Shown piece by piece: positions 1 through 64,000 of a stretch of 64,000 nucleotides of DNA. This DNA is from Niveibacterium microcysteis. GTDB lineage: Bacteria; Pseudomonadota; Gammaproteobacteria; Burkholderiales; Rhodocyclaceae. Location: contig NZ_CP071060.1 of NCBI RefSeq assembly GCF_017161445.1, positions 496,001 to 560,000 on the forward strand. Direction: 5' to 3'. The notes under the pieces are model-generated. The model was not told the DNA's origin. It did no database searches and saw only the letters and a list, made by a program, of their open reading frames with translations. The position numbers were made by a program, and so were the translations under genes. Position 1 is the stretch's first letter; every line of letters begins with the position of its first letter.

Positions 1-64
1 ACGGCAAGCCGCTAATGGCCATAACGCGGATCAAGTTTGCCACGTTGACTGCGATCAAACCCAC

Positions 65-94
65 TTGACGGATCGGTGTCGCGCCGATTATGGT
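65..94 (+). promoter_or_regulatory. Candidate sigma-70 promoter ahead of the leu leader ORFs
   Basis: TTGACG (65-70) and TATGGT (89-94) are separated by 18 bases, a fair match to a housekeeping promoter. Transcription would begin close to position 101, almost at the ATG of the first Leu-rich ORF, so that ORF would be nearly leaderless. This rests on motif matching only. Confidence 0.3.
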
Positions 95-101
95 TTGAGC
101 C

Positions 102-197
102 ATGCAACTGCAATCGGCCCTCGCTCTCCTGCTGAGCCTGACCTCCCTGACCCTGTTCCTGGGTCTGGGCCGACTGCTGCGCCCCGCGCGCATCTAA
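102..197 (+). CDS. Leucine-rich 31-aa leader-like peptide upstream of leuA
   Basis: A 31-residue ORF opening [10 protein letters not shown], with 12 leucine codons among its 31 (mostly CTG, two CTC), ending at TAA 195-197. Such leucine density just upstream of leuA resembles attenuator leader peptides of leucine biosynthetic genes. It could equally be a tiny single-pass membrane peptide, since the middle is hydrophobic. No strong Shine-Dalgarno sequence is visible, but the nearby promoter candidate would make it almost leaderless. No classic terminator with a U-run was found between it and leuA, so the attenuation mechanism is not demonstrated. Confidence 0.4.
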
Positions 198-295
198 ATC
201 CCAACCCCTCCTGTTGAGTTGTACCCGTCCGCCTTGCGGGATTCGTGCGTCTTCGCGCGTCCGCCGGCGGTATCCCCGATCCCGAGGAGACTCCC

Positions 296-454
296 ATGCT
301 GACCCTGATTCACCTGTTCTCTGCGCTACGACTGCTGACCGACTGCCGGGCCGTGTACAGCGGCAGCCTGGCAGTCCGGGAGTCCCTGATCGGGGCCCGC
401 GCCGCGACTCGAAATGTCCGTATCGAAAGCGCATCCAGGAGAAAACGATGTTGA
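296..454 (+). CDS. Leu-biased 52-aa leader ORF whose stop overlaps the leuA start
   Basis: This ORF starts at ATG 296 behind a strong GAGGAG (about 284-289). Six of its first 14 codons are leucine (start [14 protein letters not shown]), including one rare CTA. It runs to TGA 452-454, which overlaps the leuA start in the string ATGTTGA, an arrangement typical of translational coupling. A hairpin (341-376) lies inside the ORF just after the Leu-rich stretch. Long-form leuA genes in Actinobacteria are known to have Leu-containing leader peptides, so a leucine-responsive ribosome-stalling or coupling leader is a reasonable inference. The C-terminal part is Arg/Ser-rich and looks non-functional as a protein. 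Confidence 0.45.
341..376 (+). promoter_or_regulatory. Hairpin in the leuA leader
   Basis: GACTGCC (341-347) pairs with GGCAGTC (370-376), and an inner GCCG/CGGC pair extends the structure. It begins right after the run of Leu codons in the 52-aa leader ORF, where a stalled ribosome could influence folding. There is no U-tract, so it is not a canonical terminator. Confidence 0.3.
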
Positions 455-2130
455 AGCAGCCCGCCACCAAGTACCGAGCATTTGAACCTGTCCGCCTTGC
501 CGACCGCCGCTGGCCGGACAAGGTGATCACCGAGGCGCCGATCTGGCTCTCGACCGACTTGCGCGACGGCAACCAGGCCCTCTTCGAGCCGATGTCCGGC
601 GCCGCCAAGCTCAAGCTTTTCAAGACCCTCGTCGCAGTTGGCTTCAAGGAAATCGAAGTCGCGTTCCCTTCCGCCTCGCAGACCGATTTCGACTTCGTCC
701 GCACGCTCATCGAAGGCGACCACATCCCGGACGACGTGACGATCGGCGTGCTGACCCAAGCGCGCGAGCACCTCATCCGCCGTACCTTCGAGTCGCTCGC
801 CGGCGCGCGCCGCGCGATCGTGCACTTCTACAATGCCACCGCGCCGAACTTCCGCCGCATCGTGTTCAACACCGATCGCGAAGGCACCAAGGCGATTGCC
901 GTAGAAAGCGCACAGCTCGTCCAGCAGCTGGCCGTCGAACGGCCGGAGACGGATTGGACTTTCCAGTACAGCCCGGAAGTGTTCTCCGGCACCGAGCTTG
1001 AATTCGCCAAGGAGATCGTCGATGCGGTGACCGCGGTGTGGGCGCCGACGCCGGCGAAGCGCGTGATCATCAACCTGCCCGCGACGGTGGAGGGCGCCAC
1101 GCCGAATGTGTACGCCGACCAGATCGAGTGGATGCATCGCAAGCTCGCACGCCGCGACGGCATCATCCTCAGCGTGCATCCACACAACGACCGCGGCTGC
1201 GCAGTGGCGGCGGCCGAACTCGCGGTGATGGCGGGCGCCGACCGCATCGAAGGCTGCCTCTTCGGCAACGGCGAGCGCACCGGCAACGTCGACCTCGTGA
1301 CGCTTGCGCTCAACCTCTACACCCAGGGCGTCGACCCGAAGCTCGACTTCTCTGACATCAACGCCGTCGCGCGCGTGGCGGAAGAGGTGACGCAGCTGCC
1401 GATCCACCCGCGCCACCCGTATGTGGGCGACCTCGTGTTCACCGCCTTCTCCGGATCGCACCAGGATGCGATCAAGAAGGGCCTCGCGGTGCAGGACCCG
1501 AACGCGATCTGGGAAGTGCCGTATCTTCCGGTCGATCCGAAGGACCTCGGCCGCAGCTACGAATCGGTGATCCGTGTGAACAGTCAGTCGGGCAAGGGCG
1601 GCATCGCCTACCTGCTCGAAGAGCATTACGGCGTGGCGATGCCGCGCCGCATGCAGGTGGAGTTCGCAGCCGAGGTACAGCGCCATCTCGATGATGTCGG
1701 CCGCGAAGTGACGGCGTCCGAGCTCTGGCGCATCTTCCGCGAGACCTACCTCGCGGCGGAGTCGCCGGCCTATGTCGAGCACCACTTGTTTGAATCCGGT
1801 GAGCAGCAGGGCATCCGCCTTGTTACCCGCGACGGCGGTGTTGAGACGCGCCGCGAGGGCACTGGCAACGGCCCGCTCGACGCTGCGGTGCACGCGCTGG
1901 GCTTGCCGGTGAAAGTGGTGTCGTTCGAGGAGCGCTCGCTGACGGCGGGCTCCGATGCCCGCGCGATTGCCTTCGTCGAGATCGCGATGGAAGGCGTGCC
2001 CGGCAGCGCGTTTGGCGCCGGCTTGCACGGCAACGTCACGACCGCCGCGATCCTTGCCCTGGTCAGCGCGGTGGCCCGCGCACAGCAACGCATTTCAAGT
2101 TTCGACCAACCTGCACCTGCCTCGGCGTGA
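448..2130 (+). CDS. leuA: 2-isopropylmalate synthase (long form)
   Basis: Catalyses the first committed step of leucine synthesis: acetyl-CoA plus 2-oxoisovalerate to 2-isopropylmalate, in the cytoplasm. The ATG at 448 is chosen because the family start (MLKQPATKY) lies there and the upstream frame is unconserved. The product is 560 aa, the length of the longer IPMS type. Visible motifs are DLRDGNQ (residues 37-43) and the metal-binding HPHNDRG (about 244-250); the last ~150 residues form the leucine-sensing regulatory domain. The start overlaps the stop of a Leu-rich ORF, suggesting translational control. The other leu genes are not in this window. Confidence 0.97.
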
Positions 2131-2202
2131 TCCGCCGCATGCAGGGCCCACGGCGTTGCCCGCGCTACCCGCGCGGCACCGACCGGCTCGCCAATCCGGC
2201 GA

Positions 2203-2231
2203 TTGTTGAGTAAAATACTCAACAATTAAAT
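2203..2231 (+). promoter_or_regulatory. Perfect palindrome overlapping a candidate promoter for the MFS gene
   Basis: Two 10-base arms, TTGTTGAGTA (2203-2212) and TACTCAACAA (2216-2225), flank AAA with no mismatch. TTGTTG also serves as a possible -35, with TTAAAT (2226-2231) as -10 after 17 bases, so a dimeric repressor bound here would cover the promoter. It lies about 50 bases upstream of the MFS ATG. The TTGAGT-TACTCAA core is the kind of site bound by winged-helix or Rrf2-type regulators, but no regulator gene is adjacent. Confidence 0.55.
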
Positions 2232-2276
2232 GAGCCAGCGCCGCGATCGCACAACGATTGGCGGCGCTTCAAATTT

Positions 2277-3500
2277 ATGCGTCACCCGCGCCTGGTGTTG
2301 TTCTCCGTCTGTTGCGTCGCCCTGATGTCCACCGTGGGCGTCGCGCTGCCGTACCCGATTCTCTCGCCGCTGTTCATCGACGGCCCGGTCAACGGCTTCA
2401 CCCACTGGGCCGGGCTCAATCCGAAGCTGCTGCTGGGTATCGCGATTGCCCTGAACCCCTTCGGCATCTTGCTCGGTAGCCTGGTGCTGGGCCCGATGTC
2501 CGATCGCTACGGCCGCCGTCGCATCATGCTTGCCACGCTAACCCTTGCGATCCTTGGCTACGCGTTGAGTGCATTTGCGCTTGTGACTGAGAACTTCCCG
2601 CTCTTCGCTCTTGCACGCTTTGCGACCGGCCTCTGCGAAGGCAATGCCGCGATTGCCCGCGCGATCGCCGCGGACCTGCATCCGCAGATCGACAAGACGC
2701 GCTCGTTCTCGATGGTGAATGCCTCGCTCTACATCGGCTGGCTGGTCGGCCCGTTGCTGGGTGGCTTCCTGATGCCGCTGGGTGGCTGGGTGCCGTTCGT
2801 GGTGGCCGCGGCGATGATGCTGCCGGCCTTGGTACTGCTCGCCTGGCTGGTGCCCAACACCGGCGCGAAAGCGGACCCCGGCGGCCGTGGCTGGGTTGCC
2901 TTCGCGCGTGAGCAACACGCCTTCCGGCTGCTGGAGGATCCGGCGGTTCGGCGTGTATTCTGGCTCCAACTTGCGTTCACCTTCGGTCTGAATGGCTTCT
3001 ACGAGTTCTACCCCTTGTGGCTGGTCGAGTTCGCTCGGCTGGGGCCGACCGGTATCTCTTGGGTCACCGCCGGCATGTGCCTGCTGATGACCTTGATGAG
3101 CGCGCTGGTGTGGCCGCGCATCGGGCAGCGATTCAGGCCGCTCGCCGCTGCGCGCAGCACCGCGTGGGTGGTGGCTGCCTGCTTTGTGGTGCTGGCAACC
3201 GGCTGGTCGACGCTTGGCATCGTGGTGATCGTGCTGATCGGCGTGCCATTGTCGATCTACAGTACGTCGATGCCGGTGCACTGGTCGCAAAGCTTCGACC
3301 AGCACGGCCAGGGCGCGGTGATGGGATTGCTCTCGACCACCTTCTGCCTCGCCAACGTTGCGGTTGCCTTGGTCGGCGCAGCGCTGATCCTGCTCGATAC
3401 GCGCCTGGTGCTGGCCCTCAGCGCAGTCGCTTGCGGCACCGCGGCCTGGCGCCTTGGCGGCCTGCTGCGGCGCGGCCCGCCGGCTGTGGCGGCGGCCTGA
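2277..3500 (+). CDS. MFS transporter (drug:H+ antiporter-1 like)
   Basis: A 407-aa polytopic inner-membrane protein with about 12 hydrophobic helices. The MFS signature between helices 2 and 3 is clear (GPMSDRYGRRRIML). Other family features are the helix-4 stretch RFATGLCEGN and a hydrophilic central loop near residue 200. The DHA1/TetA-like layout suggests proton-coupled export of a small molecule, but the substrate cannot be read from sequence. The ATG at 2277 has no good Shine-Dalgarno sequence. It follows a perfect palindrome that may be its operator, and the GNAT gene starts 4 bases after its stop, so the two are probably co-transcribed. Confidence 0.85.
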   Translation: MRHPRLVLFSVCCVALMSTVGVALPYPILSPLFIDGPVNGFTHWAGLNPKLLLGIAIALNPFGILLGSLVLGPMSDRYGRRRIMLATLTLAILGYALSAFALVTENFPLFALARFATGLCEGNAAIARAIAADLHPQIDKTRSFSMVNASLYIGWLVGPLLGGFLMPLGGWVPFVVAAAMMLPALVLLAWLVPNTGAKADPGGRGWVAFAREQHAFRLLEDPAVRRVFWLQLAFTFGLNGFYEFYPLWLVEFARLGPTGISWVTAGMCLLMTLMSALVWPRIGQRFRPLAAARSTAWVVAACFVVLATGWSTLGIVVIVLIGVPLSIYSTSMPVHWSQSFDQHGQGAVMGLLSTTFCLANVAVALVGAALILLDTRLVLALSAVACGTAAWRLGGLLRRGPPAVAAA

Positions 3501-3504
3501 GGCA

Positions 3505-3981
3505 ATGCTGAATATCCGCCCGGCAGTGCGGCGCGACGCCAATGCAGTCGCCGATGTGCTGCTTGCCTCACGCAAGGCGCTGATGCCGTCGATTCCGCTC
3601 GCGCATGACGACGAGTCGGTGCGCAAATGGGTGGCGCTGCACCTGATACCGTGTTCCCGTGTGCTGGTCGCCGAGCGTGGCCACCGTATCGTCGGTTTCT
3701 GCGCGCTGGCGGAGCGCGGGGGCTGTGGCTGGGTCGACCAACTCTATGTGCGTCCGGATGCGGTGGATACCGGCGTTGGCAGCGCACTGCTCGGTTACGC
3801 GGTATGCGAGTTGCCCTTCCCGGTTCGGCTCTGGTGCTTCCGCGACAACCCGCGCGCTTGCCGCTTCTACGAGCATCGTGGTTTTGAAGTGCTGCTGCGT
3901 CGCGAGGGCGCGGCAGCGGACAACGAGGAAGGCTTGCCGGATCTGCTTTACCAGCTTCCGGACCGGCGAATGGACGTCTAG
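3505..3981 (+). CDS. GNAT-family N-acetyltransferase
   Basis: A 158-aa cytoplasmic acetyltransferase fold that would use acetyl-CoA; the acceptor is unknown. GNAT features are the central strand WVDQLYVRPDAVDTGVGSALL, with the acetyl-CoA loop near residue 90, and the C-terminal NPRACRFYEHRGF motif typical of small-molecule or protein N-acetylases. The ATG at 3505 lies 4 bases after the MFS stop, so the pair looks like an operon. Its stop (3979-3981) overlaps the convergent HDOD gene by about 4 bases. Confidence 0.85.
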   Translation: MLNIRPAVRRDANAVADVLLASRKALMPSIPLAHDDESVRKWVALHLIPCSRVLVAERGHRIVGFCALAERGGCGWVDQLYVRPDAVDTGVGSALLGYAVCELPFPVRLWCFRDNPRACRFYEHRGFEVLLRREGAAADNEEGLPDLLYQLPDRRMDV

Positions 3982-5348
3982 GCCGCCTGAGTGTCCGGTG
4001 CGGCCGCGAGGCTGTGTACCCAGGCCAGCGCGGTAATGCGCGCACTCGCAGCCCGCATGGCCGGGATACCGAGCTTGCGGCATGCGACAAGCAGCGCGAC
4101 CGGGTCGCTGTTGTCGCCGGCTTCGGCCACGGCCAGCCAGTCGGCACATGGGCCGCGGCGCCCCAGCAAGGCTTCGCGCACTGCGGGCGTGAGCGCAAGC
4201 GGTTCCAGCGCGGTTTCCATCGGCACCTGCAGCAGCATGTCGAGCTGCGAGAACAGCCCGGTAACGAACAGATCGTCGCGCGCCTCCGGTGCGACACGAT
4301 CGGCCAGCACTTCGAGCATGCGGGCGCGCACCAGCGCGGTTTCCATCATCGCGTCGCCCTCGCCGCGCTGCGCGCTCGCGCACACCAGCAAGGCCAGCCA
4401 GCGGTAGAGCTGTTCGCGACCGAGCAGAACGAGGGCTTGTTCGATCGAGCCGATCGTGTGCTGCAGCCCGCCCGAGGCGGTATTCACGAAGCGTAGCAGC
4501 CGGTAGGAGAGCGCCATGTCCTGCTTGAGCGCCGCGGCGATTTCGCGATTCTCGGTGTCACTGCCGATCCGCGCGAGCAGTGCTGCGACGCGCAGGGGGC
4601 CGGGCGCGATGCGGTTGCCTTGCCAGTTGCCCCGTAGCTGCGCGAAGGCGCCGGCTGCTTCGCTGCAGCCCAGCTTCCATGCGGCATCGAGCGCGTCGAG
4701 TGTGTCGACGCCGGTGGCAACCCGCGGAATCAGCGCAAACTGCCCGCCCAACTGGGCGTGATAGCGCTGCAGTGTTGCCGGCGCTTGGTGAAAATCCAGC
4801 AGGAAGACGTCGGCGAGCCAGGCGAGCGACTCGAACCACGGTGCGCCGGGCGCTGCGTCCAGGCCGATACGGATGCCCTCGCGCTGAAGGCTACGGATCC
4901 GGCTGACCGTCTCCGGCGCGGCCGCCTGTTCCGGCTCGGCGGGCTGGACATGGAGCACTGTGCGCAGCGCGGCCAGCCGTGGCAGCGAACCGTGCGCCAG
5001 CGAAGTGTCGTCAATTGCGATCCATGCGCTGCGCTGCGCGGGCCAGTGCGGCGCGAGGGTCAGCAGCCGGGCAATCAGCAAATCGTCGAGCAGGGCGCGG
5101 ACCCGCGGTGACTGATCCGCCAATTGGCCAGTACGTCCGGCCTGAAGCGAGAAGAGGTAGCCAGTGGCGCGCCGCTGTTTGTCCAGCAAGACCTGCTGCA
5201 ACAACGCGCCTTCTGCAGCAGGCGCCGGCTCCGCTTCGGGGGTGGGCGAGATCGTCGCTGCCTGCGCGGCGGCCGGTTCGTTCGGCGCCTCCGCTTCCTG
5301 GCGTTTAGCCGTTCCCAAGCCCAGCAGTCGCGAGATCCATGCCAGCAT
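3978..5348 (-). CDS. Degenerate EAL plus HDOD signalling protein
   Basis: A 456-aa cytoplasmic protein of the YuxH-like class. An N-terminal linker rich in Ala/Pro/Glu (about 20-50) is followed by an EAL-derived domain (about 55-250). That domain lacks the EAL signature and other metal ligands, so it should not hydrolyse c-di-GMP. A C-terminal HDOD domain (about 255-440) follows, with the family pattern ALSYRLLRFVN and GREQLYRWL. HDOD proteins act in signal transduction and surface behaviour without the HD catalytic pair. The ATG at 5348 (MLAWISRLLGLG) is preferred over an earlier one that adds an unconserved tail. Confidence 0.8.
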   Translation of the reverse strand: MLAWISRLLGLGTAKRQEAEAPNEPAAAQAATISPTPEAEPAPAAEGALLQQVLLDKQRRATGYLFSLQAGRTGQLADQSPRVRALLDDLLIARLLTLAPHWPAQRSAWIAIDDTSLAHGSLPRLAALRTVLHVQPAEPEQAAAPETVSRIRSLQREGIRIGLDAAPGAPWFESLAWLADVFLLDFHQAPATLQRYHAQLGGQFALIPRVATGVDTLDALDAAWKLGCSEAAGAFAQLRGNWQGNRIAPGPLRVAALLARIGSDTENREIAAALKQDMALSYRLLRFVNTASGGLQHTIGSIEQALVLLGREQLYRWLALLVCASAQRGEGDAMMETALVRARMLEVLADRVAPEARDDLFVTGLFSQLDMLLQVPMETALEPLALTPAVREALLGRRGPCADWLAVAEAGDNSDPVALLVACRKLGIPAMRAASARITALAWVHSLAAAPDTQAA

Positions 5349-5505
5349 GCCAAGCTCCACGCAGTGTGTTGGCGCAGCATCCTGCCGCTTGCGGGCAGGT
5401 GTCAATCATCCGTTTGAGCAAGCCGCGCCCGGCGGTTTGCCTTCGGTCAGACGTGGCGCGGCGCAAGCCGCTGGCGCCCGGCGCCACGCTCCGATTTCGT
5501 CGCGC

Positions 5506-6081
5506 TCAGGCGCCCAGCAGCATGCCGCCTGCGATGGCCAGTGCGCCGCCTGCAACACGCTGCAGACGTGCGCCCGACGCGCTTTCCGGAATCCGGCGCC
5601 CGATCAGCCAACCGCAGCCGTGCAGTGCCGCGCTCGCCAACGCGAAGCCGGCCGCGTAGGCGAGCAGGCCCGCATCGCCCTTCTCGGCGACGTGTGCGGC
5701 ACCGTGGCAAACGGCAAACGTCGCGACCAGTGGTGCGGTGAGCGCAAGCGGCAGACGTGCCGCCGCCGCGATCAGCAGCCCCAGCACCAGCACGGATGCA
5801 GCGACACCGGCCTCAATCAGCGGAAAGTGCATGCCCGCTTGTGCCAGCCCAGCCGCCGTCAGCATTGCCGCGACAAAGGTGGCCGGCAGTGCCCAGCGTG
5901 CCGTACCGCCCTGGCGGGCGGCATAGAGTCCGACGGCCAGCATTGCGAGCAGATGATCCACGCCACCGAAGGGGTGGCTGAAGCCGCTAGCCAGGCTCAT
6001 TGCCTCGTGGCCAGGGTGGGCAAGGGCAGTACCCGATGCCATGACAAGACCGGCAGCGAGCAGGGGGCGGATGGGTCGCAT
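5506..6081 (-). CDS. ureJ: HupE/UreJ family membrane protein
   Basis: A 191-aa integral membrane protein with a cleavable-looking signal (MRPIRPLLAAGLVMASGTALA) and about six hydrophobic helices. Family motifs are AHPGHE right after the signal, HPFGGVDHLLAM in the first helix, and further His residues (CHGAAH). HupE/UreJ proteins are nickel permeases or nickel-handling proteins, and the position immediately downstream of ureG (20 bases) supports nickel supply to urease. It is the last gene of the urease operon. Confidence 0.88.
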   Translation of the reverse strand: MRPIRPLLAAGLVMASGTALAHPGHEAMSLASGFSHPFGGVDHLLAMLAVGLYAARQGGTARWALPATFVAAMLTAAGLAQAGMHFPLIEAGVAASVLVLGLLIAAAARLPLALTAPLVATFAVCHGAAHVAEKGDAGLLAYAAGFALASAALHGCGWLIGRRIPESASGARLQRVAGGALAIAGGMLLGA

Positions 6082-6100
6082 GGGTGTTCTCCTTGAATAG

Positions 6101-6718
6101 TCAGGCGGGGGCTAGCATGCCCTGGGTTTCGATGAAAGCGATGATGTCCGAAAGTCCTTGCCCGGATTTGAGATTGCTGAAAACAAATGGCTTTTCTCCG
6201 CGCATTTTTTTCGCGTCGCGGTCCATCACCTCCAGCGAGGCGCCCACCAGCGGTGCCAAGTCGATCTTGTTGATCACCAGCAGATCGCTCTTCGTGATGC
6301 CCGGGCCGCCCTTGCGCGGGATCTTGTCGCCGGCCGATACGTCAATCACGTAAAGCGTGAGGTCCGAGAGCTCGGGGGAGAAAGTCGCTGCGAGGTTGTC
6401 GCCGCCGGATTCGACGAAGATGATCTCCAGCCCGGCGAAACGCTGGTTCAGGCGGTCGATCGCTTCGAGGTTGATCGAGGCGTCTTCGCGGATCGCGGTG
6501 TGCGGGCAGCCGCCGGTTTCCACGCCGATGATCCGTTCCGGCGCCAGCGCTTCGTTGCGCACGAGGAACTGCGCGTCCTCGGCGGTGTAGATGTCGTTGG
6601 TGACGACAGCGATGTTGTACTTCTCGCGCAGTGCCTGGCACAGCGCGAGCGTGAGGGCGGTCTTGCCGGAGCCGACGGGGCCGCCGATGCCGACGCGGAG
6701 GGCTTGTTGGGTGGTCAT
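6101..6718 (-). CDS. ureG: Urease accessory GTPase UreG
   Basis: A 205-aa SIMIBI-class GTPase that couples GTP hydrolysis to nickel delivery into apo-urease with UreD, UreF and UreE. Visible are the P-loop GGPVGSGKT (12-20), the nickel-binding CPH (71-73), the switch region [15 protein letters not shown] and the guanine-specificity NKID. Length matches the family. It is separated from ureF, the preceding gene of the operon, by an 860-base gap that holds repeat copy A. Its expression may therefore need its own promoter or read-through of the repeat's hairpins. Confidence 0.97.
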
Positions 6719-6770
6719 GGTGTGAGTCTTCTTGAATTGGCGAAAGCGCCATGCAGGCGGACGCGGGGAA

Positions 6771-6802
6771 GTAGGTTGGGCTGAGTCTTGCGAAGCCCAA
6801 CG
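6771..6802 (+). repeat. REP-like 32-bp repeat (GTAGG...GAAGCCCAACG)
   Basis: This motif starts GTAGGTTGGGCTGAG and ends GCGAAGCCCAACG. A diverged copy lies on the opposite strand at 33658-33689, on the equivalent side of repeat copy B. GGTTGGGCT and AGCCCAAC can pair, giving a REP-type hairpin. Such short sequences are common dispersed repeats in beta- and gamma-proteobacteria. Confidence 0.6.
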
Positions 6803-6869
6803 CTTGGTGTGCGGTTTCGCGCTTGCTGCTTGCGATTGGCGTTGTTGGTTTGCAGGCCTTCGTCGGCCG

Positions 6870-7511
6870 GGGTCCCGCCCCCGGCGGGCGTGTTACTTCT
6901 TTTGCTTCGCCAAAAGAAGTAACCAAGAAAAGGCGACCCGGCGTTCGCGGTCAGGTGCTGCGCACCTGACTTCCCTGCGCTGCTCGCGAAATCGGGCGGC
7001 TGCGGAACTCGCGCCGGGCTACGCCCGCCGCTCAGACAGTCCTCGCCGTCGTCGCTGCGCGCCGATTCCCCGAGTTCGCTGCGCTGCTCGGCGCTCTCGA
7101 CGGGACCCAAAGTCAAAACCATCGGTTGAGCAACGCGTGTGTGATGTTCGTAGCTTGGATGAAGGAGAGCGGAATCCGGGGTGGACGTATCCAGATGTTC
7201 AAGCGCACCTGCCGGATTCCGGCCGGCGGCCTGGATCCGGGCTACGAGCAGCCTGCAACGGGCGATCGTCGACGTTTTTCGATCCCCCTCTGAAACGCCG
7301 AGCAGCGCAGAGGCATCGGGTTCCGACGCGCAGCGGCGGTGGCGAGGACTGTTTGAGGCCCGCAGGGCCGAGTTCCGCAGCCACCCGATGTTTCGAGCAG
7401 CACAGGGCACCCCTTGCGCAGCAAGGGGCGTTGAAGCGGGGCGACTTTCTTTGGGTACTTTCTTTGTTCGTACAAAGAAAGTACTCCGCCCGCCGGGGCG
7501 GGACCCGGCTT
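6870..7511 (+). repeat. Composite inverted-repeat element, copy A (between ureF and ureG)
   Basis: About 640 bp without a believable gene. It is bounded by a ~20-base inverted repeat (GGGTCCCGCC...GGCGGGCG on the left and its complement on the right). Just inside each end is a long hairpin: GTTACTTCTTTTG/CAAAAGAAGTAAC near 6891-6922, and GTACTTTCTTTG/CAAAGAAAGTAC near 7455-7484. The two halves resemble each other in inverted orientation over most of their length, sharing for example GGCTGCGGAACTCG and CAGTCCTCGCC. The centre carries the complementary pair GGAATCCGG/CCGGATTCC. Copy B at 32975-33610 has the same layout in opposite orientation. Long ORFs here are artefacts of GC-rich DNA. Confidence 0.85.
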
Positions 7512-7577
7512 GAACGGACCAGCCGCAACATGGCGACAAATGCACCGAAGTCGAAAGAAGCGAAACACGCTCGCCGT

Positions 7578-8261
7578 TCATGACCTGAACAACCTCGTGT
7601 ATTGCCCCTCATGCATCGCACTTGCCCACGCCAACCCAGGCGTGAAGTTCTCCCATTTATCCGGCCCGATCGTCATCGCCGCACGTGCGAGCGCGGGGAT
7701 CGGTTCGCCGAGGGCAACGAGTAGCCGCTGGCCAGCGCTCTGGCCGAGCGGCACGATCTTGACCGCGGCCATCACCTGGTTTTCAAGCCACGCCCAAAGG
7801 TAGGCCACCACCGCGTCTTCCGGCGGCAGGGTCCAGGCAGCGGCGGCAGCGGACCAGGCGGCGGGGTAGGAGAGCTCGCCGATGCCGGTCAGGGCTTGGC
7901 GAGTGAAGGCGGGCAAGGATTCCAGTTCGCGCAGCAGGCGCGCGCAGGAGTAGCCCATCTGCACGGTCTCGGCGCGCAGTTCCATGGATTCGCGGGTAGC
8001 GAGGAATTCCGCGTCGAGCCGCAGCACTTCGCTCACTTCGCCGGTGCGCCAGGCACGCATCATCGCCACCAGCGCCGGTGCTTCGCAGCGTGCGATGCCG
8101 TAGCGCATCAGGTCGCCGATCCAGTCGCGCGCCTGTGCTTCGTTACTGACCCAGCCGCACTCCACCGCCCACTCAAGCCCCTGCGAATAGCTGAAGGCGC
8201 CGACCGGCAGGGCCGGGCTGGCGAGATGCAGCAGGCGGGTCAGCGCGGCGAGCGAGCTCAC
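7578..8261 (-). CDS. ureF: Urease accessory protein UreF
   Basis: A 227-aa helical accessory protein that, with UreD and UreG, forms the activation complex loading nickel into urease. The family signature LLHLASPALPVGAFSYSQGLEWAVE lies at the N-terminus, and the conserved C-terminal helix region follows (TPGLAWASAMHE). The start is taken as the GTG at 8261, which overlaps the preceding GNAT stop in GTGA; this gives the usual UreF length and implies translational coupling. Upstream in-frame sequence is unconserved. Repeat copy A begins (on this strand) just beyond its stop. Confidence 0.95.
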   Translation of the reverse strand: MSSLAALTRLLHLASPALPVGAFSYSQGLEWAVECGWVSNEAQARDWIGDLMRYGIARCEAPALVAMMRAWRTGEVSEVLRLDAEFLATRESMELRAETVQMGYSCARLLRELESLPAFTRQALTGIGELSYPAAWSAAAAAWTLPPEDAVVAYLWAWLENQVMAAVKIVPLGQSAGQRLLVALGEPIPALARAAMTIGPDKWENFTPGLAWASAMHEGQYTRLFRS

Positions 8262-8731
8262 GCGGCGGCCTCGTTCGCGGCAAGCGTCTTGCTGAAGCAG
8301 ATCGCCTCGGGCCGGCCGATGTAGCGGCCGAAGTTGGGGATCTCGCGATAGCCGTGGGCGCGGTAGAAGGCGACCGCCGTGAGGTTCACGCGTCGGGTTT
8401 CCAGCCACAACTCGCGATAGCCATCGGCGGCGGCGCTGCGTTCCAGTTCAGCAAGCAGGTCGCGTCCGATGCCGCCGCCGCGTGTGCGCGCGAACATGCG
8501 CTTGAGCTCGGCGATGCCTGGCTGCAGCGGGCGGTAGGCGCCGCAGCCCACGGCTTCACCGCTCGCGTCGCGGGCGATCACGAAGCGCGCGCCGGGCCCG
8601 CGTACGTCGGCGGGGTCGAAGCTGCTGCGGCCACTATCGCCGGTGATTGCGGCGAGCGTGTCGGACAGCGCATCGAGCAAGGCCCGCGCGTCGTCCGAAT
8701 CCGGTGCGGCGGTGCTAATGCTCAGGCTCAT
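8258..8731 (-). CDS. GNAT acetyltransferase (urease operon, second of the paralogous pair)
   Basis: A 157-aa acetyltransferase with the GNAT core: [10 protein letters not shown], then [19 protein letters not shown] as the acetyl-CoA loop, and [14 protein letters not shown] at the C-terminus. It overlaps both neighbours by 4 bases (ATGA with ureE, GTGA with ureF), so it is fully embedded in the urease transcript. It resembles the gene at 9214-9693 (shared VGCGAY and KRMF...GIGR/GLGI blocks), pointing to an old duplication. The substrate is unknown. A role tied to urease is inferred only from position. Confidence 0.85.
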
Positions 8732-9210
8732 GCGCCGGCCATCATGTGGATCTTGGCTTCGGTGGCGCCGCGTTCGCTATGGTGGTGGCCGTGGGCGTAG
8801 GCACCCGCCTCCGGCTCGAATGCGGCGGTCACCGGACGCACTTGCGCGCCGAGCCCGATCAGCATGGTTTCCAGCACATGGTCGGCCTGGATGCGCAGCC
8901 AGCCGGCGCCCACCTGCACCGCCACATGGCGGTTGCCAAGGTGATAGGCGGCGCGGGCAAGCTCAAAGGCGCCCGCGCATTGCGCCTCCAGCAGGGCTTC
9001 GGGGGCCGACACCACCTCGACGACCCGGCCGTCCTTCGCTTGCAGCAAATCGCCGCCGCGCAGGATCGTGCCGCGTGGCAGGAACAGGCCGACTTCCTCA
9101 CTGCTCGCGAGCTGCGTCCGCAGCCGGCTCTTGGTGCGGGCGTCGAAGTTCAGAACCAGTTTTTCGGTCGGCGTAGCGTCGCCGGTGTAGAGCGATTCAA
9201 TCAGCAGCAT
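8728..9210 (-). CDS. ureE: Urease accessory metallochaperone UreE
   Basis: A 160-aa nickel metallochaperone that hands Ni2+ to the UreDFG-urease complex. It has the N-terminal peptide-binding domain ([20 protein letters not shown]) and a C-terminal metal-binding domain with the conserved [12 protein letters not shown], followed by a short His tail (AHGHHH). The tail is much shorter than the poly-His tail of some UreE proteins, so it probably binds few extra nickel ions. Its ATG sits three bases after the stop of the upstream GNAT gene, and its own stop overlaps the next start. Confidence 0.96.
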
Positions 9211-9213
9211 GAT

Positions 9214-9693
9214 TCAAGCGGGCGCCAGATGCAGCGCCTTTTCCATGAAAACGGAGAGCGGATCTTCAGCGTAGTTGCCGAAGGGCGGGCGTAAGCGGTA
9301 GCCGGCGCGCTCATAGAGGCCCAGCGCTTCCGGCTGATGGATGCCGGTTTCGAGCCGGGTGAGCGGCAGGCCAGCGTTCACCGCGTCGGCTTCGAGTGTG
9401 GCGAGCAAGCGGCGGGCGATGCCCAGGCCACGGCAGCGTGGGGCGACGAACATGCGCTTGATTTCGGCGTAGTCCGAATACGCGACGTAGGCACCGCAGC
9501 CGACTACATCGCCCGCCAACTGTGCAGCGAGAAAGCGCACATGCGGCTGCCGCAGCGTTTCGACGTCGAGCAAGTGATTGCTCTCGGCCGGGTAGAGCGC
9601 ATGCATCAGCGCGTCCAGCTCGGCGATCAGGTCGCGGATCGCCGGCTCGCCGGGGTCGGCGGGCGCGATGCGAAGGTCGGCGACGGTGACCAT
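9214..9693 (-). CDS. GNAT acetyltransferase (urease operon, between ureC and ureE)
   Basis: A 159-aa GNAT enzyme. Family blocks are VGCGAYVAYSDYAEIKRMFV, the acetyl-CoA loop PRCRGLGIARRLL, and LGLYERAGYRLRPPFGNY. The tail FGNYAEDPLSVFMEKAL resembles uncharacterised GNATs often annotated near urease or as PaiA-like. It is packed between ureC (2 bases) and ureE (3 bases), so it must be co-transcribed. It is a paralogue of the gene at 8258-8731. The acceptor is unknown; acetylation of a urease component or a polyamine are guesses. Confidence 0.85.
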   Translation of the reverse strand: MVTVADLRIAPADPGEPAIRDLIAELDALMHALYPAESNHLLDVETLRQPHVRFLAAQLAGDVVGCGAYVAYSDYAEIKRMFVAPRCRGLGIARRLLATLEADAVNAGLPLTRLETGIHQPEALGLYERAGYRLRPPFGNYAEDPLSVFMEKALHLAPA

Positions 9694-9695
9694 GG

Positions 9696-11396
9696 TCAGA
9701 ACAGGAAGTAGCGCTGCGCCATCGGCAGTACGCTGGCCGGCTCGCAGGTCAGCAACTCACCATCGGCACGCACCTGATAGGTCTCGGCGTCGACGTCGAT
9801 GTGGCCGCACCAGTCGTTGTGGATCATGTCGGCCTTGGTGACTTTGCGGATGTTCTTCACCGCCACCAGCGGTTTCGACAGACCGAGCTTCGCGACGCTG
9901 CCGTTGTCCAGCGCGGCCTGCGACACGAAGGTGACAGAGGTCTTCAACGCACCGCCGAAGCTGCCGAACATCGGGCGGTAGTGCACCGGCTGCGGCGTCG
10001 GGATCGAAGCGTTGGCGTCGCCCATCGCGGCAGCGGCGATCATGCCGCCCTTGATGATCAGGCTGGGCTTCACGCCGAAGAAAGCCGGCTTCCACACAAC
10101 CAGGTCGGCGAGCTTGCCGACTTCGATCGAGCCGACTTCGTGCGCGATGCCGTGTGCGATCGCCGGGTTGATCGTGTACTTGGCGATGTAGCGCTTGGCG
10201 CGGAAGTTGTCGTTGCGCTCACCGTCACCCGGCAGGGCGCCGCGCTGCACTTTCATCTTGTGCGCCGTCTGCCAGCAGCGGATCACCACTTCGCCGACGC
10301 GGCCCATCGCCTGCGAGTCCGACGAGTACATCGAGATCGCGCCGATGTCGTGCAGGATGTCTTCGGCGGCGATCGTCTCGCGGCGAATGCGGCTCTCGGC
10401 GAAGGCCACGTCTTCGGCGATCGAGGCGTCGAGATGGTGGCACACCATCAGCATGTCGAGATGCTCGTCGATGGTGTTCACGGTGTAGGGCCGCGTCGGG
10501 TTGGTCGAGCTCGGCAGCACGTTGGGCAGGCCGGCGAGTTTGACGATGTCCGGCGCATGGCCGCCGCCCGCCCCTTCGGTGTGGAAGGTGTGGATGGTGC
10601 GGCCCTTGAAGGCGGCGGCGGTGTCTTCGACGAAGCCCGATTCGTTGAGCGTGTCGGAGTGGATCGCGACCTGCACGTCGTACTGCTCGGCCACGGCGAG
10701 GCAGTTGTCGATCGCGGCCGGCGTCGTGCCCCAGTCTTCGTGCAGCTTGAGCCCGATCGCGCCGGCTTCGATCTGCTCTGCGAGCGGGCCTGGCAGGGAT
10801 ACGTTGCCCTTGCCGAGGAAGCCGAGGTTCATCGGGAAGGCATCGGCCGCTTCGAGCATGCGTGCGATGTGCCACGGGCCCGGCGTGCAGGTGGTGGCGA
10901 AGGTGCCGGTGGCCGGCCCGGTGCCGCCGCCCAGCATGGTAGTCACGCCGCTCATCAGCGCTTCGTCGATCTGCTGCGGGCAGATGAAGTGGATGTGCGT
11001 GTCGATGCCGCCGGCGGTGATGATCATGCCCTCGCCGGCGATGATCTCGGTGCCGGCGCCGATGGCAATCGTTATGCCGGGCTGGATGTCCGGGTTGCCG
11101 GCCTTGCCGATCGCGGCGATGCGGCCCGCCTTGATCGCGATGTCGGCCTTGACGATGCCCCAGTGGTCGAGGATCAGCGCGTTGGTGATCACCGTGTCGG
11201 CCACTTCATGTGAGAGCTTCTGGCCCTGGCCCATGCCGTCGCGGATCACTTTGCCGCCGCCGAACTTCACTTCCTCGCCGTAGAGGGTGTAGTCCTTCTC
11301 GACTTCGATCCAGAGTTCGGTGTCAGCGAGGCGCACGCGGTCGCCGGTGGTGGGGCCGAACATTTCCGCATACGCGCGGCGCGAGATTTTCGCCAT
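9696..11396 (-). CDS. ureC: Urease alpha subunit (catalytic)
   Basis: The 566-aa catalytic subunit hydrolyses urea to ammonia and carbamate at a dinuclear nickel centre in the cytoplasm. All expected ligands are present and fall at the numbering of the well-studied Klebsiella enzyme: His134 and His136 (GGIDTHIH), carbamylated Lys217 (GLKLHEDWG), His246, His272, the flap Cys319-His320 (MVCHHL), and Asp360 (YSSD). The protein is full length with no frameshift. Its ATG overlaps the ureB stop by one base. Confidence 0.99.
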
Positions 11397-11701
11397 TACA
11401 GCTCTCCCATCACGAGGCCGCGGAAGCCGAACACCTTGCGTTCGCCCGCGAGTGCGACCAGCGTGACCGTGCGGGTCTGGCCCGGCTCGAAGCGCACCGC
11501 GGTGCCCGCAGCGATATCGAGGCGGTAGCCGTGTGCGGCGGCGCGGTCGAAATCCAGCGCCGCGTTGGTTTCGGCGAAGTGATAGTGCGAGCCGACCTGG
11601 ATCGGGCGGTCACCGGTGTTGGCGACGACCAGGGTGATCGTTGGCCGGCCGGCGTTGAGTTCGATGTCGCCCTCGGGCGTGTCGAGTTCTCCGGGAATCA
11701 T
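11396..11701 (-). CDS. ureB: Urease beta subunit
   Basis: A 101-aa structural subunit of the (alpha-beta-gamma)3 urease. The typical MIPGEL start, the [11 protein letters not shown] block and the [10 protein letters not shown] end are all visible. The gene overlaps the upstream GNAT stop by 4 bases and its stop touches the ureC start, so stoichiometric coupled translation is likely. Unlike many operons, ureA and ureB are not adjacent: two other genes lie between them. Confidence 0.98.
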
Positions 11702-12228
11702 GTGGCGCTCCTGCGGAACAGGGTCTTGTAATAGATCGCGTTGGCGGCCCAGACGCCGTCTGGCGAGCAGGCGAACTCGGGCAGGCCGCCGATGTACTGC
11801 CAGCCCTGCGCGCCATAAAAGTCTTCGGCCGGCGAACCGGCTTCGGTGTCGAGGAACAGCAGGCCGCGCTGCAACGCATGTGCGGCGTCTTCCAGCGCGG
11901 CCATCAGTGCGCGAGCAATACCTTGGCGACGCGCACCGCGCATCACGAGCAGTTTCTGCACTTCGGCGCGGTTGCGGCCGTTCTGGCGCATCGCGAGTTC
12001 GAGCTGAACGGTGCCCAGTGGGCGGCCCGCGTCATGCGCGAGCCAGAGCAGTCGCGAGCCATCGGCGATCGAGTCGGCGAGGCCGTCAACCCATGCCAGC
12101 GCCGTGTCACGGCTGATCGGCAGCACGAATCCGACCGATGCGCCGCCCTCCACCGCGTCAATCAGCAGGGTGGCGAGCGCCTCACGGTGTGCCGTAAAGG
12201 TGGCGGGCGTCAGCTGTTCGATCTGCAC
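11698..12228 (-). CDS. GNAT acetyltransferase (urease operon, upstream of ureB)
   Basis: A 176-aa GNAT of a different subfamily from the two downstream ones. It has [25 protein letters not shown] followed by [13 protein letters not shown] as the acetyl-CoA site, and [20 protein letters not shown] near the C-terminus, the layout of GNATs that modify small amines or antibiotics. It begins 2 bases after the hypothetical gene and overlaps ureB by 4 bases. Its function in urea metabolism, if any, is unknown. Confidence 0.85.
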
Positions 12229-12230
12229 GT

Positions 12231-12524
12231 CTACCAGCCCCGCGCGCCGAATTTGTAGTTGCGTGATTCGGCCGCCTTTGGTGGCGGTGCCAGATCGGCC
12301 GTTGCCGCCGGAGCCGCTTTGCGCGGCACGAGGATCTCGCGCAGGGTCAGCAACATCACCAGCAGTTCTTCGTCCTCGGCGAGGTCTTCGATTTCGGCAA
12401 GCCGGGTGCGGGCGTATTCGGCGTCTTGCACCAGGCGGTCGAGGTCGACGCTCTGGTCGAGCTGACGACGAACCTGCAGCTTGAAACGGGCGAGCAGACG
12501 GGCGTGTTCGATCTTGTCTTCCAT
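12231..12524 (-). CDS. Conserved-looking 97-aa protein in the urease operon
   Basis: Not recognised. The protein is acidic and helical over residues 1-65 (EHARLLARFKLQVRRQLD, then repeated Glu/Asp/Leu), followed by an Ala/Pro linker and a distinctive tail ESRNYKFGARGW. There is no signal peptide or membrane segment. It lies 23 bases downstream of ureA and 2 bases upstream of a GNAT gene, so it is translated from the urease mRNA. The helical part followed by a flexible tail would suit a small adaptor, but no function is claimed. Confidence 0.7.
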   Translation of the reverse strand: MEDKIEHARLLARFKLQVRRQLDQSVDLDRLVQDAEYARTRLAEIEDLAEDEELLVMLLTLREILVPRKAAPAATADLAPPPKAAESRNYKFGARGW

Positions 12525-12547
12525 GGCGTGTCGTGAGTACGTGAGAG

Positions 12548-12850
<303 letters not shown>

Positions 12851-12866
12851 GGGTCTCTCGCGGAAA

Positions 12867-13775
12867 TCAGGTGTTCCAGATGCGGGGCGGGCAGGCGGGG
12901 CGGTTCAGCAGCGCCGGCCTTACGATGGCCCAGAGGGCGGCGAACCAGTGGCGTGCGGCCTCGGCGTCGTCGCCGCGGTAGCGGGCCACCAGCAGGCCGG
13001 GCAGGCGGGTGACGGCGCCTAGCCCGGCCGTGGGGCGCTCATGACGACAGGCTTCGATCAGCGAAGCGTCGATGTTGGGGGCGGCTGCCAACAGGCTGCC
13101 GAATACGGTGGCGCCGCCGAGCACCGCGGCGGACGCGAAACGCGCATCGCTGCCGCGCAGTGTTGCCTGTTCGGCGAAGACCGGGCGGCCATCACGGGCG
13201 ATACGCAGGCGGGTATGCATGCGGCCGCGCTCGAAGCGTTCGCCGCGCGCGCGGCGGCCAAGGCACCAAAGGTCAAAGCCGATGAAGTGTGCGTCGCCGC
13301 TGAGGTTCACCTCCAGCGCCGCATCGCCGTCCGCGCCGTCGAACACCATGCTTTCCTGCGGCAACCATTCGAGACTGCCGCCGGCCTCGATGTTGAGGTG
13401 AATGCGTTGCTCGGCGCGTCGGCCGTCAGCCCGATACCACTTGCCGGCGCCGGGCGTGGTCAGCAGCGCACTGGCACTTGCGCCGACCGACACGTCGATC
13501 GTAAGAGAATCGCCTCCAGCGATGCCTGCCGGCGGGTGCAGCAGGATCGCGTGGCTGACCGCATCGCCTTCCGGGTACAGCGCTTTCTGCACCCGCAACG
13601 GCCCCAGGTGTTCGCGGCGAGCCAGCACGCTGCGTTCGCCGCGGCGTTCGAAGCCCAGCGCCAGACGCGCACGCCAGCCAAACGGGGGCGCCGCGTGGCC
13701 GGCATCGCGCATGGCGATGTCCGGCACGCAGTCGGTCTTGTCGTCTCTCTGCAAGGATTGGGAGTTCGCCCGCAT
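12867..13775 (-). CDS. ureD: Urease accessory protein UreD
   Basis: A scaffold protein that binds apo-urease and recruits UreF-UreG for nickel insertion. The family blocks are [27 protein letters not shown], then [13 protein letters not shown] and QESMVFDGA. The length is 302 aa from 13775. A second ATG at 13712 ([11 protein letters not shown]) would give 281 aa, closer to many homologues, so the start is uncertain. This is the first gene of the urease operon; the region upstream (to queF) is only about 160 bases. Confidence 0.95.
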
Positions 13776-13932
13776 CCCCAGGCTTGAGCAAAACTCGGGC
13801 CAAGCGCGGGGTTCGTCGGTATCTCAGGCGCGAGCGCAGCGATTCGCACCGCCGAAGCGCTGCCATGCACCAGATTGCCGCATGCAAAATGGCGGGCGAA
13901 TTTGAAGGCACCAGATCGGTGCGAAGATGACG

Positions 13933-14775
13933 CTACTGCCGGACTTCGCCCAGATTTCCCGGGCCGGGCATGGCCTCGCTGGCGCGCCAAGGGTTGATGT
14001 CCAGCCCGCCGCGGCGTGTGTACCGCGCCCAGACTTCGAGCCGCAGCGGACGACACTGGCGGGTCATGTCGACGAAGATGCGTTCCACGCATTGCTCGTG
14101 GAATTCGTTGTGCGTGCGGAAGGAACAGATGTAGCGCAGCAGGCCGGCGCGGTCGATCGCCGGGCCGCGGTAGCGAATCACCACCATGCCCCAGTCAGGC
14201 TGTCCGGTCACGAGGCAGTTGGATTTCAACAGATGCGAGTACAGCGTCTCCTCGACCACCGGGCCAGCCGCCGAGAGCAGTTCCGGCGCCGGTTCATAGG
14301 TATCGATGTCGATATCGAGCGTATCGAGCAGCACGCCCTCCGGCGTACCGAGGGTGCGGCCGGGGCGCTGGTCGAGCGTTTCGAGGTGTACCGCGACTGG
14401 CGCGCCCGCGGCGGCAGACAGGTCGCGCGCGATCGTCTCCTGAACGCGTTGCACCGATTCGAAGCGCGTCTGGTTGAAGCTGTTGAAGTACAGCTTCAGC
14501 GATTTGGATTCGATCAGGTTCGGAGAGATTGCCGGCACGGCCAGCGTGCCGATCGCGACAACCGGCTTGCCGCGCGGATTCAGCCACGAGATTTCGTAGG
14601 CGTTCCAGAGGTCGTGCCCGGTGAAGGGCAGATCCGTGCCGATACCGATTTCGGCGCGCTTGCCGCTGCGCGGAATCGGGAAAAGCAGCTCGGGCGCGTA
14701 CTGGTCGCAATAGGCCACCGCCTTGCCAAGCGGCGAGGCTTCCGGGGCGTTGCTGGGGTTTTGTTCGGTGCTCAC
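13933..14775 (-). CDS. queF: NADPH-dependent 7-cyano-7-deazaguanine reductase
   Basis: Reduces preQ0 to preQ1 in queuosine (tRNA wobble base) synthesis. It is the long, two-domain (YqeK-like/E. coli) form of about 280 aa. Visible are the preQ0-binding block [17 protein letters not shown], the active-site Cys region [14 protein letters not shown], and the NADPH site [10 protein letters not shown]. The GTG at 14775 (VSTEQNPSN) gives the expected length; an ATG at 14835 adds 20 unconserved residues. Other queuosine genes are not in this window, so it stands alone. Confidence 0.93.
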
Positions 14776-14907
14776 GGGCGCAATTTTACGGGATGTCACA
14801 TTTTTTATAACTGCGAGGGACGTCGTACCCTGCACAAGTGCGTTGGGGTGCCTATAGTGAAGTCAGGCCGATGACTTCGTATCGGTCGGTTCAGCGAAGG
14901 AGGGTCA

Positions 14908-15123
14908 ATGGAGGTAAGTCCCCTTTCGGGGAGCGTCGTCCAGACACCCGATGCGCAGCAGGCTACTCAGGCTAGGGAAGCCGCCTCTGCCCGTCAGGCG
15001 CAGCAAGCGGAGCGTGCAAGGGCAGAAGAGCGCCCGGAACAGGCTCAGCAAGCCCAGCAGGTCGCCCAGACGACGAATCTCAATGGACAGACTATCGGAC
15101 GAGTGATCAACGTCAAGGCGTAA
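14908..15123 (+). CDS. Gln/Ala-rich 71-aa small protein
   Basis: Unrecognised. A very strong ribosome-binding site (AAGGAGGG, about 14897-14903) precedes the ATG. The protein begins MEVSPLSGSVVQT, has a highly charged Gln/Ala/Arg/Glu middle (likely helical), and ends NLNGQTIGRVINVKA. Small proteins opening MxVSxxxS and ending with GQTIGxxIN-like tails occur near motility genes in beta-proteobacteria (the YjfB-like group), but this match is by eye. A GCCGATGA sequence (about 14867-14874) resembles a FliA -10 without a good -35. Downstream lies an array of six hairpins. Confidence 0.7.
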   Translation: MEVSPLSGSVVQTPDAQQATQAREAASARQAQQAERARAEERPEQAQQAQQVAQTTNLNGQTIGRVINVKA

Positions 15124-15136
15124 CACTTCACCATAC

Positions 15137-15243
15137 GGCCCTTCGAGGGCCAGTGGGGGCACAGCCCCCGGCGACCTTGAGTCGCCCGCGCGCTCAGCGC
15201 GCAAACCACGGTTCCGAGAGGCGGCTGCCTCAAGAACGGAACC
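15137..15243 (+). other. Five consecutive hairpins directly after the 71-aa gene
   Basis: Five back-to-back stem-loops fill the 3' region: GGCCCT/AGGGCC (15137-15151), GGGGGC/GCCCCC (15155-15169), GGCGAC/GTCGCC (15170-15186), GCGCGC/GCGCGC (15188-15202), and a two-tier one. The last has an outer GGTTCCG/CGGAACC (15210-15243) enclosing GAGGC/GCCTC. All stems are perfect and loops are 3-5 bases except in the last. A terminator follows at once. This could be a structured 3' UTR, a stable 3'-derived small RNA or an independent ncRNA; no known RNA family was recognised. Confidence 0.6.
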
Positions 15244-15248
15244 AAAAG

Positions 15249-15276
15249 AAAGCCCGCCTAACGGCGGGCTTTCCAT
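15249..15276. terminator. Bidirectional rho-independent terminator
   Basis: AAAGCCCGCC (15249-15258) pairs perfectly with GGCGGGCTTT (15263-15272) around TAAC. The A/T flanks serve both the plus-strand hairpin region and the minus-strand 36-aa gene. A second hairpin, AGCGCCT/AGGCGCT (about 15286-15305), lies between it and the minus-strand gene. Confidence 0.85.
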
Positions 15277-15321
15277 TTATGCGGCAGCGCCTTTCAAGAG
15301 GCGCTCTTTGGTCGGGGGCGC

Positions 15322-15432
15322 TTATTGCGCGCGGTCTTCCTGATCCAGCTTTTCAATGAATTCGGCGATGTCGTCGCGCTTCGGCCAGGCAGCCAGGATC
15401 ACCATCGGAACAGTCAGTGCAAGCATCATCAT
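15322..15432 (-). CDS. 36-aa small membrane-anchored protein
   Basis: An ORF starting at one of three tandem ATG codons (15432, 15429 or 15426) with a good AGGAGA about 8 bases upstream. The product begins with a hydrophobic helix (MMMLALTVPMVILAAW) and continues as a charged cytoplasmic-looking tail (PKRDDIAEFIEKLDQEDRAQ). No family was recognised. The upstream 50 bases contain GTCTCA/TGAGAC arms that could form a 5' UTR hairpin. The strong ribosome-binding site and its own terminator make it a likely real microprotein. Confidence 0.6.
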   Translation of the reverse strand: MMMLALTVPMVILAAWPKRDDIAEFIEKLDQEDRAQ

Positions 15433-15611
15433 GTTGCGTTCTCCTTCGTCGTCTCAACTCGTGTTCTCTGAGACGTACTCTACGCAAGTCCTTGTTGCAT
15501 CACACAAAAGCTTTTACATCGAACAATGAATTCGCTTGATCGCAAGTTTGATCAAGTCGGCCGCAGGCCGAAACCGACGCCGATCCGCGCTTCGTTCGGC
15601 CGCCTCGGTCG

Positions 15612-16148
15612 TCAGTGCTTCACCAGCCCGAGTTGCTGCATCAAGGTGAGGTTGTCCTCAAGGTGCCAGTTCTCAGCGATCCGTCCGTCTTCGACGCGGT
15701 AGAGATCGAAGGCGGCGAAATCCACTGCTTGGCCAGCGCCCTGAACAGTGCCGAACTGGCCGGTGAAATGGCCCCGGAAGTGCAATCGCACACTCACCCG
15801 GTCGCCAGCCACGACGAGGTCTACCACCTCGGCGCTGAGGTCTGGTACCGCTGTGCGGAATGCCTTTGACGCCTGCAGGGGGCCTGCCAGGCCCTGAGGG
15901 CGCCCGGCGGGCAGCGTCCGGTCGATGAAACCGCTCGCGAGGGCTCGGCGCGCAAACGATTCGTCGCCGCTGTTCCAGAACGCTGCATACGTTAACGCGG
16001 CTTCGATCAACGGCGCGGCGGCGGCCTCATCGCCGGCTATTGCGATGTGTCGGGCGACGGGTTGGTCGCTCGCTACGGCAGCGTCACTTGGACCGCTGAC
16101 CGAGAGGGTGAGGCTCGTCGCGAAGGCGATGGCGGGTGTTTTCCACAT
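15612..16148 (-). CDS. Secreted SnoaL-like (ester cyclase) protein
   Basis: A 178-aa protein with an N-terminal signal peptide (MWKTPAIAFATSLTLSVSG...AAVA). It also has a SnoaL-like/NTF2-fold domain: AAFWNSGDESFARRALASGFIDRT, then LHFRGHFTGQFGT and YRVEDGRIAENWHLED. Proteins of this type are annotated as ester cyclases, but most have no proven reaction; here export to the periplasm is predicted. The ATG at 16148 follows AAGGAG; earlier in-frame codons lack one. It is divergent from the TonB receptor gene across a 460-base region. Confidence 0.75.
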   Translation of the reverse strand: MWKTPAIAFATSLTLSVSGPSDAAVASDQPVARHIAIAGDEAAAAPLIEAALTYAAFWNSGDESFARRALASGFIDRTLPAGRPQGLAGPLQASKAFRTAVPDLSAEVVDLVVAGDRVSVRLHFRGHFTGQFGTVQGAGQAVDFAAFDLYRVEDGRIAENWHLEDNLTLMQQLGLVKH

Positions 16149-16489
16149 GAGGTGAGCTCCTTGAAATGGGCTGAATGACCCGTTGCGCATTCTCAATGTG
16201 TGCGTCGAGTTTGATAATCGTTCGGTTTGTAGAATGACTTTATTGCTGCGTTTGAAGGTTCGGCGTCCTGGGGCGAGCGAACAGCGCGCAGCCGCATCAA
16301 TGTCCGCAGCGGCACTCGGCGCCCGCGCCTCTTGAGTGGCCAATGCGTTCGCATGTACGAACGGACCGTGTGATCACGATGCAAGCGGTTTGATAAACGC
16401 TTGGGTGCCGCCTTGTGTGCCAGAGCCGGGCGCTGACCGACTCGGCCGCTGCCGCATTCGTTGATTGCCCTTCTATCAAACGGTGTTCG

Positions 16490-16528
16490 TTGCATTCGCA
16501 AATGCAAATCGTTATCATTTGCGAATGC
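16490..16528 (+). promoter_or_regulatory. Fur-type operator nested in a 13-bp inverted repeat and promoter
   Basis: TTGCAT (16490-16495) and TATCAT (16513-16518) with a 17-base spacer form a good sigma-70 promoter. Within and over it are GCATTCGCAAATG (16492-16504) and its exact complement CATTTGCGAATGC (16516-16528), and the middle AAATCGTTATCATTT matches the Fur box pattern. Iron-loaded Fur bound here would block the receptor gene. In the rest of 16149-16611, the intergenic region, I see no gene. Confidence 0.7.
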
Positions 16529-16611
16529 GGCCGCCCCCCCGTTGCATCGTCAGATCGCAATGTTTTCAGCTGGCCGCGAACCGACCAATCCAGAAAACAA
16601 AGGAATCCGGC

Positions 16612-18795
16612 GTGCACCGACTGATCGCGTCTGAAAACTCGAGCAAGCGCAAACTCAAAACAATCTCGGCGATGGTGGCGCTTGCCTTGCCAGCCTTGGC
16701 GCACGCGGCGGATGCGGGCACTGAGACGCTACTGCCCGAAGTGGCGGTGCGTGCCGGGGTGATGGGCGAAACGACGGAAGGCACGGGGTCGTATACGACC
16801 GGCCGCGCCAGGACCGCGACGCCCTTGAGCCTCGCCCCGCGCGACACACCTCAGTCAGTGTCCGTCGTCACACAGCAGCAGATTGAAGATCAGGGGCTGC
16901 AGACGATCACCGACGTACTCAACAGCGTGACCGGCGTTTCGGTGAACCAGTACGAGACGCACCGCGCGCAGTTCACCGCGCGTGGCTTCGACATCAACGC
17001 GTTGATGATCGACGGCGTGCCGACCACCTGGGATCAGGCGTGGAGTTCCGGCGAGGCGATGAGCAGCCTCGCGATCTACGATCGTGTGGAAGTGGTGCGT
17101 GGTGCGACCGGCCTCACGACCGGTGCGGGCGATCCGTCCGGTGCGGTGAACCTGGTACGCAAGCGTGCAAGCAGCAAGGTCTTCAAGGGTTCTGCAGTAG
17201 TGGGTATCGGCAGCTGGAACGAGCTGCGGACGACCGTCGATGTGTCGACGCCGGTCAATGACGCCAAGACGGTGCGGGCGCGCGCAGTCGGCGAGTACGC
17301 AGGCAGCGATAGCTGGATCGACAACCTGACCGAGCGCCGCAAGACGCTGTTCGCCACCGTAGAAGCGGACTTGACGGACCGTACCCTGCTGTCAGTCGGC
17401 GTCAGCCGCCAGGAGAACGACCCGAAGGGTTCGATGTGGGGCGGTCTGCCGGTCTGGTACAGCGATGGCAGCCGTACCGACTGGGATCGATCAAAAACGA
17501 CGGCGGCCGACTGGACACGCTGGAACTCGGTGTATACGAACTACTTCGCGTCGATTGAACATCGCCTCGCCAATGACTGGACGCTCAAGGCCAGCTACAG
17601 CCTTGGCGATCGCACCGCGGACTCGTATCTGCTCTACATGTACGGCGCACCCGATCGCACGACCGGCCTAGGCATGTACACCTGGCCCGGTTCCTACCAG
17701 GTTCATACGAAGCAGCACGACGCGACCGTTCAAGTCGGCGGGCCGTTCGAGCTGCTGGGGCGGCGCCATGAGCTGGCGGCCGGTTATGTGTATTCCAAGC
17801 AGGACTTCAATGCTGACAGCCGCGCCGCGGCGGGTGGCGCGGCGCCGGACTTTAACGCGTGGACCGGTGCATTCCCTGAACCGGTGTGGGGTGCGTTGTC
17901 CTACTACGGCGACGCCACGACGACACAGCAGGCGGTGTACGCGGCAGCGAGCTTCAGCATTGCAGACCCGCTCAAGCTGATCCTCGGTTCGCGACTGACA
18001 AAGTACGAACGTTCCGGCGACGACGCATTCAGTGCCCCGTATGCGATGCATTTCGATCACGAACTGACACCCTACGCGGGCGTGGTCTTCGATCTCAGCG
18101 CGAACACCTCGCTGTACGCGAGCTACACCAGCATCTTTCAGCCACAGCAGAAGCGTGACGTTAACGGCCAGTACCTCGATCCGATTGTCGGCAAGAGCAC
18201 CGAGATCGGGGTGAAGGGCGAGTTCTTCGAGGGCCGGCTCAATGCCTCGGCGGCGCTGTTCCAGATCAAGCAGGACAACCTGGCGCAGAGCACTGGCGAG
18301 ATGATCGCCGGCACGACGCCGCCCGAGACCGCGTACCGCGCGTCCGAAGGCGCGACCAGCAAGGGCTTCGAACTGGAACTCGCAGGCGAACTGGCCAAGG
18401 GCTGGAGCGCCAGCGCGGGCTACACCCAGTTCAAGCTCAAGGATGCGAACGGCGCGGACATCAACACGATCTACCCGCGCAAGTTGCTGCGCTTGTTCAC
18501 CAGCTACCGCCTGCCGGGGGCGTTCGCAGGCCTGACGCTGGGCGGCGGAGTGAACTGGCAGGGCGAGACCTACACCTACGCGGCCAACCCGCTCGGCGTG
18601 ACGGAAAAGATCGACCAGAAGGCGTACGCGCTGGTAAACCTGATGGCACGCTACGAGATCAACAAGCAGTGGTCGGCACAGTTGAACGTCAACAACCTGT
18701 TCGACAAAACCTACTACGGCATGTTCGACGCCTATAGCCAATTCACCTACGGCGCGCCGCGCAACGCGATGCTGTCGGCCACCTACCGGTTCTGA
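16612..18795 (+). CDS. TonB-dependent siderophore receptor
   Basis: A 727-aa outer-membrane receptor. GTG 16612, behind AAAGGAA, gives a signal peptide ending ALAHAADA. A possible TonB box follows (ETLLPEVAVRA), then the plug (TPQSVSVVTQQQIEDQGLQTITDVL...RGFDINALMIDGVP, a FhuE/FpvA-type block), and the 22-strand barrel ends in the classic aromatic YRF. The family imports ferric siderophores, typically hydroxamates or pyoverdine-like ligands; the exact ligand is unknown. It is Fur-type regulated by its promoter, and the PepSY gene follows 5 bases later in the same operon. Confidence 0.92.
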   Translation: MHRLIASENSSKRKLKTISAMVALALPALAHAADAGTETLLPEVAVRAGVMGETTEGTGSYTTGRARTATPLSLAPRDTPQSVSVVTQQQIEDQGLQTITDVLNSVTGVSVNQYETHRAQFTARGFDINALMIDGVPTTWDQAWSSGEAMSSLAIYDRVEVVRGATGLTTGAGDPSGAVNLVRKRASSKVFKGSAVVGIGSWNELRTTVDVSTPVNDAKTVRARAVGEYAGSDSWIDNLTERRKTLFATVEADLTDRTLLSVGVSRQENDPKGSMWGGLPVWYSDGSRTDWDRSKTTAADWTRWNSVYTNYFASIEHRLANDWTLKASYSLGDRTADSYLLYMYGAPDRTTGLGMYTWPGSYQVHTKQHDATVQVGGPFELLGRRHELAAGYVYSKQDFNADSRAAAGGAAPDFNAWTGAFPEPVWGALSYYGDATTTQQAVYAAASFSIADPLKLILGSRLTKYERSGDDAFSAPYAMHFDHELTPYAGVVFDLSANTSLYASYTSIFQPQQKRDVNGQYLDPIVGKSTEIGVKGEFFEGRLNASAALFQIKQDNLAQSTGEMIAGTTPPETAYRASEGATSKGFELELAGELAKGWSASAGYTQFKLKDANGADINTIYPRKLLRLFTSYRLPGAFAGLTLGGGVNWQGETYTYAANPLGVTEKIDQKAYALVNLMARYEINKQWSAQLNVNNLFDKTYYGMFDAYSQFTYGAPRNAMLSATYRF

Positions 18796-18800
18796 CCGCG

Positions 18801-19952
18801 ATGCGCGCAAAGACGCTTCAGCGCTGGTCCTGGGTGCATACCTGGAGCAGCCTGATCTGCACGGTGTTCATGCTGCTCTTGTGCCTGACCGGGCTACCGC
18901 TGATCTTTCACCACGAGATCGGGCACCTGCTCGGCACCGAGGTGGAGGCGCCGGCGATGCCTTCGGATACGCCGCGGATGAGCCTGGACAAGGTGCTGGA
19001 AGTCGCGCGTGGGCAGTTTCCGGACCGGGTGCCGCAGTACGCCTCGCAGCCGGAGGACAGCGAGGACATCTGGTTCGTCACGATGACGCCGACCCCGGCG
19101 CCGACCGACGACTACCGCTCGGTTGCGGTCGACGCCCGCACCGGCGCGTTGCTCGCCGAACCGCGCGCCGATCGCGGCTTCATGTGGGTGATGTTCAAGC
19201 TGCATGTCGACCTGTTCGCCGGCCTGCCGGGCAAGCTCTTCCTCGGCCTGATGGGGTTGCTGCTGCTCGTTGCAATTGTCAGCGGCGTCGCGCTCTACGG
19301 CCCCTTCATGCGCAAGCTCGAATTCGGCAGCGTGCGGCGCGAGCGGCGTGCCAGCGTGAAATGGCTGGATCTGCACAACCTGCTCGGCATCGTCACGCTG
19401 GTGTGGCTGTTCGTCGTTGGTGCGACCGGCATGATCAACACCTGGGCCGATTTGCTGATCAAGTTCTGGCAGCACGATCAGCTCTCGGCGCTGCTGGCGC
19501 CCTACGCGGGCCAGCCGACCGTGCCGCTGGCCGAGCGCGCTTCGGTGCAGCAGGGGCTGGATGCGGCGCTCAAAAAGGCGCCGGGCATGAAGCTCTCGTT
19601 TGTCGCCTTCCCCGGCACCGCGTATTCGAGCCCGCACCACCACACCTACTTCCTGCGCGGCAATACGCCGCTGACCTCGCGTCTGCTGCAGCCCGTGCTA
19701 GTGGATGCGAAGACCGCGCAGGTGACGGCTGCGCCGGCGCTGCCCTGGTACCTGACGGCCTTGCTGGTGTCACAGCCGCTGCACTTCGGTGACTACGGTG
19801 GGCGGCCGATGCAGATTGTCTGGGCGGTGTTGGATCTCGCCAGCATCCTCGTGCTCGGCAGCGGGCTCTACCTGTGGCTGCGCAAGCGGCGAGCAGCGTC
19901 GCGGCCGGGCAGGCGGGCTTCGGTTGTGACCGCGGACGGGGTGGGCGCATGA
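18801..19952 (+). CDS. PepSY-associated membrane protein (siderophore reduction/utilisation)
   Basis: A 383-aa inner-membrane protein with four main membrane helices (about 15-38, 145-165, 195-215 and 335-360). Two periplasmic PepSY-like stretches lie between them. The start RWSWVHTWSSLICTVFMLLLCLTGLPL and the conserved His residues (KLHVDLF, WLDLHNLLGI, QPLHFGDYG) are typical of the FoxB/PiuB-type proteins next to TonB receptors. These are thought to reduce ferric siderophores in the periplasm. It sits 5 bases after the receptor stop and overlaps the next small gene by ATGA. Confidence 0.85.
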   Translation: MRAKTLQRWSWVHTWSSLICTVFMLLLCLTGLPLIFHHEIGHLLGTEVEAPAMPSDTPRMSLDKVLEVARGQFPDRVPQYASQPEDSEDIWFVTMTPTPAPTDDYRSVAVDARTGALLAEPRADRGFMWVMFKLHVDLFAGLPGKLFLGLMGLLLLVAIVSGVALYGPFMRKLEFGSVRRERRASVKWLDLHNLLGIVTLVWLFVVGATGMINTWADLLIKFWQHDQLSALLAPYAGQPTVPLAERASVQQGLDAALKKAPGMKLSFVAFPGTAYSSPHHHTYFLRGNTPLTSRLLQPVLVDAKTAQVTAAPALPWYLTALLVSQPLHFGDYGGRPMQIVWAVLDLASILVLGSGLYLWLRKRRAASRPGRRASVVTADGVGA

Positions 19953-20158
19953 GCTTGCCACGCGAACCGCTGAGTGCAGCCGCGATCTGGGCTTGGCCGA
20001 TCGCGCTGGGGGTGCTTACGAGTATCGGGCTGGTGGCGGCGCTGTTCAGCGATGGCGGCCTCGGCGACCAGGTCGCGGGCGTCTGCCTGTGGGGGCCGAC
20101 CTTGGTTGGCGTATGGTTCGGCTGGCTGCGGCGACCGCCTGCTACCGCAACAAAATGA
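19949..20158 (+). CDS. 69-aa small membrane protein of the iron operon
   Basis: Starts at the ATG of an ATGA overlap with the PepSY gene, so it is translationally coupled. Two hydrophobic helices (IWAWPIALGVLTSIGLVAALF and VCLWGPTLVGVWFGWL) are joined by a short polar loop, with a Lys-ending tail. Small two-helix proteins in this position are common beside PepSY siderophore genes but have no assigned role. A terminator follows within 5 bases, marking the operon end. Confidence 0.75.
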   Translation: MSLPREPLSAAAIWAWPIALGVLTSIGLVAALFSDGGLGDQVAGVCLWGPTLVGVWFGWLRRPPATATK

Positions 20159-20160
20159 AA

Positions 20161-20192
20161 CAGCGCCGGCTTCCAGCCGGCGCTGTGCTTTT
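20161..20192 (+). terminator. Rho-independent terminator of the iron operon
   Basis: CAGCGCCGGC (20161-20170) and GCCGGCGCTG (20176-20185) form a perfect 10-bp stem around TTCCA, followed by TGCTTTTG. The convergent urtE stop lies 20 bases further. Confidence 0.85.
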
Positions 20193-20205
20193 GAAGCCCC
20201 GGCGC

Positions 20206-20898
20206 TCAGACCGACAAGCGCTCGCGCACGCCGTCTGCGTCCATGTTCTTGCCTTCGCCACGCATCACGATCTCGCCGCGCTCCATCACGATGTACTGGT
20301 CGGCCAGCGAACGTGCGAAGTCGTAGTACTGCTCGACCAGCAGGATCGCCATCTCGCCGGATTCGGCGAGTGCGCGGATGGCGCGTTCGATGTCCTTAAT
20401 GATGGACGGCTGGATGCCTTCGGTCGGTTCGTCAAGGATCAGCAGCTTCGGCCCCGCGGCCAATGCGCGACCGATCGCGAGTTGCTGCTGCTGCCCGCCT
20501 GAGAGGTCACCGCCGCGGCGCTTCATCATCTGCCGCAGGACTGGGAACATCTCGAAGATGCGCTCGGGCACCTGCGCGCTGGCGGGCTTCACCGCGAGGC
20601 CCATCTCCAGATTCTCGGCCACCGTCAGGCGCGGGAAGATCTCGCGGCCCTGTGGCACATAGCCGATGCCGGCGCGCACCCGCGCATGCGAAGGGCTGCG
20701 CGTGAGATCGGCTTCGCCGAAGCGCACGGTGCCCGTTTTCGCTGGGACCAGGCCCATCAGCGTTTTCAGTAGCGTGGTCTTGCCGACGCCGTTGCGGCCG
20801 AGCAGGGTGGTTACCTTGCCGGTCGGGACCTCGAAGGAGAGGTCGCGCAGGATGTGGCTGCCGCCGTAGTACTGGTTGAGGTTGGATACGGTGAGCAT
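20206..20898 (-). CDS. urtE: Urea ABC transporter ATP-binding protein UrtE
   Basis: A 230-aa LivF-type ATPase, the second nucleotide-binding subunit of the high-affinity urea importer. Walker A GRNGVGKTT, Q-loop YVPQG, signature LSGGQQQQLAIGRAL, Walker B LLILDEPTEGI and the EQYYDFARSLAD block distinguish UrtE from amino-acid LivF. The ATG at 20898 is chosen because the conserved MLTVSNLNQYYGGSHIL starts there. It is the last gene of the urt operon, separated from urtD by an unrelated gene. Confidence 0.95.
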   Translation of the reverse strand: MLTVSNLNQYYGGSHILRDLSFEVPTGKVTTLLGRNGVGKTTLLKTLMGLVPAKTGTVRFGEADLTRSPSHARVRAGIGYVPQGREIFPRLTVAENLEMGLAVKPASAQVPERIFEMFPVLRQMMKRRGGDLSGGQQQQLAIGRALAAGPKLLILDEPTEGIQPSIIKDIERAIRALAESGEMAILLVEQYYDFARSLADQYIVMERGEIVMRGEGKNMDADGVRERLSV

Positions 20899-20977
20899 GG
20901 TCAGGCTCCGCAATACGGGCGAGGGCGTGCGCCGGCGTGCGCGTCGCGCCGCCGGGAGGCGTTGTGGAATGCTGCGG

Positions 20978-21430
20978 TCAGGCGGCCGGGGGTGTTGTCG
21001 GCGAAGCCGGCGGCGGCAACTCGCTGCCGGCAATCAGCAGCTTGCGGAAGACATCGTGCTTGGCATGCGGCAACAGCGACGCGAGTTCGCTTGGGTCGAG
21101 TTTTGCCGCATCGATCGGCTGCCCGTCGGTAAAGGTGAGCCGGAACTTGTCGCCGTGAACCCGCACCAGGCAGAGCAGCAGTAGCGCGCCGAGCGGATCT
21201 CCGACGCGTGGCACCGAGCCGCGCAGTGAATCCTCGCGCAACTGGAAGAAGGGGGCCGCGGTGGAACCGTGGCGCACGATCCACACCGCGTCGCGCTTGT
21301 CCGTTGTCATCACGAATGGCGTCAGCGTGTTCCAGCGCTCGATCACCGCCGTCGCGGCGGCGACCGCGTCCTGCCACTTCAGCGAAGTACGCCAGAGGAA
21401 GTAATCGAACTTGCCGGTGCCGGTAACCAT
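20978..21430 (-). CDS. Hypothetical 150-aa protein inside the urt operon
   Basis: No family recognised. A soluble protein beginning MVTGTGKFDYFLWRTSLKWQ, with a mixed alpha/beta look (MTTDKRDAVWIVRHGSTAAPFFQLRED) and a Pro/Ala-rich C-terminal tail. No signal peptide or membrane helix. It lies between urtD and urtE in the same orientation, with gaps of about 60 and 80 bases, so it is probably co-transcribed but not coupled. A role in urea uptake is only positional inference. Confidence 0.65.
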   Translation of the reverse strand: MVTGTGKFDYFLWRTSLKWQDAVAAATAVIERWNTLTPFVMTTDKRDAVWIVRHGSTAAPFFQLREDSLRGSVPRVGDPLGALLLLCLVRVHGDKFRLTFTDGQPIDAAKLDPSELASLLPHAKHDVFRKLLIAGSELPPPASPTTPPAA

Positions 21431-21492
21431 GCGCGTAGCGTAGCAGGCCGCGCGCCGGAGCGGCAGAGGGGGGCACGCGGTGCGCCGCGCGA

Positions 21493-22331
<839 letters not shown>

Positions 22332-22335
<4 letters not shown>

Positions 22336-23558
22336 GCGGATGCTCCTTCAGCGGCGGCAGCGTCGGGCGGGGTGCTGTGGGTGGAGGTGCTCGCCGGGGC
22401 GTGTGCGGCTTTCGCGACGGCCTTGGGTGCGGCGGGTGTCGTATCGCGTGTGCTGCGAATGCGCCGCCACAGACCGACCAGGCCTTCCGGCAGGTAGAGC
22501 GTGACGAGGATGAACAGCAGCCCGAGGAAGAACAGCCAGTATTCAGGGAAGCTCACGGTGAACCAGCTCTTCGCGAGGCTCACGGTGAAGGCGCCGAGCA
22601 CCGGGCCGATCAGCGTGCCGCGGCCACCGACCGCAGCCCAGATCGCGATTTCGATCGAGTTCGCCGGGCTCATCTCACCCGGGTTGATGATGCCCACCTG
22701 CGGTACGTATAGCGCACCGGCCAGCGCGCACAGCACGGCCGAGAGGGTCCAGATGAAGAGCTTGTAGTGCAGCGGGTTGTATCCGATGAACATCACGCGC
22801 GACTCGGCATCGCGGATCGCGGCGAGCACGCGGCCGAACTTCGAGGTGACGAGGTAGCGGCCGAGCAGCAGCGTGCACATCAGCAACAGCGCCGAGAGGC
22901 CGAAGAGCACCAGCCGTGTCTCCGGCGCGGTGATCGAGTAGCCGAGGATGCGTTTGAAGTCGGTGAAGCCGTTGTTGCCGCCGAAGCCGGTTTCGTTGCG
23001 GAAGAACAGCAGCATCGCGGCGTAGGTGAGCGCTTGCGTGATGATCGAGAAATACACGCCCTTGATGCGCGAGCGGAAGGCGAAGTAGCCGAATACCCAC
23101 GCAATCGCGGCCGGCACCACGAGCACCAGCACCAGCGCCCAGAGGAAGCTGTCGCTGCCGACCCAGTACCAGGGCAGTTCCTTCCAGTCGAGGAAGACCA
23201 TGAAGTCCGGCAGGTCGGCGTGGTAACTGCCGTCGCGCCCGATCTGGCGCATCAAGTACATGCCGAAGGCGTAGCCGCCGAGCGCGAAGAACAGACCGTG
23301 GCCGAGCGACAGGATGCCCGCGTAGCCCCAGATCAGGTCCATCGCCACCGCGACGACCGCGTAGCACAGCACCTTGCCGGTCAGCGTCACGAAGTAGTCC
23401 GACACATGCAGCGGGTGACCCTCGGGCAGCGCGAGGTGCGCGACCGGCACCAGCACCCAGGCGACGAGGGCGAACAGCGCCAGCGCGATCCAGCCGCTGC
23501 GTGGCATGGCGGTGAGAAGTCGAAGCGAGATGGGCGTTCTCATGCTTGGTTCTTTCAT
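22332..23558 (-). CDS. urtC: Urea ABC transporter permease UrtC
   Basis: A LivM-type inner-membrane permease of about 408 aa with 8-10 hydrophobic helices. The conserved block is AVAMDLIWGYAGILSLGHGLFFALGGYAFGMYLMRQIG; FRNETGFGGNNGFTDFKRILG is the UrtC-specific loop. It ends in an Ala/Thr/Ser-rich cytoplasmic tail. The start is 23558 (MKEPSMRTP) or 23543 (MRTPISLRLL); neither has a strong ribosome-binding site. It pairs with UrtB to form the channel. Confidence 0.95.
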
Positions 23559-23688
23559 GGCGCGAGGCTCGTGAAGAGTCCGTTGTGAGCAGCCCAAGGC
23601 TGGTTCGAGAAGCACAGCCGTACCGCGAGTACGGCGAGCATCGCAGGGCCAGGATTGGGTTGCGCAGCAGGGCTATTCATGGGCCGGA

Positions 23689-25290
23689 TCAGTTCTCGAC
23701 GAAGCGGCCCTTAAGGGCAAACAGCCCCTGCGGACGCTTCTGGATGAACACAATGATGAAGAGCAGCACGAGGATCTTCGCGATCACCGCGCCGGCCCAG
23801 CCTTCGAGGAACTTCGTGACGATGCCCAGCCCCAGTGCCGCCCACACTGCTCCGGCGAGCTGACCGACGCCGCCGAGCACGACGACGAGGAAGGAATCGA
23901 CGATGTAGCCCTGACCCATGTCGGGCCCGACGTTGGCGATCTGCGACAGCGCGACGCCGCCGAGGCCGGCGATGCCGGAGCCAATCGCGAAAGCCAGTGT
24001 GTCGATGCGCCGTGTCGGCACGCCGACGCAGCCGGCCATGGGGCGGTTCTGCGTCACGGCGCGCACGAACATGCCGAGCCGCGTCTTCTGCATCATCAGC
24101 CACACGATCAGCAGCACGAACAGTGCGAAGCCGATGATCGCGATGCGGTTGAGCGGCAGCATGGCGCCGGCATAGAGCTCGATGCCGCCACTCATCCAGG
24201 TGGGGTTGGCGACTTCCTGGTTCTGTGGCCCGAAGATCACGCGCGCGGCCTGGATCAGCACCAGCGACAGGCCCCAGGTAGCGAGCAGGGTTTCCAGCGG
24301 GCGGCCGTAGAGGTGGCGGATCACAAGCCGTTCCATCGCCACGCCGACCAGCGCCGCAACCACGAAAGCAAGCGGGATCGCGGCCAGCACGTAGGCATCA
24401 AGCCACTGCGGGGCATAGCTGCGGAACAGGCCTTGCACCACCCAGGTGGTGTAGGCGCCCACCATCAGCAGCTCGCCATGCGCCATGTTGATCACGCCCA
24501 TCACGCCGTAGGTGATCGCGAGCCCCAGCGCGGCGAGCAGCAGGATCGAGCCGAGCGAGATGCCGGTGAAGATGCGGCCGAGGTTTTCGCCCACCGCGAT
24601 GCGGCGTTCGATCTGCGTGAGTGAGGCGACGGCGGCAATGCGCACCGCTTCGTCGGGCTCGGCGTAACTGCCGCTGCTCTTGTCGAGCATTGCGGCGAGT
24701 AGTTGGCGCACGGCCGGGTCGGCGCTGTCGGCGAGTGACTTGACCGCCTTGAGGCGCGCAGCGGCGTCGGGCGAACCGAGGCTTGCCTTGGCTTGTGCCA
24801 ACACGAGCAGCTGCTTGATTTGCGGATCGGCCTCTTTCGCGAGGGCCTTGTCGAGCAGCGGCAGGATCTCGGCGCTTGCGTTGGCGCTCACGTCCTTGGC
24901 GGCGGTAAGGCGCACCTCGCGCTCGCTGGCGAACAGGCGCAGGCCGGCGAGTGCGGCGTCCAGCGTGCGACGCACGCGGTTGTTGATGCTGACCGCTTCG
25001 GCATTGTCCGGTGGCGCGGCCAGCGCTTTGCCGGTCGCGACATCGATGTAGGTTTCACCGTCGAGGCGCACCAGCTTGTCACCGGCGACGAACAGCGCGT
25101 CTTCCGACAGCGCCTTGAAGACGGGCAGCACCGCTTCGGGGTCGGCGCTGGCGAGGGCGGCGATCGCGGCAATCTTCTCGTCAGAGTCGTCTGCACCGAG
25201 GCGTGCGAGCTGGGCGGGGTCAAGCGCTGCGCAGGCCGGCGACCAGGCGAGGCGGGCGAGCAGCGCAAGCAGAAAGAGGAGTCTGACCAT
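23689..25290 (-). CDS. urtB: Urea ABC transporter permease UrtB
   Basis: A 533-aa permease. It has a signal-like N-terminus (MVRLLFLLALLARLAWSPACA) and a ~220-residue extracytoplasmic helical-repeat region characteristic of UrtB, absent from LivH. A LivH-like membrane domain follows (about 240-533), with GLAITYGVMGVINMAHGELLMVGAYTTW and QNRPMAGCVGVPTRRIDTLAF. The ATG at 25290 is preferred over upstream in-frame codons. It lies 104 bases downstream of urtA across an intercistronic hairpin. Confidence 0.95.
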   Translation of the reverse strand: MVRLLFLLALLARLAWSPACAALDPAQLARLGADDSDEKIAAIAALASADPEAVLPVFKALSEDALFVAGDKLVRLDGETYIDVATGKALAAPPDNAEAVSINNRVRRTLDAALAGLRLFASEREVRLTAAKDVSANASAEILPLLDKALAKEADPQIKQLLVLAQAKASLGSPDAAARLKAVKSLADSADPAVRQLLAAMLDKSSGSYAEPDEAVRIAAVASLTQIERRIAVGENLGRIFTGISLGSILLLAALGLAITYGVMGVINMAHGELLMVGAYTTWVVQGLFRSYAPQWLDAYVLAAIPLAFVVAALVGVAMERLVIRHLYGRPLETLLATWGLSLVLIQAARVIFGPQNQEVANPTWMSGGIELYAGAMLPLNRIAIIGFALFVLLIVWLMMQKTRLGMFVRAVTQNRPMAGCVGVPTRRIDTLAFAIGSGIAGLGGVALSQIANVGPDMGQGYIVDSFLVVVLGGVGQLAGAVWAALGLGIVTKFLEGWAGAVIAKILVLLFIIVFIQKRPQGLFALKGRFVEN

Positions 25291-25352
25291 GGGAAGGCCG
25301 TTCCGTGTTCGTGGTGCCGGCCGACATGCCCGAGGGCGCGCCGGCCGGGAGG

Positions 25353-25375
25353 GCTGCACCGCGGCGCGGTGCAGC
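25353..25375 (-). promoter_or_regulatory. Intercistronic hairpin between urtA and urtB
   Basis: GCTGCACCGC and GCGGTGCAGC form a perfect 10-bp stem around GGC in the 104-base gap after urtA. No U-run follows, so it is more likely a 3'-end stabiliser of urtA mRNA than a terminator. This would allow more binding protein than permease, a common pattern in ABC importers. Confidence 0.6.
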
Positions 25376-25394
25376 GTTCAGGTGCGTGCCGGGC

Positions 25395-26666
25395 TTACTT
25401 GCTGTCCGGCTCGTCCTTCTTCTTGTCGTTGCCGGGGATGTACGGGCTCCACGGCTGGGCCTTGATCGGGCCCTTGGTCTTCCACACCACGTTGAACTGG
25501 CCGTCCGCCTTCACTTCGCCGATGAACACCGGCTTGTGCAGGTGGTGGTTCTTCGGGTCCATCTCGACCTCGAAGCCAGACGGTGCCTTGAACTTCTGCC
25601 CGCCCATCGTGGCGATGACCTTGTCGACATCGGTGCTCTTCGCCTTCTCGACCGCCTGCTTCCACATGTAGATGCCGATGTAGGTGGCTTCCATCGGGTC
25701 GTTGGTCACGACGGTGTCGGCCTTCGGCAGGTTGTTCTTCTTCGCCCAGCCCTGGTAAGCCTTGATGAAGGCGGCGTTGGTCGGGTTCTTGATCGACTGG
25801 AAGTAGTTCCACGCGGCGAGGTGGCCGACCAGCGGCTTGGTATCGACGCCACGCAGCTCTTCTTCACCCACCGAGAAGGCTACGACCGGCACATCGGTCG
25901 CCTTCAGGCCGGCGTTGCCGAGTTCCTTGTAGAAGGGCACGTTGGAGTCGCCGTTGATCGTCGACACGACGGCGGTCTTCTTGCCCTCGGAGGCGAACTT
26001 CTTGATCTTGGCGATGATGGTCTGGTAGTCGGAGTGACCGAAGGGGGTGTACTCCTCCATGATGTCCGCATCGGCGACGCCCTTGCTCTTCAGGAAGGCG
26101 CGCAGGATCTTGTTGGTGGTGCGCGGGTACACATAGTCTGTACCCAGCAGTACGAAGCGCTTGGCCTCGCCGCCGTCCTTGCTCATCAGGTATTCCACCG
26201 CCGGGATCGCCTGCTGGTTGGGCGCGGCGCCGGTGTAGAACACGTTCTTCTCGAGTTCTTCACCCTCGTATTGCACCGGGTAGAACAAGAGGCCGTTGAG
26301 TTCCTTGTAGACCGGCAGCACCGATTTGCGCGACACCGAGGTCCAGCAACCGAAGGTCACCGCGACCTTGTCCTTCGACAGCAGCTGGCGCGCTTTCTCG
26401 GCGAAAAGCGGCCAGTTCGAGGCCGGGTCGACCACCACCGGTTCGAGTTTCTTGCCCAGCACGCCGCCCTTGGCGTTGATCTCCTCAATCGCCATCAGCG
26501 CGGTTTCCTTCAGCGCCGTTTCGGAGATGGCCATCGTGCCGGACAGCGAATGCAGGATGCCGACCTTGATCGTGTCGGCGGCTTGCGCGGCCAGCGAAGT
26601 GAAGCCGCACACGGCGAGCGCGGCGGACATTGCAGTCATTTTCACGAAATTGCGACGGGTGCTCAT
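25395..26666 (-). CDS. urtA: Urea ABC transporter substrate-binding protein UrtA
   Basis: A 423-aa periplasmic binding protein that captures urea. The N-terminus carries a twin-arginine type signal (STRRNFVKMTAMSAALAVCGFTSLA). The mature part starts ADTIKVGILHSLSGTMAISE and has the UrtA-specific blocks FGCWTSVSRKSVLPV, LFYPVQYEGEE and LGTDYVYPRTTNKIL. It is first in urtABCD-x-E. The 212 bases upstream contain its promoter; nitrogen (NtrC/sigma-54) control is typical, but no convincing -24/-12 site was seen. Confidence 0.97.
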   Translation of the reverse strand: MSTRRNFVKMTAMSAALAVCGFTSLAAQAADTIKVGILHSLSGTMAISETALKETALMAIEEINAKGGVLGKKLEPVVVDPASNWPLFAEKARQLLSKDKVAVTFGCWTSVSRKSVLPVYKELNGLLFYPVQYEGEELEKNVFYTGAAPNQQAIPAVEYLMSKDGGEAKRFVLLGTDYVYPRTTNKILRAFLKSKGVADADIMEEYTPFGHSDYQTIIAKIKKFASEGKKTAVVSTINGDSNVPFYKELGNAGLKATDVPVVAFSVGEEELRGVDTKPLVGHLAAWNYFQSIKNPTNAAFIKAYQGWAKKNNLPKADTVVTNDPMEATYIGIYMWKQAVEKAKSTDVDKVIATMGGQKFKAPSGFEVEMDPKNHHLHKPVFIGEVKADGQFNVVWKTKGPIKAQPWSPYIPGNDKKKDEPDSK

Positions 26667-26878
26667 GGACGCTCTTCCTCGAATCAGTTGGGGTCACGGG
26701 GTCAGTGGGATGCTGCGGTGCCACATTAGGGCCGGCGCCCGGATCGAGGAATACGTCAGATTGCGTAGGTGGGGTGTTAGCCTCGTTTGGCAAGCACTGG
26801 CCGTGGCGCTCGTGAAGCATCAGCGAACTCGGCGGCGTGGGCGCGTTATGCTGTCGTCCCCCGAACGGAATCCACGCG

Positions 26879-27742
26879 ATGCAACTCCCTATCGACTTTC
26901 AGCCCGGTTGGGCGCCTGCCGACATCGAAGACGCGTCGGCGCACCGTTTCCTCTTCCTGCAAGGCGCGCTGGTCGTGTTGCGCGATGGCGATGGTGCGCG
27001 TCTGCCTGATGCCGCTTACCGTGATCTGCCGATCGGTGTGTTGCACTCGGTCGGCGTGCTCGATGGCCGTGCCTGCCACATGGCCGAACTGAGCGATGCG
27101 GAGCTTCCCGAAGGGCTGGAGGCGGTGCCCTTGCGGCAGTTGTTCAACCGGCTGCCAGAAGCGCTGCTGGCGGTGGCCGGGCGGGCGCAGCAGTTGCTGG
27201 ATTTCGCGCGTAGCCATCGTTTCTGCGGTGCTTGCGGCCATGCCAACGAGCTGTTTGACGAAGGGCGGGCAAGGCGTTGCCCGGCTTGCGGGCAGGTCGC
27301 TTACCCGCGCCTCGCGCCGGCGATGATGGCGCTGATCAAGCGCGATGGGCCGAACGGGCGCGAGTTGTTACTTGCACACGGCGCGCGGTTTCCCGGCGTG
27401 ATCTACAGCGCGCTCGCCGGCTTCGTCGAGCCTTCCGAATCGGTCGAGGATTGCCTGCACCGCGAGGTCTTCGAGGAAGTGGGCCTGCGCGTGAAGAACC
27501 TGCGCTACTTCGGCAGCCAGTGCTGGCCCTTCCCGCATTCGCTGATGATTGCGTTCGTGGCGGATTGGGCGAGCGGCGAAATCGTCGCCGACCCCGCCGA
27601 AATTCTCGATGCCGCGTGGTTCCACATCGACGCGCTGCCACCGTTGCCGCACCAGATCACGATCGCGCGCAGGCTGATCAACGCCACGATCGCAGAAGTG
27701 GCGCCCGACCATCCGGCGCTCTCGGTCTATGGCGCGGGTTGA
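26879..27742 (+). CDS. nudC: NAD+ diphosphatase / NAD-cap decapping hydrolase NudC
   Basis: A 287-aa Nudix enzyme that cleaves NAD(H) to NMN(H) and AMP and removes NAD caps from RNA. It has an N-terminal NUDIX-like region, a zinc ribbon (CGACGH...CPACGQ), the NudC-typical YPRLAPAMMALI, and a complete Nudix box GFVEPSESVEDCLHREVFEEVG. The C-terminal SQCWPFPHSLMIAF motif confirms the NudC group. The ATG at 26879 starts the conserved region. Transcribed divergently from urtA. Confidence 0.93.
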   Translation: MQLPIDFQPGWAPADIEDASAHRFLFLQGALVVLRDGDGARLPDAAYRDLPIGVLHSVGVLDGRACHMAELSDAELPEGLEAVPLRQLFNRLPEALLAVAGRAQQLLDFARSHRFCGACGHANELFDEGRARRCPACGQVAYPRLAPAMMALIKRDGPNGRELLLAHGARFPGVIYSALAGFVEPSESVEDCLHREVFEEVGLRVKNLRYFGSQCWPFPHSLMIAFVADWASGEIVADPAEILDAAWFHIDALPPLPHQITIARRLINATIAEVAPDHPALSVYGAG

Positions 27743-27743
27743 A

Positions 27744-27783
27744 GGCTTAAGTCCGGCTTAATCCGGGCTCATTCGGGCTTAAG
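27744..27783 (+). promoter_or_regulatory. Four phased CTTAA-type direct repeats
   Basis: CTTAAG (27746), CTTAAT (27757), CTCATT (27768) and CTTAAG (27778) occur in the same orientation at 11, 11 and 10 base spacing, each preceded by GG. The CTTAA(T/G)-N5 direct-repeat design is that of OmpR/PhoB-family response regulators of the PmrA/QseB type. They lie 70-110 bases upstream of the Asr-like gene and begin just after the nudC stop. Confidence 0.65.
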
Positions 27784-27853
27784 GATCGTGCTCGCAGAAT
27801 GCAGCCATGCCTTCAGCGAGAAGGCACTTAACCCGAACACAAGGAGCCTGACC

Positions 27854-28090
27854 ATGAAAAAGCTGATCCTGACCCTGAGCGCCCTGACCTTTGCTGCTGG
27901 TGTGTTTGCCGCCGACGCGACGCCGGCCGCGACGCAGTCCGCACCGCAAGCCAAGCCGGCTGCCGAAGCGAAGACGACCAAGGCGGTGAAGAAGACGAAA
28001 CACAGTGCGAAGCAGGCGCCGGTCGCAACCCCGGCAGCGAAGACTGAAGCAAAGCCCGCAGCAACGCCTGAAGCCAAGCCCGCCAAGTAA
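27854..28090 (+). CDS. Asr-like acid-shock type periplasmic protein
   Basis: A 78-aa protein with a clear signal peptide (MKKLILTLSALTFAAGVFA) and a low-complexity mature part of Ala, Lys, Pro, Thr and a few Glu (KTTKAVKKTKHSAKQAP). Composition and layout are those of the enterobacterial acid-shock protein Asr, a basic, probably disordered periplasmic polypeptide that buffers or protects against acid. Asr is controlled by an OmpR-family regulator, and this gene has a matching array of four direct repeats upstream. AAGGAG precedes the ATG; a terminator follows. The assignment is by composition, since such proteins share little exact sequence. Confidence 0.65.
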   Translation: MKKLILTLSALTFAAGVFAADATPAATQSAPQAKPAAEAKTTKAVKKTKHSAKQAPVATPAAKTEAKPAATPEAKPAK

Positions 28091-28113
28091 CCGCCCTGCG
28101 CGACTGGCAAGTG

Positions 28114-28143
28114 AGCCCCGGCTAGCCCGGGGCTTTGTCTTTT
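28114..28143 (+). terminator. Rho-independent terminator after the Asr-like gene
   Basis: AGCCCCGG (28114-28121) and CCGGGGCT (28127-28134) pair perfectly around CTAGC, followed by the T-rich TTGTCTTTT. Confidence 0.85.
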
Positions 28144-28155
28144 GATGCGTCGCGC

Positions 28156-28320
28156 TTAGCGGTGCTCGTGTGTCACCGGGGATTGAACGGTGTATCCCTT
28201 TTCCTTGAGCATGTACCCGGCGGCGCCACCTGCTGCGGCGCCAACGGCAAATGCGCAGCCCTGGAGCAGGCAAAGCGCGGCGACAAGAAGGGTGCTGAGG
28301 ATCGAACGGATTGCAGGCAT
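28156..28320 (-). CDS. 54-aa glycine-zipper lipoprotein
   Basis: A small gene with a strong AAGGAGG 7 bases before the ATG at 28320. The signal MPAIRSILSTLLVAALCLLQGC ends in a lipobox (LQGC). It is followed by a glycine/alanine-zipper helix (AVGAAAGGAAGYM) and a short tail KEKGYTVQSPVTHEHR. Mini-lipoproteins of this form are widespread in beta-proteobacteria and are predicted to be outer-membrane anchored; their role is unknown. It converges with the Asr-like gene and shares its terminator region. Confidence 0.7.
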   Translation of the reverse strand: MPAIRSILSTLLVAALCLLQGCAFAVGAAAGGAAGYMLKEKGYTVQSPVTHEHR

Positions 28321-28495
28321 CGTGATTCCTCCTTCTGCAGCAATGGACTCACATCCAGTGCGCGCGGGCGGGCGCCCACGCCGCTTGCTCCGCCGGTATC
28401 GCAGGCAGGGCGAGCGTTGAAAGTCTGACCCGAATCGGCCCTCGATGCTCCGTTACGCTTGCAAGCGTCTGTAACGCGTCAGCCACTCCGCCTGG

Positions 28496-29434
28496 TCAGG
28501 TGGCCGGGCCGCGTTGCGAGCCACGCAGGCGATTCATTGCGAGCGCGGCCGCCGCAGTGCGGGTTTCGACGCCGAGCTTCTCGAACACATGCTCCAGGTG
28601 TTTGTTGACGGTGCGTGGGCTGCTTCCGAGGATCTGGCCGATATCGGGACTGGTCTTGCCCTGGGTGACCCAGTAGAGCACTTCCGCCTCCCGCGTGGTC
28701 AGACGGAAAGTGGCGATCAATGCCTCGATCGCGGAGGCGTCGTTCTCCTCGCGCAGCACGACCAGCCATTCCTCGTCGCCGGTCTGATCGTGAAAGGTCG
28801 CCAGCAATCTGCGTGATCCGTTTGCGATCAGCAGGGTGCTGGGTTCGCGTCCGTCGCGGCGCGCGGCTTCCGCTGCGGAAATCCATTCGAGCAGGCGCGG
28901 TGGTGTTTCGTCGCGCTCGGTGCCGAAGTGGGCGTGCAGCAGTTCGCGTGCGAGCGGCGTCTGCCAGACCAGCTTGCCGTCGGCCGAACGCACCGCTACG
29001 GTTGCCTGCCCGAAGGCATCGAGCGCACTGCGCGCCTGGCGCATCTGGCGTGCGTTCTGCATGTGCGCGGCGATGCGCGCGAGCACTTCCTGCGGGCGGA
29101 TCGGCTTGGTCACGTAGTCGGCGCCGCCGGCCGAAAAGGCGGCGACAACATGCTCGGTTTCCGTCAGCCCGGTCATGAACACGATCGGGATCGACTGAGT
29201 CGCGAAGTCCGCCTTCAGGCGCCGTGCGGTTTCAAAGCCGTCGATGCCGGGCATCAATGCGTCGAGCAGGATTACGTCCGGCAGGCTCTGCCGCGCCCGC
29301 ATCAGCGCATCGTGGCCGTTGGTTGCGACCAGCACGGTGTAGCCCGCCTCGTCGAGCGCGTCGTGCAGCAACGAGAGGTTTTCCGGCAGATCGTCGACGA
29401 TCAGCACGACGCCGGGGCGCTCACTGCTCGGCAT
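28496..29434 (-). CDS. Response regulator with LuxR-type DNA-binding domain
   Basis: A 312-aa two-component regulator. A receiver domain (about 8-125) shows Asp14-Asp15, the phosphoacceptor Asp58 (VILLDALMPG) and Lys110 (TKP). A PAS-like central region (about 135-235) follows. A C-terminal LuxR/GerE helix-turn-helix ends the protein (FRLTTREAEVLYWVTQGKTSPDIGQILGSSPRTVNKHLEHVFEKL). The start overlaps the end of the upstream hybrid kinase gene by 14 bases, so the two are translated together and are almost certainly cognate partners. Target genes are not evident from sequence. Confidence 0.9.
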   Translation of the reverse strand: MPSSERPGVVLIVDDLPENLSLLHDALDEAGYTVLVATNGHDALMRARQSLPDVILLDALMPGIDGFETARRLKADFATQSIPIVFMTGLTETEHVVAAFSAGGADYVTKPIRPQEVLARIAAHMQNARQMRQARSALDAFGQATVAVRSADGKLVWQTPLARELLHAHFGTERDETPPRLLEWISAAEAARRDGREPSTLLIANGSRRLLATFHDQTGDEEWLVVLREENDASAIEALIATFRLTTREAEVLYWVTQGKTSPDIGQILGSSPRTVNKHLEHVFEKLGVETRTAAAALAMNRLRGSQRGPAT

Positions 29435-32400
29435 GGGCGTCTCCGTGCTGTGCGCTGCGCGCTTTGCGAATGATCTCTTGCATGGGTTCGAACTGGAACT
29501 GTCGTGCGAGTCCGCGCATGACGCGGACGAATTCGAGGTAACGCGCATCCTGCCCTTCGAGCGCTGCGAGCGTATCAAGGATGCCGCGCAGGTAACCGAG
29601 CGTGATCGCGGATTCCAGCGTGGTCAGCGCGGTCTCGTCGGGATAGCAGAGGCTTGCCGGGCGCGGTGATGTGGGTGGCGATTGGCTTGCGGGCGGTTCT
29701 GCGCTGACCCATTCAAGCGCGAGCTTGTGACCGATCCAGTCGAGCAGATGCTCGACCCGCAGCGGCTTGACGAGGAAGTCCTCGGCCGGCAAACCAACGT
29801 CGTTGTCCAGTCCGCGGTCAAAGGCATTCGCCGAGAGCACCGCCAGCGTGGCGTCGCAGCCTTGCATGCGCAGGCGACGTAGCGTTTCCCAACCATCGAT
29901 GCCGGGCATCGCGAGGTCCATGAAGATCAGGTGCGGTTTGAAGTCGGGCACACGCTCCAGGCATTCGTAGCCACTGGCCGCTTCGGCGAGATCGAAGCCG
30001 AGTGGGGCGAGAATGCTGCGGAGCAGCTCGCGGTCCACGCGCTCGTTGTCGACGATCAGGATTCGCCGTCGCACGCCAACATAGCCGATGCGCAGTTTGT
30101 CGGACCGCGCACGCACCGCCTGCAGGCCATGCACCTGTGGCACGAACAGCCGGACGAGAAAGGTGCTGCCGGTGCCGGGCGTGCTGCGCACCGAGAGTTC
30201 GCCGCCCATCAGGTCGGTCAGCATGCGGGTAATCGTCAAGCCGAGCCCGGTGCCGCCGGCGCCACCCTGGCTCGCCGCGCTGCCGCGCGCGAAGGGCTCG
30301 AAGATGTGCTCGATTTCGTCGGCCGCAATGCCCGGGCCGCTGTCGATGATTTCGCAAAGCGCCATTTCGCGCTGGTATCGCAGGCGGAAGCGCACCTCGC
30401 CGCGCTGCGTGAACTTCACCGCGTTGCCGAGCAGGTTGATGAGGATCTGGCGCAGCCGCTTCTCGTCCGCCCGCACCACCGGTGGCAACTCGCCGAGTTG
30501 TTCGAAGTGGAAGGCGAGGCCCTTGTTGCGCGCTTGCAGTTCGAACATGCCGACGATCTGCGCGATGAAGTCGGGGAAGTCGAGCGGGCGGATGTCGAGC
30601 GTGAGCTTGCCGCCCTCGATACGCGCGAGATCCAGCGTGCCTTCGATCAGCGACAGCAGATGGTCGCCGCTACGTCGGATTACCGAAACGGCCTGCCTTC
30701 GGTGCGCTGGAATCGATTCGTCGCCGTCCAGAATCTGCGCGTAGCCGAGGATGCTGTTGAGCGGTGTGCGCAACTCGTGGCTGATCGCGGTGATGTGGCG
30801 GCTCTTCGCGAGGTTCGCCTGTTCCGCCACCTGCCGCGCTTTCTGAAGTTGCTCGTCGGTGCGTTGGTGCGAGGCAATCTCCTGCATTAGCGCGGCGGTC
30901 TGGCGGTTGGATTCCTCCTGCGCAACCTGTCGACTCTTGTGCGTCAGCACCATCCACCACGCCACCACGCCGCTTACCAGTAACAGGGCGGAAAAGGCCT
31001 TGATGAAACTCTGCTGCAAGTGCGGCAGCAGCGCAGCATGCTGACTGCCGACGACGACCCACTCGTGGTAGTAGAGCAGGCCCATCAGTAGCGCGAGAAA
31101 GGGCACGATGCCGGCCATCAACAGCAGGTAATGCCCGAGGCCGGTTTCCACATACGGCAGTGCGGCGCGCGGCAACAGGCTGCGCAGCACGCCGTTCCAC
31201 TGCGACGAGAGCCGCGCATGCGGCTTGCACAGGTCGTTGCAGCGCGCATCGAGCGAACAGCACAGCGAGCAGATCGGCCCCTGATAGGCGGGGCAGTGGG
31301 CGGTGTCGTCCGATTCGTACTCGCGGTCGCAGATGCAGCAGCGATGCGCGCCGTTGCTGCGTACTTCGGCCTTGCGTGCGAGGTAGTACTTGCCGCCGGT
31401 CGCCCACGCGATCAGCGGCGAGCACACCAGCGCTGTGCCGATGGCAATGAAGGATGCGAAGGGCTGCAAGGCGGGGCCGAGCAAACCGATCCAGGCCGAA
31501 ATGCTCAAAGCCGAGGCGATCGCCATGCTGCCGACGCCGACCGGGTTGATGTCGTACAGGTGGCTGCGCTTGAACTCGATACCGCGCGGCGACAAGCCCA
31601 GCGGCTTGTTGATCACCAGATCCGCCACAACCGCCATCATCCAGCTGATTGCGATATTCGAGTACAGCCCCAACACCTGCCCGAGCGCCTGAAAGACATT
31701 CAGCTCCATCAGCATCAGCGCGATCAGCGTGTTGAACACCATCCACACCACGCGGCCGGGGTGGCTGTGCGTCAACCGCGCGAAGAAGTTGGACCACGCG
31801 AGCGAGCCGGCGTAGGCGTTGGTGACGTTGATCTTCAACTGCGATATCACGACGAACAGCACCGTTGCCCACAGCGCCCAGCCCGGTGCGCCGAACACAT
31901 GCGAGAAGCCGATCAGGTACATCTGGTTCGGGTCCACCGCCTTGTCGGCCGGCACCGCGTTGCGCAGCGCCAGCCACGCGAGCAGCGCGCCGCCTAGCAT
32001 CTTCGCCACGCCCAGCACCACCCAGCCGGGGCCGCCGACGATCACGCCGGCAAGCCAGCGCTTGCCGTTGGCGGCGGTGCGCTCCGGCATGAAGCGCAGG
32101 TAGTCCGCCTGCTCGCCCATCTGCGTAATCAACGCGATGCCCACGGTGAGCGCCGCGCCGAACAACGGCACGCTGAAGCGGCCGCCATGGCCATCGGCGC
32201 CCGCATAGCTCGCGAGGCCGGCGAGTACCGTCGGCTCCTGCCACAGCACGAAGACGAAGGGCAGCGCCAGCATCAGCAACCAAAGCGGCTGGGTCAGCGT
32301 CTGCAGCCGGCTGATGGTGGTGACGCCATGCGTAACAAGGGGAATCACGACCAGCGCACAGAGCACATAGCCCCAGGCTGGTGGAATGCCGAAGGCCATC

Positions 32401-32858
32401 TCCAGCGCGTAGGCCATGATCGCCGCTTCGAGCGCGAAGAAGATGAAAGTGAAAGAGGCGTAGATCAGCGAGGTGATCGTCGAACCGATGTAGCCGAAGC
32501 CTGCACCACGCGTGAGCAGATCCATGTCCAGCCCGTAGCGGGCCGCGTAAAAACTGATCGGCAAGCCGGCGAGGAAGATGATCAACCCGGTCGCGATGAT
32601 CGCAAACAGTGCATTGATGAAGCCTGCCTGCACCAACATGGTGGCGCCGACCGCTTCGAGCACCAGAAAGGACGCCACGCCGAAGGCCGTGTTCGCGACC
32701 CGCAGCTCGCTCCAGCGGCGGAAGCTGCGCGGCGTGAAGCGCAGCGCGTAGTCCTCCATCGTCTCGCGCGCGACCCAGCTGTTGTAGTCGCGGCGGATCT
32801 TGATCACCCGCTGGACCGGGGCTGGGTTTGGAGTTTCTTGTTTGATTTCGGGCGGCAT
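29421..32858 (-). CDS. NCS1-permease / cysteine-rich / hybrid histidine kinase fusion
   Basis: An 1145-aa inner-membrane sensor. Residues about 40-490 are a purine-cytosine (NCS1) permease-like domain with around 12 helices (RFTPRSFRRWSELRVANTAFG, LLTRGAGFGYIGSTITSLIYA). A cytoplasmic-looking Cys cluster follows (507-544; nine Cys, CCIC...CSLCC). Then come two more helices (about 575-640), a coiled coil, and a HisKA domain with phosphoacceptor His694 (ISHELRTPLNS). A HATPase domain (GPGIAADEIEH, GGTGLGLTI), a receiver with Asp981 (LIFMDLAMPG), and a ~65-residue C-terminal helical region complete it. It is coupled to a LuxR-type regulator. Sensing of a nitrogenous heterocycle or urea-related compound, possibly during transport, is inference. 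Confidence 0.88.
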   Translation of the reverse strand: MPPEIKQETPNPAPVQRVIKIRRDYNSWVARETMEDYALRFTPRSFRRWSELRVANTAFGVASFLVLEAVGATMLVQAGFINALFAIIATGLIIFLAGLPISFYAARYGLDMDLLTRGAGFGYIGSTITSLIYASFTFIFFALEAAIMAYALEMAFGIPPAWGYVLCALVVIPLVTHGVTTISRLQTLTQPLWLLMLALPFVFVLWQEPTVLAGLASYAGADGHGGRFSVPLFGAALTVGIALITQMGEQADYLRFMPERTAANGKRWLAGVIVGGPGWVVLGVAKMLGGALLAWLALRNAVPADKAVDPNQMYLIGFSHVFGAPGWALWATVLFVVISQLKINVTNAYAGSLAWSNFFARLTHSHPGRVVWMVFNTLIALMLMELNVFQALGQVLGLYSNIAISWMMAVVADLVINKPLGLSPRGIEFKRSHLYDINPVGVGSMAIASALSISAWIGLLGPALQPFASFIAIGTALVCSPLIAWATGGKYYLARKAEVRSNGAHRCCICDREYESDDTAHCPAYQGPICSLCCSLDARCNDLCKPHARLSSQWNGVLRSLLPRAALPYVETGLGHYLLLMAGIVPFLALLMGLLYYHEWVVVGSQHAALLPHLQQSFIKAFSALLLVSGVVAWWMVLTHKSRQVAQEESNRQTAALMQEIASHQRTDEQLQKARQVAEQANLAKSRHITAISHELRTPLNSILGYAQILDGDESIPAHRRQAVSVIRRSGDHLLSLIEGTLDLARIEGGKLTLDIRPLDFPDFIAQIVGMFELQARNKGLAFHFEQLGELPPVVRADEKRLRQILINLLGNAVKFTQRGEVRFRLRYQREMALCEIIDSGPGIAADEIEHIFEPFARGSAASQGGAGGTGLGLTITRMLTDLMGGELSVRSTPGTGSTFLVRLFVPQVHGLQAVRARSDKLRIGYVGVRRRILIVDNERVDRELLRSILAPLGFDLAEAASGYECLERVPDFKPHLIFMDLAMPGIDGWETLRRLRMQGCDATLAVLSANAFDRGLDNDVGLPAEDFLVKPLRVEHLLDWIGHKLALEWVSAEPPASQSPPTSPRPASLCYPDETALTTLESAITLGYLRGILDTLAALEGQDARYLEFVRVMRGLARQFQFEPMQEIIRKARSAQHGDAHAEQ

Positions 32859-32974
32859 GGCTTGGGGGGACTAGCAAGCGGCGCGCCGGGTGCGATCTTT
32901 GGGGTGTGCGCTTTGTCAGGCGCAACACTGGGGCTTCCGGTTGGGGTGGCTCAGTTGCAATGGCCTTCCCGCTG

Positions 32975-33610
32975 AAGCCGGGTCCCGCCCCGGCGGGCGG
33001 GGTACTTTCTTTGTGCGAACAAAGAAAGTACCCAAAGAAAGTCGCCCCGCTTCAACGCCGCGCGCTTCGCGCACGGTGCCCTGCGCTGCTCGAAGCATCG
33101 GGTGGCTGCGGAACTCGCCCTCGCTGCGCTCGGAGCTCGAACAGTGCTCGCCACCGCCACGCTACGCGCGTCGGACCCCGATGCTTCTGCGCTGCTCGGC
33201 GTTTCAGAGGGGGAGGAAAAAGCGTCGGCGTGCGACCGCGGCAGGGCTTTCGTAGCCCGGATGCAGGCCGCAGGCCGGAATCCGGGAAGGGCAGTTGAGT
33301 ATCCGAACTCGCCCGCCCAGGATTCCGCTCCGTTTAGCCTTCGAGCAACTTACACGCGTCGCGTCGCCGATGGTTTTGACTTTGGGTCCCGTCGAGAGCG
33401 CCGAGTAGCGGAGCGCGACCGGGAAGAAGGCCGAGGACTGTTTGAGCTCCGAGCGCAGCGAGGGCGAGTTCCGCAGGCCCCCGGTCGTGCGAGCAACGCA
33501 GGGGAGTCAGGCACGTAGTGCCTGACCGCGAACGCCGGGTCGTCTTTTCTTGGTTACTTCTTTTGGCGAAGCAAAAGAAGTAACACGCCCGCCGGGGCGG
33601 GACCCGGCTT
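32975..33610 (-). repeat. Composite inverted-repeat element, copy B
   Basis: A 636-bp element in opposite orientation to copy A. Its ends are a perfect 25-base inverted repeat, starting AAGCCGGGTCCCG. Inside the left end is the hairpin GTACTTTCTTTG/CAAAGAAAGTAC, inside the right end GTTACTTCTTTTG/CAAAAGAAGTAAC. The arms match copy A in shared blocks such as GGCTGCGGAACTCGCC and CGCTGCTCGGCGTTTCAGAGGG. The centre carries GGCCGGAATCCGGG. In the 820-base gap between the kinase and the next gene I see no credible coding sequence. Confidence 0.85.
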
Positions 33611-33657
33611 GAACGGACAAACCGTGGCAATGCGACACGACCTATCGGTAGCCGAAA

Positions 33658-33689
33658 CGTTGGGCTTCGCCGTGCTCAGCTCACCCTAC
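33658..33689 (-). repeat. REP-like 32-bp repeat overlapping the end of the next gene
   Basis: Read on the minus strand it is GTAGGGTGAGCTGAG...GGCGAAGCCCAACG, a diverged copy of 6771-6802. It supplies the last codons and the TGA stop of the membrane protein gene at 33676-34248. Confidence 0.6.
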
Positions 33690-34248
33690 GGGACTTAAAG
33701 AACGTAATCGTTGCAGCAATTGCGAGCAGACCAACAAGAGATCCAAGTGCCAGATCGACAATCCGTCCCCACAATTCCAAGGCCCGAATACGCCCCACAA
33801 TTTCGTCGTAGGACATATCCGGAACGACGACACCCTCGATGGCTAGCTGATAGACGCTACTGCGCGGATCTGTGTTCGTAACTGCCGGATCTATCCACAT
33901 GGTTCCCGTGGGCGCGGCGGCAACGTCAATTCTTCGACCGAGGTTCCGATCAACGAGATATTTCGAGACGTACGGCGCAGCGCGTTTGCCATCGGCTTCC
34001 AACCGGTAGCACGCATTAACGGGGTTTCGACCGCCAAAAAAACAGCGGTCTACAACAACACGCCCACGGATTACAGTCAGTTCGGCGAAGGGCGGAGCTG
34101 TTCTGGTTGGCAGCCATCGAAGCACACCAAACCAAAGCACGCCGGCTACTGCGATCGCAACAGCGACAAGACGCGCGGCGCAAGTTGAACCTCTGCGATT
34201 TCGGAGGTTCGGCTGCGCATCGGATTTCTCCGCAATCGTTTCGTTCAT
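33676..34248 (-). CDS. Uncharacterised two-helix membrane protein, atypical composition
   Basis: 190 aa, family not recognised. One helix near the N-terminus (about 27-46, LVAVAIAVAGVLWFGVLRWL), an extracytoplasmic-looking domain of about 110 residues with two Cys (CFFGGRNPVNACYRLE, possibly a disulfide), and a second helix near the C-terminus (about 162-182). Codon use is less GC-biased than in neighbouring genes and A/T-rich codons are frequent, which suggests acquisition. The final codons (RRVS-stop) come from a REP-like repeat, and the composite repeat copy B lies just downstream. Confidence 0.65.
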   Translation of the reverse strand: MNETIAEKSDAQPNLRNRRGSTCAARLVAVAIAVAGVLWFGVLRWLPTRTAPPFAELTVIRGRVVVDRCFFGGRNPVNACYRLEADGKRAAPYVSKYLVDRNLGRRIDVAAAPTGTMWIDPAVTNTDPRSSVYQLAIEGVVVPDMSYDEIVGRIRALELWGRIVDLALGSLVGLLAIAATITFFKSRRVS

Positions 34249-34373
34249 CGGTCCCGGCAGCGTGGGCGAAGGCGCTTGAGTGGTAACGATCCGCTGAGGT
34301 GTGAGGGCAACACGCAGCGCTGCGGGCCCGCCTTCAGATGCGGGCCGCGTCGGTCCGTTTTTGCGCTAGCGCG

Positions 34374-34754
34374 TCAAACCACCTCATCCAAAAGAATCGC
34401 CACCGTCAAAAGGTGCGCGCTGTTGAGGCACGTCGCCAGCGGCACATCATGCACATCACACACCCGCATCAGCGCGGCGATGTCTGGTTCGTGCGGCTGT
34501 GCGGTGAGCGGGTCGCGCAGGAAGATGACGAGGTCGATGCGGCCTTCGGCGACCATCGCGCCGATCTGCTGGTCACCGCCGAGGGGCCCGCTGAGCAGGC
34601 CGTGTACGGGCAGGCCGGTTTCTTCACGGATGCGTTTGCTGGTGGTGCCGGTGCCCATCAGCTTGCAGCGTTCCAGGCGGTCGCGGTGGGTCTTTGCGAA
34701 GGCGACCATCTGGTCTTTTTTGCCATCGTGGGCAATCAGGGCGACTGTTTTCAT
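34374..34754 (-). CDS. mgsA: Methylglyoxal synthase
   Basis: Converts dihydroxyacetone phosphate to methylglyoxal plus phosphate, a bypass of lower glycolysis under phosphate limitation. At 126 aa it is slightly shorter than the E. coli enzyme. Motifs are [13 protein letters not shown], the phosphate-binding [25 protein letters not shown] and the catalytic-Asp block [19 protein letters not shown]. The ATG at 34754 (MKTVALIAH) is used. Confidence 0.95.
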
Positions 34755-34787
34755 TACGCGTTGTCTCATTTCTTATTTGTGGGTCGG

Positions 34788-35273
34788 TCAGCCGGCACGA
34801 ACATCGCTCCACGCTGCGCCGGTGAGGGTGGCGAGCTGAGCGGGGGCGAGGGGGAAGACGGAGAAGGGCGTGCCGGCAGCCGCCCAGACCGTAGTGAAGC
34901 GTTGCAGATCAGTGTCGAGCAGCAGGCGCACCGGCTGCGCGTGGCCCAAGGGTGCGACGCCGCCGATGGCATAGCCGGTGGCGCTGCGTACGAAATCGGC
35001 GTCGGCACGTTTGAGCTTTTCGCCGACCAGCGCGGCGACCTTTTCTTCGCTGACGCGGTTGTCGCCGCTGGCGACCACGACGATGGCCTGCCCGCTATCG
35101 GCGCCGCGAAAGACGATGGACTTGGCGATCTCGGCGACGCTGCAACCAATCGCGGCGGCGGCTTCGGCCGAGGTGCGGGTGGGCTGGTCGAACTCGACGA
35201 CTTTTACGTCGAGCCCTGTGTCGTGCAGCAGTTGCTGGGTGCGCAGGGCGGTGGGGTGGCTGGCGGGTTTCAT
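34788..35273 (-). CDS. YbaK/EbsC-type aminoacyl-tRNA deacylase
   Basis: A 161-aa trans-editing protein fold. Family blocks are the conserved Lys region GCSVAEIAKSIVFRG and the GYAIGGVAPLGH motif that forms the deacylation pocket. It probably hydrolyses mischarged tRNA (Cys-tRNAPro for YbaK, or a related substrate for the EbsC/ProX branches). The exact tRNA cannot be set. The ATG at 35273 (MKPASHPTALR) is chosen. It lies 33 bases upstream of mgsA and after the ilvD terminator, so it starts a new transcript. Confidence 0.85.
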   Translation of the reverse strand: MKPASHPTALRTQQLLHDTGLDVKVVEFDQPTRTSAEAAAAIGCSVAEIAKSIVFRGADSGQAIVVVASGDNRVSEEKVAALVGEKLKRADADFVRSATGYAIGGVAPLGHAQPVRLLLDTDLQRFTTVWAAAGTPFSVFPLAPAQLATLTGAAWSDVRAG

Positions 35274-35310
35274 CGTTGCGGCGGAAAAGAGTCCGGCCGT
35301 ATCCGGAATC

Positions 35311-35338
35311 AAAAAGGGCCACGCGTCCGGCGTGGCCC
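35311..35338 (-). terminator. Rho-independent terminator of ilvD
   Basis: On the minus strand GGGCCACGC and GCGTGGCCC form a perfect 9-bp stem around CGGAC, followed by TTTTT. It lies 8 bases after the ilvD stop. Confidence 0.9.
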
Positions 35339-35345
35339 TGGGTGC

Positions 35346-37208
35346 TTAGCGCTTGAGCTGCGAGAGGTCGCGTACCGCGCCGGTATCTGCGCTGGTGGTC
35401 ATCGCAGCGTAGGCGAGCAATGCCTGCGAGACGGGGCGCACGCGCGAGGCCGGCTTCCAGGCCTTGTCGCCACGGGCTTCCATCGCGGCCTGGCGACGCA
35501 CCAGTTCTTCGTCGCTCACCGCGAGGTGGATGCGGCGGTTCGGGATGTCGATCTCGATCGTGTCGCCGTCCTGCACGAGGCCGATTGCGCCGCCCATCGC
35601 GGCTTCGGGCGATGCGTGCCCGATCGACAGGCCGGATGTGCCACCGGAGAAGCGGCCATCGGTGAGCAGCGCGCACTGTTTGCCGAGCCCGCGGCTCTTC
35701 AGGTAGCTGGTCGGATAGAGCATCTCCTGCATGCCCGGACCGCCCTTGGGGCCTTCGTAGCGGATCACGACGACATGGCCGGCCTGCACCTTCTCGGAGA
35801 GGATGCCTTCGACGGCGTCTTCCTGGCTCTCGAACACGATGGCCTTGCCGGTGAACTTCCAGATGGATTCATCGACACCGGCGGTCTTCACGATGCAGCC
35901 CTTTTCCGCGATGTTGCCGGTCAGCACGGCAAGGCCGCCGTCCTTCGAGTAGGCGTGCTCGACATCACGGATGCAGCCTGCGGTGCGGTCCAGATCCAGT
36001 TCCGGGAAACGCTTGTCCTGGCTGAAGGCGACCTGGGTCGGCACGCCGCCCGGCGCCGCAAGGTAGAAGTTGAAGACATCCTGGCTGTGGGCGTGCATCA
36101 CGTCCCAGGTGTCCAGCGCGCCACCCAGCGTCTTGCTATGCACCGTGTGGCATTCGCGGTGCAGCAGGCCGCCGCGCGCGAGTTCGCCTAGGATGCCCAT
36201 CACGCCGCCGGCGCGGTGCACATCTTCGATGTGGTACTTGTCGGTCATCGGGGCGACCTTGCACAGGCAAGGCACCTTGCGCGAGATGCGATCGATGTCC
36301 TTCATCTTGAAGTCGACCTGCGCCTCGTGTGCGGCAGCCAGCAGGTGCAGCACGGTGTTGGTCGAGCCGCCCATCGCAACATCCAGCGCAACGGCGTTCT
36401 CGAAAGCCTCGAAGGTCGCGATCGAGCGCGGCAGCACGGAGGCGTCGTCCTGCTCGTAGTAGCGCTTGCACAGCTCCACCGCGAGCCGGCCGGCGCGCAG
36501 GAAGAGTTGCTTGCGATCGGCATGCGTGGCGACGATGGTGCCGTTGCCCGGCAGCGAGAGGCCCAGCGCCTCGGTGAGGCAGTTCATCGAATTCGCGGTG
36601 AACATGCCGGAACACGAACCGCAGGTCGGGCAGGCCGAGCGTTCGACTTCGTCGACTTCCGCGTCGCTGACCGCCTTGTCGGCAGCCTTCACCATCGCAT
36701 CGACGAGGTCGAGCTTGATGATCTTCTGCCCGGCCGGGTCGGCCACGGTGACCTTGCCGGCTTCCATCGGGCCGCCGGAGACGAACACCGTGGGGATGTT
36801 CAGGCGCAGCGCGGCCATCAGCATCCCTGGGGTGATCTTGTCGCAGTTGCTGATGCACACCAGCGCATCGGCGCAGTGTGCGTTGGCCATGTACTCGACC
36901 GAGTCGGCAATCAGCTCGCGGCTGGGCAGCGAGTACAACATGCCGCCGTGGCCCATGGCGATGCCGTCGTCCACCGCGATGGTGTTGAATTCCTTGGCGA
37001 TGCCGCCGGCCGCCTCGATTTCGCGCGCGACCATCTGGCCCAGATCCTTCAGGTGCACATGGCCCGGCACGAACTGCGTGAAGCTGTTGGCGATCGCGAT
37101 GATCGGCTTGCCGAAGTCGCCATCCTTCATGCCAGTGGCGCGCCACAGGGCGCGTGCGCCGGCCATGTTGCGGCCGTGGGTGGACGTACGGGAACGGTAC
37201 TCAGGCAT
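35346..37208 (-). CDS. ilvD: Dihydroxy-acid dehydratase
   Basis: A 620-aa iron-sulfur enzyme that dehydrates 2,3-dihydroxy acids to 2-oxo acids in valine, isoleucine and leucine synthesis. It supplies 2-oxoisovalerate used by LeuA. The start [26 protein letters not shown] and the cluster cysteines ([28 protein letters not shown]) are all present. The ATG at 37208 follows GGAGTGAG. It is divergent from lgt and has its own terminator. Confidence 0.97.
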
Positions 37209-37436
37209 GGTGCTCACTCCAGGAAATGGCGCCGTCGGCGCCCGGCGACGCTGTTTGTCACAGCGGCACCGATACAATTCAGCTTTTCCGGAACGCGGGG
37301 CCGGCGCGGCGGATTGCGCTGCAAGGGGCCGATGAGCCCCGGCGCGACAACCCGGACCGCCCGGAAGCCAGAGGTGGGTTGCACCGCCTCGCATCCGACC
37401 TAAAAGATCAATTCTAGCGAAACTGGAAGCCCATCA

Positions 37437-38291
37437 ATGCTTGTTCATCCGCAGTTCGACCCGATTGCTGTCTCGCTCGGCCCGCTGGCCGTGCGCTGGT
37501 ACGGTCTGATGTACCTGGTCGCCTTCATGCTTTTCGTGACGCTGGGCAAGTGGCGCGCCAAGCATGGCCCGATCAAGGGCTGGGTCGAGAAGGATCTCGA
37601 CGACCTGCTGTTCTGGGGCGTGCTGGGTGTGGTGCTGGGCGGCCGCCTGGGCTATGTGCTGTTCTACAAGCCGGCGTACTACCTTGGTCACCCGGCGGAA
37701 ATCCTGGCGGTCTGGCAGGGGGGCATGAGTTTCCACGGGGGCTTCCTCGGCGTGCTGGTCGCACTATGGTTCTTCGGCCGCAAGACCGGGCGCAGCTTTC
37801 TGCAGGTGGGCGATTTCGTCGCGCCGCTGGTGCCGCTGGGCCTGGCCGCAGGCCGCATGGGCAATTTCATCAACGGTGAGCTGTGGGGGCGCATCACCTC
37901 GCCCGACGCATGGTGGGCAATGATGTTCCCGCAAGCGGCGAATGAGGACCGCGCCGCCGCGCTGCTCGACCCGGCCCTGATGGCGCAGCTCGCGCAATAC
38001 GGCGGTTTGCCGCGCCATGCCTCGCAGCTCTACCAGTTTGCGCTGGAAGGGGTGTGTCTGTTCGTGATCCTGTGGCTGGTGTCGCGCAAGGCTCGCCCGG
38101 TCGGTTTCATGGGGGCGAGCTTCCTGATCGGCTACGGCACCTTCCGCTTCATCGCGGAATTTGCCCGCCAACCGGACGATTTCCTCGGCCTGCTGGCCGG
38201 GCAGCTTTCGATGGGGCAATGGTTGTCGCTGCCGATGATCCTGATCGGCGCCGCGATCATGGCGCTGAGCCTCAAAGGCAAGCTGCGCTGA
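37437..38291 (+). CDS. lgt: Prolipoprotein diacylglyceryl transferase
   Basis: A 284-aa inner-membrane enzyme that transfers diacylglycerol from phosphatidylglycerol to the lipobox cysteine, the first step of lipoprotein maturation. Several helices are visible, with the Lgt signature [16 protein letters not shown] and the conserved RHASQLYQ and [11 protein letters not shown] blocks. It is required by the several lipoproteins encoded in this window. A short hairpin terminator follows. Confidence 0.96.
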
Positions 38292-38300
38292 ATACAAGAA

Positions 38301-38320
38301 CGGGGGCCGTGGCCCCCGTT
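38301..38320 (+). terminator. Hairpin terminator after lgt
   Basis: ACGGGGGCC and GGCCCCCGT pair in a very tight loop, followed by the weakly T-rich TGCTGTTCTG. It could also end the convergent SYLF gene transcript. Confidence 0.6.
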
Positions 38321-38343
38321 GCTGTTCTGGGCGAACGCGTGCT

Positions 38344-38916
38344 TCAGTTGAGTTCGTCGTAGCGGTAGTACTTAGTGGCCTTCGCGGTCAGCTCAAGTGC
38401 CAGGCCGTCGCCTTGCAACTGATAGATCCACACGCCGTCATCCACTGCGAAGGCGCCGGCATAGGCGCCGCCGCTCTGCTTGTACTTCGCGGTGGCATTG
38501 GCCTGGCCTGAGGTCTCGAAGCTGCCGGACATGAATTTCTTCAGCTTCGCTTCATCGAGGAAGACCCAGACCTGGGAGAACTTCTTCACCCCCATGCCCA
38601 GGCCCGCCTGCACTTCCACCATCTTCAGGAACACTTCCTTGCCCGCCTTGTTGTAGGCGATGCCCTTGCCCGATCCACCGCCCGCGACGAGGATCTTCAT
38701 GCCGAAGTTGTTGATCACGGCGTAGCCCGCGGCGCCGGCGATCAAGGACTTTGCTGACGGCTGTGTGCGGTACAGCTTGTTCAGCGTTGCCTTGACGTCC
38801 TTGCGGATCGTGGCGCGTTCCTTTTCCTTCTCTTTCGCGCTCATGGCCGCCGAGGCGAACATTGGCGTGAGCGCCAGAAGCAGTGCGAGTGCGCCACCCA
38901 TCAGTCGTGCTTGCAT
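38344..38916 (-). CDS. SYLF/YSC84-domain secreted protein
   Basis: A 190-aa protein with a signal peptide (MQARLMGGALALLLALTPMFASA) and a SYLF (YSC84) lipid-binding domain. Typical blocks are AKSLIAGAAGYAVINNFGMKILVAGGGSGKGIAY and VEVQAGLGMGVKKFSQVWVFLDE. Bacterial members are periplasmic or outer-membrane associated and presumed to bind lipid; no reaction is known. The ATG at 38916 is used. Divergent from the RND pump genes. Confidence 0.85.
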   Translation of the reverse strand: MQARLMGGALALLLALTPMFASAAMSAKEKEKERATIRKDVKATLNKLYRTQPSAKSLIAGAAGYAVINNFGMKILVAGGGSGKGIAYNKAGKEVFLKMVEVQAGLGMGVKKFSQVWVFLDEAKLKKFMSGSFETSGQANATAKYKQSGGAYAGAFAVDDGVWIYQLQGDGLALELTAKATKYYRYDELN

Positions 38917-39186
38917 GTCGATATCCCTCGTTCTTGTGCCATGGAGAACCAATGCTGCACTGGCGTTGCCGGGTCGGGTTGATGCGGGTCAGGCGATCGC
39001 CTTGGCGTACTGCCAAGGGCTTTGTGTGGCCGTCGTTGGAGCCTAGCCGAAGCACTTATGTGTGCCAATGTATCTTTATGTCGCAATTGCCATACTACGT
39101 GGCACGGGCGACGGTAAGCTCGCGGGACTTTTGGTCATGAATTGCCACGGAAATCCGAAATGATGTCCCGCCCCGGAGTGTTTCGC

Positions 39187-40299
39187 ATGTCGCGTTTTGT
39201 TGCCTTCATCGCTGTTGCGCTGCTTGGCGCAACGCTGAGCGCCTGCAGCCCGAACAAGAACGACGCGGCCGAAGCCGCGAAGAAGGCAGCTTCGCAGCCA
39301 TTGTTGCTGGCGCCCGAGGATGTCGCCCGTGTAGACAGTGCCCTGCACGCCGGCGGTCCGGTACTGACGGGCTCGCTGCAGCCCGAGCGCCGCGCGGACC
39401 TGCGCGCCGAGGTGTCAACGACGGTGCTGCAGGTGTTGCGCGACAACGGCGACGTGGTCCGCAAGGGCGACCTGCTGGTCCGCATGGACGACACGTCGAT
39501 CCGCGACAGCCTGTCGTCTGCCGAGGAAGCCGCGCGTGCCGCAGAGCGTTCGCTGGACCAGTCCGAGCGGCAGTTCAAGCGCCTGACCACGCTGCAGGGG
39601 CAGGGCATGAGCTCGACCCAGTCGGTGGAGGACGCTGAAGCCCGCCGCAACCAGGCGCAGAGCGATCTGGCTGCCGCACGCGCCCGCGTGGTGGCGGCGC
39701 GTCAGCAACTGCAGCGTACCGAAGTGCGTGCCCCGTTCGACGGCGTGGTCAGCGACCGCAAAGTCTCTGCGGGCGACACCGCGCAGATTGGCAAGGAGCT
39801 GCTGAAGGTGATCGACCCTGCCAGCATGCGCTTCGAAGGCCTGGTGTCGGTGGAGCGCGTGGCCGAGCTCAAGGCCGGCCAGCTTGTGCATTTCCGCGTC
39901 GCTGGCGCGAACCGCGCCGCTTTTGTGGGCCATGTGCAGCACATCGCGCCGAGCGCTGACGACGTGACGCGCCAGGTTTCGGTTCGTGTATCCGTCGAAG
40001 GCGATGTGCCGCGGGTGGCCGGCCTGTACGCGGAAGGGCAGGTGGTGAGTTCCGGCGAAGCGGTCGCGATGTTGCCGGAGGCATCGCTGACGCGTGAGGG
40101 CGACCATGTGTATGCCTGGCGTGTGGCCGCCGGAAAACTGCACAAGGTCGCGGTGACCTTGGGCGACCGCGATGCCCGCAACGGTTTGTGGGTGGTACGC
40201 GCTGGCGTTGCCGCTGGCGATGAGGTGCTGCGTGCGCCGAACACTGGCCTGGTTGACGGCCAGCCGGTCGAGCGTGCTGCGGCCAAGGCACAGAAGTAA
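39187..40299 (+). CDS. RND efflux periplasmic adaptor lipoprotein
   Basis: A 370-aa membrane-fusion protein. A lipoprotein signal (MSRFVAFIAVALLGATLSAC) is followed by the lipoyl/barrel-sandwich halves (VLRDNGDVVRKGDLLVRMDDTSI and TEVRAPFDGVVSDRKVSAGDT). They flank an alpha-helical hairpin rich in Ala/Glu/Arg (about 110-165), and a beta-barrel domain follows. It bridges the pump to an outer-membrane channel, which is not encoded nearby. The permease gene follows after 32 bases. Confidence 0.92.
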   Translation: MSRFVAFIAVALLGATLSACSPNKNDAAEAAKKAASQPLLLAPEDVARVDSALHAGGPVLTGSLQPERRADLRAEVSTTVLQVLRDNGDVVRKGDLLVRMDDTSIRDSLSSAEEAARAAERSLDQSERQFKRLTTLQGQGMSSTQSVEDAEARRNQAQSDLAAARARVVAARQQLQRTEVRAPFDGVVSDRKVSAGDTAQIGKELLKVIDPASMRFEGLVSVERVAELKAGQLVHFRVAGANRAAFVGHVQHIAPSADDVTRQVSVRVSVEGDVPRVAGLYAEGQVVSSGEAVAMLPEASLTREGDHVYAWRVAAGKLHKVAVTLGDRDARNGLWVVRAGVAAGDEVLRAPNTGLVDGQPVERAAAKAQK

Positions 40300-40331
40300 G
40301 ACGCCCCACACCCACTCAGAGCGCGACCACC

Positions 40332-43300
40332 ATGTTCCTGTCCGATTTCAGTATCCGCCGTCCGATCGCGATGGTGGTGATCATCCTGGGCTTGATGTTT
40401 GCCGGCCTGCTGGCGCTCAACAAGCTGCGCGTCAACCAGATTCCGGATGTGCAGCCACCCGTGCTGGTGGTCAGCATTGCCTACCCTGGCGCCTCGCCCG
40501 ACTCGGTCGAGCGCGAGGTGATCAACCGGGTTGAAAAGGCGTTGCAAAGCATCGCCGGCATCGACGAAGTGCGCTCGACCGCAGCCGAGGGCAGCGCAAC
40601 GATCGTGCTGATCTTCAAGTTCAGCAAGAACCTGATCGAAGCGGCCGACGAGGTCCGTAACGCGATTGCCTCGGTGCGCTACAAGCTGCCGGTGGAAATG
40701 CGCGAACCGGTGCTTGAGCGCGTCGATCCGTCGGCGGAGCCGATCATGCAGCTGGCGCTGTCGTCGTCGACGATGACGCATGCCGAACTCTCGCGTTACG
40801 CCGAGGACCAGCTTGCCGACCGTTTCCGCGCGATTCCCGGCGTCTCGGTGGTCGAGGTGCGTGGCGCGTTGAAGCGCGAACTGTCGGTGTTGCTGCATGC
40901 CGAAAAGCTGCGCGCGTTCAATGTGTCGGTCGCCGAGGTGGTCGCTGCGCTGCGTGCGCAGAACGCCACCGCGCCGGTCGGCAAGGTGCGCGGCGAGTTG
41001 CAGGACCAGAGCATCCGCCTCGTCGGCCGTATCGAGCGCCCGGCGGAGTTCGAGCAGATCGTCGTGCAGCGGCGCGGCGAACAAGTCGTGCGGCTGGGGC
41101 AGGTCGCCACGGTGCGCGACGGCTTCAACGACATCGACAGCCTGTCGGTACGCAATGGCCAGCCTAACGTCGGCTTGTCGGTGATCCGCTCGCGCGATTC
41201 GTCGACGGTGACGATTGCCGACAAGGTACGCAAGCTGGTCGAGACGGTCGGCAAGGAACTGCCCAAGGGCACCACGCTGGTCGTCACGCGCGACGGCGGC
41301 GAGGAAGCGCAGGACAGCCTCAACAACGTGGTGCATGCGCTGATCTTTGGCGCGGGGCTCACGGTGCTGGTGGTGTACGCCTTCCTCAATTCCTGGCGTT
41401 CCACGCTGATCACCGCGCTGTCGCTGCCGACCTCGGTGATCGCGGCCTTCATCGCGGTGTGGCTATGCGGCTTCTCGCTCAACTTCATGAGTCTGCTCGG
41501 GCTCTCGCTCGCGATCGGGGTGCTGATCGACGATGCGATCGTGGTGCGAGAGAACATCGTGCGACACATGGAGGCCGGCGAGGACCGCATGACGGCGGCG
41601 CTGCGCGGCACGGCGGAGATCGGCCCGGCGGTGGCGGCAACCACCTTCTCTATCGTTGCGGTGTTCGTGCCGGTGGCCTTCATGCAGGGCATGTCGGGCG
41701 AATGGTTCCGCCCCTTCGGCCTGACCGTCGTGACCTCGGTGCTGGTGAGCCTGTTCATCAGCTTTACCTTGGATCCGATGCTGTCCGCCTACTGGGGCGA
41801 CCCGGCTGGGCACCACCTTGCGCCGAAGCGCGGGCTGGCTGAAAAGCTGGCGCACTTCAACGTCTGGTTCGATCGCCAGTCGGAGCGCTATGGCCGTCTG
41901 GTCGCCTGGGCATTGCACCACCGCGCGTGGATGTTTGCCTTCGCGGCTGCGAGCTTCGTCGCCGCGATCGGACTCCAGGTGAAGTTCGGTGGGTCGAGCT
42001 TCCTGCCCGCGTCGGACAACCCGGTGATCGCGGTTGATGTGCGCACGCCCGCGTCGAGCAGCCTTGAATACGCGCGACGCAAACTGGAGGCCGCAGCAAC
42101 GCTGGCCCGCACGATTCCCGAAACGGTGGCGACCAACAGCCAAATCAACCCCGATGGCGGTCGCATCTACCTCGACATCGGCAAGAGCTCCGAGCGCAAG
42201 CGTTCGGCCCAGCAGATCGCGAGCGACCTGCGGATCAAGCTCAAGCAGCTCGTCGGTGCCGAATATGTGGTGCTCGACGACCTGAACAACGGCGCGCAGA
42301 AGCCGGTGCAGATCCGCTTCCATGGTGCCGACGCCCGCACGCTGCAGGCGATTACCAACGACTTCATGGCGCGCTTGCGCAAAGTGCCGGGCGCGGTCGA
42401 CGTCGGGCTCTCGGAACAGGACCCGCAGGACGAACTGCGGATCGAACTTGACCGCGGGCTCGCCAACGCGCTGGGCATCTCGGCCAACGATGCGGCACAG
42501 GCACTGCGGGTGGCCTTTGCCGGCGTCGAGGTCGGTGACTGGGTGGACCCGGCCGGTGAAACGCGCGATGTGGCGGTGCGACTGGCGCCGGAAGACCGCG
42601 TCGACGCGGGCAACATCGAGCGACTGCCGATCGCCGTGGCCGGCAGCGGTGCCGTGGTGCCGCTTGACCAGATCGCCACCATCACCACCGGCAAGGGGCC
42701 GTCGAAGATTCAGCATATCGACGGCAAGCGCATGGTGACCGTGTCGGCGAACGCACAAGGTCGCTCGCCCGGCGAGGTGACCGAAGACGCGATGAAGCTC
42801 GCCAAGTCGATCGCCTTCCCGCCCGGCTACGGGCTCGAACTGGGTGGTGCCTCGAAGGACCAGCAGGAAGTGTTCGGCGCCATGCTGATCGCGCTGCTGT
42901 CTGGCATCGGCATGATGTACTTCGTGCTGGTGATCCAGTTCGGCTCTTTCACCGCGCCGCTGCCGGTGATGCTGTCCTTGCCGCTGTCGCTGATCGGTGT
43001 GGTGCTCGCGCTGCTGCTGACGCGCGGCACGATGAACCTGATGAGCCTGATCGGCGTGATCATGCTGATGGGGCTGGTCGCGAAGAACGCGATCCTGCTG
43101 CTGGACGCTGCGCGCAAGCTCGAGAGCGAAGGCATGGATCGTGAAGAGGCGCTGATGACCGCGGGCCGCAAGCGCTTGCGCCCGATCCTGATGACCACCT
43201 TTGCGCTGATCGCAGGCATGTTGCCGGTCGCGATCGGTGTCGGCGAGGGCGGCGAGTTCTACAGCCCGATGGCAGTGGCGATCATCGGCGGCACGATCAC

Positions 43301-43529
43301 CTCGACGCTGCTGACGCTACTGGTGATTCCGAGCTTCTACGATTCGATCGAGATCAAGCGCGACTCGGCGATCCGCAAGTTCCAGCGCCGCGAAGCGCGC
43401 GGCAATGCCTTCCTCGCCTTCGTCACCACACTCGCGGAAGCCTTCGCCGCGTTGTTGGGCTTGCGCCTGCTGTGGCGTGGCTTCAAGTGGCTGTTCCGGG
43501 CGCTGCGTCGCAGCCCTGGCGTCGCCTGA
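40332..43529 (+). CDS. RND multidrug/solute efflux permease (AcrB family)
   Basis: A 1065-aa proton-driven pump of the inner membrane. Two halves each have a membrane bundle and a large periplasmic loop. Hallmarks are FSIRRPIAMVVIILGLMFAG at the start, LSLAIGVLIDDAIVVRENIVRH (helix 4 with the paired Asp proton-relay residues), and MLMGLVAKNAILLLDAARK in the second half. The last ~50 residues form a basic cytoplasmic tail (KRDSAIRKFQRREARG, WRGFKWLFRALRR). Substrates cannot be predicted. A strong terminator ends the operon. Confidence 0.93.
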   Translation: MFLSDFSIRRPIAMVVIILGLMFAGLLALNKLRVNQIPDVQPPVLVVSIAYPGASPDSVEREVINRVEKALQSIAGIDEVRSTAAEGSATIVLIFKFSKNLIEAADEVRNAIASVRYKLPVEMREPVLERVDPSAEPIMQLALSSSTMTHAELSRYAEDQLADRFRAIPGVSVVEVRGALKRELSVLLHAEKLRAFNVSVAEVVAALRAQNATAPVGKVRGELQDQSIRLVGRIERPAEFEQIVVQRRGEQVVRLGQVATVRDGFNDIDSLSVRNGQPNVGLSVIRSRDSSTVTIADKVRKLVETVGKELPKGTTLVVTRDGGEEAQDSLNNVVHALIFGAGLTVLVVYAFLNSWRSTLITALSLPTSVIAAFIAVWLCGFSLNFMSLLGLSLAIGVLIDDAIVVRENIVRHMEAGEDRMTAALRGTAEIGPAVAATTFSIVAVFVPVAFMQGMSGEWFRPFGLTVVTSVLVSLFISFTLDPMLSAYWGDPAGHHLAPKRGLAEKLAHFNVWFDRQSERYGRLVAWALHHRAWMFAFAAASFVAAIGLQVKFGGSSFLPASDNPVIAVDVRTPASSSLEYARRKLEAAATLARTIPETVATNSQINPDGGRIYLDIGKSSERKRSAQQIASDLRIKLKQLVGAEYVVLDDLNNGAQKPVQIRFHGADARTLQAITNDFMARLRKVPGAVDVGLSEQDPQDELRIELDRGLANALGISANDAAQALRVAFAGVEVGDWVDPAGETRDVAVRLAPEDRVDAGNIERLPIAVAGSGAVVPLDQIATITTGKGPSKIQHIDGKRMVTVSANAQGRSPGEVTEDAMKLAKSIAFPPGYGLELGGASKDQQEVFGAMLIALLSGIGMMYFVLVIQFGSFTAPLPVMLSLPLSLIGVVLALLLTRGTMNLMSLIGVIMLMGLVAKNAILLLDAARKLESEGMDREEALMTAGRKRLRPILMTTFALIAGMLPVAIGVGEGGEFYSPMAVAIIGGTITSTLLTLLVIPSFYDSIEIKRDSAIRKFQRREARGNAFLAFVTTLAEAFAALLGLRLLWRGFKWLFRALRRSPGVA

Positions 43530-43548
43530 TCCGCGCGCTGGAAACAAC

Positions 43549-43590
43549 ACGGGCCACAGCGGCATCGCACGCTGTGGCCCGTTTGCTTTT
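43549..43590 (+). terminator. Rho-independent terminator of the RND operon
   Basis: ACGGGCCACAGC (43549-43560) and GCTGTGGCCCGT (43571-43582) form a perfect 12-bp stem with a 10-base loop, followed by TTGCTTTTG. It lies between convergent genes. Confidence 0.88.
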
Positions 43591-43620
43591 GGTCTGCCGC
43601 GCCGGCGCGGCCTTGGCCGC

Positions 43621-44439
43621 TTAGCCGCGGTAGCGGTTCACGTCGTCGCGGGTGGCGAGTGCCACGGCGCGCGCGGCATCGGCGAAGTCCTCGCCCTTGC
43701 CAGCATAGAGAATCGCGCGCGAGGACGAGATCATCAGGCCGCTGCCAGCGGCCGTGCGGCCGGCCTTGACGGTGGCTTCGACATCGCCGCCCTGTGCGCC
43801 GATGCCCGGCACCAGCAGCGGCACGTCGCCGACGATCTTGCGTACATCCGCGAGTTCCTGCGGGAAGGTCGCGCCGACCACCAGCGCGGCTTGGCCGTGC
43901 GGGTTCCACTTGGTGGCGACGAGCTCGGCGACATGCTGATAGAGCTTGCGACCAGCGCCGACTTCGAGGAACTGCAGGTCGGACCCGCCCGGGTTGGAGG
44001 TGCGGCACAGCACGATCAGGCCGCGGTCCTTCCATTCCAGGTAGGGCTCGACCGAGTCGAAGCCCATGTAGGGGTTCACCGTCAGCGCGTCGGCCTGGTA
44101 GCGCTCGAAGGCTTCGCGGGCGTACTGCTGCGCGGTGGCGCCGATGTCGCCGCGCTTCGCGTCCAGCACCACCGGCACCTGCGGGTGCTTGGCGTGAATG
44201 TGCGCGATCAGCGCTTCGAGCTGATCTTCGGCGCGGGCGGCGGCGAAGTAGGCAATCTGCGGTTTGAAGGCGCACGCGAGATCGGCGGTGGCGTCGACGA
44301 TGGCGCGGCAGAACTCGAATACCGCATCCGGGCGCCCCTTCAGATGGGCGGGAAATTTGGCGGGGTCGGGGTCGAGGCCCACGCAGAGCAGCGAGTTCTG
44401 GGTGCGCCAGGCGGCGTCGAGGCGGGAACGAAAGTCCAT
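43621..44439 (-). CDS. pyrF: Orotidine 5'-phosphate decarboxylase (group 2)
   Basis: The last step of UMP synthesis, decarboxylating OMP. At 272 aa it is the longer class. It starts [25 protein letters not shown], with [11 protein letters not shown] and the catalytic [18 protein letters not shown], then the phosphate site VGATFPQE...[12 protein letters not shown]. The ATG at 44439 is chosen; longer in-frame starts are unconserved. A single-gene transcript. Confidence 0.96.
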
Positions 44440-44584
44440 GAACGTGATCCTTGCAGTCAGACGCGGGATTCTACCCGCGAGCCGTGGCGCGCCGCGCAAA
44501 GCCAAGGGTACGAGCGGTCAACATCCTCGGGGGCTTTTCGCGCGACAATCACGCGATTCCCTCATGCCCCGTACAGGAGGCTTC

Positions 44585-46204
44585 ATGCGTCGTGCTCTTC
44601 GATTTGCTCTGCTGCCCATGCTGGTTTCGCTTGCTGCCTGTGGTGGTGGCGGGTCGGTAACGGTTGTGCCGCCGGAAACGCTGCCGGACGCGGATGTCTC
44701 CGCGGTGGCGAAGAGCGATCCCGGCTCCGTACTGCCAGCCACCTGGAAGCAGGGGCCGTTCATCGAAATCTATGTCCGTGGCTATCAGGACAGCGACGGC
44801 GACGGCATTGGCGACCTCAAGGGTCTCACCCAGCGCCTTGATTACCTGAAGGACCTGGGCGTGACCGGCATCTGGCTGATGCCGGTGACCCAGTCGCAGG
44901 ACAACGATCACGGCTATGCGGTGAGCGACTATCGCGCGATCGAAAAGCAGTACGGTTCGCTGGCCGATTTCGACGCCTTCGTGGCCGCCGCCCACGCGCG
45001 CGGCATCGGCGTGATCATCGACTACGTAATGAACCACAGCGCTGCGCAGAACCCGCTGTTCCTCAACTCCAGCGGGGCGAAGGACGGCGCGCGGCGCGAC
45101 TGGTACATCTGGTCCAGCACCAAGCCGAGCGGATGGAACATCTACGGCAACGACCCATGGAAGTCGAGCAGCACCGGCTACTACTTCGCCGGCTTCTGGG
45201 ATCAGATGCCAGACTTCAATCTGCGCAACGCCAGCGTGCTTGCCTACCACCACGACAGCATGCGCTTCTGGCTCAACCGCGGTGTCGATGGTTTCCGCTT
45301 CGACGCCGTCGGCAACCTGGTCGAGAACGGCCCTTCGGCCTGGGAAGGCCAGCCGGAGAACTACGTGATCATGGGTGACATCCTCTCCATGCTCAACGGT
45401 TACCAAAACCGTTACATGGTCTGTGAGGCGCCGATCGATCCGAAGGGCTTCAGTGCATCCAGCGCCTGCGGGAGTGCGTTCGCGTTTGGCCACAACTACG
45501 ACATCGTCAGCGCAGCGAAGGGCAGCAGCAGTGCGGTGGCGGCGGTGGCGAACTACTTCACCGGCGCGCCGGCGAACATGGCGGCGATGGTGTCGAACCA
45601 TGACGCCTTTGCCGGCGATCGTTTGTGGACGCAGGTTAACGGCAACCTGCCGCAATACCGGCTCGCGGTGGCAACCTACATGCTGCAGCCCGGTGTGCCT
45701 TTCATCTACTACGGTGAAGAGATCGGCATGGCCAACAACAACAGCCTCAGTGGCGACTGGAAGTTGCGCACGCCGATGAGCTGGACGGCCGACACCACGA
45801 CGGCCGGTTTCACCACTGGCAAGCCCTTCCGTGCAGTGTCGAGCAATGTCTCGACCAACAACGTCGCTGCGCAGCTGGGCGATGCCAACTCGCTGTTGAG
45901 CTTCTACAAGGCCTTGATCTCGGTGCGCAAGGCGCATCCGGCGCTGGCCGCGGGCAGCTACGACAATCCGCAGGCTAACGGTTGGACGATGAGCTTCACG
46001 CGCAGCACTGCAAGCGAGACGGCGCTCGTCGCGATCAACTATGGCTCCACCGCATCGAGCGTGAATTTCACCGGCCTTCCTGCTGGCGCGAGCGTGTCGG
46101 TGGCGTGGCCTGCGAGCGGCGTTGGCGGCGCTGTGACTTCTGGCGGCAGCTTCAGCACCACGGTGCAGCCGCAGTCCTTCGTGGTCTACACGATCGCGAA
46201 GTAA
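44585..46204 (+). CDS. GH13 alpha-amylase family lipoprotein
   Basis: A 539-aa secreted glycoside hydrolase. The signal MRRALRFALLPMLVSLAACG ends in a lipobox, so the enzyme is probably anchored in the envelope. The (beta/alpha)8 domain starts GPFIEIYVRGYQDSDGDGIGDLKGL, typical of the oligo-1,6-glucosidase/alpha-glucosidase-like subfamilies. Catalytic residues are visible as Asp240 (FRFDAVGN), Glu281 (VCEAP) and Asp340 (VSNHDAF); the C-terminal beta-domain ends VVYTIAK. AGGAGG precedes the ATG. It stands alone, without transporter or regulator, so the glucan substrate is unknown. Confidence 0.92.
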   Translation: MRRALRFALLPMLVSLAACGGGGSVTVVPPETLPDADVSAVAKSDPGSVLPATWKQGPFIEIYVRGYQDSDGDGIGDLKGLTQRLDYLKDLGVTGIWLMPVTQSQDNDHGYAVSDYRAIEKQYGSLADFDAFVAAAHARGIGVIIDYVMNHSAAQNPLFLNSSGAKDGARRDWYIWSSTKPSGWNIYGNDPWKSSSTGYYFAGFWDQMPDFNLRNASVLAYHHDSMRFWLNRGVDGFRFDAVGNLVENGPSAWEGQPENYVIMGDILSMLNGYQNRYMVCEAPIDPKGFSASSACGSAFAFGHNYDIVSAAKGSSSAVAAVANYFTGAPANMAAMVSNHDAFAGDRLWTQVNGNLPQYRLAVATYMLQPGVPFIYYGEEIGMANNNSLSGDWKLRTPMSWTADTTTAGFTTGKPFRAVSSNVSTNNVAAQLGDANSLLSFYKALISVRKAHPALAAGSYDNPQANGWTMSFTRSTASETALVAINYGSTASSVNFTGLPAGASVSVAWPASGVGGAVTSGGSFSTTVQPQSFVVYTIAK

Positions 46205-46227
46205 GGCACTCGTTTAGTAACGCAGAT

Positions 46228-46260
46228 GGCCCCGTGGCGTGAATGCCGCGGGGCCTTTTT
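46228..46260 (+). terminator. Rho-independent terminator of the GH13 gene
   Basis: GGCCCCG-T-GGC (from 46228) pairs with GCC-G-CGGGGCC (to 46255) around GTGAAT, followed by TTTTT. The T-run reaches the egtD stop on the other strand. Confidence 0.9.
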
Positions 46261-47231
46261 CATTGCATCGCCAGCCAGTGCAGACTGAAGCTGCGATCCG
46301 GATCACACCAGCACGCGCCGGGCGAATACCCGGCACTGCGCGCCAGTTCGCGAAAGTCGTCGATCGTGTACTTGTAGGAGTTTTCGGTATGCAGCGTATC
46401 GCCGGGCGTGAAGTCGAAACGCCGCCCGAGTACGACGATGCGCTGCGATGTCTCGCTGACCAGATGCATTTCGATCCGCCGCAAGGGGGCGTTGTAGAAC
46501 GCGTAGTGGGCGAAGCGTTCCGGTGCGAGCTCTGCACCCAGCTCCCGCTGCGCGCGCACCAGCACGTTTCGGTTGAAGGCGGCCGTGACGCCCGCCGCGT
46601 CGTTGTAGGCGGCGTGCAGGCGCGCCGGATCCTTGACGAGATCAATCCCGATCAGCATGCCGCCGCCGTGGAGGTTTTCGGCTGCGTGGCGGAGAAAGCG
46701 GATTGCATCGTCCGGCTCGAAGTTGCCAAGGCTGGACCCCGGAAAGAAGCCCACGCGGCGCGCCCCTGCGGGGCAGGCTGGCAGCGTGATCGGTGCGGTG
46801 AAGTCGCCCACCACAGGCTCGATCGGGATCGCCGGATAGTCGCGTTGCAGCGCCGCGGCCGCAGCGTGCAGGTGCTCGCCGGAGATGTCGATCGGGATGA
46901 AGCCGGCCGGCGAGTGCAGCGCGTCGAGCAGCAGGCGGATCTTCAGCACGGAACCTGCGCCGAACTCGACGATCTGGGCGCCTGGCCCGATGCAGGCGGC
47001 AATGTCCTCGGAGCAGGCGCGCAGGATGCCGATCTCGGTGCGCGTGGGGTAGTACTCGGGCAGCGCGCAGATATGGTCGAACAGGGCTGAACCCGCTGTG
47101 TCGTAGAAGTACTTCGGCGCCAGGCGGCGCGGGTGCGCGGCAAGGCCTTCGACAAAGTCGCGCGCGAAGCCGCCGTGGGCGGTGTGGCTGCGGGCCAGGC
47201 GTGACGTGGCGTAGGCGGGCGGACGGTCCAT
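46260..47231 (-). CDS. egtD: L-histidine N-alpha-methyltransferase EgtD
   Basis: A 323-aa SAM-dependent enzyme that trimethylates histidine to hercynine, the start of ergothioneine synthesis. Family blocks are PKYFYDTAGSALFDHICALPEYYPTRTE, the SAM site VEFGAGSVLKIRLLLDAL, FFPGSSLGNFEPDDA and LIGIDLVKDPARLHAAYND. It lies 3 bases after egtB and completes a two-gene ergothioneine unit. Confidence 0.95.
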   Translation of the reverse strand: MDRPPAYATSRLARSHTAHGGFARDFVEGLAAHPRRLAPKYFYDTAGSALFDHICALPEYYPTRTEIGILRACSEDIAACIGPGAQIVEFGAGSVLKIRLLLDALHSPAGFIPIDISGEHLHAAAAALQRDYPAIPIEPVVGDFTAPITLPACPAGARRVGFFPGSSLGNFEPDDAIRFLRHAAENLHGGGMLIGIDLVKDPARLHAAYNDAAGVTAAFNRNVLVRAQRELGAELAPERFAHYAFYNAPLRRIEMHLVSETSQRIVVLGRRFDFTPGDTLHTENSYKYTIDDFRELARSAGYSPGACWCDPDRSFSLHWLAMQ

Positions 47232-47234
47232 GGT

Positions 47235-48506
47235 CTAGCACTCCCTTGCGAGTCGCAATCCTGAGAACTGCCAGCGCGCGGCCGGCGGGAAGAAGTTGCG
47301 GTAGCTCGCGCGGACATGCCCTGCGGGTGTCGCGCAGCTGCCCCCGCGCAGCACCAGTTGCCCGACCATGAACTTGCCGTTGTACTCACTGGCTCTGCCC
47401 GAAAACGGGCGAAAACCGGGGTAGGGGTCGTAGGACGAGCGCGTCCACGCCCATACGTCGCCAAAGCGCTGCAGCAAACCGGTGCCCGGGTGCGCGGCCT
47501 CCGGATGCAGGCGACCGGCTTCAATGAAGTGGCCATCGCATGCCGCCGAGCCAATCGCGGCCTCCCACTCGAATTCAGTCGGAAGCCGTGCGCCCGCCCA
47601 GTTCGCGAACGCCGCTGCTTCATAGAAGCTCAGGTGGCACACCGGCTCATCGGCGTCGAGCAAGCGTTCGCCATGCAGCGTGAAGATGTGCCATTCGGCG
47701 TCGATCTCGCGCCAATACAGCGGCGCCCGCCAGCCCTGGGCCTGTACCGTTGCCCATGCGTCGGACAGCCAGAATTCCGGGCGCCGGTAGCCGTCGTCGG
47801 CGATGAAGGCGAGGTATTCACCGCAGGTCGTGGGCCGGTTGGCGAGGCAGAACGGCGGCAGCAGCACCGCGTGGCGTGGGCACTCGTTGTCGAAGGCGAA
47901 GCCCGCACCAGCGTGGCCAACCTCGCAACGGCCTCCCTCGAATTCGATCCACGCTAGCGCCACTGGCGCGGTGCGCGGCCGCTGTGAGGCGGCGGAATGG
48001 GCCGGCAGCAGCACGTTGCGTGAAAACAGGTGTTTCACATCGGTGAGGATCAACTCCTGGTGCTGCTGTTCATGCTGGATCCCCAGTTCGATGGTGGCTG
48101 CCAGCTCAACGGGGATCGACGTTGCGAGCAGTGCGTCCATCGCTTCGTCCACCTGTGCGCGGTACTGCAGCACCTCCGACAGAGGCGGCCGCGTCAGCAG
48201 CCCACGCTCCGGCCGGGCTTGTCGGGCGCCGAGCGATTCGTAGTAGGAGTTGAACAGATAGGCGAAGGCTTCGGAAAAGGGGCGGTAGCCGGGCAGGCTG
48301 GCGCGGAGTGCCAGCGTTTCGAAGAACCACGTGGTATGGGCGAGATGCCATTTCGTCGGGCTCGCGTCCGGCATCGACTGTACGCACTGATCCTCGGCGC
48401 TGAGTGGTTCCGCGAGTGCGAGGCTGAGGGCCCGTACCTCGTGGTAGCGCGCCGCGAGCGCAGCGGTGTACTGCGCTGCGTCGGCCGGGCTCGTCACGGC
48501 GCGCAT
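47235..48506 (-). CDS. egtB: Hercynine oxygenase (sulfoxide synthase) EgtB
   Basis: A 423-aa non-haem iron enzyme that forms the C-S bond between hercynine and a thiol using O2. The N-terminal DinB-like domain supplies iron ligands (WHLAHTTWFFE with His54/57, and HEQQHQEL with His145 and His149). The C-terminal FGE-sulfatase-like domain has RLPTEFEWEAA, VWAWTRSSYDPYPGF and VLRGGSCATP. Conserved ends match the type that can pair with EgtD alone. The ATG at 48506 is chosen. Whether cysteine or gamma-glutamylcysteine is the sulfur donor cannot be decided. Confidence 0.94.
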   Translation of the reverse strand: MRAVTSPADAAQYTAALAARYHEVRALSLALAEPLSAEDQCVQSMPDASPTKWHLAHTTWFFETLALRASLPGYRPFSEAFAYLFNSYYESLGARQARPERGLLTRPPLSEVLQYRAQVDEAMDALLATSIPVELAATIELGIQHEQQHQELILTDVKHLFSRNVLLPAHSAASQRPRTAPVALAWIEFEGGRCEVGHAGAGFAFDNECPRHAVLLPPFCLANRPTTCGEYLAFIADDGYRRPEFWLSDAWATVQAQGWRAPLYWREIDAEWHIFTLHGERLLDADEPVCHLSFYEAAAFANWAGARLPTEFEWEAAIGSAACDGHFIEAGRLHPEAAHPGTGLLQRFGDVWAWTRSSYDPYPGFRPFSGRASEYNGKFMVGQLVLRGGSCATPAGHVRASYRNFFPPAARWQFSGLRLAREC

Positions 48507-48528
48507 CCCGCCGTGCGGCAAGGCCCTG

Positions 48529-48912
48529 TCACGCAAGGTCCTGATGCACGCACAGGATGTTGCCTTCGCTGTCCTTGAACCAGGCGGCCCGCTCTGCACC
48601 CAGAACGCAGAGATGCCCCTCGGTGCGAAGGCCGGGCAGATCGTAGTCCTCGAACACCACGCCGGCTGCCTCGAGTGCCCGCACAGCGGCTTCGACGTCC
48701 GGCACCTGGAAGCTGAGCGCGGTGTGTTCGGCACGCGTGCCTTGATGGCGCGGGAAGAGCGCCAGCAAGGCGCCGCCGGCGCAGGCGTATATGAACTTGC
48801 CGTCCGCTCGTGCGCCGACCGGGCGCAGGCCCAGGCTTTGTTCGTAGAAATGGCGGGCGCGGTCGAGATCCACGACGGGCAACAGGGTCGTGACTGGGGC
48901 ATCGGCGAGCAT
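48529..48912 (-). CDS. VOC (glyoxalase/bleomycin-resistance fold) protein
   Basis: A 127-aa vicinal-oxygen-chelate protein with paired beta-alpha-beta-beta-beta units: VTTLLPVVDLDRARHFYEQSLGLRPV at the start and AERAAWFKDSEGNILCVHQD at the end. The latter is typical of lyases/dioxygenases or resistance proteins of the fold. It lies 22 bases upstream of egtB on the same strand and is probably co-transcribed with egtBD. A link to ergothioneine or methylglyoxal chemistry is only suggestive. Confidence 0.85.
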   Translation of the reverse strand: MLADAPVTTLLPVVDLDRARHFYEQSLGLRPVGARADGKFIYACAGGALLALFPRHQGTRAEHTALSFQVPDVEAAVRALEAAGVVFEDYDLPGLRTEGHLCVLGAERAAWFKDSEGNILCVHQDLA

Positions 48913-49101
48913 GGCGTGCCTCCTGCGGGGGGAGCGGCTTCAGATTGCAGTTAAGACCATCGCGGGGCGCACCACAACGCGAAGTTCGCCGGCTTTCGCG
49001 CAAGGGGCGCAAGTCTTTGAGTGGAAAGCAATAATTCCGCGTTACAATATGCGGTTTTTCCGGGCGGACGGCCGCCCGATGGCAGAGCAAAGGGATACGT
49101 C

Positions 49102-50721
<1,620 letters not shown>

Positions 50722-50742
50722 GACTCAGCCGATGCGTTTTGG

Positions 50743-50777
50743 AAAGGCCGGTCGCCGAAAGGCGCCGGCCTTTTTTC
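50743..50777 (+). terminator. Rho-independent terminator after the ABC-F gene
   Basis: AAAGGCCGG (50743-50751) and CCGGCCTTT (50765-50773) enclose CGCC-GAAA-GGCG, a GNRA-capped stem, followed by TTTTT. One of the strongest terminators in the window. Confidence 0.95.
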
Positions 50778-50921
50778 ATGCCGCGCTCGTCGTGCTCCAC
50801 CGGTCGGTGTCCGCGCGCATTGTCTCGGGCGACCACAGACTGCGCCGGCGTTGACCTTGCTCCAAGCGGGGCTTCGCCGTGGCGCTCAAAATCGCGCTCC
50901 CCCGGCAAAGCCCTTGGCATC

Positions 50922-52088
50922 ATGCACGCGCAACCCATTTCATTCGTCCGCTCGCGGCCCCCAGTGCAGAGCGACCTCCCCGCGATCATCGGCCATCGTG
51001 TCGAACTGCAACTGCTGACCACGCTGCAGTGCAACCTCAAGTGCAGCTATTGCTCGATCAGTGAAGGCGACGTCCTTGGCTCGCAGGGCAAGGTCGAGTA
51101 CGACATCGACACGCTGCACCGTTTCGTCGAAACACACCTTGGCGCAAAGGACGTCTACGTCACCTTCTACGGCGGCGAGCCGACCCTGAACCGCGCATTC
51201 ATGGAAGCAGTGATGTGGCGATACCCGCACTTCCGCTTCCAGCTGCAGACCAACGGCACCCTGCTCGACGATCTGCCCGAATGGGTGCTGCGGCGACTGG
51301 ACAATATCCTGGTCTCGATCGATGGAGGCGAGCAGGTCACCGACGGCTATCGCGGGCGCGGCATCTATCGTCAGGTGATGCGCAATGTCGAGCGGGTGCA
51401 TGCACGGGTCGGCGGTTCGCTCACCGCACGTATGACCTGGTCCAGCGACGAGATCGACCTCGCGCAGATCGAAGCGCTGCTCGATCGCTTCGACTACCTC
51501 TACTTCCAGTTCGTTGCCGATCACGCCTATGGCGATGCAGCACTGATACGCCGCAAGGCGGTGCTCGACGATCTGGTGGCGCGCTTCTTCCGCGATGCCG
51601 ACGCCTTGCTGCCGGTGATCCCGCTGATGGGCATCGTGCGCAACAAGCTGTTCCCGCAACTCGTTGATGAACGCCACCATGGTCGCGCGCAGTGTCGGGT
51701 CTCATCGCACATCCTCAACGTGATGCCGGACGGGCGCATCTTCCCGTGCCCGGATCTGATGCACCTCCCGGACATGCAGATGGGGGACCTTGCCGAGAAT
51801 TGGCTCCTGCCCAGCCCGCTGCAGCAGCACCCCGACATGCCCTGCGGCGCTTGCGAAGCGCAAGCCTGGTGTCGCGGCAACTGCATGAAGAATCTGTGGA
51901 TGGGGTATGTGCGCAAAGACGATGCTTGGCGTAGTGGCATTACCGACCCGGTGTGCGAACTGGTGCGCCACCTCGGGCAGGCGATCGACCGTTATCCGCT
52001 TGCGGACTGGTACGCCGCCTTGCCGGAAGCCTTGCAGCGCGAAATTCTCGACTGCCCGGTTTACGACTACGTCGAGATCATGCCGTAG
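50922..52088 (+). CDS. Radical SAM/SPASM enzyme of unknown substrate
   Basis: A 388-aa radical SAM protein. The cluster motif CNLKCSYC (near residue 38) and the GGEPT motif (FYGGEPTLN) are clear. The C-terminal region has a SPASM-like Cys set (FPCPDLMHLP, then CGACEAQAWCRGNC) for auxiliary iron-sulfur clusters. SPASM enzymes modify peptides or proteins (sulfatase maturases, RiPP maturases). No sulfatase or precursor peptide gene was found beside it. The ATG at 50922 starts the conserved part. It converges with, and overlaps by about 20 bases, the rhombosortase gene. Confidence 0.85.
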   Translation: MHAQPISFVRSRPPVQSDLPAIIGHRVELQLLTTLQCNLKCSYCSISEGDVLGSQGKVEYDIDTLHRFVETHLGAKDVYVTFYGGEPTLNRAFMEAVMWRYPHFRFQLQTNGTLLDDLPEWVLRRLDNILVSIDGGEQVTDGYRGRGIYRQVMRNVERVHARVGGSLTARMTWSSDEIDLAQIEALLDRFDYLYFQFVADHAYGDAALIRRKAVLDDLVARFFRDADALLPVIPLMGIVRNKLFPQLVDERHHGRAQCRVSSHILNVMPDGRIFPCPDLMHLPDMQMGDLAENWLLPSPLQQHPDMPCGACEAQAWCRGNCMKNLWMGYVRKDDAWRSGITDPVCELVRHLGQAIDRYPLADWYAALPEALQREILDCPVYDYVEIMP

Positions 52089-52669
52089 CGCCCGGCGCTG
52101 CCCTCACGCGCGAGGCGCAGCGCGATCCCGGCGCCCAGCAAGGCGCCTGCGGCGTGCGCCTGCCATACCACTGCCACGCCCGCTGGCAGCCCAGCCAGAT
52201 CGGTGGCGCTGCCAAGTGCGTCGCCGGCCAGCTTTGCCGCAAAGGCCGTGATGAGCAACACCACCGGCGCGCGCAGGCGGGCCTCGCGCCACAGCACGCC
52301 GGCTGCCGCAAAGCCCATCATCACCGCGAGCGCCGATGCACCGCGATAGGCGGTGAGTGCTGACGCCGTGAGCAATGTTGCCAGGCTCAGCACGGGCGCT
52401 GCCACGCAATAGAGCAGCGAGACTCGGCGACTGCCCAGCGCCGATTCGACAATGGCGGCGGCGGTGATCAGGGTCACCAGGTCGGTCAGTGCGTGCGCCG
52501 TGCCGAAATGCAGCAGGTGGCCGCTCCAGAGTTGCCAGAGGGCGGCGCCTGCGAGTGGTGCTCGCGTCAGCTCGAATTTGGTGACCCACGCGTCGGGCAG
52601 CGCGATGGCGGCGAGGCTGATCGCCGCTATCGCAAGGCTGGCGGATGGCCAGCGCAGGTGGGTGTTCAT
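52067..52669 (-). CDS. rrtA: Rhombosortase
   Basis: A 200-aa rhomboid-family intramembrane serine protease that cleaves the GlyGly-CTERM tail of target proteins, allowing them to leave the membrane or be relocated. About six helices. Features are the His-rich start of helix 2 (GHLLHFGTAH, residues 50-59), the likely nucleophile Ser112 (YRGASA) and partner His172 (WQAHAAG). The adjacent upstream gene encodes a protein with exactly such a tail and overlaps the start by ATGA, which strongly supports the assignment. Confidence 0.85.
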   Translation of the reverse strand: MNTHLRWPSASLAIAAISLAAIALPDAWVTKFELTRAPLAGAALWQLWSGHLLHFGTAHALTDLVTLITAAAIVESALGSRRVSLLYCVAAPVLSLATLLTASALTAYRGASALAVMMGFAAAGVLWREARLRAPVVLLITAFAAKLAGDALGSATDLAGLPAGVAVVWQAHAAGALLGAGIALRLAREGSAGRYGMIST

Positions 52670-53505
52670 GACCGGCGGCGCAGCCCGATCAGGATCACAA
52701 GGCCGATCGCCACCAGCACGCCGGCGAGGCCGAGGCTACCGCCGCCGCTATAGCCGGACCGATTGACGACCTGCACGCTGCTATCGGTCTTCATGCGCTC
52801 GCGGAAGCCGTCGAGCTCGCGCTTCAGGTTCGGGATCAGATCATTCACCGCGGCGTCGAATCCTGCAGCGCGTGCTTCGCGCGACGCTTCGCTGTAGTTC
52901 ACCAGGGTCGAACTGCCCTTGATGCGACTCGTGCCCGGTGCGCGGAAGAGCAGCTTCTTGCTCGCAACATCGAAGACAGCGGCGTCGACCATCGTCTGCA
53001 CATCGTACCGATCACCTTGAATGACATAGGCACCCACGATGGTCCAGTACAGCATCGACAGCACGCCGTTGTCGACAAACTGGACCTGGTCGTAAGACAC
53101 CAGTGCGACGACATCGACGTCGAACATGCGCGACACCTGTTCGAGGTTCGCGAAGCCGCCCTTTGCACGCAGGTAGGATGAAGGAATCACCTCGATCTTG
53201 CCCACGTAAGGCAGGCTGGCGAAGTTGCCCTTCACCTTTTCAAGCAGCAGCGTTTTCTGCTGCTCGGGAATCGCGGTGCCCCACTGCGCGGAGGGGGCGA
53301 ACGCGATACCGACCTTGACCGGCGGCCGCAGCGTGGTGACGCCCGGTGCCATCTGTGGCGCTTGCTTGGCATCCGGGAACAGGTATTCGACGGCGCTGCC
53401 CGATTGGGTGTGAGTGTCGGTGCGATGCCACAGGCTGGCGCAGCCGGCCAGCGTAAGGAGCGCCAGCGCTGCCGCGGCGCGACGAACAAGAGTGCGGGTA
53501 TTCAT
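52666..53505 (-). CDS. Rhombotarget lipoprotein with GlyGly-CTERM tail
   Basis: A 279-aa lipoprotein. The signal MNTRTLVRRAAAALALLTLAGC ends in a lipobox, and a soluble alpha/beta domain follows (FDVDVVALVSYDQVQFVDNG). At the extreme C-terminus lies a sorting tail: SGYSGGGSLG, a hydrophobic helix (LAGVLVAIGLVILIGL) and the basic RRRS. This matches the rhombosortase recognition pattern and the known family of rhombosortase-linked lipoproteins. It is coupled to rrtA by a 4-base overlap, so enzyme and substrate are made together. The function of the cleaved protein is unknown. Confidence 0.88.
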   Translation of the reverse strand: MNTRTLVRRAAAALALLTLAGCASLWHRTDTHTQSGSAVEYLFPDAKQAPQMAPGVTTLRPPVKVGIAFAPSAQWGTAIPEQQKTLLLEKVKGNFASLPYVGKIEVIPSSYLRAKGGFANLEQVSRMFDVDVVALVSYDQVQFVDNGVLSMLYWTIVGAYVIQGDRYDVQTMVDAAVFDVASKKLLFRAPGTSRIKGSSTLVNYSEASREARAAGFDAAVNDLIPNLKRELDGFRERMKTDSSVQVVNRSGYSGGGSLGLAGVLVAIGLVILIGLRRRS

Positions 53506-54012
53506 GGTTCTCGGGTGGTGTTGACGGTAACGCGATGCTTGCGCCGCCCGCGCGCTTTGGCGAGCGCCTTATCACACGTTGCATCGCCTGCGCGTTTGCG
53601 TAGCAGATTCCGATACCAAGCCCCGTGCCGACGCGCAGCGTGGCCGGCTGACGCCGTCGGCAGGTTCGTGTTTCGACCCAACAAATAGAGGGTCCGTGCG
53701 CTCGCTGCAGTGGCTGCGTTGCGGTGCGAATTCGACCTTGAGGATTGCCTGCGTGGGTTCTATTGTGCTCTGAGGCTCGATACGGAGGACGCGTGCCGAG
53801 CATGGGAGATCTACCCATATTGCATGGCGTGTTGCGAGTGGGTTGTCTCCGAAAAAGTGATTCGCACGTACAAATATGTGAGCGGCATACTCGGCCGACT
53901 CGCTCAGCGGGTTTCGTGACGACGCGCACCTTAATCGGGTGATCGGGTCGCGCGGAATTGACTGCCGCCGGATACCCCGGTGGGGTCTGGACCACAACAG
54001 GAGATGTCCAAG
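53506..54012 (+). other. Intergenic region before the subtilase gene
   Basis: About 500 bases between divergent genes. The part from roughly 53690 to 53930 is more A/T-rich than the surroundings. It holds an ORF (53710-53919) for a 69-residue Cys-rich peptide (seven Cys, e.g. YPYCMACCEW) without a Shine-Dalgarno site, which I do not call a gene. The subtilase promoter should lie in the last 100 bases; no clear -35/-10 pair was picked. Confidence 0.4.
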
Positions 54013-55824
54013 ATGATCGTTCGCCGTTCCCCGGTCACGCGCGTGACCGGTATCGCCGCATGTCTCGCGGCAGCCCTTCCCCAACTTGCAATTGCTGGCG
54101 GCACCATCAGCGCGTTCGATGTGCCGCAGGCACCGGTTGAACACACCGATCGCCTGATCGTGAAATACCGCAACACGCTCAACATCGGCGCGCAATCGGC
54201 GCCGGTGGCGACGCAGCGTGCGCAGGTGTTTGAAGCTGCCGGCGCGCGCCTGGGTGTGACGATGCATGCTTTGCGAAAGACCGCCCTCGGTGCGGACGTC
54301 GTGAAGCTCGACCGCAAGGTCACGCAGGCTGAAGCGTCGCAGTTGATCGCCGAACTGAAGGCCCGCGATGCCAGTATCGAATACGCGGAGCCGGACCGCA
54401 TGATGCATGCGCTCTTCACGCCGAACGACACGCGCTATGCCGAGCAGTGGGATCTCTACGAAGCCACCGGGGGCATGCGTGTGCCGGGGGCGTGGGACCA
54501 GGGCAACGGAAGCGGCGTGGTGGTTGCAGTGATTGACACCGGCTATCGGCCACACGCCGACCTCGCCGCGAACATCGTCGCAGGCTACGACTTCATCTCC
54601 GACACTGCCGTGTCCAACGACGGCGATGGCCGCGATGCCGACGCGAGTGACCCGGGCGACTGGACCAATGCCGGCGAGTGCGGCACCGGCTGGGCAGCAA
54701 CGAATTCAAGCTGGCACGGTACGCATGTGGGCGGCACGATTGCCGCGTTGACGAACAACGGCAGCGGGGTTGCCGGTATCGCCTACGGTGCGCGCGTGCA
54801 ACCGCTGCGGGTGCTGGGGCGTTGCGGTGGCTACACCTCGGATATCGCGGATGCCATCGTCTGGGCATCAGGGGGCGCGGTCAGCGGCGTCCCGGCAAAC
54901 GCCACGCCTGCGCGGGTTATCAATATGTCGCTAGGCGGCAGTGGTGCTTGCGACACCACCACGCAGAACGCGATCACCTCGGCGCGCTCCCGCGGCACCG
55001 TGGTGGTGGTGGCGGCGGGCAACGAGAACCAGAACGCGTCGAACTCGAACCCGGCGAATTGCTCCGGCGTGATCGCCGTTGCGGCGACCGGTCGCTATGG
55101 CGATCGTGCGTACTACTCCAACTACGGCAGCATCGTGACGCTCGCGGCACCCGGGGGTGACATGAGTGGCAGCGCGTCCAACGGCATCCTGTCCACCCTC
55201 AACGCGGGCACCAAGTCGCCCGGAGCGGATTCCTATGCCTTTTACCAGGGCACTTCAATGGCGACACCGCATGTTGCTGCGGTCGCGGCGCTCGTCATTG
55301 CAAAGAATCCGGCGCTCACGCCGGATCAGGTGAAGGGTGTGCTCACCAGCACCGTGCGCCCCTTCCCGGGCTCCTGCTCCGGATGCGGTGCGGGCCTCGT
55401 CGATGCCAGCGCGGCAGTGGCGGCGGCGAATGGCGGTGGTGGCGGTGGCGGCGGTGTCGTGAACGTGACCGAGGTGGAGCCGAACAACTCCCGCACTGCG
55501 CCGATGCTGTTGTCGCAGCCGTCGAAGGTGGCCGGCACGATGGCTTCCAGTACCGATCAGGACTGGTACCGCGTCGATCTGCCGGCCGGCAAGACGCTCA
55601 CTGCGACACTGGTGGCGGGCCTCAGCACGGCTGACTATGACCTCTACCTCTACAACTCTGCGGGCACGCAGATCGCGAAGAGTGAGTTGGGTGCCGGCAA
55701 GACCGATACCGCAAGCACCACCAACACCGGCACGACGACGGTCACGCGCTATGTACAGGTGCGCTACTACAGCGGCGGCACCGGCTCGACCAACGGCAAG
55801 TATTCGCTGACGGCAAGCTGGTAA
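54013..55824 (+). CDS. Secreted S8 (subtilisin-like) protease with PPC domain
   Basis: A 603-aa exported protease. Signal peptide (to about residue 28), an inhibitor-type propeptide (DRLIVKYRN...YAEPDRMMHAL, about 44-135), and a catalytic domain with Asp175 (VVAVIDTGYRPH), His235 (SSWHGTHVGGT), Asn337 (AAGNEN) and Ser415 (YQGTSMATPHVA). A run of eight glycines then leads to a bacterial pre-peptidase C-terminal (PPC) domain (EVEPNNSRTAPM...DQDWYRVDLPAG). Type II secretion is the usual route. The ATG at 54013 lies 9 bases after AGGAG; ATG 54004 is too close. It has no GlyGly-CTERM tail despite the nearby rhombosortase. Confidence 0.93.
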   Translation: MIVRRSPVTRVTGIAACLAAALPQLAIAGGTISAFDVPQAPVEHTDRLIVKYRNTLNIGAQSAPVATQRAQVFEAAGARLGVTMHALRKTALGADVVKLDRKVTQAEASQLIAELKARDASIEYAEPDRMMHALFTPNDTRYAEQWDLYEATGGMRVPGAWDQGNGSGVVVAVIDTGYRPHADLAANIVAGYDFISDTAVSNDGDGRDADASDPGDWTNAGECGTGWAATNSSWHGTHVGGTIAALTNNGSGVAGIAYGARVQPLRVLGRCGGYTSDIADAIVWASGGAVSGVPANATPARVINMSLGGSGACDTTTQNAITSARSRGTVVVVAAGNENQNASNSNPANCSGVIAVAATGRYGDRAYYSNYGSIVTLAAPGGDMSGSASNGILSTLNAGTKSPGADSYAFYQGTSMATPHVAAVAALVIAKNPALTPDQVKGVLTSTVRPFPGSCSGCGAGLVDASAAVAAANGGGGGGGGVVNVTEVEPNNSRTAPMLLSQPSKVAGTMASSTDQDWYRVDLPAGKTLTATLVAGLSTADYDLYLYNSAGTQIAKSELGAGKTDTASTTNTGTTTVTRYVQVRYYSGGTGSTNGKYSLTASW

Positions 55825-55884
55825 GCAGGGCGTCACAGGCCGGCGGGCGCCGCAAGGTGTCCGCCGAACTTTGCGTGTGAAATG

Positions 55885-55918
55885 AAAAGCCCCGCCGCGG
55901 CGATGCCGGGGCGGGGCT
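55885..55918 (-). terminator. Rho-independent terminator of pepN
   Basis: On the minus strand AGCCCCGCC and GGCGGGGCT form a perfect 9-bp stem with a 13-base loop, followed by TTTTC. It lies about 20 bases after the pepN stop, between convergent genes. Confidence 0.8.
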
Positions 55919-55938
55919 CACGTTGCGTCGGCGCGTGC

Positions 55939-58638
55939 TCAGCTGTCGAGCGCCTTGCCGACCACTTCAGCCACGTCGCGCGAGAGGCCGTTCTGGCTCT
56001 GGATGCGAGCCAGCTGCACGCGCGCCAGCGATTGGCGATGTGTGTCGAACTTGCGCCAGCGGTCGAAGGCGCGTGCGATGCGCGATGCCACCTGCGGGTT
56101 CATCGCATCGAGTTGCAGGATTGCATCGGCGGCGAACGCGTAGCCCGAACCGTCGGCGGCATGGAAATGCTTCGGGTTCGCGGCACAGAACGCGCGGATC
56201 AGCGCATACACCTTGTTCGGGTTCTTGATGTCGAACGCCGGGTGCTGCAGCAGGGCGCGCACACGCTGCCCCGTATCCGCAGCGCGCGCGGTGGACTGAA
56301 CCATCAACCACTTGTCGACAACCAGCGCCTCGTCCTTCCACTTGTCGAGGAAGCGGGCGAGCGCGTCGTCGCGTTCTGCCAACTCAAACTGCGCAATCGC
56401 AGCAAGCGCGGCCATCGTGTCGGTCATGTTGTCCGCGGTATCGAACTGCGTCATGACCAAGGCGCGCGATTCGGCGTCGTCGATCTCGGCAAGGTAGCCG
56501 AGGCAGGCGTTGCGCAAGGCGCGTGCGCCCGCTTGTTGGGCCTCGGGCGAATAGGGCGCATCCACCTTCAGCTCATGGTAGGCCGCAGCGAGGGGGCCTT
56601 TGAGCTCACGGGCAAGATGGCGCCGCAGCGCGAGTCGGGCGGCGTGGATCGCGTCCGGATCGACGGTGCCGTCGGTGGCCTCGATCAGCACCACTTCGGA
56701 CGGCAGCGCCAGGGCTTCGGCCACCAGCGCCGGATCGCCGCCCGGCGCGAAGGCCGAACCGAGCAGCGCGCGGATCGCATCGGCGTAGGTCGTCGGTATC
56801 CACGCGAGCGAATCACCGTCGCCAGCCTGGTAGGCCGCGATGCCTGCCGTGAGGATGTCGGTTGCGAGGCGCTGACCGGCTTCCCAACGGCAGAAGGCGT
56901 CGCTGTCGTGCGCCATCAGGTGTGTCAGTTCCGCGGCGGTGTACGGGTAGTCCAGCACCACCGGCGCCGAGAAGCCACGCAGCAGCGAGGGCACGGGTGC
57001 GGCCGCGATGTCCTCGAACACGAAGCTCTGACGATCTTCGGTAACCGACAGCACGCGTTGGGTGCCCGCAGCGCTGGTCTCGCCCGCGAGGCGAAGCGGC
57101 AGCTCGCGACCGTCGGCATCGAGCAAACCCAACACCAGTGGCAGGTGGTAGGCGCCGCGCGCAACGGGCTTGCCTTCGGCTTCGAGGCGCTTTTCGTAGG
57201 CCGTGGCCGGATACAGTTGCTCGACATCCAGCGTGAAGCGTTTGGTTGCTGCGTCGTAGGCGCCGCGCACAACCAGCTTCGGCGTGCCCGCCTGGTTGTA
57301 CCAGCGCTTGAACTGTGTGAGGTCGAGGCCGGACGCGTCCTGCATCGCGGCGACGAAGTCCTCGCAGGTCACCGCCTGACCGTCGTGGCGCGCGAAGTAG
57401 AGATCCATACCCTTGCGGAAGGCGTCCTTGCCGATCAGCGTGTGGATCATGCGGATCACTTCAGCGCCCTTCTCGTACACCGTGGCGCTGTAGAAGTTGT
57501 TGATCTCGGCATAGCTGGCCGGCCGGATCGGGTGCGCCATCGGGCCGGCGTCTTCCGGGAACTGTGCGGTGCGCAGCGTGCGCACTTCCTGGATACGGGT
57601 CACGCCGGCCGAATGCATGTCCATGCCGAACTGCTGGTCACGGAACACCGTGAGGCCTTCCTTCAGCGAGAGCTGGAACCAGTCGCGGCAGGTCACGCGG
57701 TTGCCGGTCCAGTTGTGGAAGTACTCGTGTGCGACGACGCGGTCGATGTTCTGGAAGTCGATGTCGGTGGCGGTGTCCGGGCGGGCCAGCACGTACTTCG
57801 TGTTGAAGATGTTGAGGCCCTTGTTTTCCATCGCGCCCATGTTGAAGTCGCCGACCGCGACGATCATGTAGTGGTCCAGATCCATCTCCAGACCGAACAC
57901 GTCTTCGTCCCACTTCATCGACTTCTTCAGCGCTGCCATCGCATGGCCGCACTGGTCGAGCTTGCCCGGCTCCACGTACACCGCGCAGCGCACCTTGCGA
58001 CCCGACTTGGTGACGAACCAGTCTTCGAGCATGTCGAGTTTGGCCGCGACCATCGCGAACAGGTAGCTCGGCTTGCGGAATGGGTCTTCCCACTTCGCCC
58101 AGTGGCGGCCGCCTTCTTCGTCACCGGCGCCGACCGGATTGCCGTTGCCCAGCAGCACCGGGAACTGCGCCTTGTCGGCATGGATCGTGACCGTGTACTT
58201 CGCCATCACGTCAGGCCGGTCGAGGAACCAGGTGATGCGGCGGAAGCCTTCGGCCTCGCACTGGGTGAAGTAACCGTCCTTCGAGCGGTACAGGCCCGAC
58301 AGCTGCGTATTGCCGTCCGGGTTGATCGTGCTGACCGTGGTCAGCGTAAAGCTCTCGGGCAGTTCGGCGTGGATCAGCAGGCGGTCATCGCACAGCGCGT
58401 ATTCGCCCTGGCCAAGCAGGCGGCCATCAAGGCGGATCGTCTCCAGTTTCAGTTCTTCTCCGGTCAGCACCAGCGCCGCGCTCGGGTCAGCCGCCGCCGG
58501 GTTGCGGTGGCAGGCGAGTGCCGCGGTCACCGTGGCGTGCCCGGTCTCGATCGCGACGTCGAGATCGACGGTCTCGATCAGGAAGGCCGGCGGGGTGTAG
58601 TCCTTCAGGTAGATCGCTTGTGGCGTGTCGGTTCGCAT
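55939..58638 (-). CDS. pepN: Aminopeptidase N (M1 family)
   Basis: An 899-aa cytoplasmic zinc aminopeptidase that removes N-terminal residues during peptide turnover. The exopeptidase motif GAMEN (268-272) and zinc site HEYFH (His304, Glu305, His308) with Glu327 (LKEGLT) are intact. The protein has the usual four-domain length, ending with the helical C-terminal domain. The ATG at 58638 (MRTDTPQAIYL) follows GAGGAACC. A single-gene transcript with its own terminator. Confidence 0.96.
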   Translation of the reverse strand: MRTDTPQAIYLKDYTPPAFLIETVDLDVAIETGHATVTAALACHRNPAAADPSAALVLTGEELKLETIRLDGRLLGQGEYALCDDRLLIHAELPESFTLTTVSTINPDGNTQLSGLYRSKDGYFTQCEAEGFRRITWFLDRPDVMAKYTVTIHADKAQFPVLLGNGNPVGAGDEEGGRHWAKWEDPFRKPSYLFAMVAAKLDMLEDWFVTKSGRKVRCAVYVEPGKLDQCGHAMAALKKSMKWDEDVFGLEMDLDHYMIVAVGDFNMGAMENKGLNIFNTKYVLARPDTATDIDFQNIDRVVAHEYFHNWTGNRVTCRDWFQLSLKEGLTVFRDQQFGMDMHSAGVTRIQEVRTLRTAQFPEDAGPMAHPIRPASYAEINNFYSATVYEKGAEVIRMIHTLIGKDAFRKGMDLYFARHDGQAVTCEDFVAAMQDASGLDLTQFKRWYNQAGTPKLVVRGAYDAATKRFTLDVEQLYPATAYEKRLEAEGKPVARGAYHLPLVLGLLDADGRELPLRLAGETSAAGTQRVLSVTEDRQSFVFEDIAAAPVPSLLRGFSAPVVLDYPYTAAELTHLMAHDSDAFCRWEAGQRLATDILTAGIAAYQAGDGDSLAWIPTTYADAIRALLGSAFAPGGDPALVAEALALPSEVVLIEATDGTVDPDAIHAARLALRRHLARELKGPLAAAYHELKVDAPYSPEAQQAGARALRNACLGYLAEIDDAESRALVMTQFDTADNMTDTMAALAAIAQFELAERDDALARFLDKWKDEALVVDKWLMVQSTARAADTGQRVRALLQHPAFDIKNPNKVYALIRAFCAANPKHFHAADGSGYAFAADAILQLDAMNPQVASRIARAFDRWRKFDTHRQSLARVQLARIQSQNGLSRDVAEVVGKALDS

Positions 58639-59267
58639 GGGGGTTCCTCGGTCTGGGCGCCGTGCATAGGCGGGGCAGAAGCCGGTGCTTGCGCCCACGC
58701 GCACGCCCGTTCCGCCATTCTGGAATGGAGCGAAATTCTAGTGGAGCAAACGGCGCTCGGTTGTCGTCGATGCGACCGGGAATTGCCGGCGCGGGGCGAA
58801 CAGGTGAGCGAAGCGGAAGCCAGAAAGATGAAGCCCGTCGGTGAGGGGGGACTCGACCGACGGGCGGGGGGAGACAAGGACGCTACGGAGGAGGAGAGGC
58901 CGCTGGGGGAAGCGACTTCGGGGGGGGGACGGGGGGAGTCCGTAACGCCTTGGAACGAATTAAACCAGCCTCGTCGTTTGCAATCCTTGCGGGGATTGCG
59001 CAATTCAAAAAAAACTTTCTGATCGAGCGAAAAGATCGAAAACCTAATCCGCAGGCCGCTTTGCGGGTAATCCCGAATTGCCGCTGGCCGCAATGCAAAG
59101 GCCGTGACTGCCTGCACAGTTTCCAGACGGTTCCGAATTGACAGCGATTGCTTGTGCACCCGGCGCAAATTGCGCGGCGCCCGGCAATCCGCCCGCGAAC
59201 GCGGACAGATGGCTCTGACGACCCGCCCAAGTCGTGGCAGACTCCGCGCACGCATGCGGAGGTCACG
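58639..59267. other. Intergenic region with G-tracts between pepN and the GGDEF-EAL gene
   Basis: About 630 bases between divergent genes. From about 58845 to 58945 the plus strand is very purine-rich, with G-runs of 5 to 9 (GGGGGGGGGA near 58920) and GAGGAGGAGAGG. Such a tract could form G-quadruplex structure or vary in length. An open plus-strand frame covers 58741-59022 but lacks a start signal and looks compositional. No RNA gene was recognised. Confidence 0.45.
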
Positions 59268-61754
59268 GTGGTTCTTGCAGCTCAGGTGTCAGACGTTGGT
59301 AGCGGCGCGGATAGGCGGATGGATGCACTTGCACAGCTTGATCGGCTGCGCGAGACAGCACCGCAACGGGCGCTGCGCTATGCCGAAGAGTTGCTCGATG
59401 ATGCGCTGAACGCGTCCGATGGTCCGCTGGCGGCGAACATCCGGCTCGGCCTGGGTGAGATCCTGCGCGTGCTGGGCCGCGTGCCGGATGCGACGACGCA
59501 TCTGCGCGCGGCTCTGACCTGGTTCGAATCCAACGGCGATCGCCTCGGCGAAGCCTGGGCACACCACCACTTGGCCACGGTCTGCGCGGCGAGTGGGTTG
59601 CTCGATCATTCGCTGCGCCACATCGAAACCGCGCGCGACCTGTTCGATTTGATCGACGATGCTCGCGGTCAGGCACGCGCTCTGGTGACCGAGGCGGTTA
59701 CCTATTCCAATTCCGGCCGGCCGGCCGAGGGCCTCCACCTGGCCGAGCGCGCCGAACGCATCTACCGCCTGCGCTGCCCGCAGCACGCTATCGAATTGGG
59801 CTACGCGCTCTATAACCGCGCCACGCCGCTGATCGCGCTCGGCCGCCATGAGGAGGCGCGTGAAGCCCTGGTCGAAGCGCTCGAGATCAGTCGCCGCGAG
59901 GGCGCCAATCGCCTCGGCGCCCTCGCCCTCGGCCAGCTGGGGGTGATCCACCAGCTGCGCGGCACGCTGGACGCCGCGCGTGACGCGATCGAGGACGCGC
60001 TTGAATTGGGCGAAGCGATGGGCGAGCCGATCATCGAGGCGTGGAGCCACTACCACCTCGCGACGATTGCCGCCGAGATCAGTGACAGCGAAACCTTCGA
60101 TGCCCACATGGATCGCGCGCTGGCGGCGGCTCAGAAGCATGCGTTGCTGGACTGCCATGTGGCCTGCCTCGATCAGCTGCACAAACACTACGAGCGGATC
60201 GGCGACACGACGGCGGCGCTGGCGACGCACCGTGAGCTGCTGACCGCGCGGCTGACCCAGCTCGAACGTACCAGCTCGCAGAACCTGCGCTACATGCAGG
60301 CGGTGCGTTCGCTGGAAGACACCCGTGCCGACAAGGCCGAACTGGAAACCCGTGTCGCCGAGCGCACGCGGGAACTGTCCGAAACCGTGCAGCGGCTGGA
60401 GCGCGAGATCACCAGGCGCGAGGAAATCGAGCGTCAGGTGCGCTTCCTTGCCGAACGCGATCCGCTCACCCGCTGCCCCAACCGGCGTGCGCTGATCTCC
60501 TTCCTTGGCGAGATGCTGCATGCCGCGGCTGGCGGCGAGCATGTCGCGGTGATCTTCATCGACGTCGACCGTTTCAAGCAGATCAACGACTCGCTCGGCC
60601 ACACGGCTGGCGACAGCGTGCTGTGTGACGTCGCGCAGCGGCTGGCGCAAGCCTGTGGCGATGGCGGCCTGCTCTCGCGATACGGTGGCGATGAGTTCGT
60701 CGCGGTGATGCCGCTCGAAGCGCCGGTCGGCGCCGGTCGCGGGCTGGCCGATCGTGAGCTTGCGCTGGCGGTGGCGCGCGTGCGGCGTTGCTTTGAGCAG
60801 CCCTTCGCGGTCAGCGGCGAGCAGTTCTATCTGGATTGCAGTATCGGCGCGAGCCTGCATCCGGAGGACGGCAATGAGCCGGAGCAGCTGATCGCCTGTG
60901 CCGATATGGCGATGTACGCGGTCAAGCAGTCGGGCCGCGGTGGCCATGCGCTGTTTGATGTGTCGCTCGCCGAGGCCGCACACGAACGGCTTGCGCTGGA
61001 GAAGTCACTGCGTCACGCGACTGAGCGCGGTGAGTTCGAACTGCGTTTCGAGCCGCGCGTCGCTGCACGTAACGGCCTCGTCGTGGCGCTGGAGGCGCTG
61101 CTGCGCTGGCGCCACCCCAAGCTTGGCTGGGTGCCGCCCTCGCGCTTCATCCCGATCGCTGAAGATACCGGCGAGATCGTGCCGATCGGTCGTTGGGTGC
61201 TTGAGCACGCCTGCATGCAGCTCGCCAGTTGGCGGGCGATCGGGCACCACAGCCTGCGCGTGGCGGTGAACGTGTCGGCGCGGCAGATCCGAGATGTCGA
61301 ACTGCTGCCGGCGATCGAGCATGCGCTCAAGGCGAGCGGGCTGCCACCCGACGCGTTGGAGGTCGAGATCACCGAATCGCTGCTGATCGAAGACCCCGAG
61401 GGCGTCGCGCGCGTGCTTGGCCGGCTCAAGGATGCCGGTATCCGAATCTCGCTGGACGACTTCGGCATGGGGTATTCGAACCTGGCGATGCTCGCGCGGA
61501 TGCCGCTCGACATCCTCAAGCTCGACCGCAGCCTGGTCGAGGAGATGGTGCGCAGCACCCGCGCAGCGACGGTGGTCGCCTCGATCGTGAGCCTTGCGCG
61601 TGGCCTGGGTCTGGCGGTGGTCGCCGAGGGCGTGCAGGACGAAGGCACCCGCATCGCGCTGACCGCACTGGCTTGCGACAGCTTCCAGGGCTACCTGTTC
61701 TCCCAACCGCTGACGGCGGACGAAGTCAGCGCGCGCCTCGCGGCGGTGGGCTGA
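59268..61754 (+). CDS. TPR-GGDEF-EAL cyclic-di-GMP protein
   Basis: An 828-aa cytoplasmic protein. TPR-like helical repeats fill about 1-340 (LRHIETARDLFDLIDDARGQARAL is one unit). A coiled coil follows (about 350-400), then a GGDEF domain with intact GGDEF at 473-477 but no inhibitory RxxD five residues before it. An EAL domain has the intact EAL at 609-611 (VALEALLRWRHP) and downstream motifs NVSARQ, EITES, DDFGMGYSNL and DILKLDRS. Both synthesis and hydrolysis of c-di-GMP are possible. The GTG at 59268 behind GGAGG is the likely start; an ATG at 59319 is the alternative. TPR suggests control by a protein partner. Confidence 0.9.
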   Translation: MVLAAQVSDVGSGADRRMDALAQLDRLRETAPQRALRYAEELLDDALNASDGPLAANIRLGLGEILRVLGRVPDATTHLRAALTWFESNGDRLGEAWAHHHLATVCAASGLLDHSLRHIETARDLFDLIDDARGQARALVTEAVTYSNSGRPAEGLHLAERAERIYRLRCPQHAIELGYALYNRATPLIALGRHEEAREALVEALEISRREGANRLGALALGQLGVIHQLRGTLDAARDAIEDALELGEAMGEPIIEAWSHYHLATIAAEISDSETFDAHMDRALAAAQKHALLDCHVACLDQLHKHYERIGDTTAALATHRELLTARLTQLERTSSQNLRYMQAVRSLEDTRADKAELETRVAERTRELSETVQRLEREITRREEIERQVRFLAERDPLTRCPNRRALISFLGEMLHAAAGGEHVAVIFIDVDRFKQINDSLGHTAGDSVLCDVAQRLAQACGDGGLLSRYGGDEFVAVMPLEAPVGAGRGLADRELALAVARVRRCFEQPFAVSGEQFYLDCSIGASLHPEDGNEPEQLIACADMAMYAVKQSGRGGHALFDVSLAEAAHERLALEKSLRHATERGEFELRFEPRVAARNGLVVALEALLRWRHPKLGWVPPSRFIPIAEDTGEIVPIGRWVLEHACMQLASWRAIGHHSLRVAVNVSARQIRDVELLPAIEHALKASGLPPDALEVEITESLLIEDPEGVARVLGRLKDAGIRISLDDFGMGYSNLAMLARMPLDILKLDRSLVEEMVRSTRAATVVASIVSLARGLGLAVVAEGVQDEGTRIALTALACDSFQGYLFSQPLTADEVSARLAAVG

Positions 61755-61779
61755 TCGGTTCCGCCGGCATGCCTTCCTG

Positions 61780-62079
61780 ATGACGCAACCCGAGCTTCTC
61801 GCCCTGCGCGACCAGATCGATGAGATCGATGAACGGCTGGTCGGCTTGCTGGCCGGTCGCTTCGACGTGACCGAAGCGATCGGGCGGCTCAAGGCGGAAG
61901 CCGGCGCCAAGCCCGTTGATCCCTCGCGCGAGCGCGAACAAGGCCGGCGTTACGAGGCCCTGGCGCAAAGCCATGGGCTCGATCCGGCGCTTGTACAACA
62001 GGTCTTTCGCACGATCATCGATGAAGTCGTGCGCAGGCATGCGGCGCTGGCGGCGCGCGCCGCCTCTGCTCAGGACTAG
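61780..62079 (+). CDS. Chorismate mutase (AroQ class)
   Basis: A 99-aa helical enzyme converting chorismate to prephenate for Phe/Tyr synthesis. The AroQ pattern is clear: LLALRDQIDEIDERLVGLLAGRFDVTEAIGRLKAE, VDPSREREQGRRYEALA and the C-terminal helix VFRTIIDEVVRRH. It is free-standing, not fused to prephenate dehydratase. It lies 25 bases after the GGDEF-EAL gene, so they may share a transcript, and its stop nearly touches the convergent pyruvate-kinase-like gene. Confidence 0.9.
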   Translation: MTQPELLALRDQIDEIDERLVGLLAGRFDVTEAIGRLKAEAGAKPVDPSREREQGRRYEALAQSHGLDPALVQQVFRTIIDEVVRRHAALAARAASAQD

Positions 62080-62080
62080 A

Positions 62081-63595
62081 TCAAAACAAGGCCTGCCAAG
62101 ACTGCAGTGCTCTCAGCCGCGCAGTCTTCTTGCGCTGGTGGGCCTCCATGCGCTGCAACACGTCGGCGAGCAGATCGACCGCGTCGAGGATGTAAGGCCC
62201 CTTGTTCAGCATCACGCATTCGGCGCGCACGCCCATCGCTGCGTCGGTGATTTCCCCGCGCGAAGGTTGGCCGCGCTTGGCGAGCGATTCGAGCACCTGG
62301 GTCGCCCACACCACCGGTACCGAAGCGGCTTCGCAGAGCCACAGGATCTCTTCCTGAATCTCGGCCAAGCGTTGGTAGCCCAGTTCGACCGCGAGGTCGC
62401 CACGCGCGATCATGACCGCGGCCGGGTTGCGACCGGCGGCAGCAACGATGATCTCTGGCAGGTTGCGCACCGCGCGCCGTGTCTCGATCTTCATCAGCAA
62501 GGCCGGCGCCTGCGCGCCCCGCCGGCCGGCGGACTCCAGCGCCGATTGCAGGCGCGCGACATCGTCGGCGCCCTGCACGAAGGAATAGCCGACGATATCC
62601 GCGTGGCGTGCCACGAAGGGAAGTGCGGCCAGGTCGGCTTCGGTAAGCGCCGGCACCGCGAGTTCGGAGGCGGGGAAGTTGAGCCCCTTGTCCGCCTTCA
62701 GGCGTTTGCCATCGCTTGGTGCATGGGTGATCTGCACCCGAACCGCGCCGTGGCGCCGTTCGGTGACTTGACCACCCAGTTCACCGTCGTCCACCCAAAC
62801 CGGGTCGCCGTGCGCGAGCTGGCCGATGACCTCGGGCAGGCTGCAGCCGATCGCCCGTTCGCCCGTGGGCACGTCGGACGGCGCGCGCGCGAGCCAGAAG
62901 CTGTCGCCAACACCGAAGCGCGGCTTGTCGCTGGCCCCGGCAAAAACGGTGGTGCGCAGCTTCGGCCCTGCGAGATCCATCAGCACGCGCGTGCGCGGCG
63001 GCAGGCCGAGTTTGCGTTCGGTGGCGCGTAGTCGGTCGATCATGGCCGCCCAGTTCGCCTCGTCGCCGTGTGCGCAGTTGATGCGAACCAGTTCGACGCC
63101 ACGTTGCAGCAGGCCGCGCAGCAGTTCGCTGTCGTCCGCCGCAGCGTCGGGCAAGGTCACCATGATGCGTGTGCGCCGCTGCGGGCTCGGCACGCCAAAG
63201 ACCCGCAGACATTCTTCTTCGAGGCGGCGGTTGCCGGCAATGAAATCGCCACGCGCGGGCAGGGCTGGTTGGCGCGCTTCGGGCACGCCGGCTGCGCGGG
63301 CCACCAGCGCGGTCGTGGCGGCAAGCGATTCGAGCGTGCGCGACTCGCTTCTCCCCAGCGATGAAAGGCCAAAGCGGGTCAGTTCCTCCTGCAGTGCACA
63401 CAGGTCGCGCCGTCGCAGCGCAAGGTAGCAGGCCAGGTTGCGTGCCGAGGGCGCGAAGTCGGCGCGCCGGATCCAGCTGGCCCACTGGTCGACCAGGCCT
63501 TCGCCCTCGTCGGCGATGTCCGCCCGCAGGGCTTCGAGTTCGGTGTACAGATTGGCGAGGTGCAGTGAAGTCTTGTCGGCGACCGTGGTCGGCAT
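62081..63595 (-). CDS. Divergent pyruvate-kinase-like protein
   Basis: 504 aa. A ~135-residue N-terminal helical extension precedes a pyruvate kinase barrel: RTRIMVTLPDAA, LVRINCAHGDEANW, LMDLAGPKLRT, ALLMKIETRRAVRNLPEII, VMIARGDLAVELGYQRLAEIQEEIL and VPVVWATQVLESLAKRGQPSRGEITDAAMG. Key substrate and metal residues (Lys and Glu of KIE, Asp of ARGDL) are present. DLQGPKIR is altered to DLAGPKLR, and the C-terminal allosteric domain appears absent. It may be a pyruvate kinase paralogue with altered regulation or activity. Confidence 0.82.
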   Translation of the reverse strand: MPTTVADKTSLHLANLYTELEALRADIADEGEGLVDQWASWIRRADFAPSARNLACYLALRRRDLCALQEELTRFGLSSLGRSESRTLESLAATTALVARAAGVPEARQPALPARGDFIAGNRRLEEECLRVFGVPSPQRRTRIMVTLPDAAADDSELLRGLLQRGVELVRINCAHGDEANWAAMIDRLRATERKLGLPPRTRVLMDLAGPKLRTTVFAGASDKPRFGVGDSFWLARAPSDVPTGERAIGCSLPEVIGQLAHGDPVWVDDGELGGQVTERRHGAVRVQITHAPSDGKRLKADKGLNFPASELAVPALTEADLAALPFVARHADIVGYSFVQGADDVARLQSALESAGRRGAQAPALLMKIETRRAVRNLPEIIVAAAGRNPAAVMIARGDLAVELGYQRLAEIQEEILWLCEAASVPVVWATQVLESLAKRGQPSRGEITDAAMGVRAECVMLNKGPYILDAVDLLADVLQRMEAHQRKKTARLRALQSWQALF

Positions 63596-63738
63596 GGCGC
63601 GCCTTTCGGAATACAGGAAGCGGGGCAGTGATCTTCGCCGCCCGGCATTGCAGGCCGATTGCAGTGTTGCGCCTCAGGTTGCGGCGTTCGCTGCCGATAA
63701 CCCTGCTTGCACCGTATTCGATCTGCACGGAGATTTCA

Positions 63739-64000
63739 TGACGACGATGATCATGCGGCTGTCTCAGTCGCGCGATGGGGTGTTCTTTGCTGCGCGCTCG
63801 GTTACCGACAAACTCGTGCTGGGTCTGGTCGGGCTGGGCGGGCTGGTGGCGGTGGCGATAGGTTTGGGCGGTGGAGCGCTGACCACGGCCATCGTGGGTT
63901 CGCTGGTGGCGCTTCTGCCCCTGGCGGTGTCGCACCGACTGGCGCCCGGCGCGACGCCAACCCGCCTGATCGCCATGGCCAGCGTCGTCGTAATGGCCGT
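63739..64000 (+). CDS. Start of a multi-helix membrane protein, possibly a chemoreceptor (partial)
   Basis: The ATG at 63739 follows GGAG by 5 bases, and the frame stays open to the window edge (87 residues). After a polar start (MIMRLSQSRDGVFFAARSVTDK) come hydrophobic helices (LVLGLVGLGGLVAVAIGLGG, ALTTAIVGSLVALLPLAV) and then SHRLAPGATPTRLIAMASVVVMA. Paired N-terminal helices with a PGxxxTRL loop resemble chemoreceptors of beta-proteobacteria that sense through membrane helices. The signalling domain would lie beyond the window, so the family is tentative. Confidence 0.55.

What the first reader, a model, noticed from the sequence alone, without database searches (positions are those of the whole stretch)
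6870..7511. A ~640-bp element built as a long imperfect inverted repeat, present twice
Copies at 6870-7511 and 32975-33610 lie in opposite orientation in non-coding gaps. Each is itself an inverted duplication: its two ~300-base arms share, in reverse complement, blocks such as the terminal GGGTCCCGCCCCGGCGGGCG, GGCTGCGGAACTCG and CAGTCCTCGCC. The arms flank a centre with GGAATCCGG. This is larger and more ordered than ordinary REP/BIME sequences and encodes no transposase. It looks like a non-autonomous mobile or structural repeat of this lineage.
Basis: seen in the sequence. Interest (0 to 1): 0.78.

Follow-up and report, generated by a model that had tools for sequence, protein, structure and literature searches.

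The report
Widespread paired hairpin-arm DNA element
The 640-base repeat is one copy of a widespread, apparently unnamed bacterial element made of two folded, mirror-image arms around a centre that in some relatives holds foreign genes, so it may be a gene-carrying element with structured-RNA ends.

Summary
Both copies are real inverted A-arm/B-arm elements. The genome holds 14 such pairs, one half copy and one decayed remnant. GTAG palindromes at outer ends and centre are nearly confined to the element (8 of 8 and 8 of 9 matches). The arms carry a covarying fold of about 220 nt. On base pairs predicted from both strands, G-U outnumbers A-C 43 to 9 when read from the centre outward, a hint of RNA; pooling all pairs removes that bias. 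A covariance model finds the core in 35 of 369 class genomes, own included. In relative G025 all six elements enclose 1.1-5.1 kb of lower-GC, mostly unknown genes; five more loaded loci were seen, one in Niveibacterium. Most Niveibacterium copies would then be the empty form. Orthologous copies are often less alike than paralogues, so arms seem to be exchanged. Mobility is not shown: no transposase found, no target duplication, no clean empty site; Y1 transposase is absent from three carriers. No Rfam match; nine literature searches listed no description.

The parts
6771..6801 (+). outer GTAG palindrome of copy 1 (left), GTAG outermost
   Evidence: G000:C1:502771-502801, 1 mismatch to the pattern; all 8 genome matches lie 33-60 bp outside an element as matched
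6869..7105 (-). copy 1, A arm; core RNA-model match 6936-7092 on the - strand (read from the centre outward)
   Evidence: coordinates, R1 126.3 bits (this arm is in the model's training set)
6870..6902 (.). copy 1 terminal repeat and start of the terminal hairpin (partner 7474-7506, 73% complementary)
   Evidence: pair I5
6892..6923 (.). terminal hairpin of the A arm, 13-bp perfect stem
   Evidence: pair I7
7106..7292 (.). centre of copy 1 (the place where loaded relatives carry cargo)
   Evidence: between the arms
7150..7180 (+). central GTAG palindrome; an inverted counterpart follows at about 7212-7245
   Evidence: G000:C1:503150-503180, 1 mismatch; counterpart read by eye and found (L074:4386, - strand)
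7293..7506 (+). copy 1, B arm; core RNA-model match 7297-7441 on the + strand
   Evidence: coordinates, R1 140.2 bits (in the training set)
7455..7484 (.). terminal hairpin of the B arm, 13-bp perfect stem
   Evidence: pair I8
32980..33204 (-). copy 2, B arm; core match 33045-33200 on the - strand
   Evidence: L079:4012-4236, R1 130 bits (not in the training set)
33205..33386 (.). centre of copy 2
   Evidence: between the arms
33387..33605 (+). copy 2, A arm; core match 33400-33540 on the + strand
   Evidence: L079:4419-4637, R1 104.6 bits (not in the training set)
33659..33689 (-). outer GTAG palindrome of copy 2 (right), GTAG outermost
   Evidence: G000:C1:529659-529689, 2 mismatches

Best explanation
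The repeat is the empty form of a widespread two-ended element. Its ends are two homologous but distinct arms (A and B), each with a conserved fold of about 220 nt that probably acts as RNA read outward from the centre. The centre accepts foreign genes (cargo). Copies sit at long-lived chromosomal positions, and their similar arms let RecA-type recombination exchange arm modules, and probably cargo, between copies and incoming DNA. Shown: pairing, covariation, multi-copy, cargo between arms in relatives, and a pattern of similarity that implies exchange of arms. Inferred: that the fold acts as RNA, that cargo enters by recombination between arms, and that some trans-acting function first dispersed the element.
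For: 14 A-B pairs, one half and one remnant in the genome. Covariation: 19 of 61 (33 B arms) and 17 of 57 (25 A arms) pairs with changes on both sides; covariation score 0.242 and 0.250 against 0.019-0.064 for slid controls, and 0 of 500 shuffles as high. G-U versus A-C on pairs predicted from both strands: 20:2 (B) and 23:7 (A). Outward-reading core pairs at 48 of 50 places with two or more model hits, and at 12 of the 14 pairs of this genome and 6 of 6 in G025. Cargo: 6 of 6 elements in G025, GC 0.45-0.53 against 0.59-0.72 in flanks; L105 in Niveibacterium; L190, L224 and L227 in three other families; L183 by inverted repeat only. 10 of 12 tested G025 cargo ORFs have no Pfam match above cut-off. 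Own-genome paralogue closer than orthologue in 13 of 16 A-arm and 13 of 17 B-arm comparisons, one B tie. Core in 35 of 369 class genomes.
Against: No recombinase is tied to it; only the Y1 family was searched for across genomes. No target-site duplication and no clean empty site: of four G025 loci with both flanks in one stretch of sister genome G062, one is nearly empty (about 210 bp) and three hold other DNA of about 2.5 kb without arms, so the loci may be insertion hotspots regardless of the arms. Inner cargo junctions look ragged by eye. Most pairs found elsewhere are empty. If pairs predicted from either strand are pooled, A-C equals or exceeds G-U (84 to 71 and 122 to 96), so the strand argument rests on the shared pairs alone. 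For the one arm folded on both strands the z-score was -2.5 outward and -3.6 inward. Two weaker covariation measures do not stand out: further pair types reached by 72 and 167 of 500 shuffles, B pairs with double changes by 5 of 500. Same-strand transcripts usually enter at the B arm, so they do not explain outward folding of B. No promoter-like site. The model misses the A arms of L083 and L087, and L229 and L232 show same-strand hits only. L183 has no core match.
Confidence: 0.5

Rival explanations
1. A structural or regulatory repeat only (BIME-like): the arms are folded RNA or DNA in untranslated regions acting on transcript ends, stability or supercoiling; genes found between arms got there by accident because the gaps tolerate insertions.
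For: Most pairs are empty. Many positions are conserved between species. Of 26 copies between same-strand genes in G000, G001, G003 and G006, 23 have the B arm upstream, about 11 versus 2 independent loci, as expected if orientation matters for transcription. Three G062 loci hold other DNA without arms.
Against: 6 of 6 elements in G025 and single loci in Niveibacterium and three to four other families hold genes between the inner ends of the arms. One G025 centre holds an attC-like site.
Confidence: 0.31
2. A MITE or mobile insertion cassette of an unidentified cut-and-paste transposon: the arms are long terminal inverted repeats recognised by a transposase elsewhere.
For: Two inverted ends, no transposase in the window copies or among the cargo ORFs tested, dispersed copies, cargo in some.
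Against: No target-site duplication seen; covarying folds go beyond simple binding sites; no autonomous copy met, though none was searched for systematically; arms look exchanged at fixed loci.
Confidence: 0.1
3. A composite of GTAG REPs mobilised by a REP-associated tyrosine transposase (RAYT/TIRYT).
For: GTAG palindromes in the centre and at outer ends, also beside the loaded element L190; one Y1 transposase gene in the genome.
Against: No arm within 1.5 kb on either side of that Y1 gene. Three carriers, G025, G009 and G036, have no Y1 match. In G025 no GTAG palindrome lies within 150 bp of an element end by a simple scan.
Confidence: 0.06

Closest known systems
REP/BIME, GTAG superfamily (PMC3733652: abstract, outline, find passages, sections 7 and 16 seen)
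   Same: GTAG-tagged palindromes in inverted pairs, intergenic, multi-copy
   Different: 0.64-0.8 kb with 220-nt covarying arms; GTAG palindromes nearly confined to the element; Y1 gene absent from three carriers
TIRtrons/TIRYT terminal repeats (PMC3733652, section 16)
   Same: long inverted repeats, some self-complementary, repeated in the genome
   Different: those flank a Y1 transposase gene; none was met between these arms
MITEs and mobile insertion cassettes (recalled)
   Same: non-autonomous inverted ends, with or without cargo
   Different: no target duplication found; covariation in the ends
Integron cassette clusters without integrase, CALIN (search listing only, and recalled)
   Same: one clear attC-like site, and looser ones, in G025 cargo
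   Different: the arms are not attC sites; most cargo has none by the filter used
Bridge RNA of IS110 and omega RNA/HEARO of IS200/IS605 (recalled)
   Same: structured RNA read from an element end
   Different: two inverted copies, no cognate protein known, no Rfam match; only an analogy

Membership tests
GTAG REP/BIME | GTAG tag next to a 20-40 nt palindrome, in inverted pairs | tested here: met
   8 outer and 8 central palindromes at elements
GTAG REP/BIME | small unit in high copy number on its own | tested here: not met
   only 8 and 9 genome matches, 8 of each at the element
RAYT/TIRYT-mobilised element | Y1 transposase gene flanked by the repeat | tested here: not met
   no arm within 1.5 kb of the own Y1 gene; no Y1 in carriers G025, G009, G036
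MITE / mobile insertion cassette | inverted terminal repeats without internal transposase | tested here: met
   window copies and the cargo ORFs tested
MITE / mobile insertion cassette | target-site duplication at insertions | tested here: inconclusive
   no clean filled/empty pair found
MITE / mobile insertion cassette | autonomous relative with the same ends | not tested
   no systematic search for a transposase between arms
CALIN / integron | attC sites | tested here: inconclusive
   one attC-like site in L122 and a weaker one inside an ORF of L134 pass the filter; looser pattern matches in L132 and L133; none in 8 of 10 cargo stretches
Rfam RNA family | score above the gathering threshold | tested here: not met
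   best E 0.32 around copy 1

The most novel reading that the evidence does not exclude
A categorically new gene-carrying element of this proteobacterial class: its two ends are divergently read, homologous structured RNAs that help an unknown enzyme, acting in trans, to capture and move ORFan cargo, with chromosomal empty copies serving as landing pads.
Probability: 0.2. Interest if true: 0.9.

Novelty: new variant of a known kind. Interest (0 to 1): 0.66.

Why it matters
If right, a repeat found in 26 families among 35 matching genomes of a class sample is an element with RNA-like ends that can hold unknown genes. It gives a search handle, a covariance model, for cargo loci, and makes testable how ORFan genes enter genomes without a visible transposase. 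It also warns that long ORFs on both strands of such repeats, as in this window, are not genes.

Tried and rejected
Rejected: coding function. ORFs of 288 and 283 aa run across copy 1 on both strands but match no NCBIfam family and no Pfam family above cut-off, and the stems change in a compensatory way. Rejected: a known Rfam family. Rejected: dependence on a RAYT. No support: phage origin (no match in the phage collection). Weak: defence cargo. Of 10 proteins given to PADLOC, one beside the half copy matched NsnA and PD-T4-2_A models and one in L146 matched marginally; 8 had no match.

Led nowhere or wrong at first: I took minus-strand loci to be turned, so the slices of L008, L013 and L014 were wrong or partial; redone. 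The strict attC filter gave 0 sites, loosened. RNAalifold on the mixed A, B and G025 alignment gave only 21 pairs, so model R1 is mostly sequence. L115 (G034) looked like arms around 5.4 kb but the DNA between looks like ordinary chromosomal genes and no core was found there; not counted as cargo. Literature: nine searches; four returned no paper; I opened one paper.

Known weaknesses: arm identities use fixed-length slices, so an internal insertion (g3e) lowers its value, and several rows share a locus; gene orientation uses a simple codon score that missed ureF; structures were counted on the sequences they came from; arms exchange modules, so sequences are not independent; A2 leaves out A arms with insertions, truncation or no pattern match, among them the divergent ones of L083 and L087.

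Full report
WHAT IS THERE. Both copies are genuine inverted A-arm/B-arm elements. Copy 1 (6869-7506) lies between ureF (7578-8408) and ureG (6101-6718), on the minus strand like ureE, ureC and a HupE/UreJ gene nearby (Pfam). Copy 2 (32980-33605) lies beside a hybrid histidine kinase gene. In the 4.85-Mb genome (G000) there are 14 A-B pairs, one half copy (C1:1721160-1721412) and one remnant (about C1:1815780) that matches an internally deleted form of a full element in relative G001. In the copies aligned, left and right arms are of two different types (outputs cut in part), so the element has two distinct ends. A scan for a 20-base A-arm motif found 15 stretches: 7 of Niveibacterium sp. 24ML, 4 of an uncultured Uliginosibacterium MAG, 3 of an unnamed proteobacterial MAG, and one Streptomyces stretch that is probably chance. 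Five of six other same-genus genomes match by DNA; G005 does not.

BORDERS. All 8 genome matches of the outer palindrome (up to 3 mismatches) lie 33-60 bp outside an element as matched, with GTAG outermost. Of 9 matches of the central palindrome, 8 lie in element centres and one, at 3 mismatches, does not. So these palindromes are parts of the element here, and the full unit can reach about 0.8 kb.

FOLD. Aligned from the centre outward, 33 B arms and 25 A arms from G000, G001, G003 and G006 (selection) give consensus structures with 61 and 57 pairs, 19 and 17 of which change on both sides. Covariation scores are 0.242 and 0.250; sliding the partners by 1-3 columns gives 0.019-0.064, and none of 500 shuffles reaches the observed score. 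Two weaker measures are less clear: B pairs with double changes (19 against a shuffled mean of 15.4, 5 of 500 as high) and further pair types (72 and 167 of 500 as high). The consensus energy is better outward than inward (-82.8 against -70.8; -65.4 against -54.4). On pairs predicted from both strands G-U exceeds A-C by 20:2 and 23:7, which suggests selection on RNA read outward; but if pairs predicted from either strand are pooled, G-U and A-C are 71:84 and 96:122, so the argument rests on the shared pairs. For one B arm folded alone the z-score was -2.5 outward and -3.6 inward, and no promoter-like site was found near copy 1. Because of the pooled count, which I first left out, I lowered the main confidence from 0.55 to 0.50.

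SPREAD. The A arm of G025 matches 45 of 369 genomes drawn across the class at the DNA level, with 2 candidates scored per genome. A covariance model of the shared core (R1: 33 sequences, 21 base pairs, rough E-values) matches 35 of 369, own included, 8 candidates scored per genome. In a sample of 299 genomes of the phylum 6 match, all of the same class, own included. The plasmid collection has 2 records, Variovorax and Comamonas; the phage collection none. Among loci read with the model, 50 distinct places have two or more core hits and 48 contain a neighbouring pair that reads outward (duplicates dropped: L138, L219, L208; E up to 0.01, 0.5 in the others). L229 and L232 have two same-strand hits instead. 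Single hits are common: 17 of 50 sources have two or more hits, 19 one and 14 none, 17 of 29 have two or more and 12 one. A later check found outward pairs in 12 of the 14 pairs of G000 (in L083 and L087 the A arm is missed) and in 6 of 6 elements of G025.

CARGO. In G025 every one of six elements holds 1.07-5.1 kb between the arms, GC 0.45-0.53 against 0.59-0.72 in the flanks. Of 12 cargo ORFs tested from G025, 10 have no Pfam match above cut-off; the two others have an ion-channel domain (L133) and a TPR repeat (L132). DUF4238 (L131) and LAPAL (L134) matches are below cut-off. L122 has an 81-bp attC-like site between two ORFs; L132 and L133 have looser ones. Other loaded elements: L105 in G001, same genus as the window (DnaJ domain, and a YodL match below cut-off; GC 0.51 against 0.67); L190 (261-aa ORF, GC of the gap 0.44 against 0.63); L224 (GC 0.42 against 0.62); L227 (2.0 kb between arms 90% complementary, GC close to its flanks); L183 (716 bp between arms 89% complementary, GC 0.52 against 0.57, but no core match). 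Inner junctions in G025 look ragged by eye, unlike a site-specific insertion.

DYNAMICS. Many positions are shared between species, yet a copy is often closer to another copy in its own genome than to its orthologue: 13 of 16 A-arm and 13 of 17 B-arm comparisons, one B tie. This indicates exchange between copies. Where a relative lacks the element the sites are not clean: L087 against L144 (2.2 kb of other DNA) and L156 (flanks nearly joined, 19 bp between homologous blocks); L105 against L143 (2.15 kb of other DNA). In G062, of the genus of G025, no arms were found in five stretches, nor in one of G061; of four G025 loci with both flanks in one stretch, one is nearly empty (about 210 bp) and three hold about 2.5 kb of other DNA. 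No target-site duplication was identified. The half copy in G000 lies beside a GmrSD_N-domain gene and an ORF with a HEPN match below cut-off, while its orthologue in G003 lies beside other DNA.

CONTEXT. Of 34 Niveibacterium-group copies (G000, G001, G003, G006), 26 lie between same-strand genes, 5 convergent, 2 divergent, 1 uncalled; gaps of the window itself are 24, 5 and 7 of 36, so tandem siting is not special. In 23 of the 26, or about 11 versus 2 independent loci, the B arm faces the incoming transcript (simple gene caller; G002 copies not typed as A or B and left out). In G025, 4 of the 5 elements with both neighbours called lie between convergent genes.

READING. Structure, pairing, spread and cargo are observed; exchange follows from the identities. 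That the arms act as RNA and that the element captures genes by recombination are inferences. Literature: PMC3733652 (abstract, outline, find passages, sections 7 and 16) describes GTAG REPs and transposase-flanking inverted repeats but nothing like this in the parts seen. Nine searches listed no description; only open-licence PMC papers are covered, so an earlier name cannot be excluded.

Noticed in passing
window 10961-11246 (+): Rfam RF02514 (5' ureB sRNA) scores 133.6 bits antisense to the urease alpha gene; probably reflects coding conservation of urease rather than a real RNA.
   Followed up: no
window 6715-7581 (-) and 6732-7583 (+): ORFs of 288 and 283 aa are open across the whole element on both strands and match no family above cut-off; an annotation pipeline could call them as proteins.
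   Followed up: yes
L142 6806-8721: A GmrSD_N-domain gene (PADLOC NsnA and PD-T4-2_A models) and an ORF with a sub-threshold HEPN match sit beside the half copy; the orthologous site in G003 (L146) has different DNA.
   Followed up: partly
L081, L093, L103, L109: An extra hairpin module of about 70 nt is inserted at the same place in the A arm; sequence seen in L081, L093 and L103, inferred in L109 from a 70-bp gap between matches.
   Followed up: partly
L084 and L087 (G000:C1:3610593-3615808); L076 and L077 (415660-422421): Pairs of complete elements lie about 4.1 and 5.4 kb apart.
   Followed up: no
L190 1608-1640 (-): In a distant family (G084) the loaded element is followed on the right by a GTAG palindrome like the outer palindrome of Niveibacterium.
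   Followed up: partly
L160 (G062) 2488-3223: DNA just outside one element in G025 (L114 1-741) lies, 96% identical, inside the inserted DNA of another locus in G062, which suggests exchange or rearrangement between these sites.
   Followed up: partly
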